From: Propionispora vibrioides
GTDB lineage: Bacteria; Bacillota; Negativicutes; Propionisporales; Propionisporaceae
Direction of reading: 5' to 3'
Length of the DNA: 64,000 nt
NCBI RefSeq assembly: GCF_900110485.1
Contig: NZ_FODY01000009.1
Coordinates: forward strand, 59,181-123,180
Shown: positions 1-64,000 of the stretch, one piece after another
Position numbering within the stretch: position 1 is the stretch's first letter
Layout: each line of letters begins with the position of its first letter
Program-made: the position numbers and the translations under genes
Notes under the pieces: model-generated
What the model was told of the DNA's origin: nothing
Database searches by the model: none
What the model saw: only the letters and a program-made list of their open reading frames with translations

Positions 1-19
1 GATTTGAGCAAGCTTTTCC

Positions 20-512
20 GTTGATAGACTATCTATAAGGATTTGAAACGGCGCTAAACTGGTGGAGTTGACTGTGGATGGCAGCGTTGATAGACTACCT
101 ATAAGGATTTGAAACTCCCAAACCACTATACCTCTCCAGGCCATTTCTCGTTGATAGACTACCTATAAAGATTTGAAACAGGGTTTTGGTCAATGTTTTG
201 TATTGAGTATTGTTGTTGATAGACTACCTATAAGGATTTGAAACATTGATCAGATAAGGAATAACCAGTTTTTGCTTGATCGTTGATAGACTATCTATAA
301 GGATTTGAAACTTATTTCTTCGGCCGAGGCCCTATGTTTGGATACGATAGTTGATAGACTACCTATAAGGATTTGAAACCTCAAACCACTAAGGGGCGAG
401 GAAGAAAAAGCCTCACGCGTTGATAGACTACCTATAAGGATTTGAAACCCGTCCAAAGGTCTTCCGCTTCAACATATTTGACGTTGATAGACTACCTATG
501 AGGATTTGAAAT
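20..512 (+). CRISPR. CRISPR array, trailer end (8 repeats, 7 complete spacers)
   Basis: Eight 30-nt repeats begin at 20, 86, 150, 215, 282, 350, 419 and 483. Each starts GTTGATAGACTA and ends ATTTGAAAC; the spacers are 34-39 nt. Repeats at 20 and 282 carry the same C-to-T change at position 13. The repeat at 150 has one G-to-A change. The last repeat is degenerate near its 3' end and ends GAAAT, which marks the trailer. The GAAAC 3' end is typical of type I-B and type III repeats, so transcription should run left to right. Bases 1-19 are the end of another spacer. The leader and cas genes must lie left of the window, and no cas gene is present here. Confidence 0.97.
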
Positions 513-608
513 GCCATATCAACAACAGTTTTGGCAGTCAACGGGGGTGATAGTTGATAATTTGGTCGGTCAATGGCAGCTATACAATGGTAAAGGAGAG
601 AACCTGTT

Positions 609-962
609 ATGGAAAATCAGGAAACGGATAAAGAACTGTATGTATTATGGAAAAGCGGTGATAAAGAGACTGCGTTGAGCATGGTGTTTATGTATACGCT
701 AAATTCCAAGATAAAGGGCTGGTGGGAAGAGGTCACTTTGATGGTTTGGGGTCCTTCGGCCAAGCTATTGGCGACCGATGAAGAACTGCAGGGCAGGGTC
801 CGACAGATGATGGAGGCCGGTGTTCATGTGACGGCTTGTATTTCCTGTGCTCAGATGTTTGGTGTGGCAGAAGATTTGCGCAACCTGGGGATTGATGTGA
901 AGCCGTTGGGGTTGCCGCTGTCTGAGTTGCTGCAGGCTAACAAAAAGGTACTATCTGTCTGA
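609..962 (+). CDS. DsrE-like small sulfur-relay family protein
   Basis: A 117-residue soluble protein with a good ribosome-binding site (AAAGGAG) upstream. The pattern (LMVWGPSAKLLA near residues 44-55, then a mid-protein region with two cysteines, TACISCAQMFG) fits the DsrE/DsrF-like fold. Relatives carry persulfide in sulfur relay or are of unknown function. The cysteines near residues 77 and 80 are candidate sulfur carriers. It stands alone between the CRISPR trailer and a strong terminator, with no sulfite-reductase genes nearby, so the partner is unknown. Family assignment is fairly secure, function is not. Confidence 0.7.
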   Translation: MENQETDKELYVLWKSGDKETALSMVFMYTLNSKIKGWWEEVTLMVWGPSAKLLATDEELQGRVRQMMEAGVHVTACISCAQMFGVAEDLRNLGIDVKPLGLPLSELLQANKKVLSV

Positions 963-1024
963 TATGTGTACTCGCCGTTTGTTAAAAGGGCTGTTGCGGT
1001 CTATCAGAATAAAGTGTAGTGTTT

Positions 1025-1062
1025 AAAAAAGCAGAAAAGCCAATGTCTTTTCTGCTTTTTTG
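1025..1062 (+). terminator. Rho-independent terminator after the DsrE-like gene
   Basis: A 13-bp stem (AAAAGCAGAAAAG with CTTTTCTGCTTTT) encloses a short loop and is followed by a T run. It lies just downstream of the DsrE-like stop codon. Confidence 0.85.
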
Positions 1063-1171
1063 CATGCCGGAAAAGAAACGTTTTTGGAGCAGTGACGAGA
1101 ATTTTAAAATATATTTGTAATAATTTTGTTTTATTCTTATAGCATATAGATAATGAAGAGAGGGATTATTG

Positions 1172-1450
1172 ATGCGTAGAATTATGTCCGTTTTGCTGTT
1201 GCTGTTGTTTTTGCTGCTGTCCGTTTCCGGGCTGCAGATGGCTTTTTCCTTCAAGGATAAGTCGTTCTTTTCATCGCAACAACCGCCAATAAATCATGAT
1301 AACACACAAGTAACCAGTATAAGGCCGAAGAACTTTTATCCCAAAGAAATGCATGAGTGGGCCGGATTCTTATTTATTGGGGCCGGGTTAGTGCATATTG
1401 GTCTAAATAGAAAATCAATATGGCTTTATTTGAAACATGGTAACAAATAA
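1172..1450 (+). CDS. Small membrane protein, DUF4405-like
   Basis: A 92-residue protein. The ATG is preferred over an in-frame TTG one codon earlier because it is better spaced from AGAGGGA. It has an N-terminal hydrophobic segment (residues 3-22), a polar linker, and a second hydrophobic segment around HEWAGFLFIGAGLVHI. Histidines at both ends of that segment (HEW and VHI) match the spacing of haem- or quinone-associated DUF4405 membrane proteins. The haem-binding idea is inference. It is monocistronic, bounded by terminators on both sides. Confidence 0.6.
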   Translation: MRRIMSVLLLLLFLLLSVSGLQMAFSFKDKSFFSSQQPPINHDNTQVTSIRPKNFYPKEMHEWAGFLFIGAGLVHIGLNRKSIWLYLKHGNK

Positions 1451-1490
1451 TATGGGTTGAAACGCTGCACTCAGATGTCTGAGGTGGTGG

Positions 1491-1533
1491 AAAATGCCAA
1501 TAAACAAGATTATCTTGTTTATTGGCATTTTTT
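1491..1533. terminator. Strong bidirectional terminator
   Basis: A near-perfect palindrome. ATGCCAATAAACAAGAT pairs with its complement across a one-base centre and is flanked by A and T runs. It separates the DUF4405 gene from padR. Confidence 0.85.
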
Positions 1534-1635
1534 AATTATTGACTTGGATAAAAATTCCTGATAAATTTAATAATAGAAATGATGATAAAAATAGTAATAA
1601 TTAAATTAATCATAATAAGAGTAGGAGGAGTTATT

Positions 1636-1995
1636 TTGTCTGAGCGGACTAATGATTACTTAAGTTATATGAGACTTGTCCTGGGGTTATACATCCTGAA
1701 AATTCTTCGCCAGGGACCGGCCCACGGTAATAAAATAGCTGAAGAAATAAAACGGCGCACGAAAAATTATTATTCCCCAAATACCAACCTGCTTTATCCT
1801 TTACTAAGGATAATGGAGGAAAAGGACTATATAGTCGGGGTGTGGGATAACCCCGTTACTCGTGGCAGACGTATTTATACAATTACCCAAGTGGGTAGTG
1901 CTTACCTCCCGGAGCTTGAGGTGAAGCTGAAAGAGCGGCTTAAGGAGGCGGAAGCAAGAATAGAAATCTTAAAGTCAGATCTATTGGAGAGTTAG
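1636..1995 (+). CDS. PadR-family transcriptional regulator
   Basis: A 119-residue winged-helix regulator. The TTG start is chosen because AGGAGGAG lies five bases upstream; the frame is open for 19 more codons, but these are low-complexity and lack a site. The pattern LYILKILRQGPAHGNKIAEEI, then NLLYPLLRIMEEKDYI and RGRRIYTIT, is the PadR helix-turn-helix and wing. A charged C-terminal helix (residues 90-119) is the dimerisation arm. PadR proteins usually repress an adjacent efflux gene and release DNA on binding aromatic or drug ligands. An MFS exporter follows 123 bp downstream, so it is the likely target. Confidence 0.9.
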   Translation: MSERTNDYLSYMRLVLGLYILKILRQGPAHGNKIAEEIKRRTKNYYSPNTNLLYPLLRIMEEKDYIVGVWDNPVTRGRRIYTITQVGSAYLPELEVKLKERLKEAEARIEILKSDLLES

Positions 1996-2118
1996 TTTTT
2001 TGGTATAAGTACATTGGTCAAACTAAAGCAAAAAGTGAGGAAAACTCCGGGGAAAATGCCAAGTCAAAGTAAATGACTTTTCCCACTATTAGTTTGTTAC
2101 CTAGTAAAGAGGGTTATT

Positions 2119-3675
2119 ATGGTTAAGAAATATTTCATTTTAGTTACCGTATGCCTTGGAACGGTACTTAGCGCTTATGTCAGCAGTTGTGTCAATATTG
2201 CTCTTCCCAATATTATGGCGGCGCTGAACTTTAATATGGACTCCATTGTCTGGGTGTCACTGGGGTATATGCTACCCTATGGTTCTACTCTTCCTATAAC
2301 CGGCAAATTGGGGGATCAGCTTGGCGCAAAGCCCCTCTATATAACGGGTCTAATCGTGTTTACTGTGGCTTCCATGCTGTGTGGCATAGCCGCCAGTTCC
2401 ACTACTATGGTATTCTTTCGTATCCTCCAGGGGATAGGAGGCGGCTTAATATTACCCAATGCGATGACTATTGTTGCGCAAACCTTTGAGGGCAATGAAC
2501 GGGGACAGGCGCTTGGCATATGGAGCGCCATAGCTGCCGCCGGCAGTGCGATGGGGCCGATACTCGGCGGCTATTTAATTGAACATTTTGACTGGCGCAC
2601 GATTTTCTTTTCGGTTGCCCCGGTTTGTATCATAAGCATTGTTTTGGCCATTGTGGTAATACCTGTGTCGAAGCGCAATCCGTCGGCGAAGATCGATTAT
2701 CCCGGCGCTGCGCTCCTCATAGTCAGTGTCAGTTGCCTGCTTATCGCTCTCAATCAGGGACAAAAGGAAGGTTGGGATTCTCTTTATATTCTTTCCTTGT
2801 TTTACGCTGCGTTTGCGGCGTTTACGCTGTTTTTAGCCGTAGAGAAATGGGTAGAGCATCCAATGGTTGAATATCATTTGTTTCGAAGTATGGATTTTTC
2901 AGTAGCTAATGCCATTGGATTCGTATCTTTCCTAGTTTATTATGGCGGCAATTATTTACTCCCCTTTTTCCTCAAGTCGATTCTGGACTATAATTCCGCA
3001 ACAGCAGGAATGGCCATGCTGCCTTTGACGGCCTGCATGGTGGTGGCCTCGCCGATCGGTGGACGATTGGCTGACCGTCTCGGTTCGCGGCTGCCGGCAT
3101 TTGCAGGTATCATGATGATTGCCGGTTCTTTATACTGGTTCGAGACGATCAATACCGATTATTCGCTTCATAATTTTGCCGTCAGATTGGCTTTGCTGGG
3201 CGTAGGGCTTGGATTTACTATGTCGCCGCTCACCAACTGTGCCATTTCTTCACTGCCGAAGGATAAAGTCGGCGTTGGTTCGGGTATTTTTAATTTCGGG
3301 AAAAATCTTGGCGGTAGCATTGGCGTGGTATTTGCGGAGACATTGTTAACGCGCCGTGAAATCTATCATACGGCAGGACTAAAAGAATATCTGAATCCGT
3401 CGACCCATGCTCCGCAGGAAATATTTAACATGATACGCACCTTATGGGGAAATCAGGGGATGGACAGTTCGGCGCTGGCTGTAGCAACACATGGCTGGAT
3501 GACGGGGCAAGGGTTATTACCACAGCAGTACGCTATGCTCAAAGCTTTCCTGGGAGCGATGATATCACGACAAGCTTCTGTCTTATCCTTTCAAGATGTT
3601 TTTCACACTCTTGCGGTGATTTGCTTTTTGGGAGGGCTGTTAGCGCTATTTATTAGTCCCAATAGCAAAAACTAG
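2119..3675 (+). CDS. DHA2-family MFS multidrug exporter (14 TM)
   Basis: A 518-residue membrane protein of EmrB/QacA size. The N-terminus reads SSCVNIALPNIMAALN, the usual DHA2 start, followed by GKLGDQLGAKPLY (the motif-A loop between TM2 and TM3) and RILQGIGGGLILP (TM4). GPILGGYLIEHFDWR is motif C, the mark of proton-driven drug antiporters. A long hydrophilic stretch before the last helix (about residues 415-465) is typical. It probably exports lipophilic compounds under control of the PadR protein just upstream. Substrate cannot be read from sequence. Confidence 0.9.
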   Translation: MVKKYFILVTVCLGTVLSAYVSSCVNIALPNIMAALNFNMDSIVWVSLGYMLPYGSTLPITGKLGDQLGAKPLYITGLIVFTVASMLCGIAASSTTMVFFRILQGIGGGLILPNAMTIVAQTFEGNERGQALGIWSAIAAAGSAMGPILGGYLIEHFDWRTIFFSVAPVCIISIVLAIVVIPVSKRNPSAKIDYPGAALLIVSVSCLLIALNQGQKEGWDSLYILSLFYAAFAAFTLFLAVEKWVEHPMVEYHLFRSMDFSVANAIGFVSFLVYYGGNYLLPFFLKSILDYNSATAGMAMLPLTACMVVASPIGGRLADRLGSRLPAFAGIMMIAGSLYWFETINTDYSLHNFAVRLALLGVGLGFTMSPLTNCAISSLPKDKVGVGSGIFNFGKNLGGSIGVVFAETLLTRREIYHTAGLKEYLNPSTHAPQEIFNMIRTLWGNQGMDSSALAVATHGWMTGQGLLPQQYAMLKAFLGAMISRQASVLSFQDVFHTLAVICFLGGLLALFISPNSKN

Positions 3676-3681
3676 CGAAAC

Positions 3682-3718
3682 AGAAGCAGAAGAACCATGG
3701 CGGGTTGCTGCTTCTTTT
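3682..3718 (+). terminator. Rho-independent terminator after the MFS gene
   Basis: AGAAGCAG pairs with CTGCTTCT with an inner AACC/GGTT stem, followed by TTTT. It ends the PadR-MFS transcript. Confidence 0.75.
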
Positions 3719-3804
3719 ATTGCAAGGGGAATGTATAGAATTGTACCTTGACGGTGAGAGTAAGGTTTGTTACTTTGATAGTAGAAAGCTTTGGGAGGCG
3801 TCTT

Positions 3805-3867
3805 ATGGTACTAAAGGATCGATTACAAAGAAACGCCGGCTGGTGTGCACGATGCGTTATTGTCTAA
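3805..3867 (+). CDS. Possible 20-codon upstream ORF overlapping the exporter start
   Basis: A short frame (MVLKDRLQRN...) has the best ribosome-binding site in the region, GGGAGG six bases before its ATG. It ends in TAA 15 bases after the probable start of the next gene, which lacks its own site. This arrangement would allow translational coupling. No homologue is recognised, and it could be chance. Confidence 0.3.
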   Translation: MVLKDRLQRNAGWCARCVIV

Positions 3868-4940
3868 CCCAACTGGCGAGGCTGGGTCTAACGCTGCAGG
3901 TACTTAAAACAGCTTTTGCGGCAGGGTTGGCCTGGCTGGTTGCCTTGCTGATTCCGGGCAGTTCTTATCCGGTTTTTGCGCCGCTGGCAGCTATTTTAAC
4001 CATGCAGGTGACAATCGCCGATTCCATAGAAAAAGGAGTATACCGGGTTTTGGGCGTTATTGTGGGAGTCACGGTCGGCGGGGCGATTGGTTCTTACTTT
4101 GCCGTTAATACAGTAACTATTTTCTTTGCGATTTTACTGGGAATATCGGCTTCGACTGCTTTTCGTTTAAATCCGCAAATCACTTCCCAGGTAGGGGTCA
4201 GCACCTTGCTGGTACTGGTTTACGGTCAGACGAGCGGCTATATGCTGGGCCGGATTTGGGAAACAATGATTGGCTCTCTTGTGGCCGTATTACTGAATAT
4301 AGCGATTAGCCCGCCGCAGGCCAGCGTTGTCGCCCGTCAGGCCGTGGTTGTCTCCATCCGGCAACTGATGCTGGTGCTGGAGCATATGCTTGATGCCCCG
4401 ACAGATACAGAAGTTAGCTTGCTTGAGGCAAGACAGATGGTAACGCGGATTGAGAAAGAGCATATGCAGATTATCCAGACAGCGCATGGTTTTCGTTACA
4501 CTCCTTTTCAACGACGGGAAAGAAAGGCTATGTTTGAACTGGTTTTATTGATAAACCGGGTAGAACATATCAGTATTCAGATTCGCGGGATAGCCCGCAG
4601 CTTAGTAGATCTACATTCTTTGCCAGGCCAGACGTACGACTTTTCCAGCGTATTGAAGGATGTACGCCTGTGTCTTTTGATCTTTGCCCGTGCGGTTGCG
4701 GCCAATGATGCTGAGGCGAAAGAAGCGGCAGTTATGGCGGTAAGGGAGATGCGGGCTAATTTCTCACAATACTATTATGCTTTGCAGCATGAGGCGGACA
4801 CGGCGCCGGAAGTGGGTGCCATTTTTTCGGATCTGGGCCGCATTCTTGATGAAATTGAGGATAAGTTCCCTGCCTTAAATGCGCAAGCTGCCGGGAGCGG
4901 CCGGCTCTTTCCCGGCATTGACATTTCCGCCAATGAGTAA
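3852..4940 (+). CDS. Aromatic-acid-exporter-like membrane protein (ArAE/FUSC type)
   Basis: About 362 residues from the ATG chosen here. The frame is open upstream to 3705, but that part is hydrophilic and lacks family features. Residues 10-160 hold about six hydrophobic segments, beginning LQVLKTAFAAGLAWLVALLIP and including AAILTMQVTIADSIEKGVYRVLG, the signature of Gram-positive YgaH/DUF939-type proteins. The C-terminal 190 residues are cytosolic and helical. Relatives are thought to export aromatic acids or other anions. The start codon is uncertain: no Shine-Dalgarno sequence precedes it, and a short ORF overlaps it. Confidence 0.75.
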   Translation: MRYCLTQLARLGLTLQVLKTAFAAGLAWLVALLIPGSSYPVFAPLAAILTMQVTIADSIEKGVYRVLGVIVGVTVGGAIGSYFAVNTVTIFFAILLGISASTAFRLNPQITSQVGVSTLLVLVYGQTSGYMLGRIWETMIGSLVAVLLNIAISPPQASVVARQAVVVSIRQLMLVLEHMLDAPTDTEVSLLEARQMVTRIEKEHMQIIQTAHGFRYTPFQRRERKAMFELVLLINRVEHISIQIRGIARSLVDLHSLPGQTYDFSSVLKDVRLCLLIFARAVAANDAEAKEAAVMAVREMRANFSQYYYALQHEADTAPEVGAIFSDLGRILDEIEDKFPALNAQAAGSGRLFPGIDISANE

Positions 4941-5015
4941 AGGCCACCTGTCATGCAGTTGTCATGCTGTTAGATTAGTGACCGATTCCTTGTGTGCATC
5001 TCCAGGTTTTGTTTA

Positions 5016-5044
5016 TTGAATTTGAGGCAAGCATATGCTATATT
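5016..5044 (+). promoter_or_regulatory. Promoter of the ABC-F leader transcript
   Basis: TTGAAT, 17 bases, then TATATT. The start of transcription would fall near 5051, just ahead of the leader peptide and attenuator. Confidence 0.65.
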
Positions 5045-5061
5045 GATGGTAATAAAACGAT

Positions 5062-5273
5062 GGGAGTTGAAAAGATGATTATTCTTTCTTGCTAATTTTT
5101 AAAGCATAATCAAATCATGGGCGAAAAGGCCTCTTGTTTTGTTGTGCTTAGGCAAGAAAGATACAATTCTTTTCAACTCAGTCCTATATCTTTGTCATGC
5201 CCGGTGCCGGGCCTGGCTTTGCTGTGTGGTATGAGCTGCAGGAATGTTCTTTCTTGCAGCTCATACTTTTTTT
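5062..5273 (+). promoter_or_regulatory. Ribosome-mediated transcription attenuator upstream of the ABC-F gene
   Basis: The leader RNA can form a long hairpin. GAGTTGAAAAG (5064-5074) pairs perfectly with 5169-5179, and TCTTTCTTGC (5083-5092) pairs with 5152-5161. A GC-rich hairpin follows at 5199-5212. The terminator has stem GTATGAGCTGCA (5229-5240) with 5255-5266, then seven Ts. TTCTTTCTTGC occurs twice, at 5082-5092 inside the leader ORF and at 5247-5257 in the terminator loop and 3' arm. A ribosome stalled on the leader ORF would therefore free 5152-5161 to pair with the second copy and weaken the terminator. This is the logic known for other antibiotic-resistance ABC-F genes such as vmlR and vga(A). 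The pairings are read from sequence; the switching is inferred. Confidence 0.8.
5075..5095 (+). CDS. Leader peptide of the ABC-F attenuator (6 aa)
   Basis: ATG-ATT-ATT-CTT-TCT-TGC-TAA encodes MIILSC. GGGAG lies eight bases upstream. The codons lie inside the 5' arm of the attenuator hairpin, where stalling by a peptidyl-transferase-centre antibiotic would expose the antiterminating strand. Confidence 0.65.
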   Translation: MIILSC

Positions 5274-5291
5274 GCAGGAGGATATAAGCTG

Positions 5292-6770
5292 ATGTCATTA
5301 ATTAATATTTCAAATCTAACTTTTGCTTATGAGGGAAGTTATGATCCTATTTTTGAAAATGTGAGCTTTCAGATGGACACGGACTGGAAGTTGGGTTTCA
5401 TCGGCCGGAATGGCAGGGGAAAGACTACTTTTCTTAATCTGCTGCTGGGTCGCTACGAATATAGCGGGACCATTGCGGGCAGCGTGGACTTTGAGTATTT
5501 TCCCTTTGTGGTAACCCGTCCGGAAGAACTGGCGAGAGATGTGCTGGAGAGCATCTGCCCCGGCTGTCCGGATTGGCAAGTACTGCGGGAGCTTTCGCTG
5601 CTCCAGGTGGACGGCGAAGTGCTGTACCGCCCCTTTGCCACATTATCGCAGGGCGAGCAGACCAAACTGTTATTGGCAGCTTTGTTTTTGAAGGAAAATA
5701 GTTTTCTTCTGATTGACGAGCCGACCAATCATCTTGACCGGGAGGCGCGGGCCAGCGTCAGCCAATATCTTAATACGAAAAAGGGCTTTATTCTGGTGTC
5801 CCATGACCGTGCTTTTCTCGATAGTTGTATTGATCATGTGCTTTCCATCAATAAGACTAACATCGACATTCAGAAGGGTAATTTCTCGACCTGGTGGGAA
5901 AATAAGAGGCGGCAGGACCAGTTTGAACTTGCCGAGAATGAAAAACTGAAAAAGGACATTGCCCGCCTGTCCTCTGCCGCCAGGCGGACGGCTAACTGGT
6001 CGGACCAAGTGGAACAAACCAAGCTGGGCAGCAAGAACTCCGGCTTGCGGCCCGACCGGGGCTATATTGGCCATAAGTCGGCCAAGATGATGAAGCGGGC
6101 GAAGAGCATCGAGGCAAGGCAGCAAGCGGCTATTGAGGAAAAAGCCGGTCTGCTGAAAAATATCGAAAACGCCGGACGGCTGCAAATGACGCCGCTCGAC
6201 TTTTATACCCAGCGGCTGGTGGAGGTGGGAAAACTCGATATCTTCTACGGAAACAGGGCCGTTTGCCGGCAGGCGGATTTTACGATTGAACAGGGTGACC
6301 GCATTGCGCTTAGCGGCAAAAACGGTTCGGGTAAATCCAGTCTGATCAAGTTGATTTGCGGCGAAGCCATTGCCTATACAGGTACGTTCCGGAAAGCCAG
6401 CCGGCTCGTTATATCCTATGTGTCGCAGGATACTTCAGGCCTTACGGGCAGTTTGCGCGATTATATCCGCGGCTATGGTATTGACGAAAGCATTTTTAAG
6501 GCGACCTTGAGAAAACTCGATTTTTCGCGGGTGCAGTTTGAAAAAGATATGGCCGATTTCAGCGGTGGCCAGAAGAAAAAGGTGCTGCTGGCCAGGAGCC
6601 TTTGTGAGAAAGCTCATTTGTATGTCTGGGACGAACCGCTTAATTTTATTGATGTAATTTCCCGGCTGCAGCTTGAAGAAGTGCTGCTGGAGTTTTCGCC
6701 GACTATTTTGTTTGTTGAGCATGACAGCCAGTTTTGCAAGAATATAGCCACCAAGGTAGTAATGCTTTAG
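5292..6770 (+). CDS. Lsa-type ABC-F ribosomal protection protein
   Basis: A 492-residue cytosolic protein with two ABC ATPase domains and no membrane segments. The first Walker A is GRNGRGKTT (residues 38-46), with LSQGEQ at 118-123 and LLIDEPTNHLD with the catalytic Glu near 143. The interdomain arm (about 205-300) reaches the peptidyl-transferase centre. The second Walker A is GKNGSGKSS (342-350), with FSGGQ (423-427) and LYVWDEP. The opening MSLINISNLTFAYEGSYD is characteristic of the Lsa subgroup, which protects ribosomes against lincosamides, streptogramin A and pleuromutilins. The ATG follows AGGAGG by ten bases; the longer open frame starts inside the terminator. Regulation is by the leader attenuator. 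The drug spectrum is inferred from family. Confidence 0.9.
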   Translation: MSLINISNLTFAYEGSYDPIFENVSFQMDTDWKLGFIGRNGRGKTTFLNLLLGRYEYSGTIAGSVDFEYFPFVVTRPEELARDVLESICPGCPDWQVLRELSLLQVDGEVLYRPFATLSQGEQTKLLLAALFLKENSFLLIDEPTNHLDREARASVSQYLNTKKGFILVSHDRAFLDSCIDHVLSINKTNIDIQKGNFSTWWENKRRQDQFELAENEKLKKDIARLSSAARRTANWSDQVEQTKLGSKNSGLRPDRGYIGHKSAKMMKRAKSIEARQQAAIEEKAGLLKNIENAGRLQMTPLDFYTQRLVEVGKLDIFYGNRAVCRQADFTIEQGDRIALSGKNGSGKSSLIKLICGEAIAYTGTFRKASRLVISYVSQDTSGLTGSLRDYIRGYGIDESIFKATLRKLDFSRVQFEKDMADFSGGQKKKVLLARSLCEKAHLYVWDEPLNFIDVISRLQLEEVLLEFSPTILFVEHDSQFCKNIATKVVML

Positions 6771-6809
6771 CCTGCTTTATCTATAAGGAAAGAGCTTTAA
6801 ATTAATACT

Positions 6810-6846
6810 GGCATACCCGCGCGACGACAAACGGGTATGCCTTTTG
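6810..6846 (+). terminator. Terminator after the ABC-F gene
   Basis: GGCATACCCG pairs with CGGGTATGCC, followed by TTTT. Confidence 0.8.
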
Positions 6847-6925
6847 CTGTATGTGGGGGCAGGAATTATTTGTTTTTTGAGAAAGTATACATATATACAC
6901 TAGGAGTCCGACATAAGGAGGCAGG

Positions 6926-6961
6926 ATGTACGGGAGAATGGACTTTTTGTATACCTGGTAA
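6926..6961 (+). CDS. Possible 11-codon leader ORF before the LDH-family gene
   Basis: A short frame, MYGRMDFLYTW, sits behind a strong AAGGAGG site and ends 45 bases before the dehydrogenase start. It may be a leader peptide or may be chance. No attenuator hairpin was found after it. Confidence 0.3.
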   Translation: MYGRMDFLYTW

Positions 6962-7006
6962 AGCCGGAGCGGTTTTGCCGTAATCATATGGAGGAGGCTA
7001 TCAACT

Positions 7007-7966
7007 ATGAATCGAAACAAACTTGTTATTGTTGGCGTGGGGCATGTGGGATCGGCGGTCCTCAATTGTGCGCTTGCCTTTCAACTGGCTTCGGAGATCG
7101 TGCTGATTGATACGGACGGGGAAAAGGCGGCAGGAGAGGCGCTGGATACCAGTCATGGTACGCCGTTTGCCTATTACAGCCCGAATATTGATGTCCATGA
7201 TGGCGATTACGAGGAATGCCGGGATGCCGACGTCATTATCATTGCGGCCGGGCCAAGTATTATGCCTGGTGAAAAACCAGACCGTCTGGTGCTGGCCGAC
7301 CGGAATGTGAAGACCATTCGGGAGGTTATGTCATCCATTGTCCGCTATACGCAGGAAGCGGTTATCATCATCATTACCAATCCGTTGGATGTCATTTCCT
7401 ACTGTGCGCAAAATTTCTTCGGCTATCCGAAGGAAAAGATCCTCGGTACCGGGACTACCCTGGAAACGGCCCGGCTCAGACGGATTCTGGCCAATCACTA
7501 CAGTGTGGACCCGAAGGATGTACAGGGCTATATGCTGGGCGAGCATGGCAATTCGGCTTTTCCGGCCTGGAGTCTGGTCAGTGTGGCCGGTATCGCTTAC
7601 GATAAGCTGGACGCTTATTTTCAACCGGCTAAGCCTCTGGATACGGCGGCGGTAGGACGTCAGGTCGTTCAGGTTGCTTACGATGTTTTGAGCTTCAAGG
7701 GTTGTACAAACTCGGGAATAGCGGTGGTGGCCTGCCGGATCGCCAGGGCTGTTTTATCCAATGAGGGCAGCATTTTCCCGGTTTCCACAACTCTTGAAGG
7801 CGAGTACGGTTTGAGCCGGGTGTCGCTCAGCCTGCCTTGCCAGATCGGGGCCGGCGGCGTTAAACGGCGGCTAGCGGTACCCCTGACGGCGGAGGAAACA
7901 GAAAAACTCAGGCAAAGTGCGGCCAGCATTTCCCAGGTGCTGAGAAATACCGGCTTGCTGAGTTAG
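7007..7966 (+). CDS. L-lactate dehydrogenase-family 2-hydroxyacid dehydrogenase
   Basis: A 319-residue enzyme of the LDH/MDH family, with GVGHVGS for NAD binding (residues 10-16), the catalytic histidine in GEHGNS (His180) and the conserved ITNPLDV. Two active-site positions are unusual. The Asp that pairs with the catalytic His in LDHs (LDTAR) is Glu here (LETAR). The residue before the PGE loop that is Gln in true lactate dehydrogenases aligns with Ile (GPSIMPGE). The second change resembles L-2-hydroxyisocaproate dehydrogenase-like enzymes, so a bulkier 2-keto acid than pyruvate is possible. GGAGG lies upstream at good spacing. It is a single gene closed by its own terminator. Family certain, substrate open. 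Confidence 0.85.
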   Translation: MNRNKLVIVGVGHVGSAVLNCALAFQLASEIVLIDTDGEKAAGEALDTSHGTPFAYYSPNIDVHDGDYEECRDADVIIIAAGPSIMPGEKPDRLVLADRNVKTIREVMSSIVRYTQEAVIIIITNPLDVISYCAQNFFGYPKEKILGTGTTLETARLRRILANHYSVDPKDVQGYMLGEHGNSAFPAWSLVSVAGIAYDKLDAYFQPAKPLDTAAVGRQVVQVAYDVLSFKGCTNSGIAVVACRIARAVLSNEGSIFPVSTTLEGEYGLSRVSLSLPCQIGAGGVKRRLAVPLTAEETEKLRQSAASISQVLRNTGLLS

Positions 7967-7989
7967 GCTGCGAAAATGGAGTAAAAAAT

Positions 7990-8058
7990 AAAGGCGCTTT
8001 ACTTTTCCGGGACTGCGGGATTAGCCGTGTTTGCCGGTAAAGGTAAAGCGCCTTTTTT
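7990..8058 (+). terminator. Terminator after the LDH-family gene
   Basis: AAAGGCGCTTTAC pairs with GTAAAGCGCCTTT, with an inner CCGG stem, and is followed by a T run. Confidence 0.85.
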
Positions 8059-8146
8059 CAATTAGTCTACCTGATAACCCGAAAGAAAGAGAAATATTAT
8101 CCGATAATTACGGATTGTTGCCACTTTTTTCTGACAATTGTTATTC

Positions 8147-8175
8147 TTGTTCGTCATATAGATCAATTATACAAT
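8147..8175 (+). promoter_or_regulatory. Promoter of the MtlR-type regulator and PTS operon
   Basis: TTGTTC, 17 bases, then TACAAT, about 70 bases before the regulator start. Confidence 0.5.
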
Positions 8176-8248
8176 ACAAGTAGAAAAGGTCGAAGCAACC
8201 GCAGCTTCAATAAACCAGGCGGTGGCGACCTAATAAGGAGCTTTGAGT

Positions 8249-10267
8249 ATGGTTCTTACCGCACGTCGTCAGGAACTGATAAAAATTTTAGAGGCTACCG
8301 ACCACGACGCACCTCTGACGGTCAAACAGTTGGCCGGACGGTTTGGCGTCAGTGAACGGACCATTCGCTATGATTTGGATTTTGTGGAAGAAGCGCTGAG
8401 ACACAAAGGCCTTGCTTTATGCAAGCAGACTAACCGGGGAGTTTGGATCGAAGCGACTGCCGGTCTGACCGAACTGCCCCGTATGGCTTTCCGGGATTAT
8501 GTGCTTTCCCGGCGGGAACGTTGCCAGGCTATTGTGGTCTACCTGCTCGCCGCCGGTCAGGCGGCAGCGGCCGAAGAGCTGGCAGAGCACCTGCTGGTCA
8601 GCCGCAGCACCTTGCTGGCCGATCTGGAGAGCGTAAAGGAGTTGCTGGTTAAATACCAGGCGGAGCTTGCTTCCAAACGCGGCCTGGGTCTGTGGATCGA
8701 GGGAAAGGAAAAGAACCTGCGCAATCTGCTGGTTCAGATTTTCTGCACAGGAACCTATGATGTCAGCGCGCCGGAGCAGCAGGCGGGAGAGTATCCCTAT
8801 GAAGCGGAACTCTTTCATGCCTATGCCGGAACATTGCCGGTAGCAGAGCTGGCCACCTTTATGATCCGGCTACTGCAAGAGCAGGGCCTATCCTATACGG
8901 ACTTTTCCATTAATTATATGGTGATTTCCCTGACTGTTCAGCTAAAACGGCTGCAGCAGGGCCGGCGGCTGGAAGAAGCCGATAGCGGGGGATTAAGCGG
9001 TATGAGCGGCAGCTTCTTTAACGGTCTGGCCCGGCAGATGGCCGCCGAACTTTCCCGTTACGACCGCCGGATTGGTGAGGAAGGGGAAGTGAACTTTATC
9101 ATCCGGCAACTGCTGGGCAGCCAGATTTCCTGCTTTTCGCGGCTGGATGAGGGCGAACGGCAAAAGGTGAATCTGCTGGCCCTCAACTTGGCTGAAAGCT
9201 TTATCAAAAGCTGTCAGCGGTGGCTGGGCGACATTTACGTCGATGATGAGGAACTGCTCTACGGGCTGGCCCTGCATTTGCAGCCGGCTATCGAACGGGC
9301 TCGCTGCAAGGTTACGCTGACCAATCCGATGCTGCCACAAATCCGGGAAAAATACGGTGAATTGTTTGCCATTGTACTCAAGGCTGTCCGGGAAATTGAA
9401 CAGGAGCTAGGTGCCGGGCTTTCCGAGGATGAAATCGGCTACCTGACCATTCATTTCGGGGCGGCTATTGAACGGAAAAAAAGCCGGGCCCAAAAAAGTC
9501 TGAAGGTGGTACTGGTCTGTGGCAACGGGATCGGTACAGCCAAGCTGTTATCCATTACGCTGAAAAGCCGGATGCCCTATTTGGACATTGTCAAGGTATT
9601 GTCGCTGTACGAATGGAAGCAGCAGACGGTCAGCGGTGTTGATCTGGTGATCAGTACCGTGCCGCTAAAACGGCAGGACGCGGCAGTGCTCCATGTGTCA
9701 CCCATTCTGTCGGCTCTGGAGATGCAGGTCATTGAGAACCAGATTCAGAGCGTGTATCATAAAAAATTCGCCGCCGTAGAGGCGCTTGCCTTATCCGGCT
9801 CCCTGCTGGGGCTGAAAGACGTACTGCTACCGTCCTCCATCGAACTGGATGTCCGGGCCGGTTGCTGGGAGGAGGCTATCCGGCAGGCAGGCCGGCTGCT
9901 GGTGGCCGGCGGGGCGGCCGAGGAACGGTATATTGACAGTATGATTGCCTGTGTAAAAAAAATCGGCCCCTATATTGTTATCGCACCAGGCATTGCTATG
10001 CCGCATTCGCGTCCCGAGGACGGGGTCAAACGGATTTGCCTCAGTATGGTCAGACTGGCGGAGCCGGTTTCTTTCAGCGACACCAGGTATGAACCGGTCG
10101 ATTTGGTCTTTGCCTTTGGCGCCGTCGACCATGAATCCCATTTCCGGGTTCTTTCCGAGCTGTGGCAAATGCTGAAGGAACCGGCTACGGTACAGGGCTT
10201 GCGCCAGGCTGCGGATAAAGCGGCGGTGCTGGCGCTGATACCGGACTGCCAGCCGGAGTTTCAGTAA
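8249..10267 (+). CDS. MtlR/LicR-type PRD activator with EIIB and EIIA domains
   Basis: A 672-residue transcription activator controlled by PTS phosphorylation. In order: a DeoR-like helix-turn-helix (about residues 20-45, RFGVSERTIRYDL), a second winged-helix region, two PTS regulation domains, an EIIB-like domain with Cys424 (VVLVCGNGIGTAKLL), and a mannitol/fructose-type EIIA domain with His586 (AMPHSRPEDGV). PRD2 has its usual histidine (LALHLQPAIERA), but the corresponding PRD1 stretch (NYMVISLTVQLKRL) lacks one. The ATG is eight bases from AAGGAG. It sits directly upstream of a matching PTS, whose EIIA shares the HxRPEDGV loop, and probably activates that operon when the transporter is draining phosphate. 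Confidence 0.9.
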   Translation: MVLTARRQELIKILEATDHDAPLTVKQLAGRFGVSERTIRYDLDFVEEALRHKGLALCKQTNRGVWIEATAGLTELPRMAFRDYVLSRRERCQAIVVYLLAAGQAAAAEELAEHLLVSRSTLLADLESVKELLVKYQAELASKRGLGLWIEGKEKNLRNLLVQIFCTGTYDVSAPEQQAGEYPYEAELFHAYAGTLPVAELATFMIRLLQEQGLSYTDFSINYMVISLTVQLKRLQQGRRLEEADSGGLSGMSGSFFNGLARQMAAELSRYDRRIGEEGEVNFIIRQLLGSQISCFSRLDEGERQKVNLLALNLAESFIKSCQRWLGDIYVDDEELLYGLALHLQPAIERARCKVTLTNPMLPQIREKYGELFAIVLKAVREIEQELGAGLSEDEIGYLTIHFGAAIERKKSRAQKSLKVVLVCGNGIGTAKLLSITLKSRMPYLDIVKVLSLYEWKQQTVSGVDLVISTVPLKRQDAAVLHVSPILSALEMQVIENQIQSVYHKKFAAVEALALSGSLLGLKDVLLPSSIELDVRAGCWEEAIRQAGRLLVAGGAAEERYIDSMIACVKKIGPYIVIAPGIAMPHSRPEDGVKRICLSMVRLAEPVSFSDTRYEPVDLVFAFGAVDHESHFRVLSELWQMLKEPATVQGLRQAADKAAVLALIPDCQPEFQ

Positions 10268-10296
10268 TGAATTAAAAGCAGAAAGGATAACAAGCC

Positions 10297-10743
10297 ATGT
10301 TGACGGACCTTCTTACAGCAGATGTCATCCGCTTACATGTCGGATGTGACAGTTGGCGAGAGGCGGTGAAAAGCGGCACCGACCTTTTGGTGAATAAAAA
10401 CTGTGTTGAACCGCGCTACCAGCAGGCTATTGTGGCCAATCACGAAACGCTGGGACCGTATATGGTCATTGCGCCGGGCATTATGCTGGCTCATGCCCGG
10501 CCGGAAGACGGGGTGAAAACGCTGGCCATGAGTCTGATTACCCTGAAGGAGCCTGTTGCTTTTGGCAACAAAACCAACGATCCGGTTAAATTGCTGATTA
10601 CGCTGGCCGCACCAAACCGGAATTCGCATCTGACGGCTTTATCGCAGCTTATGGAGCTGCTGATGAATGCCGAAGATATCAGAAGCATTATGGACGCAAC
10701 GAAAAAGGAGGCGGTACTGGCAATCATCAGCCGCTATTCTTAA
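10297..10743 (+). CDS. PTS EIIA component, ascorbate (Ula/Sga) type
   Basis: A 148-residue cytosolic phosphocarrier that takes phosphate from HPr and passes it to EIIB. The phosphorylated histidine is His66 in APGIMLAHARPEDGV. The gene lies 29 bases after the activator, behind GAAAGGA, and its product resembles that protein's C-terminal EIIA domain. It is co-transcribed with the EIIB and EIIC genes of the same family, so the three make one permease. UlaC-like by sequence; the sugar is not proven to be ascorbate. Confidence 0.88.
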   Translation: MLTDLLTADVIRLHVGCDSWREAVKSGTDLLVNKNCVEPRYQQAIVANHETLGPYMVIAPGIMLAHARPEDGVKTLAMSLITLKEPVAFGNKTNDPVKLLITLAAPNRNSHLTALSQLMELLMNAEDIRSIMDATKKEAVLAIISRYS

Positions 10744-10802
10744 GAGACCGCCGGGGGCGGTCAGTGAACCGGAAAATAAGTGAAAAAAGGGGGGACCAGA
10801 CG

Positions 10803-11084
10803 ATGAAAATTCTGGTATGCTGCGGCAGCGGTCTGGGCAGCAGTTTCATGATTGAAATGAACATCAAAAAAATACTTAAAGAAAACAACGTGGCAGCTAC
10901 GGTGGATCACAGTGATCTGTCCTCAGCGTCGGGGATTAAAGCCGACATCTACGTCGGTACCAGAGATATTGCCAGCCAGCTAACGGCGCTGGGTGGCAAG
11001 GTGGTGTCCTTAAACAGTATGATCGACATGAAGGAATTGAAGGAAAAATTACTGGCTGCCTTGGGGGACAGTGGAGCCATATAG
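10803..11084 (+). CDS. PTS EIIB component, ascorbate type
   Basis: A 93-residue cytosolic protein starting MKILVCCGSGLGSSF, the P-loop of UlaB/SgaB enzymes, with Cys7 as the likely phosphocysteine. The ATG follows a run AAGGGGGG by a few bases; an upstream in-frame ATG adds 13 charged residues without a site. It accepts phosphate from the EIIA above and transfers it to the sugar carried by the EIIC below. Confidence 0.88.
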   Translation: MKILVCCGSGLGSSFMIEMNIKKILKENNVAATVDHSDLSSASGIKADIYVGTRDIASQLTALGGKVVSLNSMIDMKELKEKLLAALGDSGAI

Positions 11085-11105
11085 TAAGAATGGAGGAGGG
11101 AAAGC

Positions 11106-12383
11106 ATGTTAAAGTTTATTACCGATGTTCTTAGTGTTCCTGCTATTTTAGTCGGCATTATTTCGATGGTCGGTCTCTTGGTTCAAAAGAAAAGTGGTCC
11201 CGATATCTTGAAAGGGACAGTAAAAACCATTCTTGGATTTCTCATTCTTGGCGGCGGGGCCGGTATTGTTGTCGGCGCGTTGTCCAGCTTCGGTGTCATG
11301 TTCCAGCATGGCTTCGGCATCAACGGGGTGGTGCCGCACAATGAAGCGATTGTGGCTCTGGCGCTCAAGACTTATGGAACGCAGACGGCGCTGATCATGG
11401 CTTTCGGCATGGTGATGAATATCGTCATCGCCCGATTGACGCCGCTTAAGTACATCTTTCTTACCGGACATCATACCTTATATATGGCTTGTATGATTGC
11501 CGCCATCTTGACGGCCGGCGGCATGGGCGGCGCCTCATTGGTTATCGTGGGGTCGGTGGTATTAGGTTTTGTCATGGCCTTCTTTCCGGCGATTGCTCAG
11601 CCGACGATGCGTAAAATTACCGGCACCGATGATGTGGGCTTCGGTCATTTCAGCACCTTGGGCTATGTATTTTCGGCCTGGGTCGGTTCGCTGGTAGGCG
11701 ACCGGGAAAAATCCACCGAGGATATTGATTTTCCTCAGGGTCTGAGCTTTTTGCGCGATTCTTCGCTGGCCGTATCGCTGGTCATGGCTGTGCTGTACTT
11801 TATCGTAGCGCTGGCTTCGGGACAGGGCTTTGTGGAAAAGGAACTGAGCGGCGGTCAGCATTTCCTGGTGTTCGCGCTTATTCAAGCCATCACTTTTGCC
11901 GGCGGCGTATACGTCATCCTGGCCGGGGTACGGCTGGTGCTGGCGGAAATTGTACCGGCTTTTACCGGTATTGCCACCCGGATTGTGCCTAACGCAAAAC
12001 CGGCATTGGATTGTCCGGTCGTCTATCCCTATGCGCCTAATGCCGTGCTGATTGGCTTTTTATCCAGCTTTGCCGGCGGTGTAGTTGGCATGATGGTCTT
12101 ACTGCTGCTGGATAAATCCATACCGGGTCTGCCGATCATTCTGCCTGGTGTAGTGCCCCATTTCTTCTGCGGTGCTACGGCCGGGGTATTCGGCAATGCC
12201 ACAGGCGGTATCCGCGGCTCCATCTGCGGCGCTTTTGCCCAGGGGCTGTTGATTACCTTCCTGCCTGTGCTCTTGATGCCGGTATTGGGCAACCTGGGCT
12301 TTGCCAATACCACCTTCAGCGATGCTGATTTTGGTGCGGTCGGCATTATTCTGGGCAATGCTTTACGCTGGTTTGGTATGTAG
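11106..12383 (+). CDS. PTS EIIC permease, ascorbate (UlaA/SgaT) type
   Basis: A 425-residue integral membrane protein with about ten hydrophobic segments. It has family marks such as GFGINGVVPHNEAIVALALKT and TGHHTLYMACMIAA, found in UlaA. It imports and phosphorylates a sugar acid or related sugar with its EIIA and EIIB. The classic ascorbate partners (UlaG lactonase, UlaD decarboxylase, UlaE/F epimerases) are absent; a transketolase and DeoC follow instead, so a pentose-like or other substrate is plausible. GGAGG precedes the start closely. Confidence 0.88.
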   Translation: MLKFITDVLSVPAILVGIISMVGLLVQKKSGPDILKGTVKTILGFLILGGGAGIVVGALSSFGVMFQHGFGINGVVPHNEAIVALALKTYGTQTALIMAFGMVMNIVIARLTPLKYIFLTGHHTLYMACMIAAILTAGGMGGASLVIVGSVVLGFVMAFFPAIAQPTMRKITGTDDVGFGHFSTLGYVFSAWVGSLVGDREKSTEDIDFPQGLSFLRDSSLAVSLVMAVLYFIVALASGQGFVEKELSGGQHFLVFALIQAITFAGGVYVILAGVRLVLAEIVPAFTGIATRIVPNAKPALDCPVVYPYAPNAVLIGFLSSFAGGVVGMMVLLLLDKSIPGLPIILPGVVPHFFCGATAGVFGNATGGIRGSICGAFAQGLLITFLPVLLMPVLGNLGFANTTFSDADFGAVGIILGNALRWFGM

Positions 12384-12427
12384 AACACGGTAGAAAACAC
12401 GTAGCACAGAAGGGGAAAAACAAAATA

Positions 12428-12472
12428 AAAATAAATATCCCTCGGTATATGTGGCGGGGGATATTTATTTTG
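12428..12472 (+). terminator. Hairpin between the EIIC gene and the transketolase genes
   Basis: AAAATAAATATCCC pairs with GGGATATTTATTTT over 14 bp. The T tract after it is short, so it may be a partial terminator or an RNA stabiliser separating the PTS genes from the downstream block. Confidence 0.6.
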
Positions 12473-12503
12473 TAAAAAAATCTAATCCGAGGTGGAAAAA
12501 GAG

Positions 12504-13358
12504 ATGAATGAGCAAGAGCTGAAAAAATTAAAACTGTTATCAGCTAAAATCCGGGTTAATGTGATTAAGATGCTTAAAAATTTAGGACATGGACATATTG
12601 GTGGCTCATTAAGTATTGTGGAATTAATGAGTGTACTGTATGGAAAACAACTGAATTATGATCCGGAAAATCCACAAAAAGAAGATCGCGATATGGTGGT
12701 GCTAAGCAAAGGCCATGGCGGTCCCGGATGGTACAGTGCGTTGGCGGAAGCAGGCTTTTTTAACAGAAAGTTGTTATTTACCTTGAATCAAGGGGGAACA
12801 AGACTTCCCTCTCATCCTGATCGCAGGTATACACCGGGTGTTGATATGACAACCGGTTCATTAGGACAGGGAGCTTCGGTAGCAGCAGGAATGGCTACAG
12901 GCATGAAATTAAAAGATAGTGAACAATATGTTTACGTTATCATCGGCGATGGAGAATTGAATGAAGGGCAGTGCTGGGAAGCGTTCCAGTATATAGCCAA
13001 TTATAAGTTGAACAATTGCATTGTCTTGATCGACGATAATAAGAAACAGCTTGACGGGACAACCCGAGAGATTATGAATCAGTTTGATATTGCTAAAAAG
13101 ATGGAAGCCTTTGGATTTTATGTTCAAAAAATCAAAGGAAATGATGAAGCGGCTATAAATGAAGCGATAGAAAAAGCAAAAGAAGTTAAGGATAGTGCAG
13201 TTTGTGTCGTTTTGGACACAATTAAAGGGCAGGGGATTCCATTTTTTGAAACGTTGGCAGGAAATCATTCAGTTAAGTTCAACAATGATGAGATCAACCA
13301 TGCCGCTGATGAAGCTATCAAACAACTTGAGGCATTTATTGGAGGAGGTCGGTTATGA
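12504..13358 (+). CDS. Transketolase, N-terminal (thiamine diphosphate-binding) subunit
   Basis: A 284-residue half of a split transketolase. GHGHIGGS (residues 28-35) carries active-site histidines. GDGELNEGQ with the Asn of DDNKKQLDG about 30 residues later is the thiamine diphosphate/Mg motif. It transfers two-carbon units between sugar phosphates together with the C-terminal subunit encoded next, which overlaps by four bases. The ATG is preferred over a GTG four codons earlier because GAGGTGG overlaps that GTG. Base composition is markedly more AT-rich than the PTS genes upstream. The substrate could be an unusual ketose phosphate, since split transketolases serve several specialised pathways. 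Confidence 0.9.
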   Translation: MNEQELKKLKLLSAKIRVNVIKMLKNLGHGHIGGSLSIVELMSVLYGKQLNYDPENPQKEDRDMVVLSKGHGGPGWYSALAEAGFFNRKLLFTLNQGGTRLPSHPDRRYTPGVDMTTGSLGQGASVAAGMATGMKLKDSEQYVYVIIGDGELNEGQCWEAFQYIANYKLNNCIVLIDDNKKQLDGTTREIMNQFDIAKKMEAFGFYVQKIKGNDEAAINEAIEKAKEVKDSAVCVVLDTIKGQGIPFFETLAGNHSVKFNNDEINHAADEAIKQLEAFIGGGRL

Positions 13359-14320
13359 TGTTTAAGCTTACTGGTGACCGTTCGAAAAAAGGCCGTGAGT
13401 TAAGGCTGAGCATTGTGGAAACAATACAGGAATTGATGAAATATGATGATACTATTGTTGCCTTGGATGCAGACTTAGCCGAACCTAGCGGCTTTAATAA
13501 AATTAAAAAATCCAACCCTGATCGTTTCATCCAATGCGGGATTAGTGAAGCCAATATGGTCGGTGTATCGGCTGGCTTATCCGTCATGGGCTTTAAGCCT
13601 TTTCTTCATTCATTTGGGCCATTTGTAACAAGGCGTGTTTATGATCAACTTTACATATCTGGTGCCTATGCCCACACTACTTTACATATATATGGATCTG
13701 ATCCCGGATTTACTGTTGCTCAAAACGGGGGAACTCATACAACCTGGGAAGATATGGCCTTAGTGCGCGCCATTCCTAATTCAGTCATCTGTGATGCAGC
13801 AGATGACATACAACTGTCGTGGATCATAAAGGAATTTGCTAAAATGGAAGGCATCCATTATGTCCGTGCTAACCGTAAGGCCGTTAGGAATGTTTATGAA
13901 GCCGGGTCAAGCTTTGAAATCGGCAAAGGAAATGTTATTAAAAAGGGTACGGATGTTTTAATTATAGTAGCCGGGCAATTAGTCAGTGATGCTTTGGATG
14001 CTGCCGATCTGTTAGATAAAAAAGGCATATCTGTTGAAGTCATTGACATGTTTACTGTCAAGCCTCTGGATCAAGAACTATTATTAAATGAAGCAGTTGG
14101 CAAACAAGCAATAGTGACTTTTGAAAACCATTCCATAACCGGAGGATTAGGAAGTGCAGTGGCGGAAACAATTGCTGAAGCCAATGTTGGTATCAAATTT
14201 AAGCGACATGGAGTTGACGAGCGGTTTGGACAGGTAGGTACTGCTGAGTTCCTGCAAAAGGAATACCGGCTTACAGCCGAAGATTTAGTTAAAACCGTGG
14301 AGGTACTTTATGAACGTTAA
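13355..14320 (+). CDS. Transketolase, C-terminal subunit
   Basis: A 321-residue partner supplying the pyrimidine-binding and C-terminal domains. The conserved catalytic Glu is Glu65 in CGISEANMVGVSAGL, and FENHSITGGLGSAVAE marks the C-terminal domain. The start codon overlaps the stop of the N-terminal subunit, with GGAGGAGG six bases upstream, so the two are translationally coupled. It shares the AT-rich composition of its neighbours. Confidence 0.9.
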   Translation: MMFKLTGDRSKKGRELRLSIVETIQELMKYDDTIVALDADLAEPSGFNKIKKSNPDRFIQCGISEANMVGVSAGLSVMGFKPFLHSFGPFVTRRVYDQLYISGAYAHTTLHIYGSDPGFTVAQNGGTHTTWEDMALVRAIPNSVICDAADDIQLSWIIKEFAKMEGIHYVRANRKAVRNVYEAGSSFEIGKGNVIKKGTDVLIIVAGQLVSDALDAADLLDKKGISVEVIDMFTVKPLDQELLLNEAVGKQAIVTFENHSITGGLGSAVAETIAEANVGIKFKRHGVDERFGQVGTAEFLQKEYRLTAEDLVKTVEVLYER

Positions 14321-14954
14321 TAAATTAATTGATCATACCTTATTGAAAGCAAATGCAACTAAAGATCAAATAACAAAATTATGTAATGAAGCAATCAAGT
14401 ATGAGTTTGCCAGTGTTTGTGTTAATACTTGTTGGGTAGATTACTGCCATGGTTTACTGCAAGGCAGTGATGTTAAAGTGTGTTGTACGGTGGGCTTTCC
14501 GCTTGGTGCCAATGCCACCCCGGTGAAAGTTTTCGAAGCCGGTAATGCCATTAAAGATGGGGCACATGAAATTGATATGGTGATCAATATAGGCGAATTT
14601 TTATCAGGAAACTATGGGATGATCGAAAATGAAATTAAGGAAGTCGTAGCAGTGGCTGATGGTCATTGTGTGAAGGTAATTATAGAGACTTGCTTGTTAA
14701 ACGATGAACAAATTATTAAGGCCTGTGAACTTGTCAGCAAGACGAAAGCGGCTTTTGTTAAGACCAGTACAGGCTTTAGTACTGGGGGAGCTAATCCAAG
14801 AATCGTGAAACTTATGAAGGATACTGTTGGTGATACCGTAAAAGTAAAAGCTGCAGGGGGCGTACGTAATAAAGAAGAGTTAAAATTAATGATTGAAGCC
14901 GGGGCTGACCGAATTGGTACAAGCAGCGGTGTTGCTTTAGTCAGTGATGAATAA
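14310..14954 (+). CDS. deoC: Deoxyribose-phosphate aldolase
   Basis: A 214-residue class I aldolase that cleaves 2-deoxyribose-5-phosphate to acetaldehyde and glyceraldehyde-3-phosphate. The Schiff-base lysine is Lys151 in FVKTSTGFSTGGA. A second active-site lysine (near 180) lies in VKAAGG, and an Asp near 89 is in HEIDMVINIG. It overlaps the transketolase C-terminal gene by 11 bases, so the three AT-rich genes form one unit. No deoxyribonucleoside genes (deoA, deoD, cdd) are near. Its partnership with a transketolase and an ascorbate-type PTS suggests a catabolic rather than nucleoside-salvage role. Confidence 0.92.
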   Translation: MNVNKLIDHTLLKANATKDQITKLCNEAIKYEFASVCVNTCWVDYCHGLLQGSDVKVCCTVGFPLGANATPVKVFEAGNAIKDGAHEIDMVINIGEFLSGNYGMIENEIKEVVAVADGHCVKVIIETCLLNDEQIIKACELVSKTKAAFVKTSTGFSTGGANPRIVKLMKDTVGDTVKVKAAGGVRNKEELKLMIEAGADRIGTSSGVALVSDE

Positions 14955-14985
14955 ATAATCGATAAGTACGTGCCAACTATGGACA

Positions 14986-15017
14986 AAAGGGCAATGGTTT
15001 TTAAACCATTGCCCTTT
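14986..15017. terminator. Terminator after deoC
   Basis: AAAGGGCAATGGTTT pairs with AAACCATTGCCCTTT across a two-base loop. A near-perfect palindrome that could act on both strands. Confidence 0.85.
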
Positions 15018-15178
15018 GTATTCTAATGGTGCTAGCGCCGGATTTTTAGTATAATCTAAGGAGGCTAACAAGGCTTGTCTATAAAAATATCCACCCCAAG
15101 GGCGATGGACAAAGAATGAACTGGATAATGCCATATGACTTTATTAGATATAAAATGATATAATATGATTTAAAATGG

Positions 15179-15207
15179 TTGAAACTTAAAATAATCGATT
15201 GTATAAT
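15179..15207 (+). promoter_or_regulatory. Strong promoter of the DeoR-manA pair
   Basis: TTGAAA, 17 bases, TATAAT. The predicted transcription start (about 15214) is only about ten bases before the DeoR start codon, giving a very short 5' leader that still holds AGGTGG. Confidence 0.75.
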
Positions 15208-15224
15208 GAAAGCAGGTGGAATTC

Positions 15225-15989
15225 ATGTTGGCAAAAGAAAGATTGTTATTTGTGCTTAACAGACTGCACATCCAGCCATCGGTTTCGATCAAGGCTTTGT
15301 CGGAGGAATTGGGAGTTTCCATATCGACCATCCAGCGGGATTTGCGAATTCTGGAAGATCAGGGGAAGATTCAGCGGGAACGCGGCGGCGCCCTTAATAA
15401 GGAACTGACCGACACCCTATCCAACCTGACCGAGCGACCGGTGGGCGAAAAGGAATTAATTAACCTGCCGGCTAAGCAACTGGTTTGTGTCAAGGCAGCG
15501 GAGCTCATTAAGAATGGCGACTGTATTTTTATTGATTCGGGCACGACGCCGGCTCATCTGGTGCCGCTGCTGGCGAACAAGGAAATCAAAGTGGTCACCA
15601 ACAGTGTGTATGCTCTCGATAAGCTGGTTAAGGAGTACCGGGGAGAAGTCTATGTGCTGGGCGGTCAGTTCAATGCCAAATACGATATGAATATGGGACC
15701 GATTACACTGGAGGAAATCAGTAAGTTCCGTTTCGATCACGCCTTCTTGGGAGTAAGCGGGATTGATCTGGACAGCGGTGAAATTTTTTCGGCCGACTTT
15801 GCCATCGGTGCTATAAAGCAGATGGTTATGAAGCGGTCGAATCATACTTACGTGCTTAGTGATGACTCGAAATACTCAATTAAAGCGCTGTGCACCTGGG
15901 CTAATTTGACCGAATTTGACCTGGTGTTTGTCAACAGTTTTCCCGCCAACAGAAAGAAACTGAAGAATATAGTGGTTTGTGAGACATAA
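15225..15989 (+). CDS. DeoR-family sugar-phosphate-responsive regulator
   Basis: A 254-residue repressor. The N-terminal helix-turn-helix (SIKALSEELGVSISTIQRDLRILEDQGKI, residues about 20-48) is followed by a C-terminal sugar-phosphate sensor domain with FIDSGTTPAHL and TNSVYALDKL. These are the effector-binding loops of DeoR/GlpR proteins. The ATG sits five bases after AGGTGG. The next gene, a mannose-6-phosphate isomerase, begins 18 bases later, so both are probably co-transcribed and the effector may be a hexose phosphate. Confidence 0.9.
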   Translation: MLAKERLLFVLNRLHIQPSVSIKALSEELGVSISTIQRDLRILEDQGKIQRERGGALNKELTDTLSNLTERPVGEKELINLPAKQLVCVKAAELIKNGDCIFIDSGTTPAHLVPLLANKEIKVVTNSVYALDKLVKEYRGEVYVLGGQFNAKYDMNMGPITLEEISKFRFDHAFLGVSGIDLDSGEIFSADFAIGAIKQMVMKRSNHTYVLSDDSKYSIKALCTWANLTEFDLVFVNSFPANRKKLKNIVVCET

Positions 15990-16007
15990 GCGGGAGGCGA
16001 GTGAAAA

Positions 16008-16970
16008 ATGGCAGTGGCAATAACGGAGATAAGGTTGGACGATAACGGGATATATCCCTTGCAACTGAGACCGGTGTATAAAGAGGTGATATGGGGTGGG
16101 CGGTCGTTGGAGCAGCTTTTTGCGAGAACGCTGCCCGGTCCTTGCATTGGTGAGAGCTGGGAGCTTTGCACCCATGAACATGGCACCAGTATAGTGGCAA
16201 ACGGTTGCTGGGAGAACTTGAGTCTGACCGAGGTAATTGCCCGTCAGCCGGCTGCCATCCTGGGGAAAGCGTATCAGAACCAGAACCGGTTGCCTTTATT
16301 AATCAAATATATTGATGCCAATGACCACCTGTCCATTCAGGTGCATCCCGGCGAGGCCGAGGCCCTCACGGCGGAGGGGGAGGCCGGGAAGAGTGAAGCC
16401 TGGTATATCGTAAAGGCCGATGACGATGCGGAAATCGTGTTCGGTCTGGCCGAAGGAACCACACGGGAAACGTTTCAGCAGGCAACTCGGGCCGGTAGCG
16501 TGGAACGGCTCTTGCGGCGGGTAAAAGTGCGGACCGGTGATATGGTGTTTGTACCGGCCGGGACGGTTCATGCCCTGCTCAAAGGACTGGTGGTCTGTGA
16601 AATACAGCAAAATTCCGATACCACCTATCGCATTTATGATTACGACCGGGTCGACAGCCAGGGACAAAAACGGCCACTCCATTTGGAACGGGCGTTGTCG
16701 GTCATCAAGTTTGACCAACAGCCGGCCGTGGAATTTTCCCATTCCGCTCTTTACTGCCCCTACTTTTCCGTTGAAAAGTGGGACGTTAAGGGCGGCCGGG
16801 AAGACCGGCCGGGAGACCGGTTTGCCGCGTACTGTGTTTTGCAGGGGCAGGGTCGGGTCAGCGGCAATGGTGTGACCGTCGAACTCCGGGCCGGTGCTAC
16901 GGTGCTCTTGCCGGCGGCCCTACCCGCTGTTCACCTGGAGGGAGACTTGACCCTGCTGCGGGTGCAGTAG
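16008..16970 (+). CDS. manA: Mannose-6-phosphate isomerase, class I (short form)
   Basis: A 320-residue cupin-type zinc enzyme that interconverts mannose-6-phosphate and fructose-6-phosphate. Metal-site motifs are IQVHPGE, with Gln and His ligands, and PAGTVHALLKG, with the later His; EIQQNSDTTYRIYDY is the family's substrate-side strand. GGGAGGCGAG lies just upstream. A second, clearly related copy lies in the second fructose-type PTS cluster of this window. The pairing with a DeoR regulator suggests control by a sugar phosphate. Confidence 0.93.
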   Translation: MAVAITEIRLDDNGIYPLQLRPVYKEVIWGGRSLEQLFARTLPGPCIGESWELCTHEHGTSIVANGCWENLSLTEVIARQPAAILGKAYQNQNRLPLLIKYIDANDHLSIQVHPGEAEALTAEGEAGKSEAWYIVKADDDAEIVFGLAEGTTRETFQQATRAGSVERLLRRVKVRTGDMVFVPAGTVHALLKGLVVCEIQQNSDTTYRIYDYDRVDSQGQKRPLHLERALSVIKFDQQPAVEFSHSALYCPYFSVEKWDVKGGREDRPGDRFAAYCVLQGQGRVSGNGVTVELRAGATVLLPAALPAVHLEGDLTLLRVQ

Positions 16971-17013
16971 GATCGGCTAAAAATGAGATAAACCGAGTGC
17001 CCCAGGACAATAA

Positions 17014-17062
17014 ACGGCCGCTATAGAGGATTGCTTGAAGCAATTCGCCTATAGCGGCCGTG
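17014..17062. terminator. Bidirectional terminator between manA and the GGDEF-EAL gene
   Basis: ACGGCCGCTATAG pairs with CTATAGCGGCCGT and contains an inner ATTGCT/AGCAAT hairpin. It lies between convergent genes. Confidence 0.75.
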
Positions 17063-17092
17063 TTAGTTTTAGCTCTCACTATCCGTGTGAAA

Positions 17093-19519
17093 TCAGTGGT
17101 TTTCCAGTGTGGCAAAAAAAGCCGATAAATCCTCCGCCGGCATGGGCGGACTGAATAAGTAGCCTTGCACGATGGGACAGGCGTATTTTTTCAGACAGTT
17201 GAATTGATCCAGTGTTTCCACGCCTTCGGCAACGGCACTAATCCGCAGGTGTCGGGCCAAATCCAGGATGGTCTGCAAAATGGCTTCGTTGTCGATATTG
17301 GTCGGGACATCCTGAATAAACGTTTTGTCAATTTTCAGTACGTCGATTGGGAAACTTCGTAAGTACATGAGCGAAGAATAGCCGATGCCGAAATCATCCA
17401 AGGCCAGGCGTACCCCCATGGCCCGCAGCGAGTTCATGATCGGCAGCACCAGATCGGCGTGAGTCAGGGCTACCGTTTCCGTGATCTCCAACTCCAGGCA
17501 CTCCGGTGACAGGCCAGTCTCTTCCAATACATGGCGGACTTTGGCCAGGAACGAGGGGTGCTGCAACTGTTTAACCGATATATTGACGGAAATGCGGACC
17601 GGAATCTGGCCACCCCGCTGCCAGGTGGCGCACTGCCGGCAGGCGGCGTCCAGCACCCAGTCGCCAATGAGTACGATCAGGCCGGTTTCCTCGGCCAACG
17701 GAATGAAGGTGCCGGGATAGAGCAGGCCGCGGTTGGGATGCTGCCAGCGAACGAGTGCCTCGACCCCGATAATGTGGGCGTCACTGGTAATCTGGGGCTG
17801 ATAGTGAAGCACGAATTCCTGCTGATTGATGGCCTGGTGCAGCTCGGCTTCCAGGATTAGTTTGTCCAGGCAGGCGGCATGCATTTCTTCATCAAAGAAA
17901 TGGTATCTGTTTTTTCCCTTCTGCTTGGCCTCGTACATAGCCATATCGGCGGCCTTGATCAGGGAGTCGGCGTCCTGGCCGTCTTTGGGATACATGGCAA
18001 TGCCTACGCTGGCTGAAACATGTAGGTCGTTGCCGTTGAAGTTCCAGGAACTGTTGATGGCTTCAATGGCTGCCTGGATGATGCCAGCGATATGATTATA
18101 GTCCTGAACCTGTGGGAGCAGCAGAATGAACTCATCACCGCCCAGCCGGTAGATCTGGCCGATGCCTTTCAGACAGCGCTGCAGCCGGAGAGAAACTTCT
18201 CTTAAAAATGCATCGCCCGTCGAGTGGCCCATGCCATCGTTGATGCGTTTGAAATCGTCAAGATCAAAAAAAGCGATGGCAAATTGTTCGCCCAGTTTGT
18301 CTTCCCGGTGTTTACGGGTATCGATATGATCAATCAACTGCAACCGGTTGGGCAGCTTGGTCAGTGTATCATGATAGGCGAGATGAAGCACGGCTTTTTC
18401 CGTTTCCTGCAGTTCATGGACCTTTTTTTCCAATATTTCGGTGCGTTCTTTGACAATCCGTTTTAGTTTGGAATTGAAGAGCATAAAGGCCAGCAAAGCG
18501 AGGGAGAGGAGGCCGATGATGACGAACAGCGGCAGGATAACAGTGCGGTATCCCGCAGAACCGCCGGTGTCATTGACATTGTATAGAAAGTTTTCTAAGG
18601 CAAAGCCCGGCTTCAACAGACCGAAGCGCTGATGAATTTCTACGATTTTGGCCCAGCGGCCGGGATTCATATGTCCCAGTTCCACGTAATCGGGCAGAAT
18701 AATCTTATTCATCTCATTGGCCTCAAAACGAAGCCTTTCCGGTGAGAGGGAGGGATTGTACTTGGCCAGAATGAGGCCGATCAATTCCTCCTGGTGGTTC
18801 ATGGCGTATTCCCAGCCTTTTAAACTGGCGCGGGTAAAGCGCTTTACCAGGTCCGGATCGGCCTGAATGGTATTGTCCGTAGTAAACAGACAATCGCCAT
18901 AATAGTCGATTCCGTAATTGATCGGATTGATCACGTGAACAGGCAAGCCTTGCTGTTGCAAGGAAAATAACTCCGCCGTGCTGTAGCCGGTGATGGCGTC
19001 CACTTTTCCGCCGCTGAGAGCAGCCAGGTCCCAATTGTGCGAAAGTAAGGTTACCTGGTTGGAATCAATGCCTTCGTTATTAAGCATCGCCAAAATGTCG
19101 GTGCTTTGCTCAGGCACCAGCATAATCTGCTTATGTTTCAGATCATGAGGAGAAAGGATGCCTGCATCCTGGCGGCTGATTAAAACCTGGGGTGAGTGCT
19201 GAAAGATGGCGGCGATTACTTTTATCGGGGCGCCCCGATCGCGGGCAAGCAGGAGTGATGTATTATCAACGCCGAAAGCGGCGTGGCCGTCCACTACTTC
19301 CTGTACCGGATTGATGCCCGGATAGCCTTCTTTTAACAGGACCGTCAAGCCTTCTTCCCGGTAGAAGCCTTTTTCGATGGCGGCATAATATCCGGCGAAT
19401 TGAAACTGATGGGTCCATTTTAATTGTAAAGTTACCGTTTCGGCATGGCTAGTGTAGGGAAGGAAGATAGTGATACATAATGTGATAAAAAATAATAGCG
19501 GCTTTAATAAGGCGGACAC
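17093..19519 (-). CDS. Periplasmic-sensor cyclic-di-GMP enzyme (NMT1/THI5-like SBP + GGDEF + EAL)
   Basis: An 808-residue membrane protein. A GTG start is chosen because GGAGG lies eight bases upstream and a clean signal peptide ending SHA follows at once. Residues about 28-310 form an NMT1/THI5-like solute-binding domain (VTLQLKWTHQFQFAGYYAAIEKGFY). A transmembrane helix lies near 326-348, then a short coiled coil. The GGDEF domain (motif GGDEF at 460-464) looks intact, with no clear RxxD inhibitory site, and the EAL domain (EAL at 587-589, later ALDDFGIGYSS) keeps its metal-binding motifs. It probably couples binding of a small periplasmic ligand, perhaps a pyrimidine or thiamine-like compound, to synthesis or breakdown of cyclic di-GMP. 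It is monocistronic. Confidence 0.9.
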   Translation of the reverse strand: MSALLKPLLFFITLCITIFLPYTSHAETVTLQLKWTHQFQFAGYYAAIEKGFYREEGLTVLLKEGYPGINPVQEVVDGHAAFGVDNTSLLLARDRGAPIKVIAAIFQHSPQVLISRQDAGILSPHDLKHKQIMLVPEQSTDILAMLNNEGIDSNQVTLLSHNWDLAALSGGKVDAITGYSTAELFSLQQQGLPVHVINPINYGIDYYGDCLFTTDNTIQADPDLVKRFTRASLKGWEYAMNHQEELIGLILAKYNPSLSPERLRFEANEMNKIILPDYVELGHMNPGRWAKIVEIHQRFGLLKPGFALENFLYNVNDTGGSAGYRTVILPLFVIIGLLSLALLAFMLFNSKLKRIVKERTEILEKKVHELQETEKAVLHLAYHDTLTKLPNRLQLIDHIDTRKHREDKLGEQFAIAFFDLDDFKRINDGMGHSTGDAFLREVSLRLQRCLKGIGQIYRLGGDEFILLLPQVQDYNHIAGIIQAAIEAINSSWNFNGNDLHVSASVGIAMYPKDGQDADSLIKAADMAMYEAKQKGKNRYHFFDEEMHAACLDKLILEAELHQAINQQEFVLHYQPQITSDAHIIGVEALVRWQHPNRGLLYPGTFIPLAEETGLIVLIGDWVLDAACRQCATWQRGGQIPVRISVNISVKQLQHPSFLAKVRHVLEETGLSPECLELEITETVALTHADLVLPIMNSLRAMGVRLALDDFGIGYSSLMYLRSFPIDVLKIDKTFIQDVPTNIDNEAILQTILDLARHLRISAVAEGVETLDQFNCLKKYACPIVQGYLFSPPMPAEDLSAFFATLENH

Positions 19520-19731
19520 GGATAAAACCTCCAGGAAAGTAAAGTGGAAAAGAAAGGGATGTTGCAGAATCTTGGTTTTATTGCCAAATTGCGTCAATTG
19601 TGATATTCGCTATGATTCCTGGGCTACCCTTTTAAAAAAGCTAAAGTATTTACAGATTCTTTAGAAAAATTTATTCTCCCTATGCCTTGCGCCGGTACAG
19701 GAGCCTGATAGTATCCTTTAGGATAGTAACC

Positions 19732-19788
19732 TACCAATTGGTAAGTTCTTGTTAAGCGGCTTGCCAGCAGGTACTATTATAAATAGTA
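19732..19788 (+). promoter_or_regulatory. LUD-gene promoter with palindromic operator candidates
   Basis: TTGTTA (19749), 17 bases, TACTAT (19772) form a promoter. The perfect palindrome TACCAATTGGTA (19732-19743) abuts the -35 region, and TACTAT/ATAGTA forms a second inverted repeat over the -10. Another short palindrome, ATCC-TTTA-GGAT, lies at 19713. These are candidate regulator sites; the regulator is unknown. Confidence 0.5.
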
Positions 19789-19808
19789 ACCATATAAGGA
19801 GGAGCAAC

Positions 19809-20450
19809 ATGGAAACAGTAAAGCAATGGCATCAGGCGGCTGTCGGCCAACGGGTTGTGGCAGCGTTGCAGAAAAACGATTTTGACGCCCGGTATGTGTC
19901 TACCTTGGCGGAGGCGGCCGATTTCATCATGGAGCAGGTAAGTCCAGGTATGAAAGTGGGCTTTGGCGGTTCGATGACCATCAAGGACATGGGCATACAG
20001 GAAAAGGTCCAGGCTGCCGGTGGTACCGTTCTGGATCATGGGACGCCGGGACTGACACGGGAAGAAGCGGTGGCAGTGGCCAGAGAGGAATTGCTTAGCG
20101 ATCTCTATCTGTGCAGCAGCAACGCGGTTACCTTAGACGGCAGGCTGGTGAATATCGACGGGATGGGAAACCGGGTGAGTGCGCTCAGCTTCGGTCCGAA
20201 AAAAGTGATTGTGGTGCTGGGCATCAATAAAGTGTGCCAGGATGAAGCGGCGGCTTTTGAACGGCTGGAAACGATTGCTTCTCCCATGAACAACAAACGG
20301 CTGGACATCCCTAATCCCTGCACCAAAACCGGGGTTTGCATGGACTGTCAGGGGCCCACTCGTATTTGCCGGGTTTATTCGGTCATCAGAAGAAAACCGG
20401 TGGCAACGGATATGACAGTGGTCATAGTGGGCGAAAACGGCGGTTATTAA
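19809..20450 (+). CDS. LUD-domain protein (lactate-utilisation LutC-like)
   Basis: A 213-residue protein of the LUD family. It has VGFGGSMTIKDMGI (residues about 50-63), LYLCSSNAVTLDGRLVNIDGMGNRVSAL in the core, and a C-terminal GVCMDCQGPTRIC cysteine cluster common in stand-alone clostridial members. LutC relatives take part in lactate oxidation with LutA and LutB, which are not adjacent here, so the role is open. The ATG is six bases after AAGGAGGAG; the frame is open upstream but without a site. Confidence 0.85.
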   Translation: METVKQWHQAAVGQRVVAALQKNDFDARYVSTLAEAADFIMEQVSPGMKVGFGGSMTIKDMGIQEKVQAAGGTVLDHGTPGLTREEAVAVAREELLSDLYLCSSNAVTLDGRLVNIDGMGNRVSALSFGPKKVIVVLGINKVCQDEAAAFERLETIASPMNNKRLDIPNPCTKTGVCMDCQGPTRICRVYSVIRRKPVATDMTVVIVGENGGY

Positions 20451-20452
20451 TT

Positions 20453-20619
20453 TAGGGAACACTGATTTATTCACACCGCGCAGCCAGGCGGATCTTTTTC
20501 CGCCTGGCTGCGTCAGCAAAACCTTGAAATAGGAACCGCTGTTCCTGCGCTTTTACTTCCTTGCCAGCCGAAAAAATCTCTCGCCAGGTCGGCAGGCTCA
20601 TAAAAATCAGCGGTTCCCT
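20453..20619. repeat. Short inverted-repeat element, family 1, copy a
   Basis: The left end, TAGGGAACACTGATTTATTC, is matched in inverse by AAATCAGCGGTTCCCT at the right end. The interior holds a 14-bp stem (CGCAGCCAGGCGGA) and the string GTCAGCAAAACCTT, also found in the copy at 57644. It starts just after the LUD stop codon. Apparent minus-strand frames here are probably not genes. About 166 bp, MITE-like, without a transposase. Confidence 0.75.
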
Positions 20620-20626
20620 CGGTAAT

Positions 20627-20674
20627 AAAATCCCCTGTGAAAAACCAGCAATTTGGTTTTTCACAGGGGATTTT
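20627..20674. terminator. Exceptionally long, perfect-stem bidirectional terminator
   Basis: A perfect 21-bp stem: 20627-20647 pairs with 20654-20674 across a six-base loop. The core is TCCCCTGTGAAAAACC, and the outer ends are A and T runs. It lies beyond the repeat element and closes the LUD transcript. Confidence 0.85.
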
Positions 20675-20869
20675 GCTTGCCGGATTATGACTCTGCCACC
20701 CAGGGCAAGGAAGAGGCCGGATCAAGGCATACCAATGAGGCTAACATCTTACCGGCTTGTGTGGTGTGCCGCGGGGATTACCATAATTTAAATGATAGAC
20801 AGATTGGATGAATTTTGATAAAGTGTAATCAAGGACAAGTGTATTTATATGGTGAACAAGATGCAACAC

Positions 20870-20897
20870 TTGTTCTTGAAAAAACAAGGTTGATAAT
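20870..20897 (+). promoter_or_regulatory. Candidate promoter of prkA-yhbH-spoVR
   Basis: TTGTTC, 16 bases, GATAAT, about 32 bases before prkA. It overlaps a CTTGTT/AACAAG inverted repeat. The sigma factor is not clear; the rest of the gap holds only the repeat element and terminator. Confidence 0.4.
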
Positions 20898-20928
20898 AAA
20901 AATGTGGAACTAAAAGGAGGGTCAGCGT

Positions 20929-22857
20929 ATGAATGGTTTTGATTTTGCCAGCATGATTCAAAAAGATCGCAGTGAGAGGAAGCATCAGCAGTTTAGCGGT
21001 ACCTTGCTGGATTATCTGTCGATTGTCAAAGAAAACCCGAAAGTGACTATGCTGGCTCACCAGCGCATGTATGAACTGTTGTCCGGTCCTGGTGCCGAGG
21101 CCGTCAAAACGGAGGAAAACTCCAGACTGAAACGGATTCATGGCAGTACGGTTCTGAAACGGTACGCTTTCTTTGCCAATGATTTTTACGGGATTGACAA
21201 GAGTATCATGCAGTTGATGCGCTATTTCCACTCGGCGGCCCTGAAAGGGGAGGAAGCCCGCCAGGTGCTCTATCTGGTAGGTCCGGTCGGTGCAGGCAAA
21301 TCGTCCTTGATGGAGGCTTTGAAAAAAGCGCTGGAAATGAGTCCGCCCATCTATGTATTGCAGGACTGCCCGATGCGGGAAGAACCGCTGCATTTAATAC
21401 CCAAACACTTAAGGCCCCAGTTTGAAGAATTGCTGGGTATAAAAATAGAAGGTGATCTTTGTCCCGTTTGCCGTCACCGGTTAAAGCATGAATTTCACGG
21501 GGAATATGAGAAGTTTCCCGTGACCATGTCCGAATTCTCCATCCGTTCCCGCAAGGGCGTCGGGGTGGTGCCGCCGGTAGACCCCAACAACCAGGATACC
21601 TCAGTGCTATCCGGTTCGGTGGACATATCCAAGATGGACCTGTATGCTGAAGATGATCCGCGGGTTATGGCCCTGAACGGGGCTTTTAATGTGGGTAACC
21701 GGGGCATTGTGGAATTTATTGAAGTCTTTAAGAATGATGTGGAGTATCTGCACACCATGATCACCGCCACTCAGGAAAAATCCATTCCCTCCCCGGGCAA
21801 GGGTTCGATGATTTACTTTGACGGAATCATCCTGGCCCACTCCAATGAATCGGAATGGAACCGTTTCAAATCGGACCACACCAACGAGGCTATTCTGGAC
21901 CGGATTGTCAAGGTGGAAGTACCCTATTGCCTGGAACTGGATGAAGAGGTCAAGATTTACCGCAAAATCCTGAAAAACAGTTCCTTTGCGGCCCATATCG
22001 CGCCGCATACCATCGAAGTGGCCTCCATGTTCGCCATTCTCAGCCGGCTGACGCCGTCAGCCAAAGTGGATGCCCTGACCAAGCTGAAAATTTACAATGG
22101 TGAGGAAATTGTGGAGAAAGGCTCCACCAAGAAGGTTGATGTGACTGAACTGCGGGATGAAGCTCGGCGGGAAGGCATGAGCGGTATATCCACCCGGTTT
22201 ATTATGAAAGCGCTGGGGGCCGCGCTGGCCGAAGCGGAAAACGACTGCATCAATCCGATTGCCGTGCTGGATACGCTGGTCAAAGCGGTGAAGGATATGG
22301 CGGTGGCTGACGATGAAAGGAAGCGGTACCTGAGCTTCTTGCAGGATGTGCTAAAAAAAGAATACAACAAGATTCTGGAAAAAGAAGTGACCAAGGCGTT
22401 TATTCACGGCTACCAGGAGCAGGCCGAAAGTCTGTTCAACAACTACCTGGACCATGCCGAGGCGTTTGTTAATGCCACTAAGATCAAGGACCGCAACACC
22501 GGCGAGGAATTGGAACCGGATGTGAAGTTTTTGCAATCCATTGAGGAGCAGATCGGCATTGGCGGTACGGCGGCCCTTGGGTTCCGGCAGGATGTGACGG
22601 CTTATATGTTTTCCCTGCTGAGGAACGGTGCCAAGATCGACTATCGCAGTTACGAGCCGCTTAAGGAAGCTATAGAGAAGAAGCTGACCGTTTCGGTGAA
22701 AGAACTGTCGCGCGTGGTAACCAAAGCCAGAGTGCGCGACGGCGAACAGGACGGGAAGTATAACGCTATGGTGGAGGAAATGAAACGAAACGGCTATTGC
22801 GATCATTGCTGCAATGTCATTCTAAAATACGCCGCCAATAATCTTTGGAAGGATTAA
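20929..22857 (+). CDS. prkA: PrkA serine protein kinase / AAA+ protein
   Basis: A 642-residue cytosolic protein. The N-terminal half is an AAA+ domain with Walker A GPVGAGKSS (residues 118-126), and the C-terminal region is the PrkA kinase-like domain. CPVCRHRL (near 177) and the terminal GYCDHCC carry paired cysteines that may bind metal. PrkA/YeaG proteins act in sporulation in Bacillus and in nutrient-stress adaptation in enterobacteria, and recent work also assigns ATP-dependent protease activity to them. AAAGGAGGG gives a strong start. It heads the conserved prkA-yhbH-spoVR operon. Confidence 0.95.
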   Translation: MNGFDFASMIQKDRSERKHQQFSGTLLDYLSIVKENPKVTMLAHQRMYELLSGPGAEAVKTEENSRLKRIHGSTVLKRYAFFANDFYGIDKSIMQLMRYFHSAALKGEEARQVLYLVGPVGAGKSSLMEALKKALEMSPPIYVLQDCPMREEPLHLIPKHLRPQFEELLGIKIEGDLCPVCRHRLKHEFHGEYEKFPVTMSEFSIRSRKGVGVVPPVDPNNQDTSVLSGSVDISKMDLYAEDDPRVMALNGAFNVGNRGIVEFIEVFKNDVEYLHTMITATQEKSIPSPGKGSMIYFDGIILAHSNESEWNRFKSDHTNEAILDRIVKVEVPYCLELDEEVKIYRKILKNSSFAAHIAPHTIEVASMFAILSRLTPSAKVDALTKLKIYNGEEIVEKGSTKKVDVTELRDEARREGMSGISTRFIMKALGAALAEAENDCINPIAVLDTLVKAVKDMAVADDERKRYLSFLQDVLKKEYNKILEKEVTKAFIHGYQEQAESLFNNYLDHAEAFVNATKIKDRNTGEELEPDVKFLQSIEEQIGIGGTAALGFRQDVTAYMFSLLRNGAKIDYRSYEPLKEAIEKKLTVSVKELSRVVTKARVRDGEQDGKYNAMVEEMKRNGYCDHCCNVILKYAANNLWKD

Positions 22858-22899
22858 CGCCGGAATTGGGCTGCTGTCCGGAGAAAGGAGGAAGCAAGC

Positions 22900-24072
22900 A
22901 TGGCTCTTTTCAAAGAAGGAAGCCTCACCTCATCTGACCGTTCGCAATGGGACCGGAAGCGGCACAGACAATTGGTGGAGGAAGCCATTAAGAAAAACAT
23001 GGGCGGCATTATTGCCGAGGAAAGCATCATCGGCCAGGACGGGAATAAAAAGATCAAGATTCCGGTCAAGGGAATCAAGGAATACCAGTTTATTTACGGT
23101 AAAAATACGCCGGGAACAGGTTCGGGCAGCGGCGGCGAACAGCGGGGGCAGGTTGTCGGCAAGGACGGGGAACAGCAAGGGCCGGGACAAGGTGCTCAGG
23201 CGGGCAACGAGGCCGGTGAGGATATTTTTGAAACGGAAATTACCCTGGATGAACTGGTGCAATATCTGTTCGAGGATTTGCAATTGCCTGATATGGAACG
23301 CAAAAAATTCTCGGTGGTGGAAACCGAGCGGAAGGTTAAGCTGTCCGGCTATCAGAAGAAAGGCATTCCGCCGCGGCTGGCTAAAAAGCGGACGCTGACG
23401 GAAAAAATCAAGCGGGTCAAATCAGGCTTGCGGGCAGCAGAAGGTATATGCGAGAGTGAAGAGCGGCAGGGCTTTATCGAAGACGATCTCCGCTATCGCC
23501 GGGTGAAAAACGAAATCCACCGCAACTCCAACGGAGTGGTTATCTGCATTATGGATACGTCGGGCTCGATGGACCAGACCCGCAAATATCTGGCCCGGAG
23601 CTTTTACTTCTTGTTATATCAGTTTGTCCGGTACCGCTACGAGCAGGTCGAGGTGGTTTTCATCGCCCATACGACAGAAGCGAAAGAAGTGGACGAGCAG
23701 GAATTTTTCCACAAAGGGGAATCGGGCGGCACCTTTATCAGCAGCGGCTATGCCAAGGCACTGGAGATCATTGAGGAGCGCTACAATCCGGCAGTCTGGA
23801 ATATTTACGCTTTTCACTGCTCTGACGGCGATAACTGGGAGCAGGACGACGCCAAGGCCGTTGAACTGGCTGGGAAACTATGCGAATTATGCAATCTGTT
23901 CGGTTATGGTGAAGTGGCGGCCCATCATGGCTACAGCACCATTCGCCGCAAATTTCAGGAGCAGTTGAATCAGGATAATTTCATCATGGCGCAGATGCAG
24001 ACCAAAGAGGATGTATGGCCGGCCTTTAAACGGATTTTGGAGAAAGAAGGGGCGGGAGGTGAGGCTACATGA
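22900..24072 (+). CDS. yhbH: YhbH/YeaH-family DUF444 protein (von Willebrand A-like)
   Basis: A 390-residue soluble protein. The N-terminal 60 residues contain RSQWDRKRHRQLVEEAIKKNM, typical of DUF444. A low-complexity Gly/Gln stretch lies near 70-105. The C-terminal half is a von Willebrand A fold with a metal-ion site (IMDTSGSMDQ, then SGGTFISSGY). It is the invariant partner of PrkA and SpoVR, and is required for normal sporulation in Bacillus. GAAAGGAGG precedes the ATG, and its end overlaps spoVR by four bases. Confidence 0.95.
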   Translation: MALFKEGSLTSSDRSQWDRKRHRQLVEEAIKKNMGGIIAEESIIGQDGNKKIKIPVKGIKEYQFIYGKNTPGTGSGSGGEQRGQVVGKDGEQQGPGQGAQAGNEAGEDIFETEITLDELVQYLFEDLQLPDMERKKFSVVETERKVKLSGYQKKGIPPRLAKKRTLTEKIKRVKSGLRAAEGICESEERQGFIEDDLRYRRVKNEIHRNSNGVVICIMDTSGSMDQTRKYLARSFYFLLYQFVRYRYEQVEVVFIAHTTEAKEVDEQEFFHKGESGGTFISSGYAKALEIIEERYNPAVWNIYAFHCSDGDNWEQDDAKAVELAGKLCELCNLFGYGEVAAHHGYSTIRRKFQEQLNQDNFIMAQMQTKEDVWPAFKRILEKEGAGGEAT

Positions 24073-25367
24073 CGGCGGAATATACGCTGCAGCAGCTGAC
24101 CGACTGGAACGGGCGCATTGAGGAATATGTCCGGGAAAGCGGACTTGACTGCTATGAACAGCATTTTGAGATTTGCAGCTACGAAGATATGCTCTGTTAT
24201 GAAGCCTATGTGGGCATGCCGTCCCACTATCCCCACTGGAGCTACGGCAAGGCATATGAACGGCAAAAGACCTTCTATCAGCACAATCTGAGCGGACTGC
24301 CCTATGAAATGGTCATTAACTCCGATCCCTGCCTGGCCTATCTCATGAAGGATAATACGTTGCTGCTGCAGATTCTGACCATGGCCCATGTGTACGGGCA
24401 TAATGACTTTTTTAAGAACAACCGCCTGTTCCGTCGTGATACCCGGGCCGAACTGACGCTGGAGGTCTTTAAAGCCCATGCCGGCCGGGTACGTGCTTAC
24501 ATTCAGGACCCCAGCATTGGCCCTGAAGCGGTGGAGCGGGTTTTGGATGCTGCTCATGCCCTGCGGTTTCAAACCTCCCGTAACGGACCGGGCAAACTGC
24601 CTGACCGGGATACGCTGCGCCGGGAGGCGCAGGAAGCCATACCGGAGCGGCTGCAGAACGATCTGTTGGGCTTCCTGGCCGAGCGGGGGCGCTTGACCGA
24701 CTGGGAACGGGACCTGGTAAGCCTGGTTCGTGAGGAAGCACTGTATTTTATTCCCCAGATCGAAACCAAGATTATGAACGAAGGCTGGGCCAGCTATTGG
24801 CACTATCAGATTTTGCAAAAGCTGGAGCTGCCTCAGGCGCTGCACCTGGAGTTCCTGCAGCGGCACAATCTGGTGATTCGGCCCCATCAAGGCCGGGTCA
24901 ATCCGTATTTTATCGGCTTCAAGCTATTTGAATACCTGGATAAGACGCTGGGCCGCGAACAGATATTCCGGGTACGGGCCGAGGAACGGGATCAGTCGTT
25001 TTTGCGGCGCTACCTGACCAGAGAACTGTGCGAGGAGTTGCACCTTTTCGTTTATCAGAAACAGGGTGATGATATAGTGGTCACCGAAGTGCCCGATGAA
25101 GAAGGCTGGAAACAGGTCAGAGATGAGTTGGCCGGTTCGGTCGGGGTGGGGGGCATGCCTGCCATCACGCCGAAGAAGGTCGACCAGGGCACGCTTATTC
25201 TGGAGCACCAATATGACGGCCGGGAACTGGAACTGAATTATGCCCGGGAAACCCTGAAATACGCCGCCCGTCTTTGGGGCGGCACGGTGAAGCTGCCTAC
25301 CGTTATTGACGGCAAGGCCAGACAGTTGAGCAGTGACGAGATGCCGGAGATCAAAGGAAGGTTGTAA
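24069..25367 (+). CDS. spoVR: SpoVR-family protein
   Basis: A 432-residue cytosolic protein of the SpoVR/YcgB family, involved in spore cortex formation in Bacillus. Motifs include HFEICSYEDMLCYEAYVGMPSHYPHW-like text, here near residues 33-60, AHVYGHNDFFKNN, and NEGWASYWHYQI, rich in His and acidic residues that suggest a metal site. It is translationally coupled to yhbH through an ATGA overlap, with GGGAGGTGAGG upstream. The trio supports an endospore-forming host. Confidence 0.95.
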   Translation: MTAEYTLQQLTDWNGRIEEYVRESGLDCYEQHFEICSYEDMLCYEAYVGMPSHYPHWSYGKAYERQKTFYQHNLSGLPYEMVINSDPCLAYLMKDNTLLLQILTMAHVYGHNDFFKNNRLFRRDTRAELTLEVFKAHAGRVRAYIQDPSIGPEAVERVLDAAHALRFQTSRNGPGKLPDRDTLRREAQEAIPERLQNDLLGFLAERGRLTDWERDLVSLVREEALYFIPQIETKIMNEGWASYWHYQILQKLELPQALHLEFLQRHNLVIRPHQGRVNPYFIGFKLFEYLDKTLGREQIFRVRAEERDQSFLRRYLTRELCEELHLFVYQKQGDDIVVTEVPDEEGWKQVRDELAGSVGVGGMPAITPKKVDQGTLILEHQYDGRELELNYARETLKYAARLWGGTVKLPTVIDGKARQLSSDEMPEIKGRL

Positions 25368-25377
25368 AGCGGGTTGA

Positions 25378-25412
25378 GAGAACCTGACCAAGGTGGTCAG
25401 GTTCTTTTTTTG
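25378..25412 (+). terminator. Terminator after spoVR
   Basis: AGAACCTGACCA pairs with TGGTCAGGTTCT across a three-base loop, followed by a run of Ts. Confidence 0.9.
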
Positions 25413-25455
25413 CCGATTGATTTGATCGAGGAATAAATTTTTTCTATTTGATTTA

Positions 25456-25484
25456 TTGACGAAAAAATATTTCTTTGATATGCT
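25456..25484 (+). promoter_or_regulatory. Promoter and probable RpiR operator
   Basis: TTGACG, 17 bases, TATGCT. Overlapping it is GAAA-AAATA-TTTC, an inverted repeat of the type bound by RpiR/MurR regulators. The gene lies about 250 bases downstream because a repeat element intervenes. Confidence 0.6.
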
Positions 25485-25525
25485 TAAGTCAAGAGCTAAC
25501 CGGAGCGGCGGAGCTTGGGCGGCCA

Positions 25526-25688
25526 TAGTGGTCTGAAACCCCTAATACTATAGTGTTCTTACGAGATCTTTTCCGCCCTGCGTTGTTGTCGTCGGCTTAC
25601 ATATTCCCGATATGTGCGCCTCCTCCGCCTCGCAGGACGAAAAATCTCTCGCAATTCATCCTATTGCTTTAGAGTTTTCAGACCACTA
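25526..25688. repeat. Short inverted-repeat element, family 2, copy a
   Basis: The ends TAGTGGTCTGAAA and TTTCAGACCACTA are perfect 13-bp inverted repeats, and most of the 163-bp interior is imperfectly self-complementary around ACATATTCCCGATATGT. TA at each end may be a target duplication. It sits between the promoter at 25456 and the RpiR gene. The layout and several interior strings recur at 36702. Confidence 0.8.
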
Positions 25689-25739
25689 GGTTTGACAACT
25701 GCGCCGGAACCGTTAGCAGAGGAATGGAGGACGGTGTGT

Positions 25740-26594
25740 ATGGCCAAGGGAGTATCGGTTATTGACCAGATTTTTTCCTGTTATCACGAATTGTTTGAGG
25801 CGGAAAAACGGGTGGCCGACTATATTCTGGCTCAGCCGGAACAGGTCATTGATATGACTGTCTCGGAATTGGCGGAAGTCAGTGCGGCCAGCAATGCTAC
25901 CATTATCCGGTTTTGCAAAAAATGCGGCTGTCAGGGGTTTCAGCATCTAAAGATCCGGATTGCCCGGGAATCGGCGGTAGTGCAGGAAAAACAGCCTTCC
26001 GGTACGATTCATATGGACGATTTGGAGCAGTCATTGCACAATATTGTGATTAATAAATGTGAAGAGATAAAACAAACGCTATATAATATCCCGCTGGAAG
26101 AACTCCGGACGATGGTCGACCGTATTAAAGAAGCCCGGTTTGTTTTATTTGCGGCGCTGGGCAACACCATTCCGGTGGCGCTGGATGGGGCCTATAAGCT
26201 CAATCAACTGGGAATCACGGCGCTGTGTTCACCTATCTGGGAAAGTCAGATGGCCATGGCTCATACGTTAACCTCAGAGGATGTGGTGATTGCCATTTCT
26301 GCCTCCGGCGAGTCCAAGAAACTGTTGACGTTAGTGGACCGGGCGCAGGAACGGGGCGCGGCTGTTCTGGCCATAACCAATTATGCCAAATCGTCTTTGG
26401 CACTACGGTGTCCTTATCATATTCATACCGTGGCCCGGGAACGGCTGTTTTTCCCCAATTTCAGCTTTGCCTTTACCAGGCTGGCGGCGATGTCGGTGAT
26501 GGAGACATTTTTCTTTTTGCTGGCCAGCAGCAAGGCCGGCGCTCAGGAATGCATTGCCGTCCATGAGCAGACCATCGCCGATGATAAGACATAA
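25740..26594 (+). CDS. MurR/RpiR-family regulator
   Basis: A 284-residue regulator. The N-terminal RpiR helix-turn-helix (MTVSELAEVSAASNATIIRFCKKCG, residues about 35-60) is followed by a SIS sugar-isomerase-like domain with AISASGESKKLL for a phosphosugar ligand. The ATG nine bases after GGAGG is used. The frame stays open upstream, but that stretch is inside the repeat element. It is followed at short spacing by an oxidoreductase and a HAD phosphatase, probably its regulon. Confidence 0.88.
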   Translation: MAKGVSVIDQIFSCYHELFEAEKRVADYILAQPEQVIDMTVSELAEVSAASNATIIRFCKKCGCQGFQHLKIRIARESAVVQEKQPSGTIHMDDLEQSLHNIVINKCEEIKQTLYNIPLEELRTMVDRIKEARFVLFAALGNTIPVALDGAYKLNQLGITALCSPIWESQMAMAHTLTSEDVVIAISASGESKKLLTLVDRAQERGAAVLAITNYAKSSLALRCPYHIHTVARERLFFPNFSFAFTRLAAMSVMETFFFLLASSKAGAQECIAVHEQTIADDKT

Positions 26595-26656
26595 AAAAAT
26601 CCGGCGATTTACCAATGTGCCGGGATAGCAACATAAATTTAGATGGGAGTGAGAAT

Positions 26657-27622
26657 ATGACTAATTTGCGTTGGGGCATTCTTGGTCCGGGTAATATCGC
26701 TGCCGATTTCGCCCAAGCCCTTCAAGCGGTGAATGGCGGTGTTTATGCCGTGGGAGCCAGATCGTTGGCGAAGGCCGAAGCTTTCGCCAGACAGTATGCG
26801 GTGGAAAAAGTATATGGCAGCTACGATGAGCTACTTAAGGATGACGCTTTGGATATTGTCTATCTGGCGACGCCGCACAGTCACCATTATGAGTATATTA
26901 TGCGGAGCCTGGAACAAGGCAAGCATGTATTGTGCGAAAAGGCGATTACGGTAAATGGCCGGCAACTGCAGGAAGCGGCCGCCTTGGCGAAAAAGAAGAA
27001 TCTTATTCTGGCGGAAGCAATGACTCTCTACCATATGCCGCTGTACGCCAAACTGCGGCAAATCGTTCAGTCCGGACAAATCGGCCGGTTGAAAATGATT
27101 CAGGTTTCGTTCGGCAGTTGCAAGGAGTATGATGTGACCAACCGGTTTTTCAGCAAGGAACTGGCCGGTGGGGCTTTGCTCGATATCGGCACTTACGCTT
27201 TGTCCTTTGCCCGCTACTTTTTGTCGGCGCCGCCGCAGGAAATCTTAACGACCATGAAACCTTTTGAAACCGGTGTAGATGAACAATCAGGCATCATTCT
27301 GAAAAACAACAGGGATGAAATGGCGGTGGTGGCCCTGACCATGCGGGCCAAAATGCCTAAACGGGGTATTGTGGCCGGCGAGACCGGCTTTATTACCGTT
27401 GATAATTTCCCGCGGGCCGACCGGGCGGTGATTCAATATCTGGACGGCCGGACCGAAGTAGTAGCGGACGGCGATACGGCGCAGGCCCTGGCTTATGAAG
27501 TGGCGGCCATCAGCCAATGTGTCGCTCGCGGCGAAGGCGGTTATCTGGACCTGTCGCTGGACATTATGGACATTATGGATGAAGTCCGGCGGCAGTGGAA
27601 TATACGGTATCCGTTTGAATAA
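26657..27622 (+). CDS. Gfo/Idh/MocA-family NAD(P)-dependent oxidoreductase
   Basis: A 321-residue cytosolic enzyme. The Rossmann motif GILGPGNIA (residues 7-15) is followed by the catalytic EKAIT loop (residues about 94-98) of the GFO/IDH/MOCA family. The C-terminal dimerisation domain includes GGALLDIGTYALSF. Members oxidise or reduce sugars and inositols at a hydroxyl or keto carbon. Being next to an RpiR phosphosugar sensor and a HAD phosphatase suggests minor-sugar metabolism. The start at 26657 follows TGGGAGTGAG; substrate unknown. Confidence 0.85.
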   Translation: MTNLRWGILGPGNIAADFAQALQAVNGGVYAVGARSLAKAEAFARQYAVEKVYGSYDELLKDDALDIVYLATPHSHHYEYIMRSLEQGKHVLCEKAITVNGRQLQEAAALAKKKNLILAEAMTLYHMPLYAKLRQIVQSGQIGRLKMIQVSFGSCKEYDVTNRFFSKELAGGALLDIGTYALSFARYFLSAPPQEILTTMKPFETGVDEQSGIILKNNRDEMAVVALTMRAKMPKRGIVAGETGFITVDNFPRADRAVIQYLDGRTEVVADGDTAQALAYEVAAISQCVARGEGGYLDLSLDIMDIMDEVRRQWNIRYPFE

Positions 27623-27703
27623 CGACCGTATGAGTATGACGCAGGAGATGAGGAACGGCTGATGCGGCAAAAAAGGAAAGAGATACATAGGAGGGAAATG
27701 AAT

Positions 27704-28357
27704 ATGAGCTATAAAGCCGTTCTATTTGATTTAGACGGAACCTTATTGAATACACTGGACGATTTAGCCAACTCAATGAATGCGGTCCTGGCCAGGCAGG
27801 GGTTTCCCGTGCATGACACCGAAAAATACAAGTGTTTTATCGGTAATGGTATGGAAAGACTGGTAAAGCGGGTATTGCCTGCCGGGCAAGAAGAAAACAA
27901 GGATATGGTAGCATGCTGCCTGCAAGGACTGCATGAGGAATACGGCCGTCGCTGGCATGAAAAGACCTGCCCTTATCCGGGAATTGAAGAACTGCTTGCG
28001 GCATTATCGGCGAAAGGACTCCGCCTGTCGGTACTGTCCAATAAGGCCGACTCTTTTACCAAAGTGATTATTGAGCATTACTTTGGCAGCACCCGCTTTG
28101 ATTTTGTCTACGGTGCCAGAGACGGGGTGCCGAAGAAACCTGATCCCGGGGCAGCCCTGGAAATTGTCAAGCTGTCCGGCATCGAACCGGCAGAATATCT
28201 ATATCTCGGCGATTCTGGCGTAGATATGCAAACAGCCACCGCCGCCGGTATGTATGCTGTCGGCGCCACCTGGGGTTTCCGCGAGGAACCGGAATTGCGG
28301 GAAAACGGAGCCAAAATAGTGATTTGCCAGCCGGGTGAGCTGTTAAAGCTGATATAG
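27704..28357 (+). CDS. HAD-family phosphoglycolate-phosphatase-like hydrolase
   Basis: A 217-residue HAD superfamily phosphatase. The nucleophile motif is FDLDGTLLNT (Asp9 and Asp11), LSNKAD carries motif II, Lys in KKPDP is motif III, and GDSGVDMQTA is motif IV. The cap type matches Gph/PGP enzymes that dephosphorylate 2-phosphoglycolate or small phosphosugars. The second of two nearby ATGs is chosen (eight bases from AGGAGGG). Third gene of the RpiR group. Confidence 0.85.
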   Translation: MSYKAVLFDLDGTLLNTLDDLANSMNAVLARQGFPVHDTEKYKCFIGNGMERLVKRVLPAGQEENKDMVACCLQGLHEEYGRRWHEKTCPYPGIEELLAALSAKGLRLSVLSNKADSFTKVIIEHYFGSTRFDFVYGARDGVPKKPDPGAALEIVKLSGIEPAEYLYLGDSGVDMQTATAAGMYAVGATWGFREEPELRENGAKIVICQPGELLKLI

Positions 28358-28386
28358 GAAAAACGGTTGGAGATCAAGATGAATAG

Positions 28387-28438
28387 AAAAGATTGCAACT
28401 TAGCTGACAATGAGGTCAGGAAGGTTGCAATCTTTTTT
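28387..28438 (+). terminator. Terminator after the HAD gene
   Basis: AAAAGATTGCAAC pairs with GTTGCAATCTTTT, with an inner CTGAC/GTCAG stem and a following T run. Confidence 0.9.
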
Positions 28439-28527
28439 ATGTTTTGGCATTGTCGGAGATTTCTTTTTCAGGAGTTGGTATTCTTTAGGTCAGTCATTGT
28501 TTGAGTATTTATAATCTTTCCACAAAA

Positions 28528-28548
28528 ATGTCTGGAATTTATGGACAT
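28528..28548 (+). promoter_or_regulatory. Candidate operator before the first PRD cluster
   Basis: ATGTC and GACAT form an inverted repeat 11 bases apart, just downstream of a TATAAT at 28510. The rest of the 277-base gap shows nothing clear. Confidence 0.3.
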
Positions 28549-28634
28549 CAATTAGTATTTCCAAACAATATCCGTGTTGCTAAAATAACAATGAGTTAAG
28601 AATTTCAATGTAAAAATGTAAAGAGGTGGCGATG

Positions 28635-30140
28635 ATGGAAAACTTAACAGTGCGCGAAACAAAAATCGTTACTTTTTTAGCAAAATCCGAAGGATATGTT
28701 TCGGCCAACACTTTGGCTGATTTCTTAAAGGTCTCGCCCAAAACCATTTATCGCGATATTGTATCAATAAAGAAAAAGGTCGGCAACGAAAACCTTATCA
28801 AGCAAAGTCAAGGTAAAGGTTTGCAAATGGATGTATCTTCTTTAAATGCGATTAGCCGTGACCATCTGAACCGGCAGAAAAGCGTATTGGGCATGAGTGT
28901 TGGTGAACGCAGAAAGCATTTATTGATTTTGTTATTACTTCAATCTCCACAGGAATCGTCAATAAAAAATCTATCGGAGTATTATTATGTGGGCAATGCT
29001 TCTATTGTGAATGATTTGAAGAGTATTGAACCGCAATTGGACTTATATCATTTACAGCTGATTCGTTCCCATAAGGGGACTTATATAGAAGGCAAAGAGA
29101 AAAACATCCGTAAGCTGTTAATGAATATTCTTGAATATATGCCGGTATCTTTTCAGGAAAACGCTTACTTGGATAGAGAAAACTATCATTATATATTTAA
29201 AGAATTTCCTAAGGAAGATTTTGATTTTATCGGACAGGTGTTAAAAGCTGTGGAAAATATGCTGGGTGCGACGATTAAAGATCCATATTACATTAATATT
29301 TTTACTCATCTGGTAATTTTGATTAAACGGTTACGTAACGGCAGTTTTAAAGCGAATTATGAAGTGCTCCACGAAAAGGATATGGAAATAAAAAACGAGC
29401 AGATATTTCGGGTTGCCCAATATGTCATCTCTCGGATAGACCAATATATTGAGCTGAAGGTACCGGATATTGAAGTGTTTTATATATATCAGTATTTTAC
29501 CTCCTGCGGGATTGAGGCAAGAGAAAACTTCATCATTGGAGTAACCAATGAAAACTCGAAAGAAAAGGAATTAACCTGCCAGTTAATTGAGGATGCTTCT
29601 AATACGCTGCAGGTCGATTTTAGAAAAGACAGCGCGTTGCAGCAAAATTTGTTTCTGCACATGTGCTCTTTGCTAAAAAGAGTGCAATACGATATTTCGA
29701 TCAGCAATCCTTTGTTGCCGGACATAAAAAAAGAGTTTCCGGTCATGTTTGAAATTGTCAAACACAGTTTCATTAAACAAAAGAAATTGCCCATTTTGCA
29801 TAAAATCAGTGATGACGAGATTAGTTACATTGTAGTTTACTTTCAGGCATCGCTGGAAAAGCAATCATCGGTGAAACGGGTGTTGATTGTCTGTTCATCG
29901 GGAATAGGCACTTCGCATTTACTTAAGACCAGAGTTAAAAATGCTTTTCCCCAATGGGAGATTGTAAATACAGTGTCTGCCAATCACATTGCGCAAGTTT
30001 TGCAGGAAGAAAAAATAGATTTTATTTTAACGACTATCCATATTAATTTATCGCAGAATATCCCTATCGTTTTAGTCAGTGCGCTGTTTAATGAAATTGA
30101 TATATTGAAAGTAAAGAATGCGGTGTCTGCCAATCCATAG
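28635..30140 (+). CDS. PRD-domain activator with EIIB-like domain (first PTS cluster)
   Basis: A 501-residue regulator. Order: an N-terminal helix-turn-helix (VSANTLADFLKVSPKTIYRDIV), a second winged helix, PRD1 with His in YINIFTHLVILIKRL, PRD2 with His in LFLHMCSLLKRV, and a C-terminal EIIB-like domain with the phosphocysteine in IVCSSGIGTSHLL. In PRD2 the second usual His is Tyr (VVYFQAS). It has no fused EIIA; the cluster's separate EIIA gene follows. AAGAGGTGG precedes two adjacent ATGs. It is closely similar in layout to the regulator of the second cluster. Confidence 0.88.
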   Translation: MENLTVRETKIVTFLAKSEGYVSANTLADFLKVSPKTIYRDIVSIKKKVGNENLIKQSQGKGLQMDVSSLNAISRDHLNRQKSVLGMSVGERRKHLLILLLLQSPQESSIKNLSEYYYVGNASIVNDLKSIEPQLDLYHLQLIRSHKGTYIEGKEKNIRKLLMNILEYMPVSFQENAYLDRENYHYIFKEFPKEDFDFIGQVLKAVENMLGATIKDPYYINIFTHLVILIKRLRNGSFKANYEVLHEKDMEIKNEQIFRVAQYVISRIDQYIELKVPDIEVFYIYQYFTSCGIEARENFIIGVTNENSKEKELTCQLIEDASNTLQVDFRKDSALQQNLFLHMCSLLKRVQYDISISNPLLPDIKKEFPVMFEIVKHSFIKQKKLPILHKISDDEISYIVVYFQASLEKQSSVKRVLIVCSSGIGTSHLLKTRVKNAFPQWEIVNTVSANHIAQVLQEEKIDFILTTIHINLSQNIPIVLVSALFNEIDILKVKNAVSANP

Positions 30141-30191
30141 GGACATTTATATACCAATCAAAATATAGAACCAAAAGGAGCTGAAGGAAAA

Positions 30192-30650
30192 GTGCAAATT
30201 GACAGCATTTTAAATGAAAATCTGATTGATCTGGACATGCATGTTACGACAAAGGATGAAGCGATCTGCCAGCTTACCCATAGACTTTATAAAGAAGGGA
30301 AAGTAAAGCAGGAGGAAGTTTTTATCAAAGATGTTTACTTGCGGGAAGCGGAAGGAAAAACAGGCATTGGCGGACACATTGCCATTCCCCATGGCAAATC
30401 TGACGCGGTGATAATCACTTCTATCGCTGTAGGCAGGACCCAAAATGATCTGAGTTGGGAAACACCCGATAATCTGCCAGTGAACTTTGTGATCTTATTT
30501 GCTGTAAGAAATGTCGATAAAACAACTGTCCACCTAAAATTACTGTCTCAGGTAGCCACTGCTTTGGCAGATGACGATATCTTGCATAAATTATTAACTA
30601 CGCAGGACAAAAAGGAAGTGATTCAGTTGCTGTCACAAAATATGCAATGA
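30192..30650 (+). CDS. PTS EIIA component, fructose type (cluster 1)
   Basis: A 152-residue phosphocarrier. The active histidine is His67 in TGIGGHIAIPHGKSD, the fructose/mannitol EIIA signature. The GTG start is chosen because it follows AAGGAG and lies at the position where the cluster-2 paralogue starts (IDSILNENLI versus LSTVIDENRI). It delivers phosphate to the EIIB of the cluster and probably also to the PRD regulator. Confidence 0.88.
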   Translation: MQIDSILNENLIDLDMHVTTKDEAICQLTHRLYKEGKVKQEEVFIKDVYLREAEGKTGIGGHIAIPHGKSDAVIITSIAVGRTQNDLSWETPDNLPVNFVILFAVRNVDKTTVHLKLLSQVATALADDDILHKLLTTQDKKEVIQLLSQNMQ

Positions 30651-30751
30651 GCGAAAGACCCGCGCTGGCCGGATAAGCCGGCTGGCTGGTGGCGACTAAG
30701 CAGGAACGCCGGTGTTTTTCCTGCAAATTACAATTATGAGGAGTTTACATT

Positions 30752-31618
30752 ATGCTAATGAACATGAAAGATATGCTGGAAGTAGCCCAGAAACATCAAT
30801 TCGCCGTACCTGCTTTTAATGCCGGTACCGGTCAACTGCTAACGGCTATGATGGAGAGTGCCGAAGAAAAACAAGCTCCTGTCATTATGGCCATTCATCC
30901 GGATGAGTTGCGGTTTCTACGGGACAGTTTTGTGGCCAGCGTTATTGACGAAGCCAATCATAGTAAAGTACCGCTGGTACTGCATTTGGATCATGGCGCG
31001 TCGGTAGCCGATTGTATTCATGCCATTCAATTAGGTTTTACCTCGGTCATGATTGATGGCTCGCATCTGCCGTTTGAAGAAAACATTGCGTTAACCAAAC
31101 AGGTGGTAGAATTGTCCCATGCCTGCGGTGTCTCGGTAGAAGGAGAGTTGGGAACGATCGGGCAAACCGGCAATTCTATTGAAAAGGGATCGACCGAAAT
31201 TATCTATACCAATCCGGAGGATGCGCAGGAGTTTGTCGAAAAGACCGGTGTCGATTCGCTGGCTGTGGCTATCGGCACGGCACATGGCATTTATCCGAAA
31301 GGGTTTGTTCCTAAATTGAGACTGGACCTGATTACTGAGATTAGAAATAAAGTGCAAATTCCGCTGGTTCTGCACGGCGGATCAAGTAATTCAGATAAGG
31401 AAATTGCTGAATCGGTAAAGCTGGGAATTGCCAAGATTAATATTTCCAGTGATATCAAATTCAGTTTTATGACGGCGCTGCAGCAGTATTTGAACGAGAA
31501 AGGTTTCGAGCGGGAACCTAACGTGATTTATCCTTCTTGCATTCGTGCTTGCCGTGACACGATAGAAGATAAAATGGCCCTATTCAATGCACTGGATAAA
31601 GTGAAGTATTATAAATAG
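30752..31618 (+). CDS. Class II ketose-bisphosphate aldolase (cluster 1)
   Basis: A 288-residue zinc-dependent aldolase of the Fba/KbaY/GatY family, cleaving a ketose (bis)phosphate to dihydroxyacetone phosphate and an aldehyde. Catalytic Asp80 and zinc ligand His81 lie in LHLDHG, with further zinc ligands His178 (AIGTAHG) and His208 (VLHGGSS). VEGELGTIG is conserved. GAGGAG is seven bases upstream. It is very similar to the aldolase at 41560, with the same motif positions. Bundling with a fructose-type PTS suggests it cleaves the sugar phosphate that the PTS makes. Confidence 0.9.
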   Translation: MLMNMKDMLEVAQKHQFAVPAFNAGTGQLLTAMMESAEEKQAPVIMAIHPDELRFLRDSFVASVIDEANHSKVPLVLHLDHGASVADCIHAIQLGFTSVMIDGSHLPFEENIALTKQVVELSHACGVSVEGELGTIGQTGNSIEKGSTEIIYTNPEDAQEFVEKTGVDSLAVAIGTAHGIYPKGFVPKLRLDLITEIRNKVQIPLVLHGGSSNSDKEIAESVKLGIAKINISSDIKFSFMTALQQYLNEKGFEREPNVIYPSCIRACRDTIEDKMALFNALDKVKYYK

Positions 31619-31723
31619 ACGGTCATGGATAAGTGATTAGAATAAAAGCAGACTTTGAAGATTGAATATTTAAAATATTCGGTTTATTAAGCGTGCCATC
31701 ATAAGCAGGAGAGAGGGAATGAA

Positions 31724-32032
31724 ATGAAAATTATTGGCGTGGCAGCGTGTGTGGCAGGTATTGCCCACACCTACATTGCAAGAGAAAAATTGATGAAGGC
31801 GGCGGCCAGGGCAGGCCATGACATCCATATGGAAACTCAGGGTACGATTGGGACAGAGCATGCCTTAACACCGGAACAAATTAAAGCGGCCGATATTGTG
31901 ATTCTGGCCATTGATATCAAGATTAAGGATAAAGAACGTTTTAACGGAAAAAAGATCATCGAGGTCCCTACTGAAGTTGTCGTGCATTCGGCCAATGCGT
32001 TAATTAAAAAAATGGAAGAAATCGTGAAATAA
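31724..32032 (+). CDS. PTS EIIB component, fructose type (cluster 1)
   Basis: A 102-residue phosphotransfer domain, starting MKIIGVAACVAGIAHTYIA. Cys9 is the phosphocysteine, in the fructose-type loop CxxGIAHT. A stand-alone EIIB, as in Frw/Fry-type split systems. GGAGAGAGGG precedes the start. It receives phosphate from the EIIA and works with the EIIC encoded next. Confidence 0.9.
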   Translation: MKIIGVAACVAGIAHTYIAREKLMKAAARAGHDIHMETQGTIGTEHALTPEQIKAADIVILAIDIKIKDKERFNGKKIIEVPTEVVVHSANALIKKMEEIVK

Positions 32033-32048
32033 AGGGAGGATGGAATAT

Positions 32049-33137
32049 ATGAAAGAGTTACATCTGAGAAAGCATGCTATGACCGGTATATCCTATATGA
32101 TTCCTTATGTATGTGCTGCCGGTATGTTAATGGTTATCGGCAATATCTTTGGCGGCCATACCATACAGGATTACCGGGCCGGCTTTTCGATTCCCGATGC
32201 GCTGACTACCCTGGGCGGAGATGGATTAGGTATATTGCCTGTATTTATTTCCACCTTCATTGCCTATTCCATTGCCGACCGTCCTGGTATAGCTCCGGGC
32301 TTTTTGCTGGGCTTGCTTTGTAAAGCCAACGGTTTTGGTTTCTTAGGCGGACTTTTGGGCGGCTATCTGGGTGGCTGGGTGGTCAACTGGCTGAAAAAGG
32401 TGATCAAAGTTCCCAGCTTTGCCGAAGGCATTGTCCCTCAAATGATCTTGCCGTTATTGACAACTATTATTGTAGGACTATTTATGGAATATGTCGTCAG
32501 CATTCCCATTCTTGCTTTAACCAACGGTGTTACTACGCTGCTTACCAGCCTGCAGAGCGGCAGTTCCGTGCTGCTACTGGGGGCTATTTTAGGAACTCTG
32601 TCGGCGATTGATTATGGCGGACCGATCAACAAAGTAGTCTTTGTCTTTGTGCTGGCGCTTATGACTCAGGGCATCGGTGCTCCTATTTCTACCTTGATAT
32701 CGGCCTCCATGATTGCACCATTTGGTTTGACGCTTGGTTATTTCTTAAGCAAGGCGCTCAAACTGGACTTATATTCCCAACAGGAAGTTGACGCTCTAAA
32801 ATCGGCCTTTTTGATGGGGTGCTGTCAGATTACAGAAGGGTCTTATCCGATTATACTTAACGATCTGTTGCGCATTACTATCTGCACGGGTGTGGGTGCT
32901 GCCGTCGATGGCGCACTGACCATGTACTGGAATTGTGCTTCTATTGTACCGGCCGGTGGATTCTTTGCCCTGCCGGGGATCAGCAATCCCGGGTTATGGC
33001 TGTTAAGCCTGTTTATTGGTTCTGCCGTGTTTGCCGTACTGCTGCAGTTCCTGAAGAGAAAACCGGTGGAAGAATCGGAGGAGGACGAGGAAGTGGAAAA
33101 AGAGTTGGATTTGTCCAGCATCAAAATTTCAGGATAA
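32049..33137 (+). CDS. PTS EIIC permease, fructose type (cluster 1)
   Basis: A 362-residue membrane permease with about nine hydrophobic segments. HAMTGISYMIPYV at the N-terminus and YSIADRPGIAPGFLLGL are hallmarks of fructose-family EIIC, and DYGGPINKV is another. The length matches stand-alone FrwC/FryC-type permeases. The ATG nine bases after GGGAGG is preferred to one that directly abuts it. It imports and phosphorylates a ketose or sugar alcohol not identified here. The C-terminal tail is acidic. Confidence 0.9.
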   Translation: MKELHLRKHAMTGISYMIPYVCAAGMLMVIGNIFGGHTIQDYRAGFSIPDALTTLGGDGLGILPVFISTFIAYSIADRPGIAPGFLLGLLCKANGFGFLGGLLGGYLGGWVVNWLKKVIKVPSFAEGIVPQMILPLLTTIIVGLFMEYVVSIPILALTNGVTTLLTSLQSGSSVLLLGAILGTLSAIDYGGPINKVVFVFVLALMTQGIGAPISTLISASMIAPFGLTLGYFLSKALKLDLYSQQEVDALKSAFLMGCCQITEGSYPIILNDLLRITICTGVGAAVDGALTMYWNCASIVPAGGFFALPGISNPGLWLLSLFIGSAVFAVLLQFLKRKPVEESEEDEEVEKELDLSSIKISG

Positions 33138-33161
33138 TAGTCTAAAATTAAAAACACCGGT

Positions 33162-33196
33162 GCACAGGCTGGAAGTACAAGAAACTTGCCTGTGCA
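33162..33196 (+). promoter_or_regulatory. Hairpin before the lyxose isomerase gene
   Basis: GCACAGGC pairs with GCCTGTGC around an 18-base loop, without a T run. It may stabilise or process the mRNA. No known riboswitch was recognised. Confidence 0.35.
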
Positions 33197-33229
33197 TCGC
33201 AGTCTTGTGGGAGAATGGAGGAGACCAGG

Positions 33230-33928
33230 ATGAAAAGGTCGGAAATTAATACGGTCATTCAGTATACGATGAAAGCGGTAGAAACATTTAAAATTCCCTT
33301 GCCGCCGTTCGCTTACTATACACCGGCAGATTGGAAAAGCCTGCAAGAGGACCAGCGAGAACTGGTTGACAACATGTTGGGCTGGGATGTTACTGATTTT
33401 GGAAAGAATAATTTTTTACATACTGGTTTAACCATTTTTACCTTTCGTAACGGTAATTTTAATCAAGCAGACAGGTATCCTAAGCCTTATTGTGAAAAAT
33501 TGCTGTTTGTTCGTGACGGTCAATTTTTACCGTATCATTTCCACTGGAAGAAGACGGAAGATATTATTAATCGCGGTGGCGGCACACTGCGCGTTACCTT
33601 ATATAATTCCGGTGAAAATGGGGGATTTGCCAACAGCGATGTAAAGGTGGCAATCGACGGAAAGGTCAGTATCATAAAGGCCGGCCAGGATGTTTTCCTC
33701 CGGCCGGGACAAAGCATCACCTTAACTCCCGGGCAGTATCATCAGTGGCAAGGTGTTCCCGGCACAGGCGATATTGCGTTATTTGAAGTTTCCACCACGA
33801 ATGATGACCGGACCGACAACCGTTTTTACGAAGCCAAATCACGCCTGCCCGATATTGAGGAAGATGAGGCTCCCTGCTATCTAATTTTCAATGATTATGG
33901 GGAATATGTGTCCTTTAAGCCGGTTTAA
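33230..33928 (+). CDS. D-lyxose (D-lyxose/D-mannose) ketol-isomerase
   Basis: A 232-residue cupin-fold, metal-dependent isomerase of the YdaE type. It converts D-lyxose to D-xylulose and often also D-mannose to D-fructose. Metal ligands are His103 and His105 in PYHFHW, Glu110 and His171 (GQYHQW). GGAGGAG lies six bases before the ATG. Xylulokinase follows 16 bases later, so the pair would carry D-lyxose to xylulose-5-phosphate. Family well supported; main sugar not proven. Confidence 0.88.
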   Translation: MKRSEINTVIQYTMKAVETFKIPLPPFAYYTPADWKSLQEDQRELVDNMLGWDVTDFGKNNFLHTGLTIFTFRNGNFNQADRYPKPYCEKLLFVRDGQFLPYHFHWKKTEDIINRGGGTLRVTLYNSGENGGFANSDVKVAIDGKVSIIKAGQDVFLRPGQSITLTPGQYHQWQGVPGTGDIALFEVSTTNDDRTDNRFYEAKSRLPDIEEDEAPCYLIFNDYGEYVSFKPV

Positions 33929-33944
33929 TTAGGAGGAGAATGAG

Positions 33945-35435
33945 GTGAGCTTTCTAGGAATTGATTTGGGAACATCCTCGGCAAAACTGTTGCTGTTGGA
34001 TAAAGAACAGGGAATACTGCAGACGGTATCCAAAGAATATCCAGTTTTTTATCCCCGGCCGGGCTGGGCTGAACAAAAGCCGGAAGATTGGTGGAACGCC
34101 GTTAGGGACGGAATCCGGGAATTGTTGAATAAACCGGGAATCTCGGCCGGTCAGGTGGCGGCAGTAGGTTTTAGTGGCCAGATGCATGGGCTGGTTTTAC
34201 TGGATGGTCAGCAGCAGGTGCTTGCACCTGCTCTGCTATGGTGCGATCAACGGACGCAGGCGGAATGTGACGAACTGGCGGAAAAGTTGGGCAGCCGTCT
34301 GGTGGAATACACTGGCAATCAGGCTTTGACCGGTTTCACGGCACCGAAGGTGCTGTGGATGAAGAAACATCGTCCAGACATCTTTCGGGCTATACGACAT
34401 GTGCTGTTGCCCAAAGATTATATTCGCTGGCAGTTGACCGGCGACTTTGCCACCGATGTTTCCGATGCGTCAGGTACGTTGTTTTTTGATGTGGCAAAAC
34501 GGCAATGGTCTGCCGAAATGCTGGCGTTCTTAGGTCTGCCGGCGGCAGTTGTTCCTGCTTGCTATGAGTCCTGTACGGTGACCGGGTATATCACCAGACA
34601 GGCGGCTGACGAAACCGGGTTGCCGGCCGGCATTCCGGTTGTCGGTGGCGGCGGTGACCAGGCCAGCGGCGCAATTGGCACCGGTATTGTAAGAACGGGC
34701 GGCATCTCGGTGGCACTCGGAACATCCGGTGTGGTATTTGCCTGCCAGGAGACGTATTCGGTGGATAAAGAAAACCGGCTGCACGCGTTTTGCCATGCCA
34801 ATGGCAAATGGCATGTGATGGGGGTGATGCTAGCGGCGGCAGCTTGCCTAAAATGGTGGGTTAATGAGGCATGCAAGCTGGAGGAGGCGGGCTTTGACCT
34901 TCTCTTGCGAGAGGCACAGCAGATCCCGGCCGGTAGTGAGGGACTGATTTTTCTGCCCTATTTGCTTGGTGAACGGAGTCCCTACAGTGATCCTAACGCT
35001 AGGGGGGCATTTATCGGACTGACAGTAAAACACGGGCGGGGGCATATGACCAGGGCCGTCCTGGAGGGTGTGGCCATGGGGCTGCGGGACCTGCTGGAAA
35101 TTGCCAAAGAACAGCAGCTTCCTATTCAGGAAATAAGGGTAAGCGGCGGCGGGGCCAAAAGCGCTTTATGGCGCCAAATTCTGGCTGATGTACTGGGACA
35201 TCCGGTCTGTATGGTCAATTCGGTGGAAGGTCCGGCCCTGGGGGCGGCCATCATGGCCGCCGTGGGAAATGGTGCCTATGCCAGTTTGGAAGCTGCTTGT
35301 GATGCTATCGTGAAAGTGGTGGAAACGAAGGTGCCTGTTCCGGTCAATATGGATACATACAATGATCTATATACGGTTTATCACCAGTTGTACCACCGGT
35401 TGCGTGAAACGTTTGACGGATTGAGTCATGTTTAA
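33945..35435 (+). CDS. xylB: Xylulokinase (FGGY family)
   Basis: A 496-residue sugar kinase that phosphorylates D-xylulose with ATP. It has the FGGY N-terminal phosphate loop FLGIDLGTSSAKLLLLD, the xylulokinase-type SGQMHGLVLLD (Met-His-Gly), and the catalytic Asp near 238 in GGGGDQASGAIGTG. The GTG start follows AGGAGGAG by six bases. With the isomerase upstream it completes a lyxose/xylulose branch into the pentose phosphate pathway. Confidence 0.92.
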   Translation: MSFLGIDLGTSSAKLLLLDKEQGILQTVSKEYPVFYPRPGWAEQKPEDWWNAVRDGIRELLNKPGISAGQVAAVGFSGQMHGLVLLDGQQQVLAPALLWCDQRTQAECDELAEKLGSRLVEYTGNQALTGFTAPKVLWMKKHRPDIFRAIRHVLLPKDYIRWQLTGDFATDVSDASGTLFFDVAKRQWSAEMLAFLGLPAAVVPACYESCTVTGYITRQAADETGLPAGIPVVGGGGDQASGAIGTGIVRTGGISVALGTSGVVFACQETYSVDKENRLHAFCHANGKWHVMGVMLAAAACLKWWVNEACKLEEAGFDLLLREAQQIPAGSEGLIFLPYLLGERSPYSDPNARGAFIGLTVKHGRGHMTRAVLEGVAMGLRDLLEIAKEQQLPIQEIRVSGGGAKSALWRQILADVLGHPVCMVNSVEGPALGAAIMAAVGNGAYASLEAACDAIVKVVETKVPVPVNMDTYNDLYTVYHQLYHRLRETFDGLSHV

Positions 35436-35461
35436 ATCTGCGCAAAAGGAGGGGTGCCGAG

Positions 35462-36517
35462 ATGCCTGTCATTCATGGTATTCATTATTCTAAAGCAAAA
35501 CTTTTAGAACGATGCGGCAATATAAGTCAGGTGGCCGGTTATAAGCGGTATGTGATCAGTGAGGGGCGGGGCAAAGGAGTTGAGGCTGTTGAAATTTATA
35601 ATGGCAACGGTCTGCAGTTTACCGTATTGCTGGATAAAACGCTGGATATCGCCGACTGCAGTTACCAGGGAGTGAACCTAGCCTATATGACCGGCAACGG
35701 GATTGTGGCGCCGCAGTTTTATGACAGTCACGGCAATGGCTGGTTAAGAAGCTTTAATGGTGGACTGCTGTCAACCTGCGGTATTACCTATTGCGGTGCC
35801 GCCAGTGAAGATGAAGGCGAGCTGCTGGGGCTGCACGGACGGATCAGTCATTGTCCGGCTGATAATATTTGCTGCGAGGCCGTCTGGGAAAAAGAAGACT
35901 ATGTGATTACCGTCCGGGGACGAAGTTATGAGACGCGTTTGCACGGTGAATTTCTTGAGTTAAGAAGGGAAATAAAAATACGGGCCGGCGACAATACCAT
36001 TTACCTTCATGATGAGATAGAAAATCAAGGATACCGGCCGGTTCCCCTGATGATGATTTATCATTGCAATTTCGGTTTTCCGCTGTATGATGCCGGCAGT
36101 GAGATTTATATTGATTCGGTGGAGTGTGCGCCCAATGACGAAGTATCGTCAAAGTCGCTGGATGATAGAAATCTTGTACCTGAGCCCAGGCCGCTTGTGC
36201 CGGAAAGCGTATATTTTCACCGGATGAATGTCTCCCGTGGTTATGGCCTGGCAGCGTTAATCAACCGGAAGATCGGCCGGAAGGGATTGGGCGTGTTTCT
36301 CAAATATGATCTTAAGGAGCTTCCTTATCTGAACCAATGGAAGATGATTGCCGCCGGACATTATGTTCTGGGGCTGGAACCATCCAACTGCCGGACGCTG
36401 GGACGGGCCAGTGAAAAGGCTGAGGGGCGGCTTCGCTATATTGAGCCGGGGGAAACCAGACACTTTAACTTGGCTATCATTATCAGTGAAGAGATAGATA
36501 ACCAAATAGGTCAATAG
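35462..36517 (+). CDS. DUF4432 aldose-1-epimerase-like protein
   Basis: A 351-residue, mostly beta-sandwich protein of the DUF4432 family, related to galactose mutarotase folds. Seen: LDKTLDIADCSYQGVNLAYMTG (residues about 56-78), GGLLSTCGITYCGAA, and MMIYHCNFGFPLYD, with several histidines where mutarotases bind sugar. It ends the cluster-1 operon behind AAAGGAGGGG. It may interconvert sugar anomers or a related sugar acid; function is inferred from fold. Confidence 0.8.
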   Translation: MPVIHGIHYSKAKLLERCGNISQVAGYKRYVISEGRGKGVEAVEIYNGNGLQFTVLLDKTLDIADCSYQGVNLAYMTGNGIVAPQFYDSHGNGWLRSFNGGLLSTCGITYCGAASEDEGELLGLHGRISHCPADNICCEAVWEKEDYVITVRGRSYETRLHGEFLELRREIKIRAGDNTIYLHDEIENQGYRPVPLMMIYHCNFGFPLYDAGSEIYIDSVECAPNDEVSSKSLDDRNLVPEPRPLVPESVYFHRMNVSRGYGLAALINRKIGRKGLGVFLKYDLKELPYLNQWKMIAAGHYVLGLEPSNCRTLGRASEKAEGRLRYIEPGETRHFNLAIIISEEIDNQIGQ

Positions 36518-36521
36518 CCAG

Positions 36522-36563
36522 AGCCTTCTCCGTTTTGTTAAAAACGGGGAAGGCTGTTTTTTT
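36522..36563 (+). terminator. Terminator at the end of cluster 1
   Basis: AGCCTTCTCCGTTTT pairs with AAAACGGGGAAGGCT, with one G-T-type pair, followed by seven Ts. Confidence 0.9.
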
Positions 36564-36701
36564 ATGTTGAAAATCCTTGCCTTTATATAGTTTCAGGGCC
36601 GGAGCTTTTTGTCTTTCTATAAGCAGTAAAAAGAGGAGGTTACTAGGTGGACTGAAGAGGAACCCGACGGTGTTAACAATAATGTATACAGAGTATCAGT
36701 A

Positions 36702-36863
36702 CTAGTACTTTGTCCGCTTAATCCGGTGAATACTGGCGGCCTATTTTCCGCAACGCTTCATTATCGTCAGGCAGCATACTAATGGTATGCCTTCTTCCTT
36801 CGCCCTGCGCTGCGGAAATAGCTTCGCCGTTCTCCTTCTGTTTTAAGACTGACAGGGTACTAG
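36702..36863. repeat. Short inverted-repeat element, family 2, copy b
   Basis: CTAGTACTTTGTC at the left and GACAGGGTACTAG at the right match at 11 of 13 positions when inverted. The 162-bp interior is self-complementary (CTATTTTCCGCA against TGCGGAAATAG) around GCATACTAATGGTATGC. It shares length, order and strings with the copy at 25526. It precedes the second PRD regulator. Confidence 0.7.
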
Positions 36864-36945
36864 CTGCTTTTATGAAAGGCACCGGTATACTAAAATAGCA
36901 GCATTATTGTGGTAATGTTTTGTTATTTCTGAATTTATTAGACAA

Positions 36946-36954
36946 TGCTACAAT
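36946..36954 (+). promoter_or_regulatory. Extended -10 promoter before the second PRD regulator
   Basis: TG-C-TACAAT gives an extended -10; a clear -35 is missing. It lies about 30 bases before the gene. Confidence 0.4.
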
Positions 36955-36984
36955 GGGCTTGTAAGAAAAACGGGAGGAAATCAG

Positions 36985-38802
36985 ATGAAAGAATTACAAC
37001 AACGGCAAAAGCAAATTTTAAAATATTTGCTGTCGATGGATGATTTTATGCCTGTTAAAAAAATCGCCGCCTTATGCCGCTGCTCGACTAAAACGGTACG
37101 CAATGATTTGCTGGTGTTAGAAGAAAGCGGCGTTAAGCTGGAAAAAATGTCCGGTAAGGGAATCCGTGTTTTTCCGGAAAAGCAAATGCGCGACTATGAT
37201 TTACCGCAAGATTCCTGCCACGATTTATCTGTTGAATACAGAAGAACGAAGATTATGTTTGAACTGCTGGAGGGCACTAAGGATAAGCTGTCCATTCAGT
37301 CACTGTCGGAGAAATATTATGTCAGTAAAACTTCCATTGCCAATGATTTAAAAGTGGTGGAAGAAAAATTAAGCAAGTATCATTTGCGTCTCAAAAAGGA
37401 CACACAGGGGACGCAGTTGGTTGGTTCGGAAATGGACATCCGGAAAGCCATGGTCGATATCTTAAATGCGCTGATTGGTTCAAAAAATGTATTTCAGGAA
37501 GAACCGGCGCGAATTGACCGGGAAACTATTCTGGAGCTGGAGGAGCATTTTGGGACATATCCTGTCAGTCAGGTGGAAGCGGTTATTGAGAAAGCAGAAA
37601 AACTGCTGCAATTCCGGATTGCGGAACCTTATTACATCAATCTGGTGACCCATATATTAATTCTCATTCACCGGACGAAAAACGGTAAGACGATCTACGA
37701 CGGACTGCAGGCGGAAGCCAATCATTATGATTCATCCTTTTATAGTGTATCGCAAAAAATAGCCTGCTGGCTGGAAGACATATTTTCCATTCAGGTCAAC
37801 CAGGAAGAGGTATTTTACATTTATCGGTATTTGACCTCTTCCGGCGGTATTACTGTTCAGCCGGATAATAAACCCGATGAAGTGGATCAGCGGTTAGAGG
37901 AAATAGCAAGAGAAATGATTAGGTTGAGCGCCCGGATTTGTCCGATTCCTTTTTCCTTTAGCCCGTCTTTATATCAGGCGTTGCTGCTCCATTTGAGGCC
38001 CATGATGAACCGGATTATTTACAATATAGAAATTAAAAACCCCTTGCTGGATCAAATCAAAGAAGAATTTCCCGAAGTCATGCTGTTATTAAAACTGGTC
38101 ATTTGGAAGATAAGACTGCAGTACAAGCTGCCTTATATTAATGAAGCGGAGATCAGTTATATAGTTGTGTATTTTCAGTCTGCCATTGAAGAAGCGATCA
38201 GTAAGAAAAAGGTGATGATCGTCTGTTCCACAGGGGTGGGAACCTCGCACCTATTAGAAAAACGGATCAAAAATCATTTTCCCGAATGGAATATTACCAA
38301 TATTGTTTCGGCTAAAGATTTGGAAAAAGATATAAAGCTGGAAACGGTTGATTTGATCATTTCCACCGTGAAACTGGATATTTCACTGGATAAACCGGTA
38401 GCGTATGTAAGCGCTTTGTTTAATAAAGCCGATGAGAAAAGGATAAGAGATTCTTTTGTCACCGGGCAACGTGGACTCATGACGGAAGCGACGGAAGTAA
38501 TCGAAGATGATCAGCCGAGCAGTCGAAACGAGACAAGCAAAGAATTTTCCCAGGCCACGCTGGTAGACTGCCTGGCCATCCATGAAGCTTTGGAACTATG
38601 TCTGTATCGGAGAGGCTGTACCGCGGCTCAGCAGAGTGCCCGGATCATTAGACGGAGCGATAATAAGAACAAAACAAAATTACTCGTGTTAATGGAAGAG
38701 AATGAAGCTGTGCCAGACACAGTGATTGGTACGTTGTACAGCATGTTGCAAAAGGACTACACGGGAGGGACAATAAATGGATCTATCCACAGTAATCGAT
38801 GA
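36985..38802 (+). CDS. PRD-domain activator with EIIB-like domain and extra tail (cluster 2)
   Basis: A 605-residue regulator, paralogous to the one at 28635. N-terminal helix-turn-helix (IAALCRCSTKTVRNDLL), PRD1 with His in NLVTHILILIHR, PRD2 with His in LLLHLRPMMNR, and an EIIB-like Cys in IVCSTGVGTSHLL. After the EIIB domain it carries about 115 extra residues without the EIIA histidine motif or any fold I recognise. The end overlaps the EIIA gene by 26 bases, so the tail coding region also contains that gene's ribosome-binding site. GGGAGG precedes the ATG. Confidence 0.88.
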   Translation: MKELQQRQKQILKYLLSMDDFMPVKKIAALCRCSTKTVRNDLLVLEESGVKLEKMSGKGIRVFPEKQMRDYDLPQDSCHDLSVEYRRTKIMFELLEGTKDKLSIQSLSEKYYVSKTSIANDLKVVEEKLSKYHLRLKKDTQGTQLVGSEMDIRKAMVDILNALIGSKNVFQEEPARIDRETILELEEHFGTYPVSQVEAVIEKAEKLLQFRIAEPYYINLVTHILILIHRTKNGKTIYDGLQAEANHYDSSFYSVSQKIACWLEDIFSIQVNQEEVFYIYRYLTSSGGITVQPDNKPDEVDQRLEEIAREMIRLSARICPIPFSFSPSLYQALLLHLRPMMNRIIYNIEIKNPLLDQIKEEFPEVMLLLKLVIWKIRLQYKLPYINEAEISYIVVYFQSAIEEAISKKKVMIVCSTGVGTSHLLEKRIKNHFPEWNITNIVSAKDLEKDIKLETVDLIISTVKLDISLDKPVAYVSALFNKADEKRIRDSFVTGQRGLMTEATEVIEDDQPSSRNETSKEFSQATLVDCLAIHEALELCLYRRGCTAAQQSARIIRRSDNKNKTKLLVLMEENEAVPDTVIGTLYSMLQKDYTGGTINGSIHSNR

Positions 38803-39232
38803 AAACAGAATTAACCTGGAACTGGATGTTGCCAGCAAAGAAGAAGCGATTGATGCGCTGGTGGATATGCTGATGCAATCAGGTGTTCTATCTTCTAAGG
38901 AGGACTTTATAAACGATGTTTATGTGAGGGAAACTGCGGGACAAACCGGAATAGGAGGTGGGATTGCCATTCCTCACGGCAAATCCAAAAGCGTATTAAA
39001 AACTTCACTGGCGATTGGCCGGACCATGAGACCGATCGAGTGGGAGTCGTTGGATGATGAACCTGTCCGCTGCATCATTTTATTCGCTGTAAGAGAAGCC
39101 GACAGCACGACCGTTCATGTACGCTTATTGGGCCAATTCGCGGGGAAGCTGGCTGATGAAGACATTGTGGCTGCGCTGCTTAACGGCAACGATGCTAAAG
39201 AAATCATCACCATTCTTAGTGCGGAAAATTAA
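38777..39232 (+). CDS. PTS EIIA component, fructose type (cluster 2)
   Basis: A 151-residue phosphocarrier with the active His67 in TGIGGGIAIPHGKSK. It aligns along its length with the cluster-1 EIIA. GGGAGGG precedes the ATG, inside the regulator's coding end, so the two are translationally coupled. Confidence 0.9.
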   Translation: MDLSTVIDENRINLELDVASKEEAIDALVDMLMQSGVLSSKEDFINDVYVRETAGQTGIGGGIAIPHGKSKSVLKTSLAIGRTMRPIEWESLDDEPVRCIILFAVREADSTTVHVRLLGQFAGKLADEDIVAALLNGNDAKEIITILSAEN

Positions 39233-39251
39233 GGAAAAACGGAGGGATACC

Positions 39252-39563
39252 ATGAAAATTGTTGGCATTGCAGCCTGTACATCGGGGATTGCCCACACCT
39301 ATATTGCCAAAGAAAAACTGGTCAAGGCTGCTCAAGCTCTTAATCACACCATCCATATCGAAACCCAGGGAACGATTGGCACCGAAAATGAACTGTCGGC
39401 CAGGGATATTGCGGCAGCCGATGTGGTCATCATTGCTGCGGATATTAAAGTGGGTGGCAAGGAGCGGTTTCAGGGAAAACGGATTGTGGAAGTGCCTACC
39501 CATATTGTAATTAAATCTCCCAAAGCTTTACTAAACAAGATTCAGGCCGATCTGGGACTATAA
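39252..39563 (+). CDS. PTS EIIB component, fructose type (cluster 2)
   Basis: A 103-residue phosphotransfer protein starting MKIVGIAACTSGIAHTYIA, with phosphocysteine Cys9. The start is set by GGAGGG; the frame is open 45 codons upstream but that is inside the EIIA gene. Close paralogue of the cluster-1 EIIB. Confidence 0.9.
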   Translation: MKIVGIAACTSGIAHTYIAKEKLVKAAQALNHTIHIETQGTIGTENELSARDIAAADVVIIAADIKVGGKERFQGKRIVEVPTHIVIKSPKALLNKIQADLGL

Positions 39564-39585
39564 AAAATGAGTGGAGGTCAAGGCT

Positions 39586-40671
39586 GTGTTGAAAAATTTG
39601 GAGTTGAAAAAGCATGCAATGACGGGAATATCCTACATGATCCCTCTGGTGGTGGCTTCAGGGCTGTTGATTGCCATCGGGAATATAGCCGGCGGCAATC
39701 CCAGTTTGATTGGTGACTATAAGAAAGCTTACGGCTTGTGGGAAGCGGCAGTCACTTTGGGCGTATACGGTATGGGCCTCATTCCGGCCGTCATGGCGGC
39801 GGCCATTGCTTACTCAATTGCCGATCGGCCGGGGATTGCGCCGGGGTTATTGATGGGGATGATCGCCAATGCCATGGGAGCCGGCTTTCTGGGCGGCATG
39901 CTGGGCGGTTATCTGGCCGGCTGGTGCGTCAATTTCCTGAAACGTCGTATTAAGGTTCCGATCTGGGCTCAGGGGCTTATGCCGATGATGATTGTCCCGT
40001 TGCTGGCGTCGCTGATTGTAGGCTTTATTATGTTCTTTGTGATTGGCAGACCGATTGCCTCAGCTTCTTTCGCTTTAAGAGAAATGCTGGATAGTATGCA
40101 GGGCGGTTCCAAAGCAGTATTCGGCGCTATTATGGGGGCCATGGCTGCCTTTGACTTTGGCGGTCCGGTAAATAAAGTGGCTTCTTTGTTTGCCGACGGA
40201 CTATTAATTGACAAAATCTATGGACCGGAAGCAATAAAAATTTGTGCATCTATGATCCCGCCGTTTGGCGTGACGTTATCCTGGCTGATTAAGAAATCAA
40301 GATATAGCAAAAGTGAAGCCGACAATATCAAAATAGCTTTTCCCATGGGAATTTGCATGATTACGGAAGGCGTTATTCCCATCGCCGCCGTCGATCCTAT
40401 CCGCGTTATTTTCTCCTGCTCCTTTGGCGCGGCTATCGGTGGTATTTTGATTATGCTGCTGGACGTAGGTTCACCGGTTCCTTCCGGTGGGATGTTCATT
40501 GTTCCGGCTATGCATAATCCGCTGGGCTTCCTGATTGCTTTAGCAGTTGGCAGCCTGGTTACGGCGTTGCTGTTGGTCGCTTTGAAAAAAGATGCTCCTC
40601 AGGAACAGGAAATAGGCTTGGCAGAGGATTTGGAGGAAGAAGTGGATTTGTCGGGGATTACCGTAAAATAA
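39586..40671 (+). CDS. PTS EIIC permease, fructose type (cluster 2)
   Basis: A 361-residue permease with about nine membrane segments, starting (GTG) LKNLELKKHAMTGISYM. It has the same family marks as the cluster-1 permease (YSIADRPGIAPGLLMG, FDFGGPVNKV) and a matching acidic tail. The GTG eight bases after TGGAGG is preferred over an upstream GTG that overlaps this site. Confidence 0.9.
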   Translation: MLKNLELKKHAMTGISYMIPLVVASGLLIAIGNIAGGNPSLIGDYKKAYGLWEAAVTLGVYGMGLIPAVMAAAIAYSIADRPGIAPGLLMGMIANAMGAGFLGGMLGGYLAGWCVNFLKRRIKVPIWAQGLMPMMIVPLLASLIVGFIMFFVIGRPIASASFALREMLDSMQGGSKAVFGAIMGAMAAFDFGGPVNKVASLFADGLLIDKIYGPEAIKICASMIPPFGVTLSWLIKKSRYSKSEADNIKIAFPMGICMITEGVIPIAAVDPIRVIFSCSFGAAIGGILIMLLDVGSPVPSGGMFIVPAMHNPLGFLIALAVGSLVTALLLVALKKDAPQEQEIGLAEDLEEEVDLSGITVK

Positions 40672-40690
40672 ACTACAGGGAGTGTAAGCC

Positions 40691-41542
40691 ATGTATGTTT
40701 CCATGAAGGATATGCTGCAGAAGGCGCATGACGGGGCGTATGCGGTTATGGCGATTAACTGCTTTAATCTGGAGACCGCCAGAACGGTTATTCGGGCGGC
40801 TGAAAGTGAAAATGCGCCAATCATTATTAATCTATATCAGGATCATCTGATACAGCATTGTGACAGTGAACTGATTACGCCGATTGTGAAGGTGTTGGCC
40901 AATCGATCCAAAGTTAAGATTGCGCTGAATTTTGATCATGGTCAGGAGGTTTTGCTGTTAAAAAAGGCAATTGACGACGGGTTTTCTTCCGTCATGGTCG
41001 ACGGTTCGCGGTTTGGTCTGGAAGGAAATATTGCGATGACCAGGGAGATTGTTAATTTTGCCCACCCCAAAGGGGTGAGTGTGGAAGGCGAAATTGGCTG
41101 CATTGGTGCTACGGAAGGAGCAGAGTTTACCGAGCATTCCATGTATACCGATCCGGATGAGGCCGTGCGGTTTGCCAGGGAAACGAGTATTGATGCGCTG
41201 GCTGTGTCTATCGGTTCTTCTCACGGCAATTATCCGGCCGATATGATTCCATCGTTTGATTTTGAACGGCTGCGGCAGATTAAAGCGATGACCGGGCTGC
41301 CGCTGGTACTGCATGGCGGCTCCGGTTCCGGCGAAAAGAATATCTGCCAGGCGGTCAAGGATGGAATCAATAAGATTAATGTAGGCTGCGATTTTATGAA
41401 TGCCAATGTGGCTGCGGTAAAAAACAGACTGCAAGAAAATCCTGACATTAACTATTATGATCTGGTCGAGCGGGTGGAAACGGACAGCATGGAGATTGTC
41501 CGGCACTATATACGGTTGTCGGGATCATATAATAAAAACTAA
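40691..41542 (+). CDS. Class II ketose-bisphosphate aldolase, divergent (cluster 2)
   Basis: A 283-residue aldolase. Asp82 and His83 lie in LNFDHG, with zinc ligands His178 (SIGSSHG) and His208 (VLHGGSG). It is clearly less like the other two class II aldolases here than they are like each other; for example it has NFDHG where they have HLDHG, and its N-terminus (MYVSMKDMLQKA) differs. It may prefer a different stereoisomer or phosphorylated substrate. Directly followed by the next aldolase gene. Confidence 0.88.
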   Translation: MYVSMKDMLQKAHDGAYAVMAINCFNLETARTVIRAAESENAPIIINLYQDHLIQHCDSELITPIVKVLANRSKVKIALNFDHGQEVLLLKKAIDDGFSSVMVDGSRFGLEGNIAMTREIVNFAHPKGVSVEGEIGCIGATEGAEFTEHSMYTDPDEAVRFARETSIDALAVSIGSSHGNYPADMIPSFDFERLRQIKAMTGLPLVLHGGSGSGEKNICQAVKDGINKINVGCDFMNANVAAVKNRLQENPDINYYDLVERVETDSMEIVRHYIRLSGSYNKN

Positions 41543-41559
41543 AGGAGATAACAGGGATT

Positions 41560-42429
41560 ATGCTAATGAATATGAAGGAATTATTGTCGGTGGCGCAAAA
41601 ACACCAGTTTGCCGTACCTGCTTTTAATGTCAGCAGCAGTATGCTGCTAAGAGGCGTCATGGAGGGTTGCCGGGAGAAACAGGCTCCGGTAATTATCGCC
41701 ATTCATCCCGATGAATTATCGTTTGTGGAAGACAGCTTTATTGCCAGTGTGCGGGAAGAAATTATCCATAGCCGCATACCGGCCGTAATTCATCTGGATC
41801 ATGGCGGAAGCTTTGAGCAGATTGTCCGGGCTATTCGCTGTGGCTTTACTTCCGTTATGATTGATGCTTCGCTGCTATCGTTTGAAGAAAATGTGGCTAT
41901 TACCAGAAAGGTGATCGAAGTGGCGCAGGCTGCTCATGTTTCCGTGGAAGCCGAACTGGGGACGATCGGAACGACCGGTAACGGTGGTGAAGGCGGTACG
42001 GAGCAAATTATTTATACCGATCCGGCCACTGTCAAGGAATTTGTTGCCAGAACCGGTGTGGATACGCTGGCGATTGCCATCGGCACATCGCACGGCATTT
42101 ATCCGAAAAATATGCAACCCAAATTGCGAATGGATTTGCTGCAGGAAATCAGAGCGATTGTGGATATACCCTTGGTTCTGCACGGCGGCTCGGCTAATGC
42201 CGATAGTGAAATCGCCGAGGCGGTAAGACTGGGGATATCGAAAATCAATATATCCAGCGATATCAAAGACGCTTTTTATAAGAAATGCCGGGAAGTGCTG
42301 CAGGACCCGGTTATCCGTGAACCGAATGCCATTTATCCACCTTGTATTAAAGCTATGAAACAGGTGGTTTACCAAAAAATCGATTTGTTTAATGATGCCG
42401 GTAAAGCAAGATATTATCAGGAAAATTAA
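41560..42429 (+). CDS. Class II ketose-bisphosphate aldolase (cluster 2)
   Basis: A 289-residue aldolase with Asp80/His81 (IHLDHG), His178 (AIGTSHG) and His208 (VLHGGSA). It matches the cluster-1 aldolase in every motif position and in the opening MLMNMK...LLSVAQKHQFAVPAFN. AAAGGAG precedes the ATG. With two aldolases in tandem, cluster 2 can cleave two configurations of ketose phosphate, or form a heteromer; either is inference. Confidence 0.9.
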   Translation: MLMNMKELLSVAQKHQFAVPAFNVSSSMLLRGVMEGCREKQAPVIIAIHPDELSFVEDSFIASVREEIIHSRIPAVIHLDHGGSFEQIVRAIRCGFTSVMIDASLLSFEENVAITRKVIEVAQAAHVSVEAELGTIGTTGNGGEGGTEQIIYTDPATVKEFVARTGVDTLAIAIGTSHGIYPKNMQPKLRMDLLQEIRAIVDIPLVLHGGSANADSEIAEAVRLGISKINISSDIKDAFYKKCREVLQDPVIREPNAIYPPCIKAMKQVVYQKIDLFNDAGKARYYQEN

Positions 42430-42468
42430 GCGAAGATTATACGGTATGCTAACATAGCAGTATGATGT

Positions 42469-42512
42469 AAAAGGTCTTCCCTATCGGAATACGGGATGTG
42501 GGGGGCCTTTTG
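42469..42512 (+). terminator. Probable partial terminator before the second manA
   Basis: AAAAGG...TTCCC pairs with GGGGGG-CCTTTT, using several G-T pairs, then TTTTGCC. Weak, so readthrough into manA is possible. Confidence 0.45.
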
Positions 42513-42532
42513 CCGTTACAAGGAGGGACTCC

Positions 42533-43453
42533 GTGTATCCTTTAACCTTTGAGCCGGTTTATAAAGAGACGATCTGGGGTGGGCAGGCTTTAGCGACCTT
42601 GTTTGGCCGCGAGCTGCCTTCGGCCCGGATCGGGGAAAGCTGGGAGATCTGCGCTCATCCCCAGGGAATGAGCCGGATCCGTAACGGAAGCTGGCAGGGA
42701 AAAACGCTGCAGGAAGTGATGTCAACGCAGCCGGCCCTGATCTTGGGGGAAGGCCGTACAGCAGAAACACAATTTCCGCTGCTTATCAAATATATTGATG
42801 CCGGTGATGATTTGTCCATTCAGGTGCATCCCGATGATGAATATGCCGGAAGGGTGGAAAGGCAGCCAGGCAAGACCGAGGCTTGGTATGTGCTGCAGGC
42901 CGGGCCGGGAGCGGAAATTATTTACGGTCTGAACGAGGCGGTCAGCCGGGAAGCTTTTATACAGGCTGTGCGGGAGGGAACTGTGGAGGCGGCAGTTCGC
43001 CGAGTGGCTGTTCAGGCGGGCGATATGATTCTGGTTCCGGCCGGTACGGTCCATTCGCTGCTAAAAGGCGTGGCCGTTTGTGAAATCCAGCAGAATTCTG
43101 ATCTGACTTACCGTCTCTACGATTTTAACCGTACCGGCCCTGATGGCAAACCGCGAATGCTGCACTTGGAAAAGGGCCTGGCCGTGACTGCTTTTGGGCA
43201 GCAGCCAGCTTTGGACTTTAGGCAGGATAGCATTACCTGTCCGTATTTTTCTGTGCAGAGGCAGCAAGTTGCTGGTCAGGTACAGGATCTTCCGGCAGGA
43301 CGGTTTCTGATTTACTGTATTTTACAGGGGAAAGGGCAGATTGCCGCGAATGGAATAGAAGTTCCGGTCCAGGCCGGTGATACGGTATTGATACCGGCTT
43401 GTCTGACGGCGGTGACACTGACCGGTCAGTGCCAACTGCTGCGTATTCGGTAA
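42533..43453 (+). CDS. manA: Mannose-6-phosphate isomerase, class I (second copy)
   Basis: A 306-residue enzyme closely resembling the copy at 16008, sharing FEPVYKETIWGG, IQVHPDDE, PAGTVHSLLKG and EIQQNSDLTYRLYD. It interconverts mannose-6-phosphate and fructose-6-phosphate. The GTG start follows AAGGAGGG. It ends cluster 2 and may isomerise the phosphosugar delivered by that PTS or by another mannose route. Confidence 0.92.
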   Translation: MYPLTFEPVYKETIWGGQALATLFGRELPSARIGESWEICAHPQGMSRIRNGSWQGKTLQEVMSTQPALILGEGRTAETQFPLLIKYIDAGDDLSIQVHPDDEYAGRVERQPGKTEAWYVLQAGPGAEIIYGLNEAVSREAFIQAVREGTVEAAVRRVAVQAGDMILVPAGTVHSLLKGVAVCEIQQNSDLTYRLYDFNRTGPDGKPRMLHLEKGLAVTAFGQQPALDFRQDSITCPYFSVQRQQVAGQVQDLPAGRFLIYCILQGKGQIAANGIEVPVQAGDTVLIPACLTAVTLTGQCQLLRIR

Positions 43454-43468
43454 TCCTTTCTATTAACA

Positions 43469-43517
43469 GCAAAGTCCTCAGCAGCTACGAGTTGGCCGGT
43501 GAGGACTTTGCCATTTT
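43469..43517 (+). terminator. Terminator after the second manA
   Basis: GCAAAGTCCTCA pairs with TGAGGACTTTGC; the following T tract (ATTTT) is short. Confidence 0.65.
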
Positions 43518-43623
43518 AAAGGGGTATTTTGGCGCTAACCGGCCGATCAATGAGTCTGTGCCTGCTTATTCCCCTGCTTGCCGTTTAAGCCGGAAATGAG
43601 CGGTAAAACGGCTGGAACTGAGT

Positions 43624-43652
43624 TTTTCATATCCGGTAGCCTTTGTTATAAT
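43624..43652 (+). promoter_or_regulatory. Promoter of the sodium:solute symporter gene
   Basis: TTTTCA, 17 bases, TATAAT. It is separated from the gene by a repeat element (43670-43756), which will be in the 5' untranslated RNA. Confidence 0.6.
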
Positions 43653-43669
43653 TTTACTGAAAAGGTATC

Positions 43670-43756
43670 TAGGTAACCGCTGATTAATTCACACTGCGCG
43701 TCCTGAAGGATCTTTTTTCGCCTGGTTAACAGGTTCATTTAATCAGTGGTTACCTA
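43670..43756. repeat. Short inverted-repeat element, family 1, copy b
   Basis: 87 bp. TAGGTAACCGCTGATTAA at the left is matched in inverse by TTAATCAGTGGTTACCTA at the right, with one mismatch. The interior CACTGCGCGTCC is shared with the copy at 57644. Positioned between promoter and gene. Confidence 0.8.
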
Positions 43757-43803
43757 GCAGTCCACCGGATTGGCGGACTATGATCCGACTTGGGGGCTTG
43801 GTT

Positions 43804-45219
43804 ATGGAACTTACCCTTGGCCATGTTATCGGCCTGACCTTGACAATTTTGCTGGTAATCGGCAGCGGTCTGTATTCGGCACGGACGGTGACTTCGGCCG
43901 AAGGCTACAGCCTGGGCGGACGCTCTGCCGGTACGGCTCTGGTGGCAGGCAGCATAGCCGGCACGGTAATTGGCGGCGGCGCTACGGTAGGAACGGCGCA
44001 AATGGCCTATTCGCTGGGACTTTCTGCCTGGTGGTTTACCTTAGGTTCCGGCATTGGTTTCATTATTATGGGGCTGTTTTATGCCCGGCCGTTGCGCCGA
44101 ACCGGTCTGGAGACTATTCCGCAGTATCTGGTGGCAAATTACGGCCGACTGGCCGGTCCTTTGGTCAGTGTGATTTCTTCTCTGGGCATCTTGCTTAGCG
44201 CTGTGGCAAGCTGCCTGCCGGGAATTCAACTGATTGCAGCCATGTTTCACCTCGGGCCCTGGCCGGCGGCCTTGCTGCTTATGCTGCTGGTGGCCGCCTA
44301 TGTTTTTTTCGGCGGCATAAAAAGTGCCGGCGTGGCCGGCATGTTGAAAATGGTGATTATCTGGCTTACCTTGCTGGCCGCCGGCAGCACGGCCTGGCTG
44401 GCCTTAAGGGAAATGCCTGTTTTTGCGCTGCACTTTCCGGACTTTCCCTGGTTTAGCCTGTGGGGACATGGTTTTTGGGCGGGGCTGGGCAATCTTTTTT
44501 CTCTGATTGTCGGTATTATGTGCACTCAAACTTATATTCAGTCCATTTTTTCCGCCGCCGATTCGCGGACGGCGGCAGCGGGAGCGTTTGTTGCGGCGTT
44601 GATTGTCATCCCGGTGGGGTTGCCGTCCATTGCCATCGGCATGTTTATGCATGCCGCCCATCCTGCTATGCTGCCGATTCTGGTGCTGCCGGGTTATTTA
44701 CTGCAATATCAGCCGGCCTGGCTGGGCGGTATCGGGCTTGCCGGTATTTTACTATCGCTCATCGGATCGATTGCCGGGCTGACGCTGGGCATTGGCACCA
44801 TGCTTTCGCGGGATATCTGCGCCGAGCTGTTTCAGGTCAAAAGTAGTCAAACTTTATTGTGGATAAACCGGGGGATCATTTTACTGGTCATGGGTCTGGC
44901 CTGCCTGATTGCCGTGGCTCATCTGCAGTCGCAGGTACTGCTTTGGAATTACCTCTCTATGGCGTTGCGGGGCGGCGGAGTATTTTTACCGCTTACGCTG
45001 GCGATTTTTGCTCCCGGCAGGCTGCCGGGAAGTTGGGCTCTTGCTTCGATGGCAATCAGTACGCTGACTGCTATCCTGGCGGCTACGGTGCTTACCGTGC
45101 CGGTTGACCCGCTGTTTATCGGGCTTGCGGTGAGTGCCGGTATCATTCTGGCCGGACTGATTAGCAAGCGGTGGCAAGCCGGACACAGGCCTGCCGGTAA
45201 GGCGCACTGTAGTTCGTAA
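43804..45219 (+). CDS. Sodium:solute symporter family protein
   Basis: A 471-residue transporter with about twelve membrane segments. The N-terminus has SAEGYSLGGRSAGTALVAGSIAGTVIGGGATVGTAQMAY, typical of SSS proteins; listed motifs are GGRSAGT and GGGATVG near residues 40-65. SSS proteins take up sugars, amino acids, vitamins or organic acids with sodium; no close subfamily is evident. The ATG after CTTGGGGG is weakly supported, and an ATG eight codons upstream is possible. Confidence 0.82.
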   Translation: MELTLGHVIGLTLTILLVIGSGLYSARTVTSAEGYSLGGRSAGTALVAGSIAGTVIGGGATVGTAQMAYSLGLSAWWFTLGSGIGFIIMGLFYARPLRRTGLETIPQYLVANYGRLAGPLVSVISSLGILLSAVASCLPGIQLIAAMFHLGPWPAALLLMLLVAAYVFFGGIKSAGVAGMLKMVIIWLTLLAAGSTAWLALREMPVFALHFPDFPWFSLWGHGFWAGLGNLFSLIVGIMCTQTYIQSIFSAADSRTAAAGAFVAALIVIPVGLPSIAIGMFMHAAHPAMLPILVLPGYLLQYQPAWLGGIGLAGILLSLIGSIAGLTLGIGTMLSRDICAELFQVKSSQTLLWINRGIILLVMGLACLIAVAHLQSQVLLWNYLSMALRGGGVFLPLTLAIFAPGRLPGSWALASMAISTLTAILAATVLTVPVDPLFIGLAVSAGIILAGLISKRWQAGHRPAGKAHCSS

Positions 45220-45223
45220 GCGA

Positions 45224-45262
45224 AAAATCCGTACCTGCCATTTGGCGGTACGGATTTTTTTA
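45224..45262. terminator. Bidirectional terminator between convergent genes
   Basis: AAAATCCGTACC pairs with GGTACGGATTTT, with an inner CC/GG pair, A run before and T run after. Confidence 0.85.
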
Positions 45263-45874
45263 TTGTAGCAGGGCTTTCCAGTTGACTCCCAGCGATTCCA
45301 GCAGATGAATGACGTGTGTATCGTTAGCCTGCACGAAACCACGAACCTTGGCGTAAACCATACTTTGCCGTCCGTCTTTAAAAATGGTCAATTGATCTAA
45401 CAGCGGGTTGTAGTTGACCTCGCTGCCGTCGGGCATTTTTTTGGAGACCGGATCGATAACCGGCTGGGTGGCGGGGGAGGCCGGAGTGGACTGAAGCTCC
45501 TTTAAGCGGAGGCGCAGGGTGGCGATGTCATCCGTTGTGACCAGACCGGTGATCTCGGCGGTAAAGGACAAGGCCCCGTCGCTCGTTAAGGTGCGCTGCA
45601 CTTTGGATGAAGTGACCTGCAGCAGTCCGGCGGACAAGGTTGTGACTTCGTCTTTGGTGAGCTGGAGATTCTCCGTCTGGCTGAAGCTTTCAATATAGAT
45701 GCCGGCCTGTTCGATGGCCGACCGTTTGGCGTTGAGCAGGGCTTTGTCCTGGGCGGCAGCCGGCGTTTCCCCATCGCCCATGAGGTAGGTGCCGGTAGCG
45801 GTAATGTAATGGGGTTCGGCAAAACAAAACAGCGGGATACATAATAAAACCACTAAAGCAGTTATGAGCTTCAT
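45260..45874 (-). CDS. Exported LPP20/FlgT-N-like protein
   Basis: 204 residues. Signal peptide at 1-19 (LITALVVLLCIPLFCFA). The mature N-terminus (ITATGTYLMGDGETPAAAQDKALLNAKRSAIEQAG) resembles the LPP20/FlgT N-terminal fold, with the usual run of AA-A-D-A helix residues. There is no lipobox, so it is probably periplasmic and soluble rather than a lipoprotein. A proline- and threonine-rich spacer near 130-140 is followed by a small C-terminal domain. Function is unknown. GGAGTG lies before the ATG. Confidence 0.65.
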   Translation of the reverse strand: MKLITALVVLLCIPLFCFAEPHYITATGTYLMGDGETPAAAQDKALLNAKRSAIEQAGIYIESFSQTENLQLTKDEVTTLSAGLLQVTSSKVQRTLTSDGALSFTAEITGLVTTDDIATLRLRLKELQSTPASPATQPVIDPVSKKMPDGSEVNYNPLLDQLTIFKDGRQSMVYAKVRGFVQANDTHVIHLLESLGVNWKALLQ

Positions 45875-46012
45875 AACATCACTCCGTTGTTAATGATAAT
45901 GGATACCTAAATTTTCGCTGTTTGTTTTCCAGACTCCTGCCATTTTGATTTCGATAACGGTAGGATAGAGTGAAATCTTTGAAAACACGGGAGAGGCTTG
46001 AGTTCGGGCTTT

Positions 46013-46053
46013 CTGCAGCAATAGCCGGTCGGTGTGGCTGGCTATTGCTGCAG
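46013..46053 (+). other. Strong hairpin of unknown role
   Basis: CTGCAGCAATAGCC pairs perfectly with GGCTATTGCTGCAG around a 13-base loop. The nearest T tract (GACTTTGTTTTA) is interrupted, and no upstream gene on this strand ends here. It could terminate a short transcript or form a 5' structure. The rest of the gap 45875-46153 shows nothing clear. Confidence 0.55.
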
Positions 46054-46153
46054 GACTTTGTTTTAGGGAGAAGGTTGTCTTGTTTGTTGATTGTATACAG
46101 TTGCCGCTAAGGAAGGCATACTAAATAAAAAGTAAAACTCTGGAGAAAGAAGG

Positions 46154-46672
46154 ATGTTTGTGGATAAAAGCTATATATTTATGCTGTTTACCCTTATTGT
46201 AGGAGCTGTGTTTTTTCTGCTGGTACCCAAGACGCAATATAAGCGTTATCTTTTATATGGCATCGTGCTTGGCGGTTTTGTCCATGGCTTTATCGCCTCC
46301 GCTTCAAGCTATATGAATTTATTGAAATATACCAATATGGGACCGTTCAGTGTTATGGGTGTTATACCGGCCTGGACACCGATTGCCTGGTCATTTTCGT
46401 TTGCTGTCTTTTTCTATTTAATGCCCCGGCGCAGAGCTTTTTTGATTCCTTATGTGCTGGCTTTTACCGGCCTGGATTATATTGTGGGACTGGTACTGGA
46501 AGCCTATGGTTTGTTTATGTATATCGGCAGTTACCGTTATTTTGCTCTATTGACCTTTTTAGTATGGTATTCTGTGGCAGCCTGGATTTTTTACCGGGAC
46601 CCGCAAGCAAATGTTTTACAGCCGGTTGCCGCGAAAGCGCTGCCGGAAGAAAAGCGGGATGAGGAAAAATAA
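46154..46672 (+). CDS. CBO0543-like membrane protein
   Basis: A 172-residue integral membrane protein with about five hydrophobic segments and a basic/acidic C-terminal tail (EEKRDEEK). The pattern resembles clostridial CBO0543-family proteins of unknown function, common in spore-forming Firmicutes. GGAG lies eight bases before the ATG. Confidence 0.65.
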   Translation: MFVDKSYIFMLFTLIVGAVFFLLVPKTQYKRYLLYGIVLGGFVHGFIASASSYMNLLKYTNMGPFSVMGVIPAWTPIAWSFSFAVFFYLMPRRRAFLIPYVLAFTGLDYIVGLVLEAYGLFMYIGSYRYFALLTFLVWYSVAAWIFYRDPQANVLQPVAAKALPEEKRDEEK

Positions 46673-46691
46673 CCGTTTATTTGTGAAGTGA

Positions 46692-46725
46692 TTGTAACAA
46701 AACTGTAACATTGGCATGGTACTAT
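46692..46725 (+). promoter_or_regulatory. Pho-box-like promoter
   Basis: TTGTAACA-AAA-CTGTAACA is a direct repeat with an 11-bp period, resembling the PhoB box (CTGTCAT-AAA-CTGTCA type). Nine bases later comes TACTAT as -10, the spacing used at PhoB-activated promoters, where the box replaces the -35. The next gene starts about 30 bases after the -10. Confidence 0.55.
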
Positions 46726-46757
46726 TTGGTTGTAGGAACCAATAGGAGGGATTGTAG

Positions 46758-47102
46758 ATGAGAAACATGGTAAAGAAGACGATTATTTATTCGTTGGTTG
46801 GGATTATGCAGCTTGGCTTTGGCTTAACGGTAACCGAGGCATCGCCGTTGCATACTGGTAACTGGCAGCCGCAGACCATCCGGATGGACCGGCCTCATGA
46901 CGGTGATTCGGACCGGCAGCGTGAGCATGACCGGAGAGAACGGGAAGAAAATGAACGCCATGAAAGAGAAATGAAGCGGCGCCCCCATGAAAGCGACAGG
47001 GAATGGCATGAACGGCAGGAACGGGAAAAACAGCGTCATGATCAGGCATTGCACGAAATCGCAGCCTTTCTGATAGGCGTTGTAGTCGGTCAGTCTAATT
47101 AA
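46758..47102 (+). CDS. Small exported, highly charged protein
   Basis: 114 residues. Signal peptide at about 1-28 (KKTIIYSLVGIMQLGFGLTVTEA), then a hydrophilic stretch dominated by Arg, Glu, His and Asp, including REREENERHEREMKRRPHESDR, shown here only in part (residues 60-85), and a hydrophobic C-terminal segment (HEIAAFLIGVVVGQ). No homologue is recognised. AGGAGGG precedes the ATG. The Pho-box-like promoter suggests induction under phosphate limitation; the many charges could bind metal or phosphate. Confidence 0.6.
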   Translation: MRNMVKKTIIYSLVGIMQLGFGLTVTEASPLHTGNWQPQTIRMDRPHDGDSDRQREHDRREREENERHEREMKRRPHESDREWHERQEREKQRHDQALHEIAAFLIGVVVGQSN

Positions 47103-47417
47103 GCAAAAAAATAATCCGGAACTGGGAGAGAGGCTCTTTGGGTTTCTCCTTCCAGCCGGTTTGATTTCCCTATTCGAAAGAATAGGGTTCTTTATTTTTA
47201 CCCGGCAATGCCGGAAACTTTCCGTCCTTAGTTTCCTTGTTGCGGAACAGAACCATTAAAAACCCGAGGTAGTGAGAGATTTGGCTTATTTACCGGAAAA
47301 GGGACTGATTTTTGTTGTTTTCCCAGATGGTGTTTATTGCTAAAAAACTTGAATTCTGCTACGCTGATGATGAGCAAGATGCTGCATTGACGAAACAAAG
47401 GAGAGAGGATTACGATT
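47103..47417. other. Intergenic region with two hairpins
   Basis: A hairpin at 47116-47159 (CCGG-CTGG-AGA against TCTCC-CCAG-CCGG) is followed by a terminator at 47168-47200 (CCCTATTC, GAAA tetraloop, GAATAGGG, T-rich). Downstream of 47200 no gene or clear promoter was found before the threonine aldolase. Confidence 0.6.
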
Positions 47418-48452
47418 ATGCTACGATTTGAATGCGATTATACCGAAGGCGCTCATCCCAGGATTTTGCAGCGACTGCTGGAAACCAATGAAGAGCAGAC
47501 GCCGGGCTATGGTTTGGATCAGCACTGCGAAGCAGCCCGGAATTATATAAAAAAAGCTTGTCAGGCGATGGACGCCGAGGTTCATTTTTTGGTTGGCGGC
47601 ACACAGACTAATGCCACCATCATTGCTTCTATTCTACGCCCCTATCAGGGCGCGGTGACAGCCGAAAGCGGTCATATTGCCGTCCATGAGACCGGCGCCA
47701 TTGAAGCGGCCGGTCACAAGGTGCTTACGCTGCCCAGCCGGGACGGGAAAATCCGGGCCGAGCAGGTAAAAGAGTTATACCGGGCTCACTGGGCCGATGC
47801 TTCCCATGAGCATATGGTACAGCCCGGCATGGTATATATATCCCATCCAACTGAGAACGGAACCACGTATCGCAAGGATGAACTGGAGGCGTTAAGCGCT
47901 GTTTGCCGGGAATGCGGCCTGTCACTGATGCTGGACGGCGCTCGTCTGGGGTACGGCCTGGCGGCTCCGGACAATGATTTGTCCTTAGCCGATATTGCCC
48001 GTCTCTGCGATGTTTTTTATATCGGGGGAACGAAAGTCGGAGCTCTAATGGGCGAAGCTGTCGTGATTACTCAGGAGACCTTGAAGCGAGATTTCCGTTA
48101 CATGATTAAACAGCATGGCGGGATGTTGGCCAAGGGACGGCTGCTGGGCATTCAGTTTGAAACGCTGTTTGAGGACGGTCTGTACTTTGAAATTGCCAGG
48201 CATGCCGTAGCCATGGCGATGCGTATCCGGGAAGCTTTCGCGGCCAAAGGATTTTCTTCCCGCTATGCTTCTACTACCAATCAGCAATTTCCCGTTTTAC
48301 CTGATGAAGTGTTAAAAAAACTGAGTGAAACCTACTCCTATTCTTTTTGGGAAAAGGCGGACGCCACTCACAGTGTAGTGCGGTTCTGTACCAGTTGGGC
48401 TACCAAACAGGAGTATGTGGACAGGCTTGTTGAGGATATAAAAAAATTATAA
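47418..48452 (+). CDS. ltaE: Low-specificity L-threonine aldolase
   Basis: A 344-residue PLP enzyme that cleaves L-threonine to glycine and acetaldehyde. The Schiff-base lysine is Lys206 in YIGGTKVGAL; Asp173 in MLDGARLGYG binds the PLP ring nitrogen. ECDYTEGAHPRIL and SGHIAVHETGAIE are family motifs. GGAGAGAGG precedes the ATG. Single gene. Confidence 0.93.
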   Translation: MLRFECDYTEGAHPRILQRLLETNEEQTPGYGLDQHCEAARNYIKKACQAMDAEVHFLVGGTQTNATIIASILRPYQGAVTAESGHIAVHETGAIEAAGHKVLTLPSRDGKIRAEQVKELYRAHWADASHEHMVQPGMVYISHPTENGTTYRKDELEALSAVCRECGLSLMLDGARLGYGLAAPDNDLSLADIARLCDVFYIGGTKVGALMGEAVVITQETLKRDFRYMIKQHGGMLAKGRLLGIQFETLFEDGLYFEIARHAVAMAMRIREAFAAKGFSSRYASTTNQQFPVLPDEVLKKLSETYSYSFWEKADATHSVVRFCTSWATKQEYVDRLVEDIKKL

Positions 48453-48529
48453 ACAGTTAACAGGAAGGTTGCAGATCTGCAACTTTGTTGAGCCGCTGCC
48501 GGAAGTGCTCCGGCAGGAAGCGCGGAGGG

Positions 48530-48964
48530 TTAGCCGGAATTACGGACAATTAATACGGGGCAGGGGGCGTAGTGCAGAACATAGTTGCTGATGCTGCCAA
48601 TTAGTAATTTGGCTACATCGCTCATTCCACGCCGTCCCATAACGATTAAGGAATAATTATTTTCTTTTGCAATTTCGGTAATTTTTATCCCTGGATGGCC
48701 ATATACAATACGGGTTGTTACGTGACCGTCGAATGGCTGAAAAATGGCTAAAGCGTGCTCTAAAATTTGCGTGCCTTTTTCATCCAGGCTTTGGCTCAAT
48801 GCCTGCGGCAGGGACTGGGAATCGGCCATCAGATAGGCAGCGTGTTGAATAACATGGATCAACGCCACAGAACTATTAAATTTCTCGGCTAAGCTTAGCG
48901 CATAGCTGGCCGCCGCTAAGGCAGCTTCCGAGCCATCTAAGGGGACTAAAATTCTTCCAAACAC
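48530..48964 (-). CDS. Universal stress protein (UspA family)
   Basis: A 144-residue cytosolic protein with an ATP-binding UspA fold. ILVPLDGSEAA at the start and VMGRRGMSDVAKLLIGSIS near the end form the G-2x-G-9x-GS nucleotide site. Last gene of the minus-strand MarR-MFS-UspA set (30-base gap). Role in stress survival is inferred from family. Confidence 0.9.
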   Translation of the reverse strand: MFGRILVPLDGSEAALAAASYALSLAEKFNSSVALIHVIQHAAYLMADSQSLPQALSQSLDEKGTQILEHALAIFQPFDGHVTTRIVYGHPGIKITEIAKENNYSLIVMGRRGMSDVAKLLIGSISNYVLHYAPCPVLIVRNSG

Positions 48965-48994
48965 ATTCTCACCTGTTTTCTAGTAGTTATCGGA

Positions 48995-50188
48995 CTATTT
49001 TTTTGCTTCGGCATGGACTAGGCTGGTTTCTTGTTTGCTTATGGCGAGCAGACCAAGATAGCTTGCTAAAAAAAGGCCCATAATAGCGGTTGAACACCAA
49101 TATATAGATGCATAGCCCCATTTTCCGGCAAGTATTCCCAGGGCGATCGAACCGGCGCCGTTGCCAATATCAACCATGTTGTAGAAAGTGGCGCTGGCCG
49201 CACTGCGTTTGGATGGCGGGACAAGGTTGAACATCCAGGTTTGCATAGCTGGAAAGAGAGTCCCATAGCCAAAGCCGTAAAGTGCCGAGGCGGCCAGGAA
49301 TACCGGCATGGTTTTGCTTTGAGCCAGGACCGCAAAGCCGAGCAGGAATAATACAGAGCCGGGCAGTAAAACCCAGGCCGGTCCTTTTCTGTCAAAAATT
49401 CTTCCTGTGACTAAACGGGAAAGAAAAATACACAATGTACATACCAGAAAAAAATAACCGGCGTTAGCAATATGTACTTCTTTGGCTAACAGGGCGATGA
49501 AATTTAAAACCCCGCCAATGCATATACCAAAAAGTATCGTAAGAAAGGCTTGAAATAGCAAACGCTTTTCAATAAGTTTATCAAGCAGTGAAACATCTTC
49601 TTGTATAATTGAACTGTCTGTGCGGACATTCGGGAAAGAACAAAAACTCATGCACACAAGCGCGACTATCTGACTTATTGTTGCTACAATAAATAGAGTT
49701 TGAAATGAAATGTTGTCGACAATCCATACGCCGAGGCCCGGAGCAACAGCCATGGCCAGTGTAGTTCCCAAGCCGAAATACCCCATTCCTTCACCACGTC
49801 TGGAGGCGGGCAGGATATCGGCAACGATAGTGGCATATAGGGTAGTAGCTATGCCAAAACCCAGGCCGTGCAGCACCCGTAAAGAAAGCAATTTTGGCAC
49901 CGAAGTGGCCAGCGTATAACTTAAAGCAGCAATGAAACAGAGAATGCAGCCGATATAGAGGTAATATTTTTTCCCCCATCTTTTAATTCCATAGTCTGTA
50001 AAAAGACGAATTAAAATAGCACAAAATACAAAAATCGCGGATAAGAGCCCGATATCAGTACTGGTGCCGCCTTGTTTTAACACATAAAGAGGGAGTGTGG
50101 GCAAAAAGATATGAAAGCCGCTAAAGAGGAACGTGTTGGAGATAGTGAATAAAATGAAATCTTTTGTCCATAGTTTTTCATTATTCAT
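48995..50188 (-). CDS. MFS transporter (12 TM)
   Basis: A 397-residue membrane protein with about 12 hydrophobic segments. Motif-A-like DYGIKRWGKKYYLY follows TM2, and HGLGFGIATTLYATIVADILPASRRGEGMGYFG spans TM4-5; the quoted core is RRGEGMGYFG. Such transporters export drugs or siderophores or import unknown compounds. AAAGGAT precedes the ATG. It is paired with a MarR repressor upstream, which argues for export of a toxic ligand. Confidence 0.85.
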   Translation of the reverse strand: MNNEKLWTKDFILFTISNTFLFSGFHIFLPTLPLYVLKQGGTSTDIGLLSAIFVFCAILIRLFTDYGIKRWGKKYYLYIGCILCFIAALSYTLATSVPKLLSLRVLHGLGFGIATTLYATIVADILPASRRGEGMGYFGLGTTLAMAVAPGLGVWIVDNISFQTLFIVATISQIVALVCMSFCSFPNVRTDSSIIQEDVSLLDKLIEKRLLFQAFLTILFGICIGGVLNFIALLAKEVHIANAGYFFLVCTLCIFLSRLVTGRIFDRKGPAWVLLPGSVLFLLGFAVLAQSKTMPVFLAASALYGFGYGTLFPAMQTWMFNLVPPSKRSAASATFYNMVDIGNGAGSIALGILAGKWGYASIYWCSTAIMGLFLASYLGLLAISKQETSLVHAEAKK

Positions 50189-50225
50189 TGATTAAAGTAT
50201 CCTTTCTAAAAGCCAATAAACAATA

Positions 50226-50651
50226 TTAACTTTGATATTTTTGTGAATTAGAATACATGGATTGTAGCATAGCAAACAGCTGATTTTGTTTTTCTTCCGG
50301 TAAGTCGGCTAAAACCGCCTGCCGGTGTTTTTGAATGGCTTCCTCCCATTGGTTATACTGGGCTAGTGCCCTATCAGTCAAAAAAACATTTTTTTCCCGC
50401 CGGTCGTTGCCAGGTTTTCTTTCGATTAGCTGCTTTTCTTCCAGCTTTATTACACTTTTGGATATAGCCGCCGGTTCGACATTCAAATAATTAGCTAAAG
50501 AAATTTGTGACGTAGGGCCGAGTTCCTTTAGACTCATGAGGATAGACCATTCAGAGCTATATAACCCATAGTCTGCCAGGCAATAGTTGATACCCTGGGA
50601 AATAGCCCGTGTCGTTTGATAAAGTTGATGCATCAGCCGATTAGAGTCCAT
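50226..50651 (-). CDS. MarR-family repressor
   Basis: A 141-residue winged-helix regulator. ISLANYLNVEPAAISKSVIKLEEKQLI is the recognition region, and RKPGNDRREKNVFLT is the wing. The ATG is used; a GTG five codons earlier lies inside the AGAGGTG site. It is the first gene of a minus-strand operon with an MFS transporter, and its own promoter is overlapped by palindromes, so it is probably autoregulated. Confidence 0.9.
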   Translation of the reverse strand: MDSNRLMHQLYQTTRAISQGINYCLADYGLYSSEWSILMSLKELGPTSQISLANYLNVEPAAISKSVIKLEEKQLIERKPGNDRREKNVFLTDRALAQYNQWEEAIQKHRQAVLADLPEEKQNQLFAMLQSMYSNSQKYQS

Positions 50652-50682
50652 GATATAGGTGGTCACCTCTTTGTGGATAAAT

Positions 50683-50735
50683 TAATATACTAGTATATTA
50701 TTAACTAGTATATTAATTTGTTGTTTTTCTGTCAA
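50683..50735 (-). promoter_or_regulatory. marR promoter and overlapping operators
   Basis: On the minus strand TTGACA (50735-50730), 17 bases, TATACT (50712-50707). The perfect 18-bp palindrome TAATATACTAGTATATTA (50683-50700) and a second copy of the half CTAGTATATTA (50705-50715) overlap the -10 and the transcript start. Confidence 0.8.
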
Positions 50736-50847
50736 GCTGTTACTAACGGTGAAAGTTTGTAAAAACTTTTACATTGAACTGATTATGTAAATTTGATAGA
50801 CTGGTATAGAGTCCAATTCTACATAGAAAAGAGAGGCTTTACGTAAG

Positions 50848-52695
50848 ATGGTAAGCAAGTCGAAAAACCGGGTGGATGTGTTGGGGTTTATTGTTATCAT
50901 AGTTATTTTGGCGCTTATGGGCAGACTGGCTTACCTTCAGATCATAAAAGGTGATTACTTTCACACCTTGGCTGAGCAAAATCGCATCCGCTTGATTACC
51001 GTGACGGCGCCGCGGGGAACTTTCTATGACCGCAACGGAGCGCCGCTGGTGAACAACCGCCCCGGTTTTTCCGTGTCCCTGATGCCGATTGACGGACCGG
51101 TTTCACAGGAGGTTATTGCTAAACTGGCGGATATTCTCAAGGTTAAGCCGGAGGAGATTTTAAACAAAGTCAAAAAAGAGGAAAACCCGCTAAATCCGGT
51201 TATCGTGAAAAACGATGTGGGACAGGACATTGTGGCCAAGATCGAAGAACGGAAAAGCGATCTGCCTGGCGTGGTACTGGCGATTCAGGCGGTGCGCAGT
51301 TATATATACAATGATCTTGGCGCCCATATGTTCGGCTATGTGGGGGAAATCAACGACAGCGAACTGGAAAAAGGGAAAGCCGACGGCTATAAAAGTGGTG
51401 ACATTCTTGGCAAGTCCGGTCTGGAACAGGTCTATGATAAAACACTGCGCGGTGTGGACGGCGGTGAGCAGGTTGAAGTGGATGTGACCGGACGGCCGAT
51501 CCAACGGCTGGGCCGGAAGGAACCGGTTCCCGGTAATGACCTGTGGCTTACTATTGATTATCGCGTACAGAAAGCTACGGAAGAGGCGATGGACCGGCAG
51601 CTTACCTACTTGCAGAATAAACTGGGCAACAGTAAAGCAAAAGCCGGCGCTGCCGTCGCGATCAATCCTAAAACCGGTGAGGTGCTGGCGATGGTCAGCC
51701 GGCCGGCCTTTAATCCCAACCTGTTTAATGGCGGCATCTCGGAAAAAGACTGGAAGGTAATCAATGATAATCCGTTCAATCCCATGCAGAACCGGGTGAT
51801 TGCCGGTGAATATCCGCCGGGCTCGACGTTTAAAATTGTGACGGGCACAGCAGCGCTGGAGCTGGGAAAGGTGACGCCGGAAGAAAAGATTCTCGATACA
51901 GGCAAGCATTGGATTATTCCCAAGGGAAACGCGCAGAATGAAGCGCTGGGCTTGATTGATTTCCGCGAGGCGTTGTCCAAATCGGATAATGTGTATTTTT
52001 ATGAAATGGGAAACCGGCTGGGTATCGACAATCTGGAAAAGTATGCGAGAATGTTCGGCCTTGGTGAGTACACCGGTATTAAACTGCCGGGTGAATCAAA
52101 CGGTCTGGTAGCGAATAAAAAATATAAAATGAAAGTGTATGAAGAAGACTGGTATCTGTCGGAAACCTTTGACGCCGCCATAGGGCAGGGATTCCAACTG
52201 GCGACGCCGCTGCAGGTGGCCAATGTCATGGCCCAGATAGCCAATGGAGGGCATCGTTACCGTCCCTATCTTGTCAGCAAAATTGCCAGCCCTGACGGCA
52301 AGACCATGCAAGTCTTCCAGCCGGAGGAAGTGGGAACGATCAACATATCGGCTAAAACGCTTAACCTCATACGGAGCGCTCTCCGCGATGTCGCCTTGCC
52401 GGGCGGTACGGCGGCGACTACCTTCGCCGGCTTTCCCATCCCGATTGCCGGCAAAACGGGTACGGCGGAAAATCCTCATGGTGACGATCATGGCTGGTTT
52501 GTGGCCTATGCGCCGTTTGATGATCCGCAGATCGTGGTGGCTGTTCTGATTGAGCAGGGCGGTTTTGGTGCCGACTCGGCCGTGCCGATTGCCCGCAAAA
52601 TGCTGGAGGCTTATTTCGATGTCCCTTCCCAGAAAAATCCGGCAGATTTATATGCCGAGGAGCAGGCGGCGAAAGCCGGTGTTAAGCAGCCATAA
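50848..52695 (+). CDS. mrdA: Penicillin-binding protein 2 (class B transpeptidase)
   Basis: 615 residues. One membrane anchor (about 11-30), a dimerisation domain, then the transpeptidase domain with Ser326 in STFK, SDN (379-381) and KTGTAE (Lys536). It crosslinks peptidoglycan for cell elongation in the periplasm. There are no rod-operon neighbours (mreB, rodA) here. The ATG has GAGAGG about a dozen bases upstream, a loose spacing. Confidence 0.93.
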   Translation: MVSKSKNRVDVLGFIVIIVILALMGRLAYLQIIKGDYFHTLAEQNRIRLITVTAPRGTFYDRNGAPLVNNRPGFSVSLMPIDGPVSQEVIAKLADILKVKPEEILNKVKKEENPLNPVIVKNDVGQDIVAKIEERKSDLPGVVLAIQAVRSYIYNDLGAHMFGYVGEINDSELEKGKADGYKSGDILGKSGLEQVYDKTLRGVDGGEQVEVDVTGRPIQRLGRKEPVPGNDLWLTIDYRVQKATEEAMDRQLTYLQNKLGNSKAKAGAAVAINPKTGEVLAMVSRPAFNPNLFNGGISEKDWKVINDNPFNPMQNRVIAGEYPPGSTFKIVTGTAALELGKVTPEEKILDTGKHWIIPKGNAQNEALGLIDFREALSKSDNVYFYEMGNRLGIDNLEKYARMFGLGEYTGIKLPGESNGLVANKKYKMKVYEEDWYLSETFDAAIGQGFQLATPLQVANVMAQIANGGHRYRPYLVSKIASPDGKTMQVFQPEEVGTINISAKTLNLIRSALRDVALPGGTAATTFAGFPIPIAGKTGTAENPHGDDHGWFVAYAPFDDPQIVVAVLIEQGGFGADSAVPIARKMLEAYFDVPSQKNPADLYAEEQAAKAGVKQP

Positions 52696-52749
52696 GAGGG
52701 TACTTCTTATATTTACGGAAGTGGGCCTGTATGATATAATAAATAAAAC

Positions 52750-52845
52750 CACATATTCTTCGGGGAGCTTGTGTAGCAGGCTGAGAGGAAGTAATCAAAC
52801 TTTGACCCATATACCTGATTTGGATAATGCCAACGTAGGAATGTG
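52750..52845 (+). ncRNA. TPP riboswitch (first of two)
   Basis: Canonical THI element: CGGGGAGC, GGCTGAGAGGAA, TTTGACCC, ACCTGATTTGG and ATAATGCCAACGTAGG appear in order, closed by a CACAT/ATGTG P1 stem. It is followed by a terminator, so thiamine diphosphate should switch off thiW-thiM transcription. Confidence 0.93.
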
Positions 52846-52877
52846 AATTGTGTTGCTATGATGTATAGGTAGAGCAG

Positions 52878-52906
52878 GGATATGCCGGCAGGTATATCCT
52901 TTTTTA
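52878..52906 (+). terminator. Terminator of the first TPP riboswitch
   Basis: GGATATGCC pairs with GGTATATCC around GGCA, followed by six Ts. Confidence 0.85.
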
Positions 52907-52997
52907 TTGTTCGTAGGGTTCATCCGGTAAGGTTTTAGTTTTTGCCGGAGGAAGTGGTGGAGGAGGAGCGTCCTGCACCGGTGACAAACGACAACTA

Positions 52998-53086
52998 ACA
53001 TAGCGAGGGAGCTCGTGTTTCGGGATGAGAGGAGGCTTTGGAGCCTCGACCGGCCTGATGGCTATGCCATGGGGGAACTGCTATGT
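52998..53086 (+). ncRNA. Second, divergent TPP-type riboswitch
   Basis: GGGAGCTCGTGT, ATGAGAGGAGGC, GCCTCGACC and CCTGATGGCTATGCC follow in the same order as the first element, closed by ACATAGC/GCTATGT. Core bases differ from consensus at the pyrophosphate-sensor side, so it may bind TPP weakly or a related thiamine precursor. No terminator with a T run follows; a hairpin ATCCCTG/CAGGGAT lies downstream. Confidence 0.65.
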
Positions 53087-53192
53087 GATTTTATATGCCT
53101 TTCTGTAGTATCCCTGTATGACATGGCCTGTCAGCAGGGATTAAGCATATGTACATGCTTGCCATAGATTATTACAGATGAGGTGTTTTTTG

Positions 53193-53720
53193 ATGAATCG
53201 AAATGCGGGACTCTTAAAGATGGTGATGTTATCCATGCTGGTGGCCATTGGCGTGGTGATTTCCCCTATCCTGCGGATTGAAGGGATGTGCCCGATGGCC
53301 CATGTGATCAACATTGTATGTTCTGTTTTATTGGGACCCTGGTATTCTTTGCTGTGCGCCACACTGATTGGCATCATCCGGATGATGCTAATGGGCATCC
53401 CGCCGCTGGCGTTGACCGGTGCGGTGTTTGGCGCCCTGCTGTCAGGTCTGTTGTACCGGTATTTTAAGGGACGGCTGATCTGGGCTGTTATAGGCGAGGT
53501 GCTTGGCACAGGCGTGATCGGTGCTCTTGTTTCTTATCCGGTGATGACCTTTCTGTGGGGCAAGGCCGGGCTGACCTGGACTTTTTATCTGCCGCTCTTT
53601 ATCGCGGCCACCTTGATCGGCGGTTCGATTGCCTATGTGTTTTTGACAGCTTTGAAAAAGACGGGCATGCTGGCAGTATGTCAGAGTCGGTTAGGAGCGG
53701 TGGTCTATGACAAAGGCTGA
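53193..53720 (+). CDS. thiW: ThiW, thiazole-specific ECF transporter S component
   Basis: A 175-residue membrane protein with about five or six helices, predicted to bring in hydroxyethylthiazole. The run GVVISPILRIEGMCPMAHVINI and GIIRMMLMGIPPLALTGAVFGALLSG are ThiW features (parts quoted). The ATG seven bases after GAGGTG is used. Controlled by the TPP-type riboswitches upstream and translationally coupled to thiM. The energising ECF ATPases must be encoded elsewhere. Confidence 0.9.
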   Translation: MNRNAGLLKMVMLSMLVAIGVVISPILRIEGMCPMAHVINIVCSVLLGPWYSLLCATLIGIIRMMLMGIPPLALTGAVFGALLSGLLYRYFKGRLIWAVIGEVLGTGVIGALVSYPVMTFLWGKAGLTWTFYLPLFIAATLIGGSIAYVFLTALKKTGMLAVCQSRLGAVVYDKG

Positions 53721-54537
53721 TGTTTCGCTTGCCGGGCTGCTGGCTGTCCGGCGGGAGGTGCAGGAACGCAGGCCGCTCATTCACTGCATTACCAATCCCA
53801 TTTCAATCAATGACTGCGCCAATGCCGTTCTGGCCGCCGGGGCCAAGCCGATCATGGCGGAGCATCCGGCCGAAGTGGCCGGCGTTACGGCGACGGCGGC
53901 TGCCTTGGCGGTCAATTTAGGCAATATAACTGACAGCCGCATGGCGGCCATGCGTGTATCCGGCAAAGTGGCCAGTGAACGGAAGCTGCCTTCGGTGCTT
54001 GATCTGGTCGGTGTGGGCTGCAGCCGCCTGCGTCTTGACTTTGCCAGGGAGTTTATTGCCGAATGCCGCCCTGCCGTGATCAAAGGCAACATGTCGGAAA
54101 TCAAGACGCTTAGCAAAGGAGAAAGTCATGCCCAGGGAATTGATGCCGGCGAACAGGACAGCCTGACCGGAGATAATATGGCCGATACCCTGCGTTGGCT
54201 GCGGGAGCTCTCGCTGGCTACCGGCGCAGTTATCACCGTAACCGGCCGGGTGGATGTGATTACCGATGGCCGGATCGTTTTCCTGCTGGAAAATGGCTGT
54301 GACATGCTGGCGAGGATCACGGGAACCGGCTGTATGCTCAATGTGTTGGTCGCCAGCTTTATTTCAACCGGTCGTATTTTGGCAGGCGCGGTGTTGGCGA
54401 CGGCGTTCCTAGGCATTTGTGGCGAACTTTCCTTGCCGGTAAAGGGAACCGGCATGTTCCGGGCCAATTTGCTGGATACTATATACAGTCTGACTGACGA
54501 GGAATTTAGCAAAGCTATCAGGTGGACAGTCGTATAA
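53707..54537 (+). CDS. thiM: Hydroxyethylthiazole kinase
   Basis: A 276-residue kinase that phosphorylates 4-methyl-5-(2-hydroxyethyl)thiazole for thiamine salvage. HCITNPISINDCANAVLAAGAKPIMAEHP (quoted in part) is the substrate-binding N-terminus, and ITGTGCMLN holds the catalytic Cys-containing anion hole. It overlaps thiW by 14 bases, with AGGAGCGG upstream. With ThiW it forms the thiazole salvage pair. Confidence 0.95.
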   Translation: MTKADVSLAGLLAVRREVQERRPLIHCITNPISINDCANAVLAAGAKPIMAEHPAEVAGVTATAAALAVNLGNITDSRMAAMRVSGKVASERKLPSVLDLVGVGCSRLRLDFAREFIAECRPAVIKGNMSEIKTLSKGESHAQGIDAGEQDSLTGDNMADTLRWLRELSLATGAVITVTGRVDVITDGRIVFLLENGCDMLARITGTGCMLNVLVASFISTGRILAGAVLATAFLGICGELSLPVKGTGMFRANLLDTIYSLTDEEFSKAIRWTVV

Positions 54538-54586
54538 ACGGTGAGAATATCGCGCCATCATCATATTGTCTAAAGGAGCTTAGGTC

Positions 54587-54985
54587 ATGCGACATGTAAC
54601 GGCTGCTGTTTTATTAAAGGACGGCAAGTGCCTAATCGCTAAACGGCGAACAGGCGACGCGCTGGAGCATCTGTGGGAATTTCCCGGTGGCAAGGTCGAA
54701 GAGGGGGAGACACCGCAGAAATGTCTGCAACGGGAAATCCGGGAGGAACTTCAAATCGAAGTCGCAGTGGGAGACTTTTTAACCGAAAGCATCTACGACT
54801 ACGGTCGGGGCGTTATCCGGTTAATGGCCTATATCGTCACCTGGCAAAGCGGCAGCCTGAGGCCGACCGTTCATGACGGACTTGCCTGGGTTGACGGGAA
54901 CACAATCACCGGTTATCCATTTGCCCCGGCCGATATTCCGATAGCGGAGAAGGTGAGAGAATTATTGTCCGCTGGGAAGAGTTGA
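54587..54985 (+). CDS. MutT-type NUDIX hydrolase
   Basis: A 132-residue nucleotide pyrophosphohydrolase. The complete Nudix box runs GGKVEEGETPQKCLQ then REIREELQI, with the metal-binding glutamates. WEFPGGK just before it is typical of 8-oxo-dGTP-cleaving MutT/CTP pyrophosphohydrolase enzymes. AAAGGAG precedes the ATG. Confidence 0.9.
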   Translation: MRHVTAAVLLKDGKCLIAKRRTGDALEHLWEFPGGKVEEGETPQKCLQREIREELQIEVAVGDFLTESIYDYGRGVIRLMAYIVTWQSGSLRPTVHDGLAWVDGNTITGYPFAPADIPIAEKVRELLSAGKS

Positions 54986-55036
54986 CGGATATTGGGCGAT
55001 TGCATAGTATAGTGAAAAAGAAAGGGAGTAGGCGAA

Positions 55037-55468
55037 TTGGATTATTTATGGCTGGTATTTTCTTTGCTATCGGCTGTAACGGCAGCGCTGGTGGCTATTT
55101 TTGGCAAGATTGGCCTGCAGACAGTGGACGCCAACACGGCTACAGCCGTCCGGTCGATTGTCATGGCCATTTTTTTAATGGGAGTAGTGGTATTGCAGGG
55201 GAGTGTTAAGCAGATACCAGTTATTTTGGCCGATAAAAGGACGTTGTTATTTATTGTGCTTAGCGGGATAGCCGGGGCCCTGTCCTGGTTGTTTTATTTC
55301 CTGGCCCTTAAGTACGGTAAGGTATCACAGGTAGCGCCCATTGACAAGCTGAGTGTTGTGATGGCCACGATCCTGGCTGTCATGCTGCTGGGCGAAAACA
55401 TCAGCCTGTTAAATGGCATCGGTGTCGCACTTATCGCCGCCGGAGCCATTGTGGTGGCTCTTTCCTAG
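55037..55468 (+). CDS. Half-size EamA/DMT transporter
   Basis: 143 residues with about five hydrophobic segments, one EamA repeat. The motif LAVMLLGENISLLNGIGVALIAAGAIVVAL closes the domain (quoted core LGENISLLNG). Such half-transporters dimerise; the cargo is unknown. The TTG start follows AAAGGGAG by eight bases. Its TAG stop is also the first bases of a repeat element, so the insertion may have fixed the end of the gene. Confidence 0.8.
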   Translation: MDYLWLVFSLLSAVTAALVAIFGKIGLQTVDANTATAVRSIVMAIFLMGVVVLQGSVKQIPVILADKRTLLFIVLSGIAGALSWLFYFLALKYGKVSQVAPIDKLSVVMATILAVMLLGENISLLNGIGVALIAAGAIVVALS

Positions 55469-55569
55469 AGAACCGCTGATTTAATGAGCCTGCCAGCCTG
55501 GCGAAAGTATCAGTCTGCAGCTTGTCAGGCAAAAATCAGCAACCTGTCATACGCCAGCCATGGTTCCCT
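55466..55569. repeat. Short inverted-repeat element, family 1, copy c (degenerate)
   Basis: The left end TAGAGAACCGCTGATTTAA matches the family. The right end is decayed (either AAAATCAGCAACC near 55531 or ATGGTTCCCT near 55560), so the boundary is uncertain. The gap to the beta-lactamase holds a TATAAT at 55584 and no clear -35. Confidence 0.55.
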
Positions 55570-55620
55570 GTTAAGCAAACTATTATAATGGACGTATAGA
55601 AGAAAAACAGGGGTGAAGCT

Positions 55621-56448
55621 ATGAAAAAGAGTACGATTATGACAGGGCTGATTCTTTTGTTAAGTATGCTTGTGGGGATTGTGGCAGCGGTATCGGCACG
55701 GCAGCAGGAGCCTAAGGTGATTCCCTTGGATGTAACTGCCATCAAGGTGGACGAATTTTTCCCCCGCCAGGAAGGAACATTCATTTTAAAAGATATGCAA
55801 ACCGGCAAGATGTTTGTCTACAATCCGGCCAGAGCGAATGTCCGGCAGTCGCCTTGCTCTACCTTTAAGATCATGAACTCGCTGATTGGGTTGCAGACCA
55901 AAGTGGTGCAGGACGAGTACGATGTGAAGCGCTGGGATGGCACCGACCGTGGGTTGGCGGTGTGGAACCGGGATCATACGCTGGGGTCGGCCATGCGCTA
56001 TTCCGTAGTCTGGTATTATCAGGCTATGGCCCGTGATATTGGCGCCGAGCGGATGCAGTACTGGCTGGACCAATGCTCTTACGGCAACCGGGACATCAGC
56101 GGCGGCATTGACCAGTTCTGGCTAAACAGCTCGCTGACCATTTCACCGTTGGAACAGGTTGAGTTTCTGGAGCAATTGTATGCCGGAACCCTGCCTTTCG
56201 ATAAAGATGTGATGAAGACGGTTAAACGGATGATGCTTTTAGAAGAGGGAGATACATATGCGCTGTACGGGAAAACCGGAAGCTCCAAAGACAATCTGGG
56301 CTGGTTTGTTGGGTTCGTCAATGTAAAGGGAAGGACCTATCTCTATGCTACTCAGCTTGACAGTCCGCAAGGAAATAAAACCGGCGGCGCTTTTGCCAAG
56401 AAGGTAACCCTGGATATTTTAAAAAAGTACGGCTTGATTGATAAATGA
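55621..56448 (+). CDS. Class D (OXA-type) beta-lactamase
   Basis: 275 residues with an N-terminal signal or anchor segment (about 5-25). All class D motifs are present: Ser80-Thr-Phe-Lys83, SVV at 128-130 (the SxV motif), YGN at 154-156, and KTG at 218-220. The carbamylated lysine would be Lys83, hydrolysing penicillins in the periplasm. GGGGTGAAG precedes the ATG. It has no regulator beside it and GC like its neighbours, so it looks resident rather than recently acquired. Drug range is not readable. Confidence 0.93.
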   Translation: MKKSTIMTGLILLLSMLVGIVAAVSARQQEPKVIPLDVTAIKVDEFFPRQEGTFILKDMQTGKMFVYNPARANVRQSPCSTFKIMNSLIGLQTKVVQDEYDVKRWDGTDRGLAVWNRDHTLGSAMRYSVVWYYQAMARDIGAERMQYWLDQCSYGNRDISGGIDQFWLNSSLTISPLEQVEFLEQLYAGTLPFDKDVMKTVKRMMLLEEGDTYALYGKTGSSKDNLGWFVGFVNVKGRTYLYATQLDSPQGNKTGGAFAKKVTLDILKKYGLIDK

Positions 56449-56467
56449 ATCGGAACTTATAATAAAT

Positions 56468-56513
56468 AGAGGAGCCGGGCCGCTGCATGAAAGCTGCGGG
56501 AAGGCCCCTCTCT
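56468..56513 (+). terminator. Hairpin after the beta-lactamase gene
   Basis: AGAGG-GCC pairs with GGCC-CCTCT with an inner CCGC/GCGG, but no T run follows. Termination is uncertain. Confidence 0.4.
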
Positions 56514-56536
56514 AAATAATCTGTAGGAGACTTCCG

Positions 56537-57220
56537 ATGCAAAAACAGGTGTGGCTTGTTATCGAAAGGGGAGAACCGTTTGAAATAGGGACCCGCTTAA
56601 AATTGGAACCAGGCGAATTTTGTCTGGGCCGTTCCAGCGAGAAGCAGCAGGTCGATATCAGCTTTTCCAATTTCCTTATATCCCGCTGTCATTGTTGCAT
56701 TTACCATCATAAGGATGGTCTGGAGGTTTGTGATACCGGCAGCAAGCACGGGACTTTTCTTAATGAGAAGCGCTTGCTCAGTCATAAGAAATATCCCATT
56801 CTTAGCGGTGATCGAATTTCTTTGTCGATGGGAGTGGCCGTGTTTCGGATTGTTCAGTCGGCGTTGGATGAAGTAACCATCGACTTGACACAGCCGGTGA
56901 CAGTAAGCTCTGACGGAGCTGGTGTTATACTGGATGACAGGAAACGGGAATGCCGGATTGAAGGACAGCCCATTCCGCTGACCGAAAAAGAGTGGCTCTT
57001 TCTAAAGCTGCTTTATGACCATGCCAACACGGCGGTGTCTTATGACCGGATTAAACAGGCCGTCTGGCCGGAGCGGATGAACCTAGAGCAGAATAATGCG
57101 GTAGAAGTGGGGACAGACGAAATAAATACCCTGGTGTACCGAATGCGCCGGAAGCTGGGAATGAAGGATTCCTGTTTAAAATCAGTCCGTGCTTATGGCT
57201 ATATGCTGGAAATAAAATGA
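56537..57220 (+). CDS. FHA domain fused to a winged-helix DNA-binding domain
   Basis: 227 residues. The N-terminal FHA domain has GRSS and SRCHCCIY (residues about 31-58) and NGTFLN-like HGTFLNEKRL, the phosphothreonine-binding loops. Residues about 140-227 form an OmpR/SARP-type winged helix (LTEKEWLFLKLLY, EINTLVYRMRRKL). It would bind DNA when or where a partner protein is threonine-phosphorylated. No Ser/Thr kinase is adjacent, but the PrkA operon is in the window. TAGGAGAC precedes the ATG. Confidence 0.85.
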   Translation: MQKQVWLVIERGEPFEIGTRLKLEPGEFCLGRSSEKQQVDISFSNFLISRCHCCIYHHKDGLEVCDTGSKHGTFLNEKRLLSHKKYPILSGDRISLSMGVAVFRIVQSALDEVTIDLTQPVTVSSDGAGVILDDRKRECRIEGQPIPLTEKEWLFLKLLYDHANTAVSYDRIKQAVWPERMNLEQNNAVEVGTDEINTLVYRMRRKLGMKDSCLKSVRAYGYMLEIK

Positions 57221-57359
57221 TTTACTTAGCCCTGATGGATATTACGCGGTATTTGCATAGATGTAAGTAGAGAGAATGGTAATCTATGGGGGATTTCCGG
57301 TTAGGATAAAAATAATAGGGAATGCTTTAAAAAAGCAAAATCAGATAGTTAGAATGATC

Positions 57360-57581
57360 TTAAATAGCAGGTAGACCAAAATAAAATCCGCCGTTTCCAT
57401 AATCATCGGAATCGCGGCGGATTTTTTGCTTTTCTTTATGACGTCGGTAATCATTTTTCCGGTCAACCCAGACGGGAGCCAGTTTTACTTCCGGTGTCAT
57501 GGCCCGGTTTGGCTTGCCGGGAACTTTAAGGGTATTGGGATTGATTGTACCACAGGGTATAGGCTGTTTTCGTTTAGACAT
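57360..57581 (-). CDS. Small basic protein of unknown function
   Basis: 73 residues, MSKRKQPIPCGTINPNTL..., rich in Lys, Arg and Pro, with no membrane segment and a GNGGFYFGLPAI end. GGAGGTG six bases before the ATG gives strong support; an ATG five codons earlier overlaps that site. No family recognised. Its last codons lie inside a terminator hairpin. Confidence 0.5.
   Translation of the reverse strand: MSKRKQPIPCGTINPNTLKVPGKPNRAMTPEVKLAPVWVDRKNDYRRHKEKQKIRRDSDDYGNGGFYFGLPAI
57380..57427. terminator. Bidirectional terminator inside the 3' end of the small gene
   Basis: AAAATCCGCCG pairs with CGGCGGATTTT, flanked by T runs for both strands. It overlaps the coding end of the small minus-strand gene and would stop transcripts of both directions. 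Confidence 0.75.
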
Positions 57582-57643
57582 GATCAGCACCTCCATGAGC
57601 TTATTATACTGCGGGGCACCTTACCCTTACAACTATGGATATT

Positions 57644-57773
57644 TAAAGCACCGCTGACTTATTCGCACTGCGCGTCCGATGGAACCTTTTTCACCTGGCT
57701 GTGTCAGCAAAACCTTAGCAGATGAAAAAATCCCGCCTTATGCCGGCAAGCATACCAAATCAGCGGTTCCTTA
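57644..57773. repeat. Short inverted-repeat element, family 1, copy d
   Basis: 130 bp. TAAAGCACCGCTGACTTATTC at the left (quoted in 20-base part: AAGCACCGCTGACTTATTC) matches AAATCAGCGGTTCCTTA inverted at the right. The interior CACTGCGCGTCC and GTCAGCAAAACCTT are shared with copies b and a. It ends 20 bases before the ileS promoter. Confidence 0.8.
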
Positions 57774-57793
57774 GAAATTTGCTTTAGAACCAT

Positions 57794-57823
57794 TTGACAA
57801 TTCCTATACGTAAGACGTATAAT
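57794..57823 (+). promoter_or_regulatory. ileS promoter
   Basis: Near-consensus TTGACA, 18 bases, TATAAT; transcription would start near 57830. Confidence 0.85.
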
Positions 57824-57829
57824 AGCGAT

Positions 57830-58110
57830 GAATATTTGAATCTGGTTTTACCAAAGGCTGTGAACAGGAAGAGTATTTCGGTCGGGAACCGTACAGAGAG
57901 CAGGGAAAGCTGAGAACCTGCGGGGGATTGCCGGAAGAAAATCACCTGAGAGCCGATGACTGAACTAGTGTAGTGACTCACTACTATACTTACAGTAGGT
58001 CCATTCGTATTCCTGCGTTAAAGGATAAGGTATGCAGTACCTGAATGTGAAGGTGGTATAGCGAAGGTAAACACTTCGTCCTGACAGGGGGCGAAGTGTT
58101 TTTTATTTTT
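57830..58110 (+). ncRNA. T-box leader of ileS
   Basis: Stem I shows the AGAGAG bulge (near 57893), and an Ile codon ATC at 57941-57943 followed by A is the likely specifier. The T-box itself is GAAGGTGGTATAGCG (58048-58062), with TGGT to pair with the tRNA ACCA end. The terminator is AACACTTCG pairing with CGAAGTGTT, then Ts (58070-58106). Uncharged tRNA-Ile should favour readthrough into ileS. Confidence 0.88.
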
Positions 58111-58171
58111 AACAACGATCCGCCGGGTGGCAGTGTTGTCTTAAGGAAGGAACAAGAGAAAGGGGCAGAAC

Positions 58172-61100
58172 ATGTATAAGAAAGTAAGTCCGAAAAATGA
58201 TTTTGTGGAAATGGAAAAATCCATCCTGAATTTATGGGAAGAAAAACAAGTCATTGCCAAGAACTTTGACATGAATGAAGGCAAGGAGTATTTTACCTTT
58301 TATGACGGTCCGCCGACAGCTAACGGCACACCGCATATCGGTCATGTGGTAACCAGGGTTATCAAGGACCTGATTCCCCGCTATAAGGTCATGAAAGGTT
58401 ACAAGGTGCTTCGCAAAGCCGGCTGGGACACTCACGGTTTGCCGGTGGAGCTTGAAGTGGAAAAGAAATTGGGAATTTCCGGCAAGCCGGAAATTGAAAA
58501 ATATGGTGTGGAAGCTTTCATTAAGCAATGTAAGGAAAGCGTGTTTACTTATGCCACGCAATGGAAGGAAATGTCCGAGCGGGTAGCTTATTGGATTGAC
58601 ATGGAGAATCCCTATGTAACCTATCACAACGACTATATCGAATCGGTCTGGTGGTCGTTAAAGCAGCTTTGGGATAAAGACCTGCTCTACAAAGGCCATA
58701 AGATTGTTCCCTACTGCCCGCGCTGCGGCACGGCACTGTCCTCCCATGAAGTGGCCCAGGGTTACAAGGATGTAAAGGATAGCTCGGCCTATGTTAAATT
58801 CCGGCTGAAAGGTGAAAATGCCGCCATTCTCGTCTGGACGACGACGCCTTGGACGCTGCCCAGCAACGTGGCCCTGGCGGTCAATCAAAAATATGATTAT
58901 GTGGAAGTCATCAACCAGGAAGAACACCTCATTCTGGCCAAGGAACTGCTAAGCTGCCTGGAAGGCGAATATGAAGTGGTGCGGGAATTCAAAGGCGAAG
59001 AGCTGTTGGGCAAGGAATACGAGCCCATGTTCAGCTTTGCCAAGCCGGAGAAGAAAGCCTATTATGTGGTGCACGGCGATTTTGTCACCCTCGGCGACGG
59101 CACCGGTATCGTGCATATTGCGCCGGCCTATGGGGAAGACGATAACAAGATCGGTCAGAAATATGACCTGCCCCTGGTGAACCTGGTGGATGCTCAGGGT
59201 AACTTTACCGAAGAGGTCACCCCCTGGCAGGGTCTGTTTGTCAAGAAGGCCGATGAGAAAATTCAGGCGTTCCTCAAAGAAACCAATACGCTGTATAAAG
59301 CGGAAAAATATCTTCACTCCTATCCGTTCTGCTGGCGCTGCGATACGCCGCTGCTCTACTATCCGCGGGTATCCTGGTTTGTCAGAATGTCATCCCTCCG
59401 GGACAATCTGCTGGCCAACAACGATACCATCAACTGGTATCCGGACAATGTAAAAAAAGGCCGGTTTGGCAACTTCCTGGAAAACGTCATCGACTGGGGT
59501 CTTAGCCGTGAACGCTACTGGGGCACGCCGCTGCCTATTTGGGAGTGCGACTGCGGCCACCGGGAATGCATCGGCAGTGTGGCCGAACTGAAAGAAAAAG
59601 GCCGGGCTGTAGCGGACGATATCGATCTGCATAAGCCGTACATTGATCAGGTACAGCTTGAGTGCCCGCAGTGCGGCAAGGATATGCAGCGCGTCAGCGA
59701 AGTCATCGACTGCTGGTATGACTCGGGTTCGATGCCGTTTGCTCAATACCACTATCCGTTTGAAAATAAAGAGCTGTTTGAACAAAACTTCCCGGCCCAG
59801 TTCATCTCTGAGGCAGTGGACCAGACCCGCGGCTGGTTCTATACCCTGCTGGCCATTTCAACTGCCGTATTTGATAAGAGCTCCTTTGAAAACTGCGTTG
59901 TTTTAGGCCACGTCCTGGATAAGCATGGCCTTAAGATGTCGAAGCATAAAGGCAATGTGTTGAGCCCGTTTACCGTGCTGGACCATCAGGGCGCTGATGC
60001 CTTGCGCTGGTACTTCTACACGGCCAGCGCTCCCTGGCTGCCCTCCCGTTTCTACGAGGACGCCGTAATCGAAGCGCAGCGCAAGTTCCTGAATACCCTG
60101 TGGAATGTGTATTCCTTCTATGTGCTGTATGCCGAAATCGATCAATTTGATCCGGCCAAGTACCAGGGACGGCAAAGCAGCCATGTCATGGACCGCTGGA
60201 TTATTTCCAAGCTTAATACCCTGATTCAGCGGGTGGATGAATACCTGGATACTTATAAAATCACCGGGGCGGCCGAACTGATCGAGGAGTTTACCGATGA
60301 GCTGTCCAATTGGTATGTCCGCCGCAACCGGACCCGTTACTGGTCAATGGATATGACGGAGGACAAGATTGACGCCTACCTCACCTTGCATACCGTGCTG
60401 AAAGACCTGGTGGTCGTTGCGGCTCCGTTCGTGCCATTTATTACCGAAGAAATCTATCAGAACCTGGTGGCGCCCATTTTGCCTGGCGCACCGGAAAGCG
60501 TGCATTTGTGCCTATGGCCCGAATACCGGGAGGAACTGGTTGATGTCAAACTGGAAAAGGAAATGGAATTGGCCTACAAGATTTGCGGCCTGGGCCGCAG
60601 CGCCAGAAATCTGGCCAACATCAAAAACCGCCAGCCGCTGCCTAAGATGCTTGTCAGCACCAGCGAGCTCCCCGCCTATTATGTGGACATCATCAAGGAT
60701 GAACTGAATATTAAAGAAGTCATGGTCAATGCCAATATGTCCGATTACGTAAGCTATACCATTAAGCCTAATTCACCGGTGCTAGGCAAGCTGTACGGCA
60801 AGCTGCTGCCGGGCATCCGGAAAGCGATCACCGAAGCTAACCAGATGGAACTGGCGCTTAAAGTTTCAGCCGGACAAAGCATTAGCATTGAAGTGGAGGG
60901 AACCTCCATCGAGCTGAACAGTGAAAACCTGCTGGTTACCATGAACGGTTTGGAAGGCTTCGCCTTTGCCGGCGAAGGTGAGCTGGGCGTCGTGCTGGAT
61001 ACCCATATTAGTGAAGAACTGAAAACCGAAGGCTATGCCCGGGAGATGGTCAGCAAGCTGCAGAATATGCGGAAAGACAGCCTATTTGAAGTGGTGGATA

Positions 61101-61273
61101 AGATCAACATTTATATGGCCGGCAATGAGCTATTAAAAGCCGTAGTCGAACAATATAAAGATTATATTATGAGCGAAACGCTGGCCGAGGACATCATTTT
61201 TGATGCCGACAGGGAATATACGGAAGTGAATATTAACGGTGAAAAGTTAAAGCTGGCGGTGGAGCGGCAGTAG
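58172..61273 (+). CDS. ileS: Isoleucyl-tRNA synthetase, type 2
   Basis: A 1033-residue class I synthetase. HIGH motif at 54-58 (PHIGH), KMSKH at 588-592, and the editing domain between ([27 protein letters not shown]). The string [18 protein letters not shown] and the length mark the eukaryote/archaea-like IleRS2 type, which lacks the C-terminal zinc module of IleRS1 and is generally much less sensitive to mupirocin. Controlled by the T-box upstream. AAAGGGG precedes the ATG. Confidence 0.96.
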
Positions 61274-61289
61274 TACACTGCTGAACTGT

Positions 61290-61330
61290 ACAGGGCCGGG
61301 GATATATCCCCGGCCCTGTTGCTTTTTTTC
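61290..61330 (+). terminator. Terminator after ileS
   Basis: ACAGGGCCGGGGAT pairs with ATCCCCGGCCCTGT across a two-base loop, then seven Ts shortly after. Confidence 0.9.
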
Positions 61331-61496
61331 GGATAGAAGCTGATATTGGCTCGTGCACCAATGTCTATTGACAAAAAGCTGAAAAAAATGTTAACTGGAA
61401 GTAATAAGTCTATATTGCGGTCCCTGTCAAGCTTAAAACGGAAGAAATATCGCCATAATATTGATTGATCTGGGGCCCAGTTAGGAGGAACCTATT

Positions 61497-62198
61497 TTGA
61501 ATTTTATTGTAGCTCCAGAGGTTTTTGCGTTATTGCCGGAGGTTTGTTTTGGCGTGGTAGTGGTCAAAGGGGTGGACAATAGCAGTGCCAGGCAGGAAAC
61601 GGAAGAATTGTTGGCAGCAAGTGTTCGGTTGGCCAGTGAGAAGTTTCAGACAGGCAAGGTAAAAGAGGCGGCGGAGATTCTGCCTTACCGGGAGGCCTTT
61701 CAGACCTTGGGCATAAACCCCAATAAATATATGAGTTCCATTGAAGCCATGAGCTCGCGAATTGCCAAACAGAAGGATTTCCCACGCATCAGTCCCCTTG
61801 TCGATTTGGTCAATGCCGTATCTTTAAAGCATCTGGTGCCGATGGGCGCCCACGATCTGGCAGCGGCGGACGGTGATATTCAGGTCCGGTTGTCCCGGCA
61901 GGGTGACAGCTTTATTCCCTTTGGCTCCGATACGGCGGAAATCCTGGCAGATGGCGAGCTAATTTACTCGGCCGGCAGCATTGTTAAAACAAGACGCTGG
62001 ATTTGGCGGCAAAGCGAGCAAGGCTGTGTGACCGGTGCGACCCGGGACGTATTTTTCCCGATCGACGGATTTTACGGACAGAACGAACAACGGGTAATTG
62101 CGGCCAGGGATGAATTGGCTGAATGGCTGGAACGGTTATTTGCCGTCCCGGTGACGGTCGGCATGGTTGATAAAACCAATCCATCTTTGGCAATATAA
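61497..62198 (+). CDS. Stand-alone B3/B4-domain protein (PheRS beta editing-domain-like)
   Basis: 233 residues made of one B3/B4 domain, the domain that edits mischarged tRNA-Phe in phenylalanyl-tRNA synthetase. YREAFQTLGINPNKYMSSIEAM and LVDLVNAVSLKHLVPMGAHDL (quoted core LVDLVNAVSLKH) are family marks. The TTG start follows AGGAGGA. Stand-alone versions are widespread and of unproven function; a role in trans-editing or D-amino-acid/peptide processing is a guess. It follows ileS but has its own terminator-separated transcript. Confidence 0.85.
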   Translation: MNFIVAPEVFALLPEVCFGVVVVKGVDNSSARQETEELLAASVRLASEKFQTGKVKEAAEILPYREAFQTLGINPNKYMSSIEAMSSRIAKQKDFPRISPLVDLVNAVSLKHLVPMGAHDLAAADGDIQVRLSRQGDSFIPFGSDTAEILADGELIYSAGSIVKTRRWIWRQSEQGCVTGATRDVFFPIDGFYGQNEQRVIAARDELAEWLERLFAVPVTVGMVDKTNPSLAI

Positions 62199-62267
62199 TG
62201 AGAGACGGTTGCAATAAGGCTGATTTGAAGCACTCTTATTAAGGCGATAAAGATAAGGAGTGATGCT

Positions 62268-63395
62268 ATGACAACTTTTCGAGCATTATACAGCAGAATA
62301 CGGCAGGAAGTATCCGCTCAGACGGAAAGTGGCTGGGAGGGTGTAGGCGGCGACGATTTTGACAAAAGCCAGCTCAATTGCCTGTTCAGCCCGGAACAGT
62401 ATCCGGTCAACCCGGGCATTCATGAATGTCTGCAAATGGCGAAAGCCGGTGCCTTGACTATTTCCCGTGATGTGCTGGCTTCACTGGAAACACTGGCGGC
62501 TAAGCCTAGCTTTGCCTATGTGTTGATTGCTCCTTCCTTTTTGGGCCAGTTTCATGAACAGGTGACACCGGGCATGCTGCGTAACGCCTTCCGGCACATG
62601 GGTTTTGACGGTATGGTGGAAGTGGCCGTGTTTGCCGATATCCTGACTATTAAGGAAGCGCTGGAGTTTGACCGGAATATTCTCAGCGAAAAGGACTTCC
62701 AGTTGACCAGTTGCTGCTGCCCCATGTGGATTGCTATGATCCGGAAGGTTTACAGCGAGTTGATGCCCCATGTGCCGGCCACGGTATCGCCGATGATTGC
62801 GGCGGGCCGGACAGTGAAAATCCTGCATCCCGGCTCGGTGACCATTTTCATCGGTCCCTGCGTTGCCAAAAAGAGCGAGGCCCGGGAACCTAACCTGGTG
62901 GGCGCTATCGATCATGTGCTGACGTATCAGGAGACTAAGGAATTGTTTGACTTGCTGCAAATTGATCTAACCTCCTATGTGGACAGCGAAAAGGAGAATT
63001 CCTCCCGGGGCGGCCGCATTTACGCGCGGGCCGGCGGGGTCAGTGAGGCGGTGAAAAGTACGGTGGAGCGGCTTAATCCCCACCGGAGCATCACCATCAA
63101 GACCAGAATGGCTGACGGAGTGCCGAACTGCCGGGCGATGATGAATGAACTGATGGACGGGCGGGTCAACGCTAATTTCTTCGAAGGCATGGGCTGTAAC
63201 GGCGGCTGTGTCGGCGGGCCCAAGGTACTTGTCGACAAGGAATTTGCCAAAACAAGGGTGGATGAATATGGGGAAAAGGCTGTTTACCAAACGCCGATCG
63301 AAAATCCTTATGTGATTGAGCTGCTCCACCGGTTGGGCTTTGACACGCCGGACAGCCTGTTGGCGGATAACGAATTTTTCACCCGCAAGTTTTAA
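62268..63395 (+). CDS. [FeFe]-hydrogenase-like H-cluster domain protein
   Basis: 375 residues comprising only the H-cluster domain. The L1 motif is TSCCCPMW (Cys149-151), L2 is GPCVAKKSE (Cys198), and L3 is GMGCNGGCVGG (Cys300 and Cys304), so all four cluster-binding cysteines can be assigned. It lacks the N-terminal iron-sulfur (ferredoxin-like) domains of catalytic clostridial hydrogenases. The L1 loop has an extra Cys and Met compared with TSCCPxW. It may be a small hydrogenase, or a sensory or redox homologue. AAGGAGTG precedes the ATG. Confidence 0.88.
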   Translation: MTTFRALYSRIRQEVSAQTESGWEGVGGDDFDKSQLNCLFSPEQYPVNPGIHECLQMAKAGALTISRDVLASLETLAAKPSFAYVLIAPSFLGQFHEQVTPGMLRNAFRHMGFDGMVEVAVFADILTIKEALEFDRNILSEKDFQLTSCCCPMWIAMIRKVYSELMPHVPATVSPMIAAGRTVKILHPGSVTIFIGPCVAKKSEAREPNLVGAIDHVLTYQETKELFDLLQIDLTSYVDSEKENSSRGGRIYARAGGVSEAVKSTVERLNPHRSITIKTRMADGVPNCRAMMNELMDGRVNANFFEGMGCNGGCVGGPKVLVDKEFAKTRVDEYGEKAVYQTPIENPYVIELLHRLGFDTPDSLLADNEFFTRKF

Positions 63396-63404
63396 AGGGT
63401 GGCG

Positions 63405-63449
63405 AGAATTTCTGCCGTTAGGCCAAACGGTCAGGAATTCTTCTTTTTT
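63405..63449 (+). terminator. Terminator after the H-cluster gene
   Basis: GAGAATT-CTG-CCGTT pairs with AACGG-CAG-AATTCTT, with a bulge, followed by TTTTTT. Confidence 0.8.
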
Positions 63450-63499
63450 CCGACAGGTAGTCCCGTGTTAAAACCGTAGGCAGCCGTGGTTTTTCCTGT

Positions 63500-63588
63500 T
63501 ATAATCAAAAGGGACTTAGTAATTTATCAACTTTGAAATTATAATTTTTTTACGTGTCTTTTTCTGCAATTTTAATTTTGCAAAGTTG
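63500..63588 (+). promoter_or_regulatory. mgsA upstream region: -10 and long inverted repeat
   Basis: TG-TT-ATAAT at about 63497-63505 resembles an extended -10. Then CAACTTTG (63528) and CAAAGTTG (63581) form an inverted repeat with further A/T-rich complementarity, making a hairpin in the 5' leader. Confidence 0.4.
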
Positions 63589-63627
63589 ACGGACTGCTAA
63601 TTATCTTGATGAAAACAGGAGGGACCT

Positions 63628-64000
63628 ATGAGCCATTTGAAAATGGAAAAGCAAAAGCGGATTGCGCTGATTGCCCATGACAATCGCAAAGGGGAACTGA
63701 TTGCCTGGGCTTCGAAAAACAAAGAGAAGCTGAGCCGGCATTTCCTCTGTGGTACAGGCACTACGGCATCGATGATCTCGGCTGAAACAGGCCTGCCGGT
63801 CCGGGGTTACCAAAGCGGTCCGTTGGGAGGCGATCAGCAGATCGGCGCCTGTATTGTCAATAATGAGGTTAATCTGATGGTTTTTTTCTGGGACCCGCTG
63901 GCGGCGCAGCCCCACGACCCTGATGTCAAGGCGTTGCTAAGACTGGCTGTCCTGTATGATGTGCCTGTGGCGATGAGCCAGTCGGCGGCAGACTTTTTTT
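63628..64000 (+). CDS. mgsA: Methylglyoxal synthase, 5' part (cut by window end)
   Basis: At least 124 residues of methylglyoxal synthase, which turns dihydroxyacetone phosphate into methylglyoxal and phosphate. IALIAHDNRKGELIAW, GTGTTASMI and GPLGGDQQIGA (with the catalytic Asp region) are seen, and the reading frame runs off the right edge without a stop. ACAGGAGGG precedes the ATG. It offers a bypass when DHAP from the aldolases accumulates. Confidence 0.93.
   Translation, partial: MSHLKMEKQKRIALIAHDNRKGELIAWASKNKEKLSRHFLCGTGTTASMISAETGLPVRGYQSGPLGGDQQIGACIVNNEVNLMVFFWDPLAAQPHDPDVKALLRLAVLYDVPVAMSQSAADFF

Follow-up and report, generated by a model that had tools for sequence, protein, structure and literature searches.

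A candidate ribosome-sensing transcription attenuator in the leader of an Lsa-type ABC-F gene of Propionispora vibrioides

The RNA leader preceding an Lsa-type ABC-F gene in a 64,000-nucleotide stretch of the Propionispora vibrioides genome (contig NZ_FODY01000009.1, positions 59,181 to 123,180, forward strand; hereafter the window, with positions counted from its first letter) is very probably a ribosome-sensing transcription attenuator. Four lines of evidence support this reading, namely, the sequence of the leader, its conservation, the covariation of both of its alternative states, and model folding. The leader of the window is one member of a widespread family and not a single-site case; its comparative support is unusually strong, and the family includes a clinically relevant branch. 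With less assurance, we favor the view that the family constitutes a single attenuator RNA class, ancient and previously undescribed, which accompanies ABC-F genes of the Lsa clade in two or more phyla (Bacillota and Synergistota among them) and onto plasmids with lsa(E), and which reads start-codon-arrested ribosomes without requiring a leader peptide, even at upstream open reading frames (uORFs) reduced to AUG-stop.

The lsa gene and its neighborhood

The gene under the control of the leader (5292 to 6770, plus strand, as are all features described below) codes for a predicted ribosomal protection protein of 492 aa. The initial annotation had assigned it to the Lsa-type ABC-F proteins, and this identification holds. 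On the ribosomal-protection ABC-F model NF000355 it scores 473.1 bits, which passes the cut-off of 380, and the closest PDB structure to its product is that of Enterococcus faecalis LsaA (7nhk). On the Lsa model NF000167 it scores 747.4 bits over the full 491 positions and misses the cut-off of 750 by 2.6; because this score falls just under the cut-off, we refer to the gene as Lsa-type and not as Lsa sensu NCBI. It has no full-length relatives in its own genome besides itself. Directly upstream of the lsa unit (1579 to 4940) are genes for a PadR-type regulator, an EmrB-type DHA2 efflux pump, and a YccS/FUSC-like membrane protein, which together with the lsa unit possibly form a drug-response neighborhood. 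Elsewhere in the window, a TPP riboswitch (RF00059) is found at 52751 to 52859 (66.9 bits).

Anatomy of the leader

The transcript of the leader likely starts just downstream of a promoter-like site at 5016 to 5044 (TTGAAT-17-TATATT, with a TG ahead of the second hexamer), whose 9/12 match is, taken alone, no better than chance; such sites precede 45 of the 79 related leaders examined, versus 3.3 in shuffled sequence. The first conserved element is the Shine-Dalgarno (SD) sequence GGGAG (5062 to 5066) of the uORF, which is recovered in the alignments and lies partly within the 5′ arm of the basal helix P1 (5064 to 5075). This arm pairs with 5168 to 5179 in the fold, with 90% of the cells paired in the MAFFT alignment, and the first two bases of its partner (5168 and 5169) are also used by an extension of the antiterminator. 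The uORF itself, ATGATTATTCTTTCTTGCTAA (5075 to 5095), comprises 18 coding bases and a stop codon, specifies MIILSC, and is predicted to be the ribosome sensor; its placement in the 5′ arm of a long hairpin, as well as its coordinates and sequence, agrees with the initial annotation.

The end of the uORF overlaps the first copy of an 11-base switch sequence (X; 5082 to 5092), which furnishes the anti-antiterminator strand of helix P2 (5083 to 5093 with 5151 to 5161), as indicated by both the fold and the pair counts. Above P2 stands P3 (5102 to 5149), an apical hairpin that varies across the alignments, and on its 3′ side lies the switch strand X* (5151 to 5169), which by folding and pair counts pairs with X in the OFF state and with 5241 to 5257 in the ON state. 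P1, P2, and the apical P3 are followed in the OFF fold by a three-way junction of P4, P5, and P6. The 5′ arm of P4 (5185 to 5193) acts as a candidate anti-SD element that pairs with 5278 to 5286 over the SD sequence of the lsa gene (5278 to 5283), with 79% of the cells paired in the MAFFT alignment, a moderate level of support. P5 is a hairpin within the junction (5194 to 5217; 5194 to 5203 with 5208 to 5217) recovered by the fold and the alignments, and P6 (5219 to 5277; 5219 to 5222 with 5274 to 5277, 83% of the cells paired in the MAFFT alignment) closes the base of the terminator. The intrinsic terminator (5228 to 5274), identified by the fold, a terminator scan, and covariation, consists of a 17-bp stem (5228 to 5244 with 5251 to 5267) and a U-run ending at 5274, about 18 bases ahead of the lsa ATG at 5292, much as first noticed; the scan finds one terminator here versus 0.2 in shuffles. 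The second copy of the switch sequence (X′; 5247 to 5257) occupies its loop and 3′ arm and forms part of the 3′ strand of the antiterminator (5241 to 5257), as the sequence and the pair counts indicate. The leader as a whole folds at −101.3 kcal/mol; the mean of 200 shuffles is −59.5 (z, −9.5), and none is as low.

In the 64 kb of the window, the two copies of TTCTTTCTTGC, at 5082 and 5247, are the only ones, and the complementary GCAAGAAAGA has a single occurrence, at 5152. A repeated 10-mer appears in 264 of 5,000 dinucleotide shuffles of the leader, and a repeat with an intervening reverse complement appears in none of the 5,000. The earlier proposal that 5152 to 5161 can pair with either copy stands with respect to both pairings and needs revision in its extent, as the antiterminator is longer than the 10 to 11 bases originally recognized, engaging 5152 to 5169 with 5241 to 5257 in a duplex of −19.3 kcal/mol. 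From the coordinates, the antiterminator and terminator states should be mutually exclusive, since the coexistence of the outer terminator pairs (5229 to 5238 with 5258 to 5266) with the antiterminator would be a sterically implausible pseudoknot, in which linkers of 0 and 2 bases would have to bridge a helix of about 16 bp.

A leader family specific to lsa genes

For comparison, the leaders of 80 lsa orthologues were taken from public genomes. Alignment reveals parts in common between the leaders of Negativicutes, Clostridia, Desulforamulus, Paenibacillus, Brevibacillus, Cohnella, and Synergistota. Twenty-five of the leaders were used to build a covariance model (R1), which matches upstream of about 60 of the 80 orthologues, more than 25 of these lying outside the training set, and recovers held-out leaders beyond the training lineages with E-values down to 1e-21. 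In a sample of 399 genomes from across the phylum, 37 carry an lsa-family gene and 27 the R1 RNA. The R1-positive genomes comprise 24 with the RNA at an intact lsa gene, two with it at a truncated lsa remnant, and one with a weak match; seen from the side of the gene, the leader is found at lsa in 24 of the 37 lsa-bearing genomes. On these counts, the element is lsa specific, and the genome to which the window belongs has a single copy. The lack of conservation in orthologues had been named at the outset as a result that would count against the switch. We instead found that both pairings and the start of the uORF are retained and show covariation in lineages ranging from Negativicutes to Clostridia, Paenibacillaceae, and Synergistota.

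One match of 35.8 bits without an lsa gene (L120) was treated as probably due to chance, and weak R1 matches on the minus strand are mirror images of symmetrical hairpins. Two leaders that seemed to precede non-lsa genes proved to be followed by truncated lsa remnants (L100:1501-1820 and L102:1501-1971); here the attenuator is intact and lsa breaks off after roughly 15 to 35 codons, and these are decayed resistance loci that retain the switch. Propionispora sp. 2/2-37 has two lsa genes (L010/L013 and L011/L018), each with its own leader (227 and 212 bits).

The general layout of the leader is in common with attenuators that sense amino acids or tRNAs, such as T-boxes and leaders with codon clusters, and with ligand riboswitches. 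Such a sensor is nevertheless a very remote prospect here: the leader has no match to a T-box, riboswitch, or known sRNA in Rfam; it lacks a regulatory codon cluster, and uORFs of one to two codons exist in the family; and the variability of the apical part leaves no conserved aptamer, while the association of the leader is with lsa genes only. Searches of Rfam 15 with the leader, four further members, and that of lsa(E) returned no family at the gathering score.

Covariation of the two alternative states

Both alternative pairings covary across the 80 leaders, in line with the check that had been proposed for them. The MAFFT alignment was made without reference to structure; in it, 87.6% of the cells of the OFF structure are paired, and 25 of its 65 pairs show changes on both sides, a result reached by none of 500 shuffles; when the partners are slid, pairing falls to 42 to 53%. 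The corresponding values for the 80-leader alignment, itself biased towards the OFF structure, are 86.9% paired and 56 of 65 pairs with changes on both sides (0 of 500 shuffles; below 50% on sliding). The terminator helix has 92.4% of its cells paired across the 80 leaders and double changes in 12 of 14 pairs. The antiterminator, which is absent from the structure of the covariance model, is 86.4% paired, with 53 double-change cells versus 25 in shuffled data (0 of 500), and the P2 pair counts follow the same trend. Partner swaps among leaders reduce X*:X′ and X:X* pairing alike. The terminator does not account for the part of the antiterminator that reaches into its loop (e.g., GCAAGAAAGTTAC with GTAACTTTCTTGC and GCAAGAAAGATGC with GCATCTTTCTTGC). 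At one position, an A-to-G change in X* is accompanied by a U-to-C change in X′ in 13 leaders. Mapped on the tree of the Lsa proteins, X* underwent at least 12 changes and X′ at least 10; the tree test of independent cochanges at one site gave three same, none opposite, and two unchanged, which is the direction expected for the switch, and is underpowered.

The preceding observations bear on the simplest alternative, a constitutive terminator next to an unrelated hairpin with no regulatory switching. We hold it to be most improbable, given that the antiterminator covaries despite having no role in either hairpin of the OFF state and that a start codon and an SD sequence are conserved within the hairpin.

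A second alternative is that the leader is a translational attenuator only, in which sequestration of the SD sequence is in control and any termination at the hairpin is weak or accidental. P4 and P6 do lie over the lsa SD sequence and are moderately conserved (the observed values are reached by 15 to 75 of 500 shuffles), and in cplR translational attenuation alone is enough for repression (PMC10201436). However, the terminator stem and its U-run are among the best-conserved helices, and the terminator is kept in three leaders (L021, L022, and L124) even though it is about 90 to 190 nt from the SD sequence of the gene. We therefore regard purely translational control as quite improbable and retain transcription attenuation as the preferred reading.

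Switching in model folds

The proposed two-state switch was reproduced by folding the nascent RNA with and without a ribosome on the start of the uORF, which flips it from the anti-antiterminator to the antiterminator. When the transcript end of the window leader is stepped forward without a ribosome, P2 is always held, and the terminator follows. With 5060 to 5090 blocked, as by a ribosome on the AUG, the antiterminator has a probability of 1.00 at the ends 5254 to 5260, and the terminator overtakes it only at end 5266, when its 3′ arm is complete. Blocks over the AUG or the first codons lead to the antiterminator, and footprints placed elsewhere do not; with the ribosome later in the uORF, the model re-forms P1 and the terminator. 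Among 79 leaders folded without a ribosome, P2 forms in 74 and the antiterminator in 2. Placing a ribosome on the start codon raises the number with the antiterminator to 57 of the 79; in the remaining 22 it stays below 50% in this simple fold. At the full-length equilibrium, the terminator (−28 kcal/mol) beats the antiterminator (−19 kcal/mol) even with the ribosome present, and hence the mechanism must be kinetic; going by these models, kinetic control would be the main unproven step of the switch. The SD core of lsa is paired in P4 in the modeled OFF state and, in the modeled ON state, retains weak pairing to the U-run.

Start-codon arrest as the likely signal

The start codon lies 6 to 11 nt before X in 76 of the 80 leaders, and exactly 9 nt in 54. 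The uORF ranges from one to nine codons (six in 43 of 80); at least 7 of the 80 are AUG-stop, 18 stop before the end of X, and the spacing from the start to X is not always in frame. Conservation is seen in the nucleotides of X, even where they are untranslated or out of frame, and not in the leader peptide. For these reasons, the original label of a leader-peptide attenuator is misleading, as what is conserved is the RNA and a start codon 6 to 11 nt upstream of X, and the peptide can be reduced to a bare AUG-stop. Pleuromutilins and lincosamides are known to arrest initiating ribosomes. Because initiation is arrested by these drugs, the peptide varies down to AUG-stop, and X and its spacing to the start are kept, the switch most likely senses start-codon arrest and not a peptide. 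The toeprint mapped in vmlR falls 16 nt 3′ of the first base of the AUG (PMC9226507). At a similar distance, an arrested ribosome would cover most of X in the leader of the window.

An alternative is that the drug arrests the ribosome through the MIILSC nascent chain and not at the start codon. Macrolides stall ribosomes in this nascent-chain-specific manner on ermCL or msrDL, and the six-codon length of 43 of the 80 uORFs, and the frequent ending in SC, might be taken in its favor. Against this, the codons for SC lie in X, and the nucleotides of X are kept irrespective of translation or frame; some uORFs are AUG-stop, others stop before X ends, and the frame between the start and X varies; and when the modeled ribosome sits at the end of the uORF, P1 and the terminator re-form. 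Peptide-specific stalling is accordingly judged unlikely, and start-codon arrest remains our reading of the signal. Since uORFs of every size between AUG-stop and nine codons occur naturally, the family lends itself to a test of start-codon arrest versus the nascent peptide.

Proposed mechanism

Taking these findings together, we infer uORF translation, drug identity, readthrough, and SD control as follows. In the absence of a drug, the uORF would be translated fast and the ribosome would depart, whereupon the nascent RNA would form P1 and P2 (X with X*) and the terminator would halt transcription about 20 nt before the gene. In the presence of a pleuromutilin, a lincosamide, or a streptogramin A, a ribosome arrested at the uORF start would place its footprint over X and the 5′ arm of P1. 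X*, left free, could then capture X′ once it is transcribed, ahead of the 3′ arm of the terminator, allowing RNA polymerase to read through. As a second layer, with moderate support, sequestration of the lsa SD sequence in the P4/P6 three-way junction would probably silence leaky transcripts.

Relation to known attenuators of ABC-F genes

The mechanism is already known, being of the vmlR/cplR kind, and it is the RNA family itself that is new to Rfam 15. That ribosome-mediated attenuation is established for other ABC-F genes, as stated in the initial annotation, is borne out by vmlR of Bacillus subtilis and by cplR, in which the attenuation mechanism was demonstrated experimentally (PMC9226507, PMC10201436). 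In the former (uORF MIN), induction by lincomycin requires initiation at the uORF, and the variants MDN and MDK equal MIN, while MRK is weaker (PMC9226507). Like the leader of the window, that of vmlR has a uORF within an anti-antiterminator, an antiterminator, and a terminator just before the ARE-ABCF gene; it also has an SD-sequestering element, for which P4 and P6 are the candidate counterpart in the window. It differs in sequence, RNA family, and ABC-F subfamily. For its part, the window leader differs from that of vmlR in the literal duplication of the end of the uORF in the terminator, in having uORFs of one to nine codons in its family, and in the span of that family across phyla. The leader of cplR from Clostridioides difficile (uORF MR[I/M]; PMC10201436) likewise has a 5′ hairpin with the uORF, a terminator hairpin, and an antiterminator, and it combines transcriptional with translational attenuation, as is proposed for the window. 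Unlike in the window, it is the terminator hairpin of cplR that covers the SD sequence; the sequence, the uORF, and the subfamily also differ. The window leader has several features of this type, namely, adjacency to an ARE-ABCF gene, a uORF with its SD sequence in an anti-antiterminator, an intrinsic terminator, and an exclusive antiterminator, the last by model folding and covariation only.

Ribosome-mediated attenuation of ABC-F genes is also on record for msrD, vgaL/lmo0919, lmrC, and tiaA/are5sc (PMC10314930, PMC8546547, PMC12421871), which belong to other subfamilies and have other leader sequences; msrD depends on a macrolide-specific leader peptide, and lmrC has an unusual arrangement of uORFs. 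A further case is lsa(A) of E. faecalis, for which a uORF (MAGN) was predicted solely from LsaA homologues of at least 80% identity (PMC10201436, Fig. 3F). It resembles the window in having a predicted uORF before an Lsa-family gene but, compared by the uORF peptide alone, lacks an X-like end. Searches of an open-access literature collection turned up no account of a leader of the lsa(E) type. The set of leaders collected here supplies a covariance model for an RNA family unlisted in Rfam.

Plasmid-borne lsa(E) and other leader types

The family extends to the mobile resistance gene lsa(E). On the Enterococcus faecium plasmid NZ_LR135183.1, a leader of 86.9 bits with the uORF MYNFSC (L124:2118-2373) sits 128 nt farther upstream of the gene than usual. 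Its DNA is found in 107 plasmid records, 106 of them at 99% identity or above and 102 from Enterococcus; among the matches listed, no annotated feature lies under it. The presence of the leader predicts that mobile lsa(E) is drug inducible and not constitutive, which bears on susceptibility testing. The lsa gene on a plasmid of Paenibacillus urinalis also has the leader; lsa(B) and the plasmid-borne lsa gene of Priestia lack an R1 leader. A chromosomal lsa locus (L107; G302, C1:977813-978056 and the gene) shares 93.3% identity over 2.2 kb with the plasmid lsa(E) region, leader included, and could lie close to the origin of lsa(E).

Two further types of leader were observed at lsa genes. One, found at lsa(B) (L126:782-1200), in L125, downstream of the terminator in L022, and possibly at L124:2374-2500, is marked by a THxxLxI-like stretch within a short ORF and by CGACTTTGTAT opposite ATACAAAGGAGG; L022 carries it in tandem, behind the first attenuator. 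The region upstream of lsa(B) matches RF02452 (ncr1575, annotated as a Bacillus sRNA) with 110.3 bits, a hint that the ncr1575 “sRNA” may be a leader of a resistance gene. The other is conserved upstream of lsa in one group of Paenibacillus (L030, L038, L040, L043, and L050) and is unrelated to R1, with GTTACCGGAACTTTATCCC followed by a terminator of the form GCGCCGAGAAGCAC.
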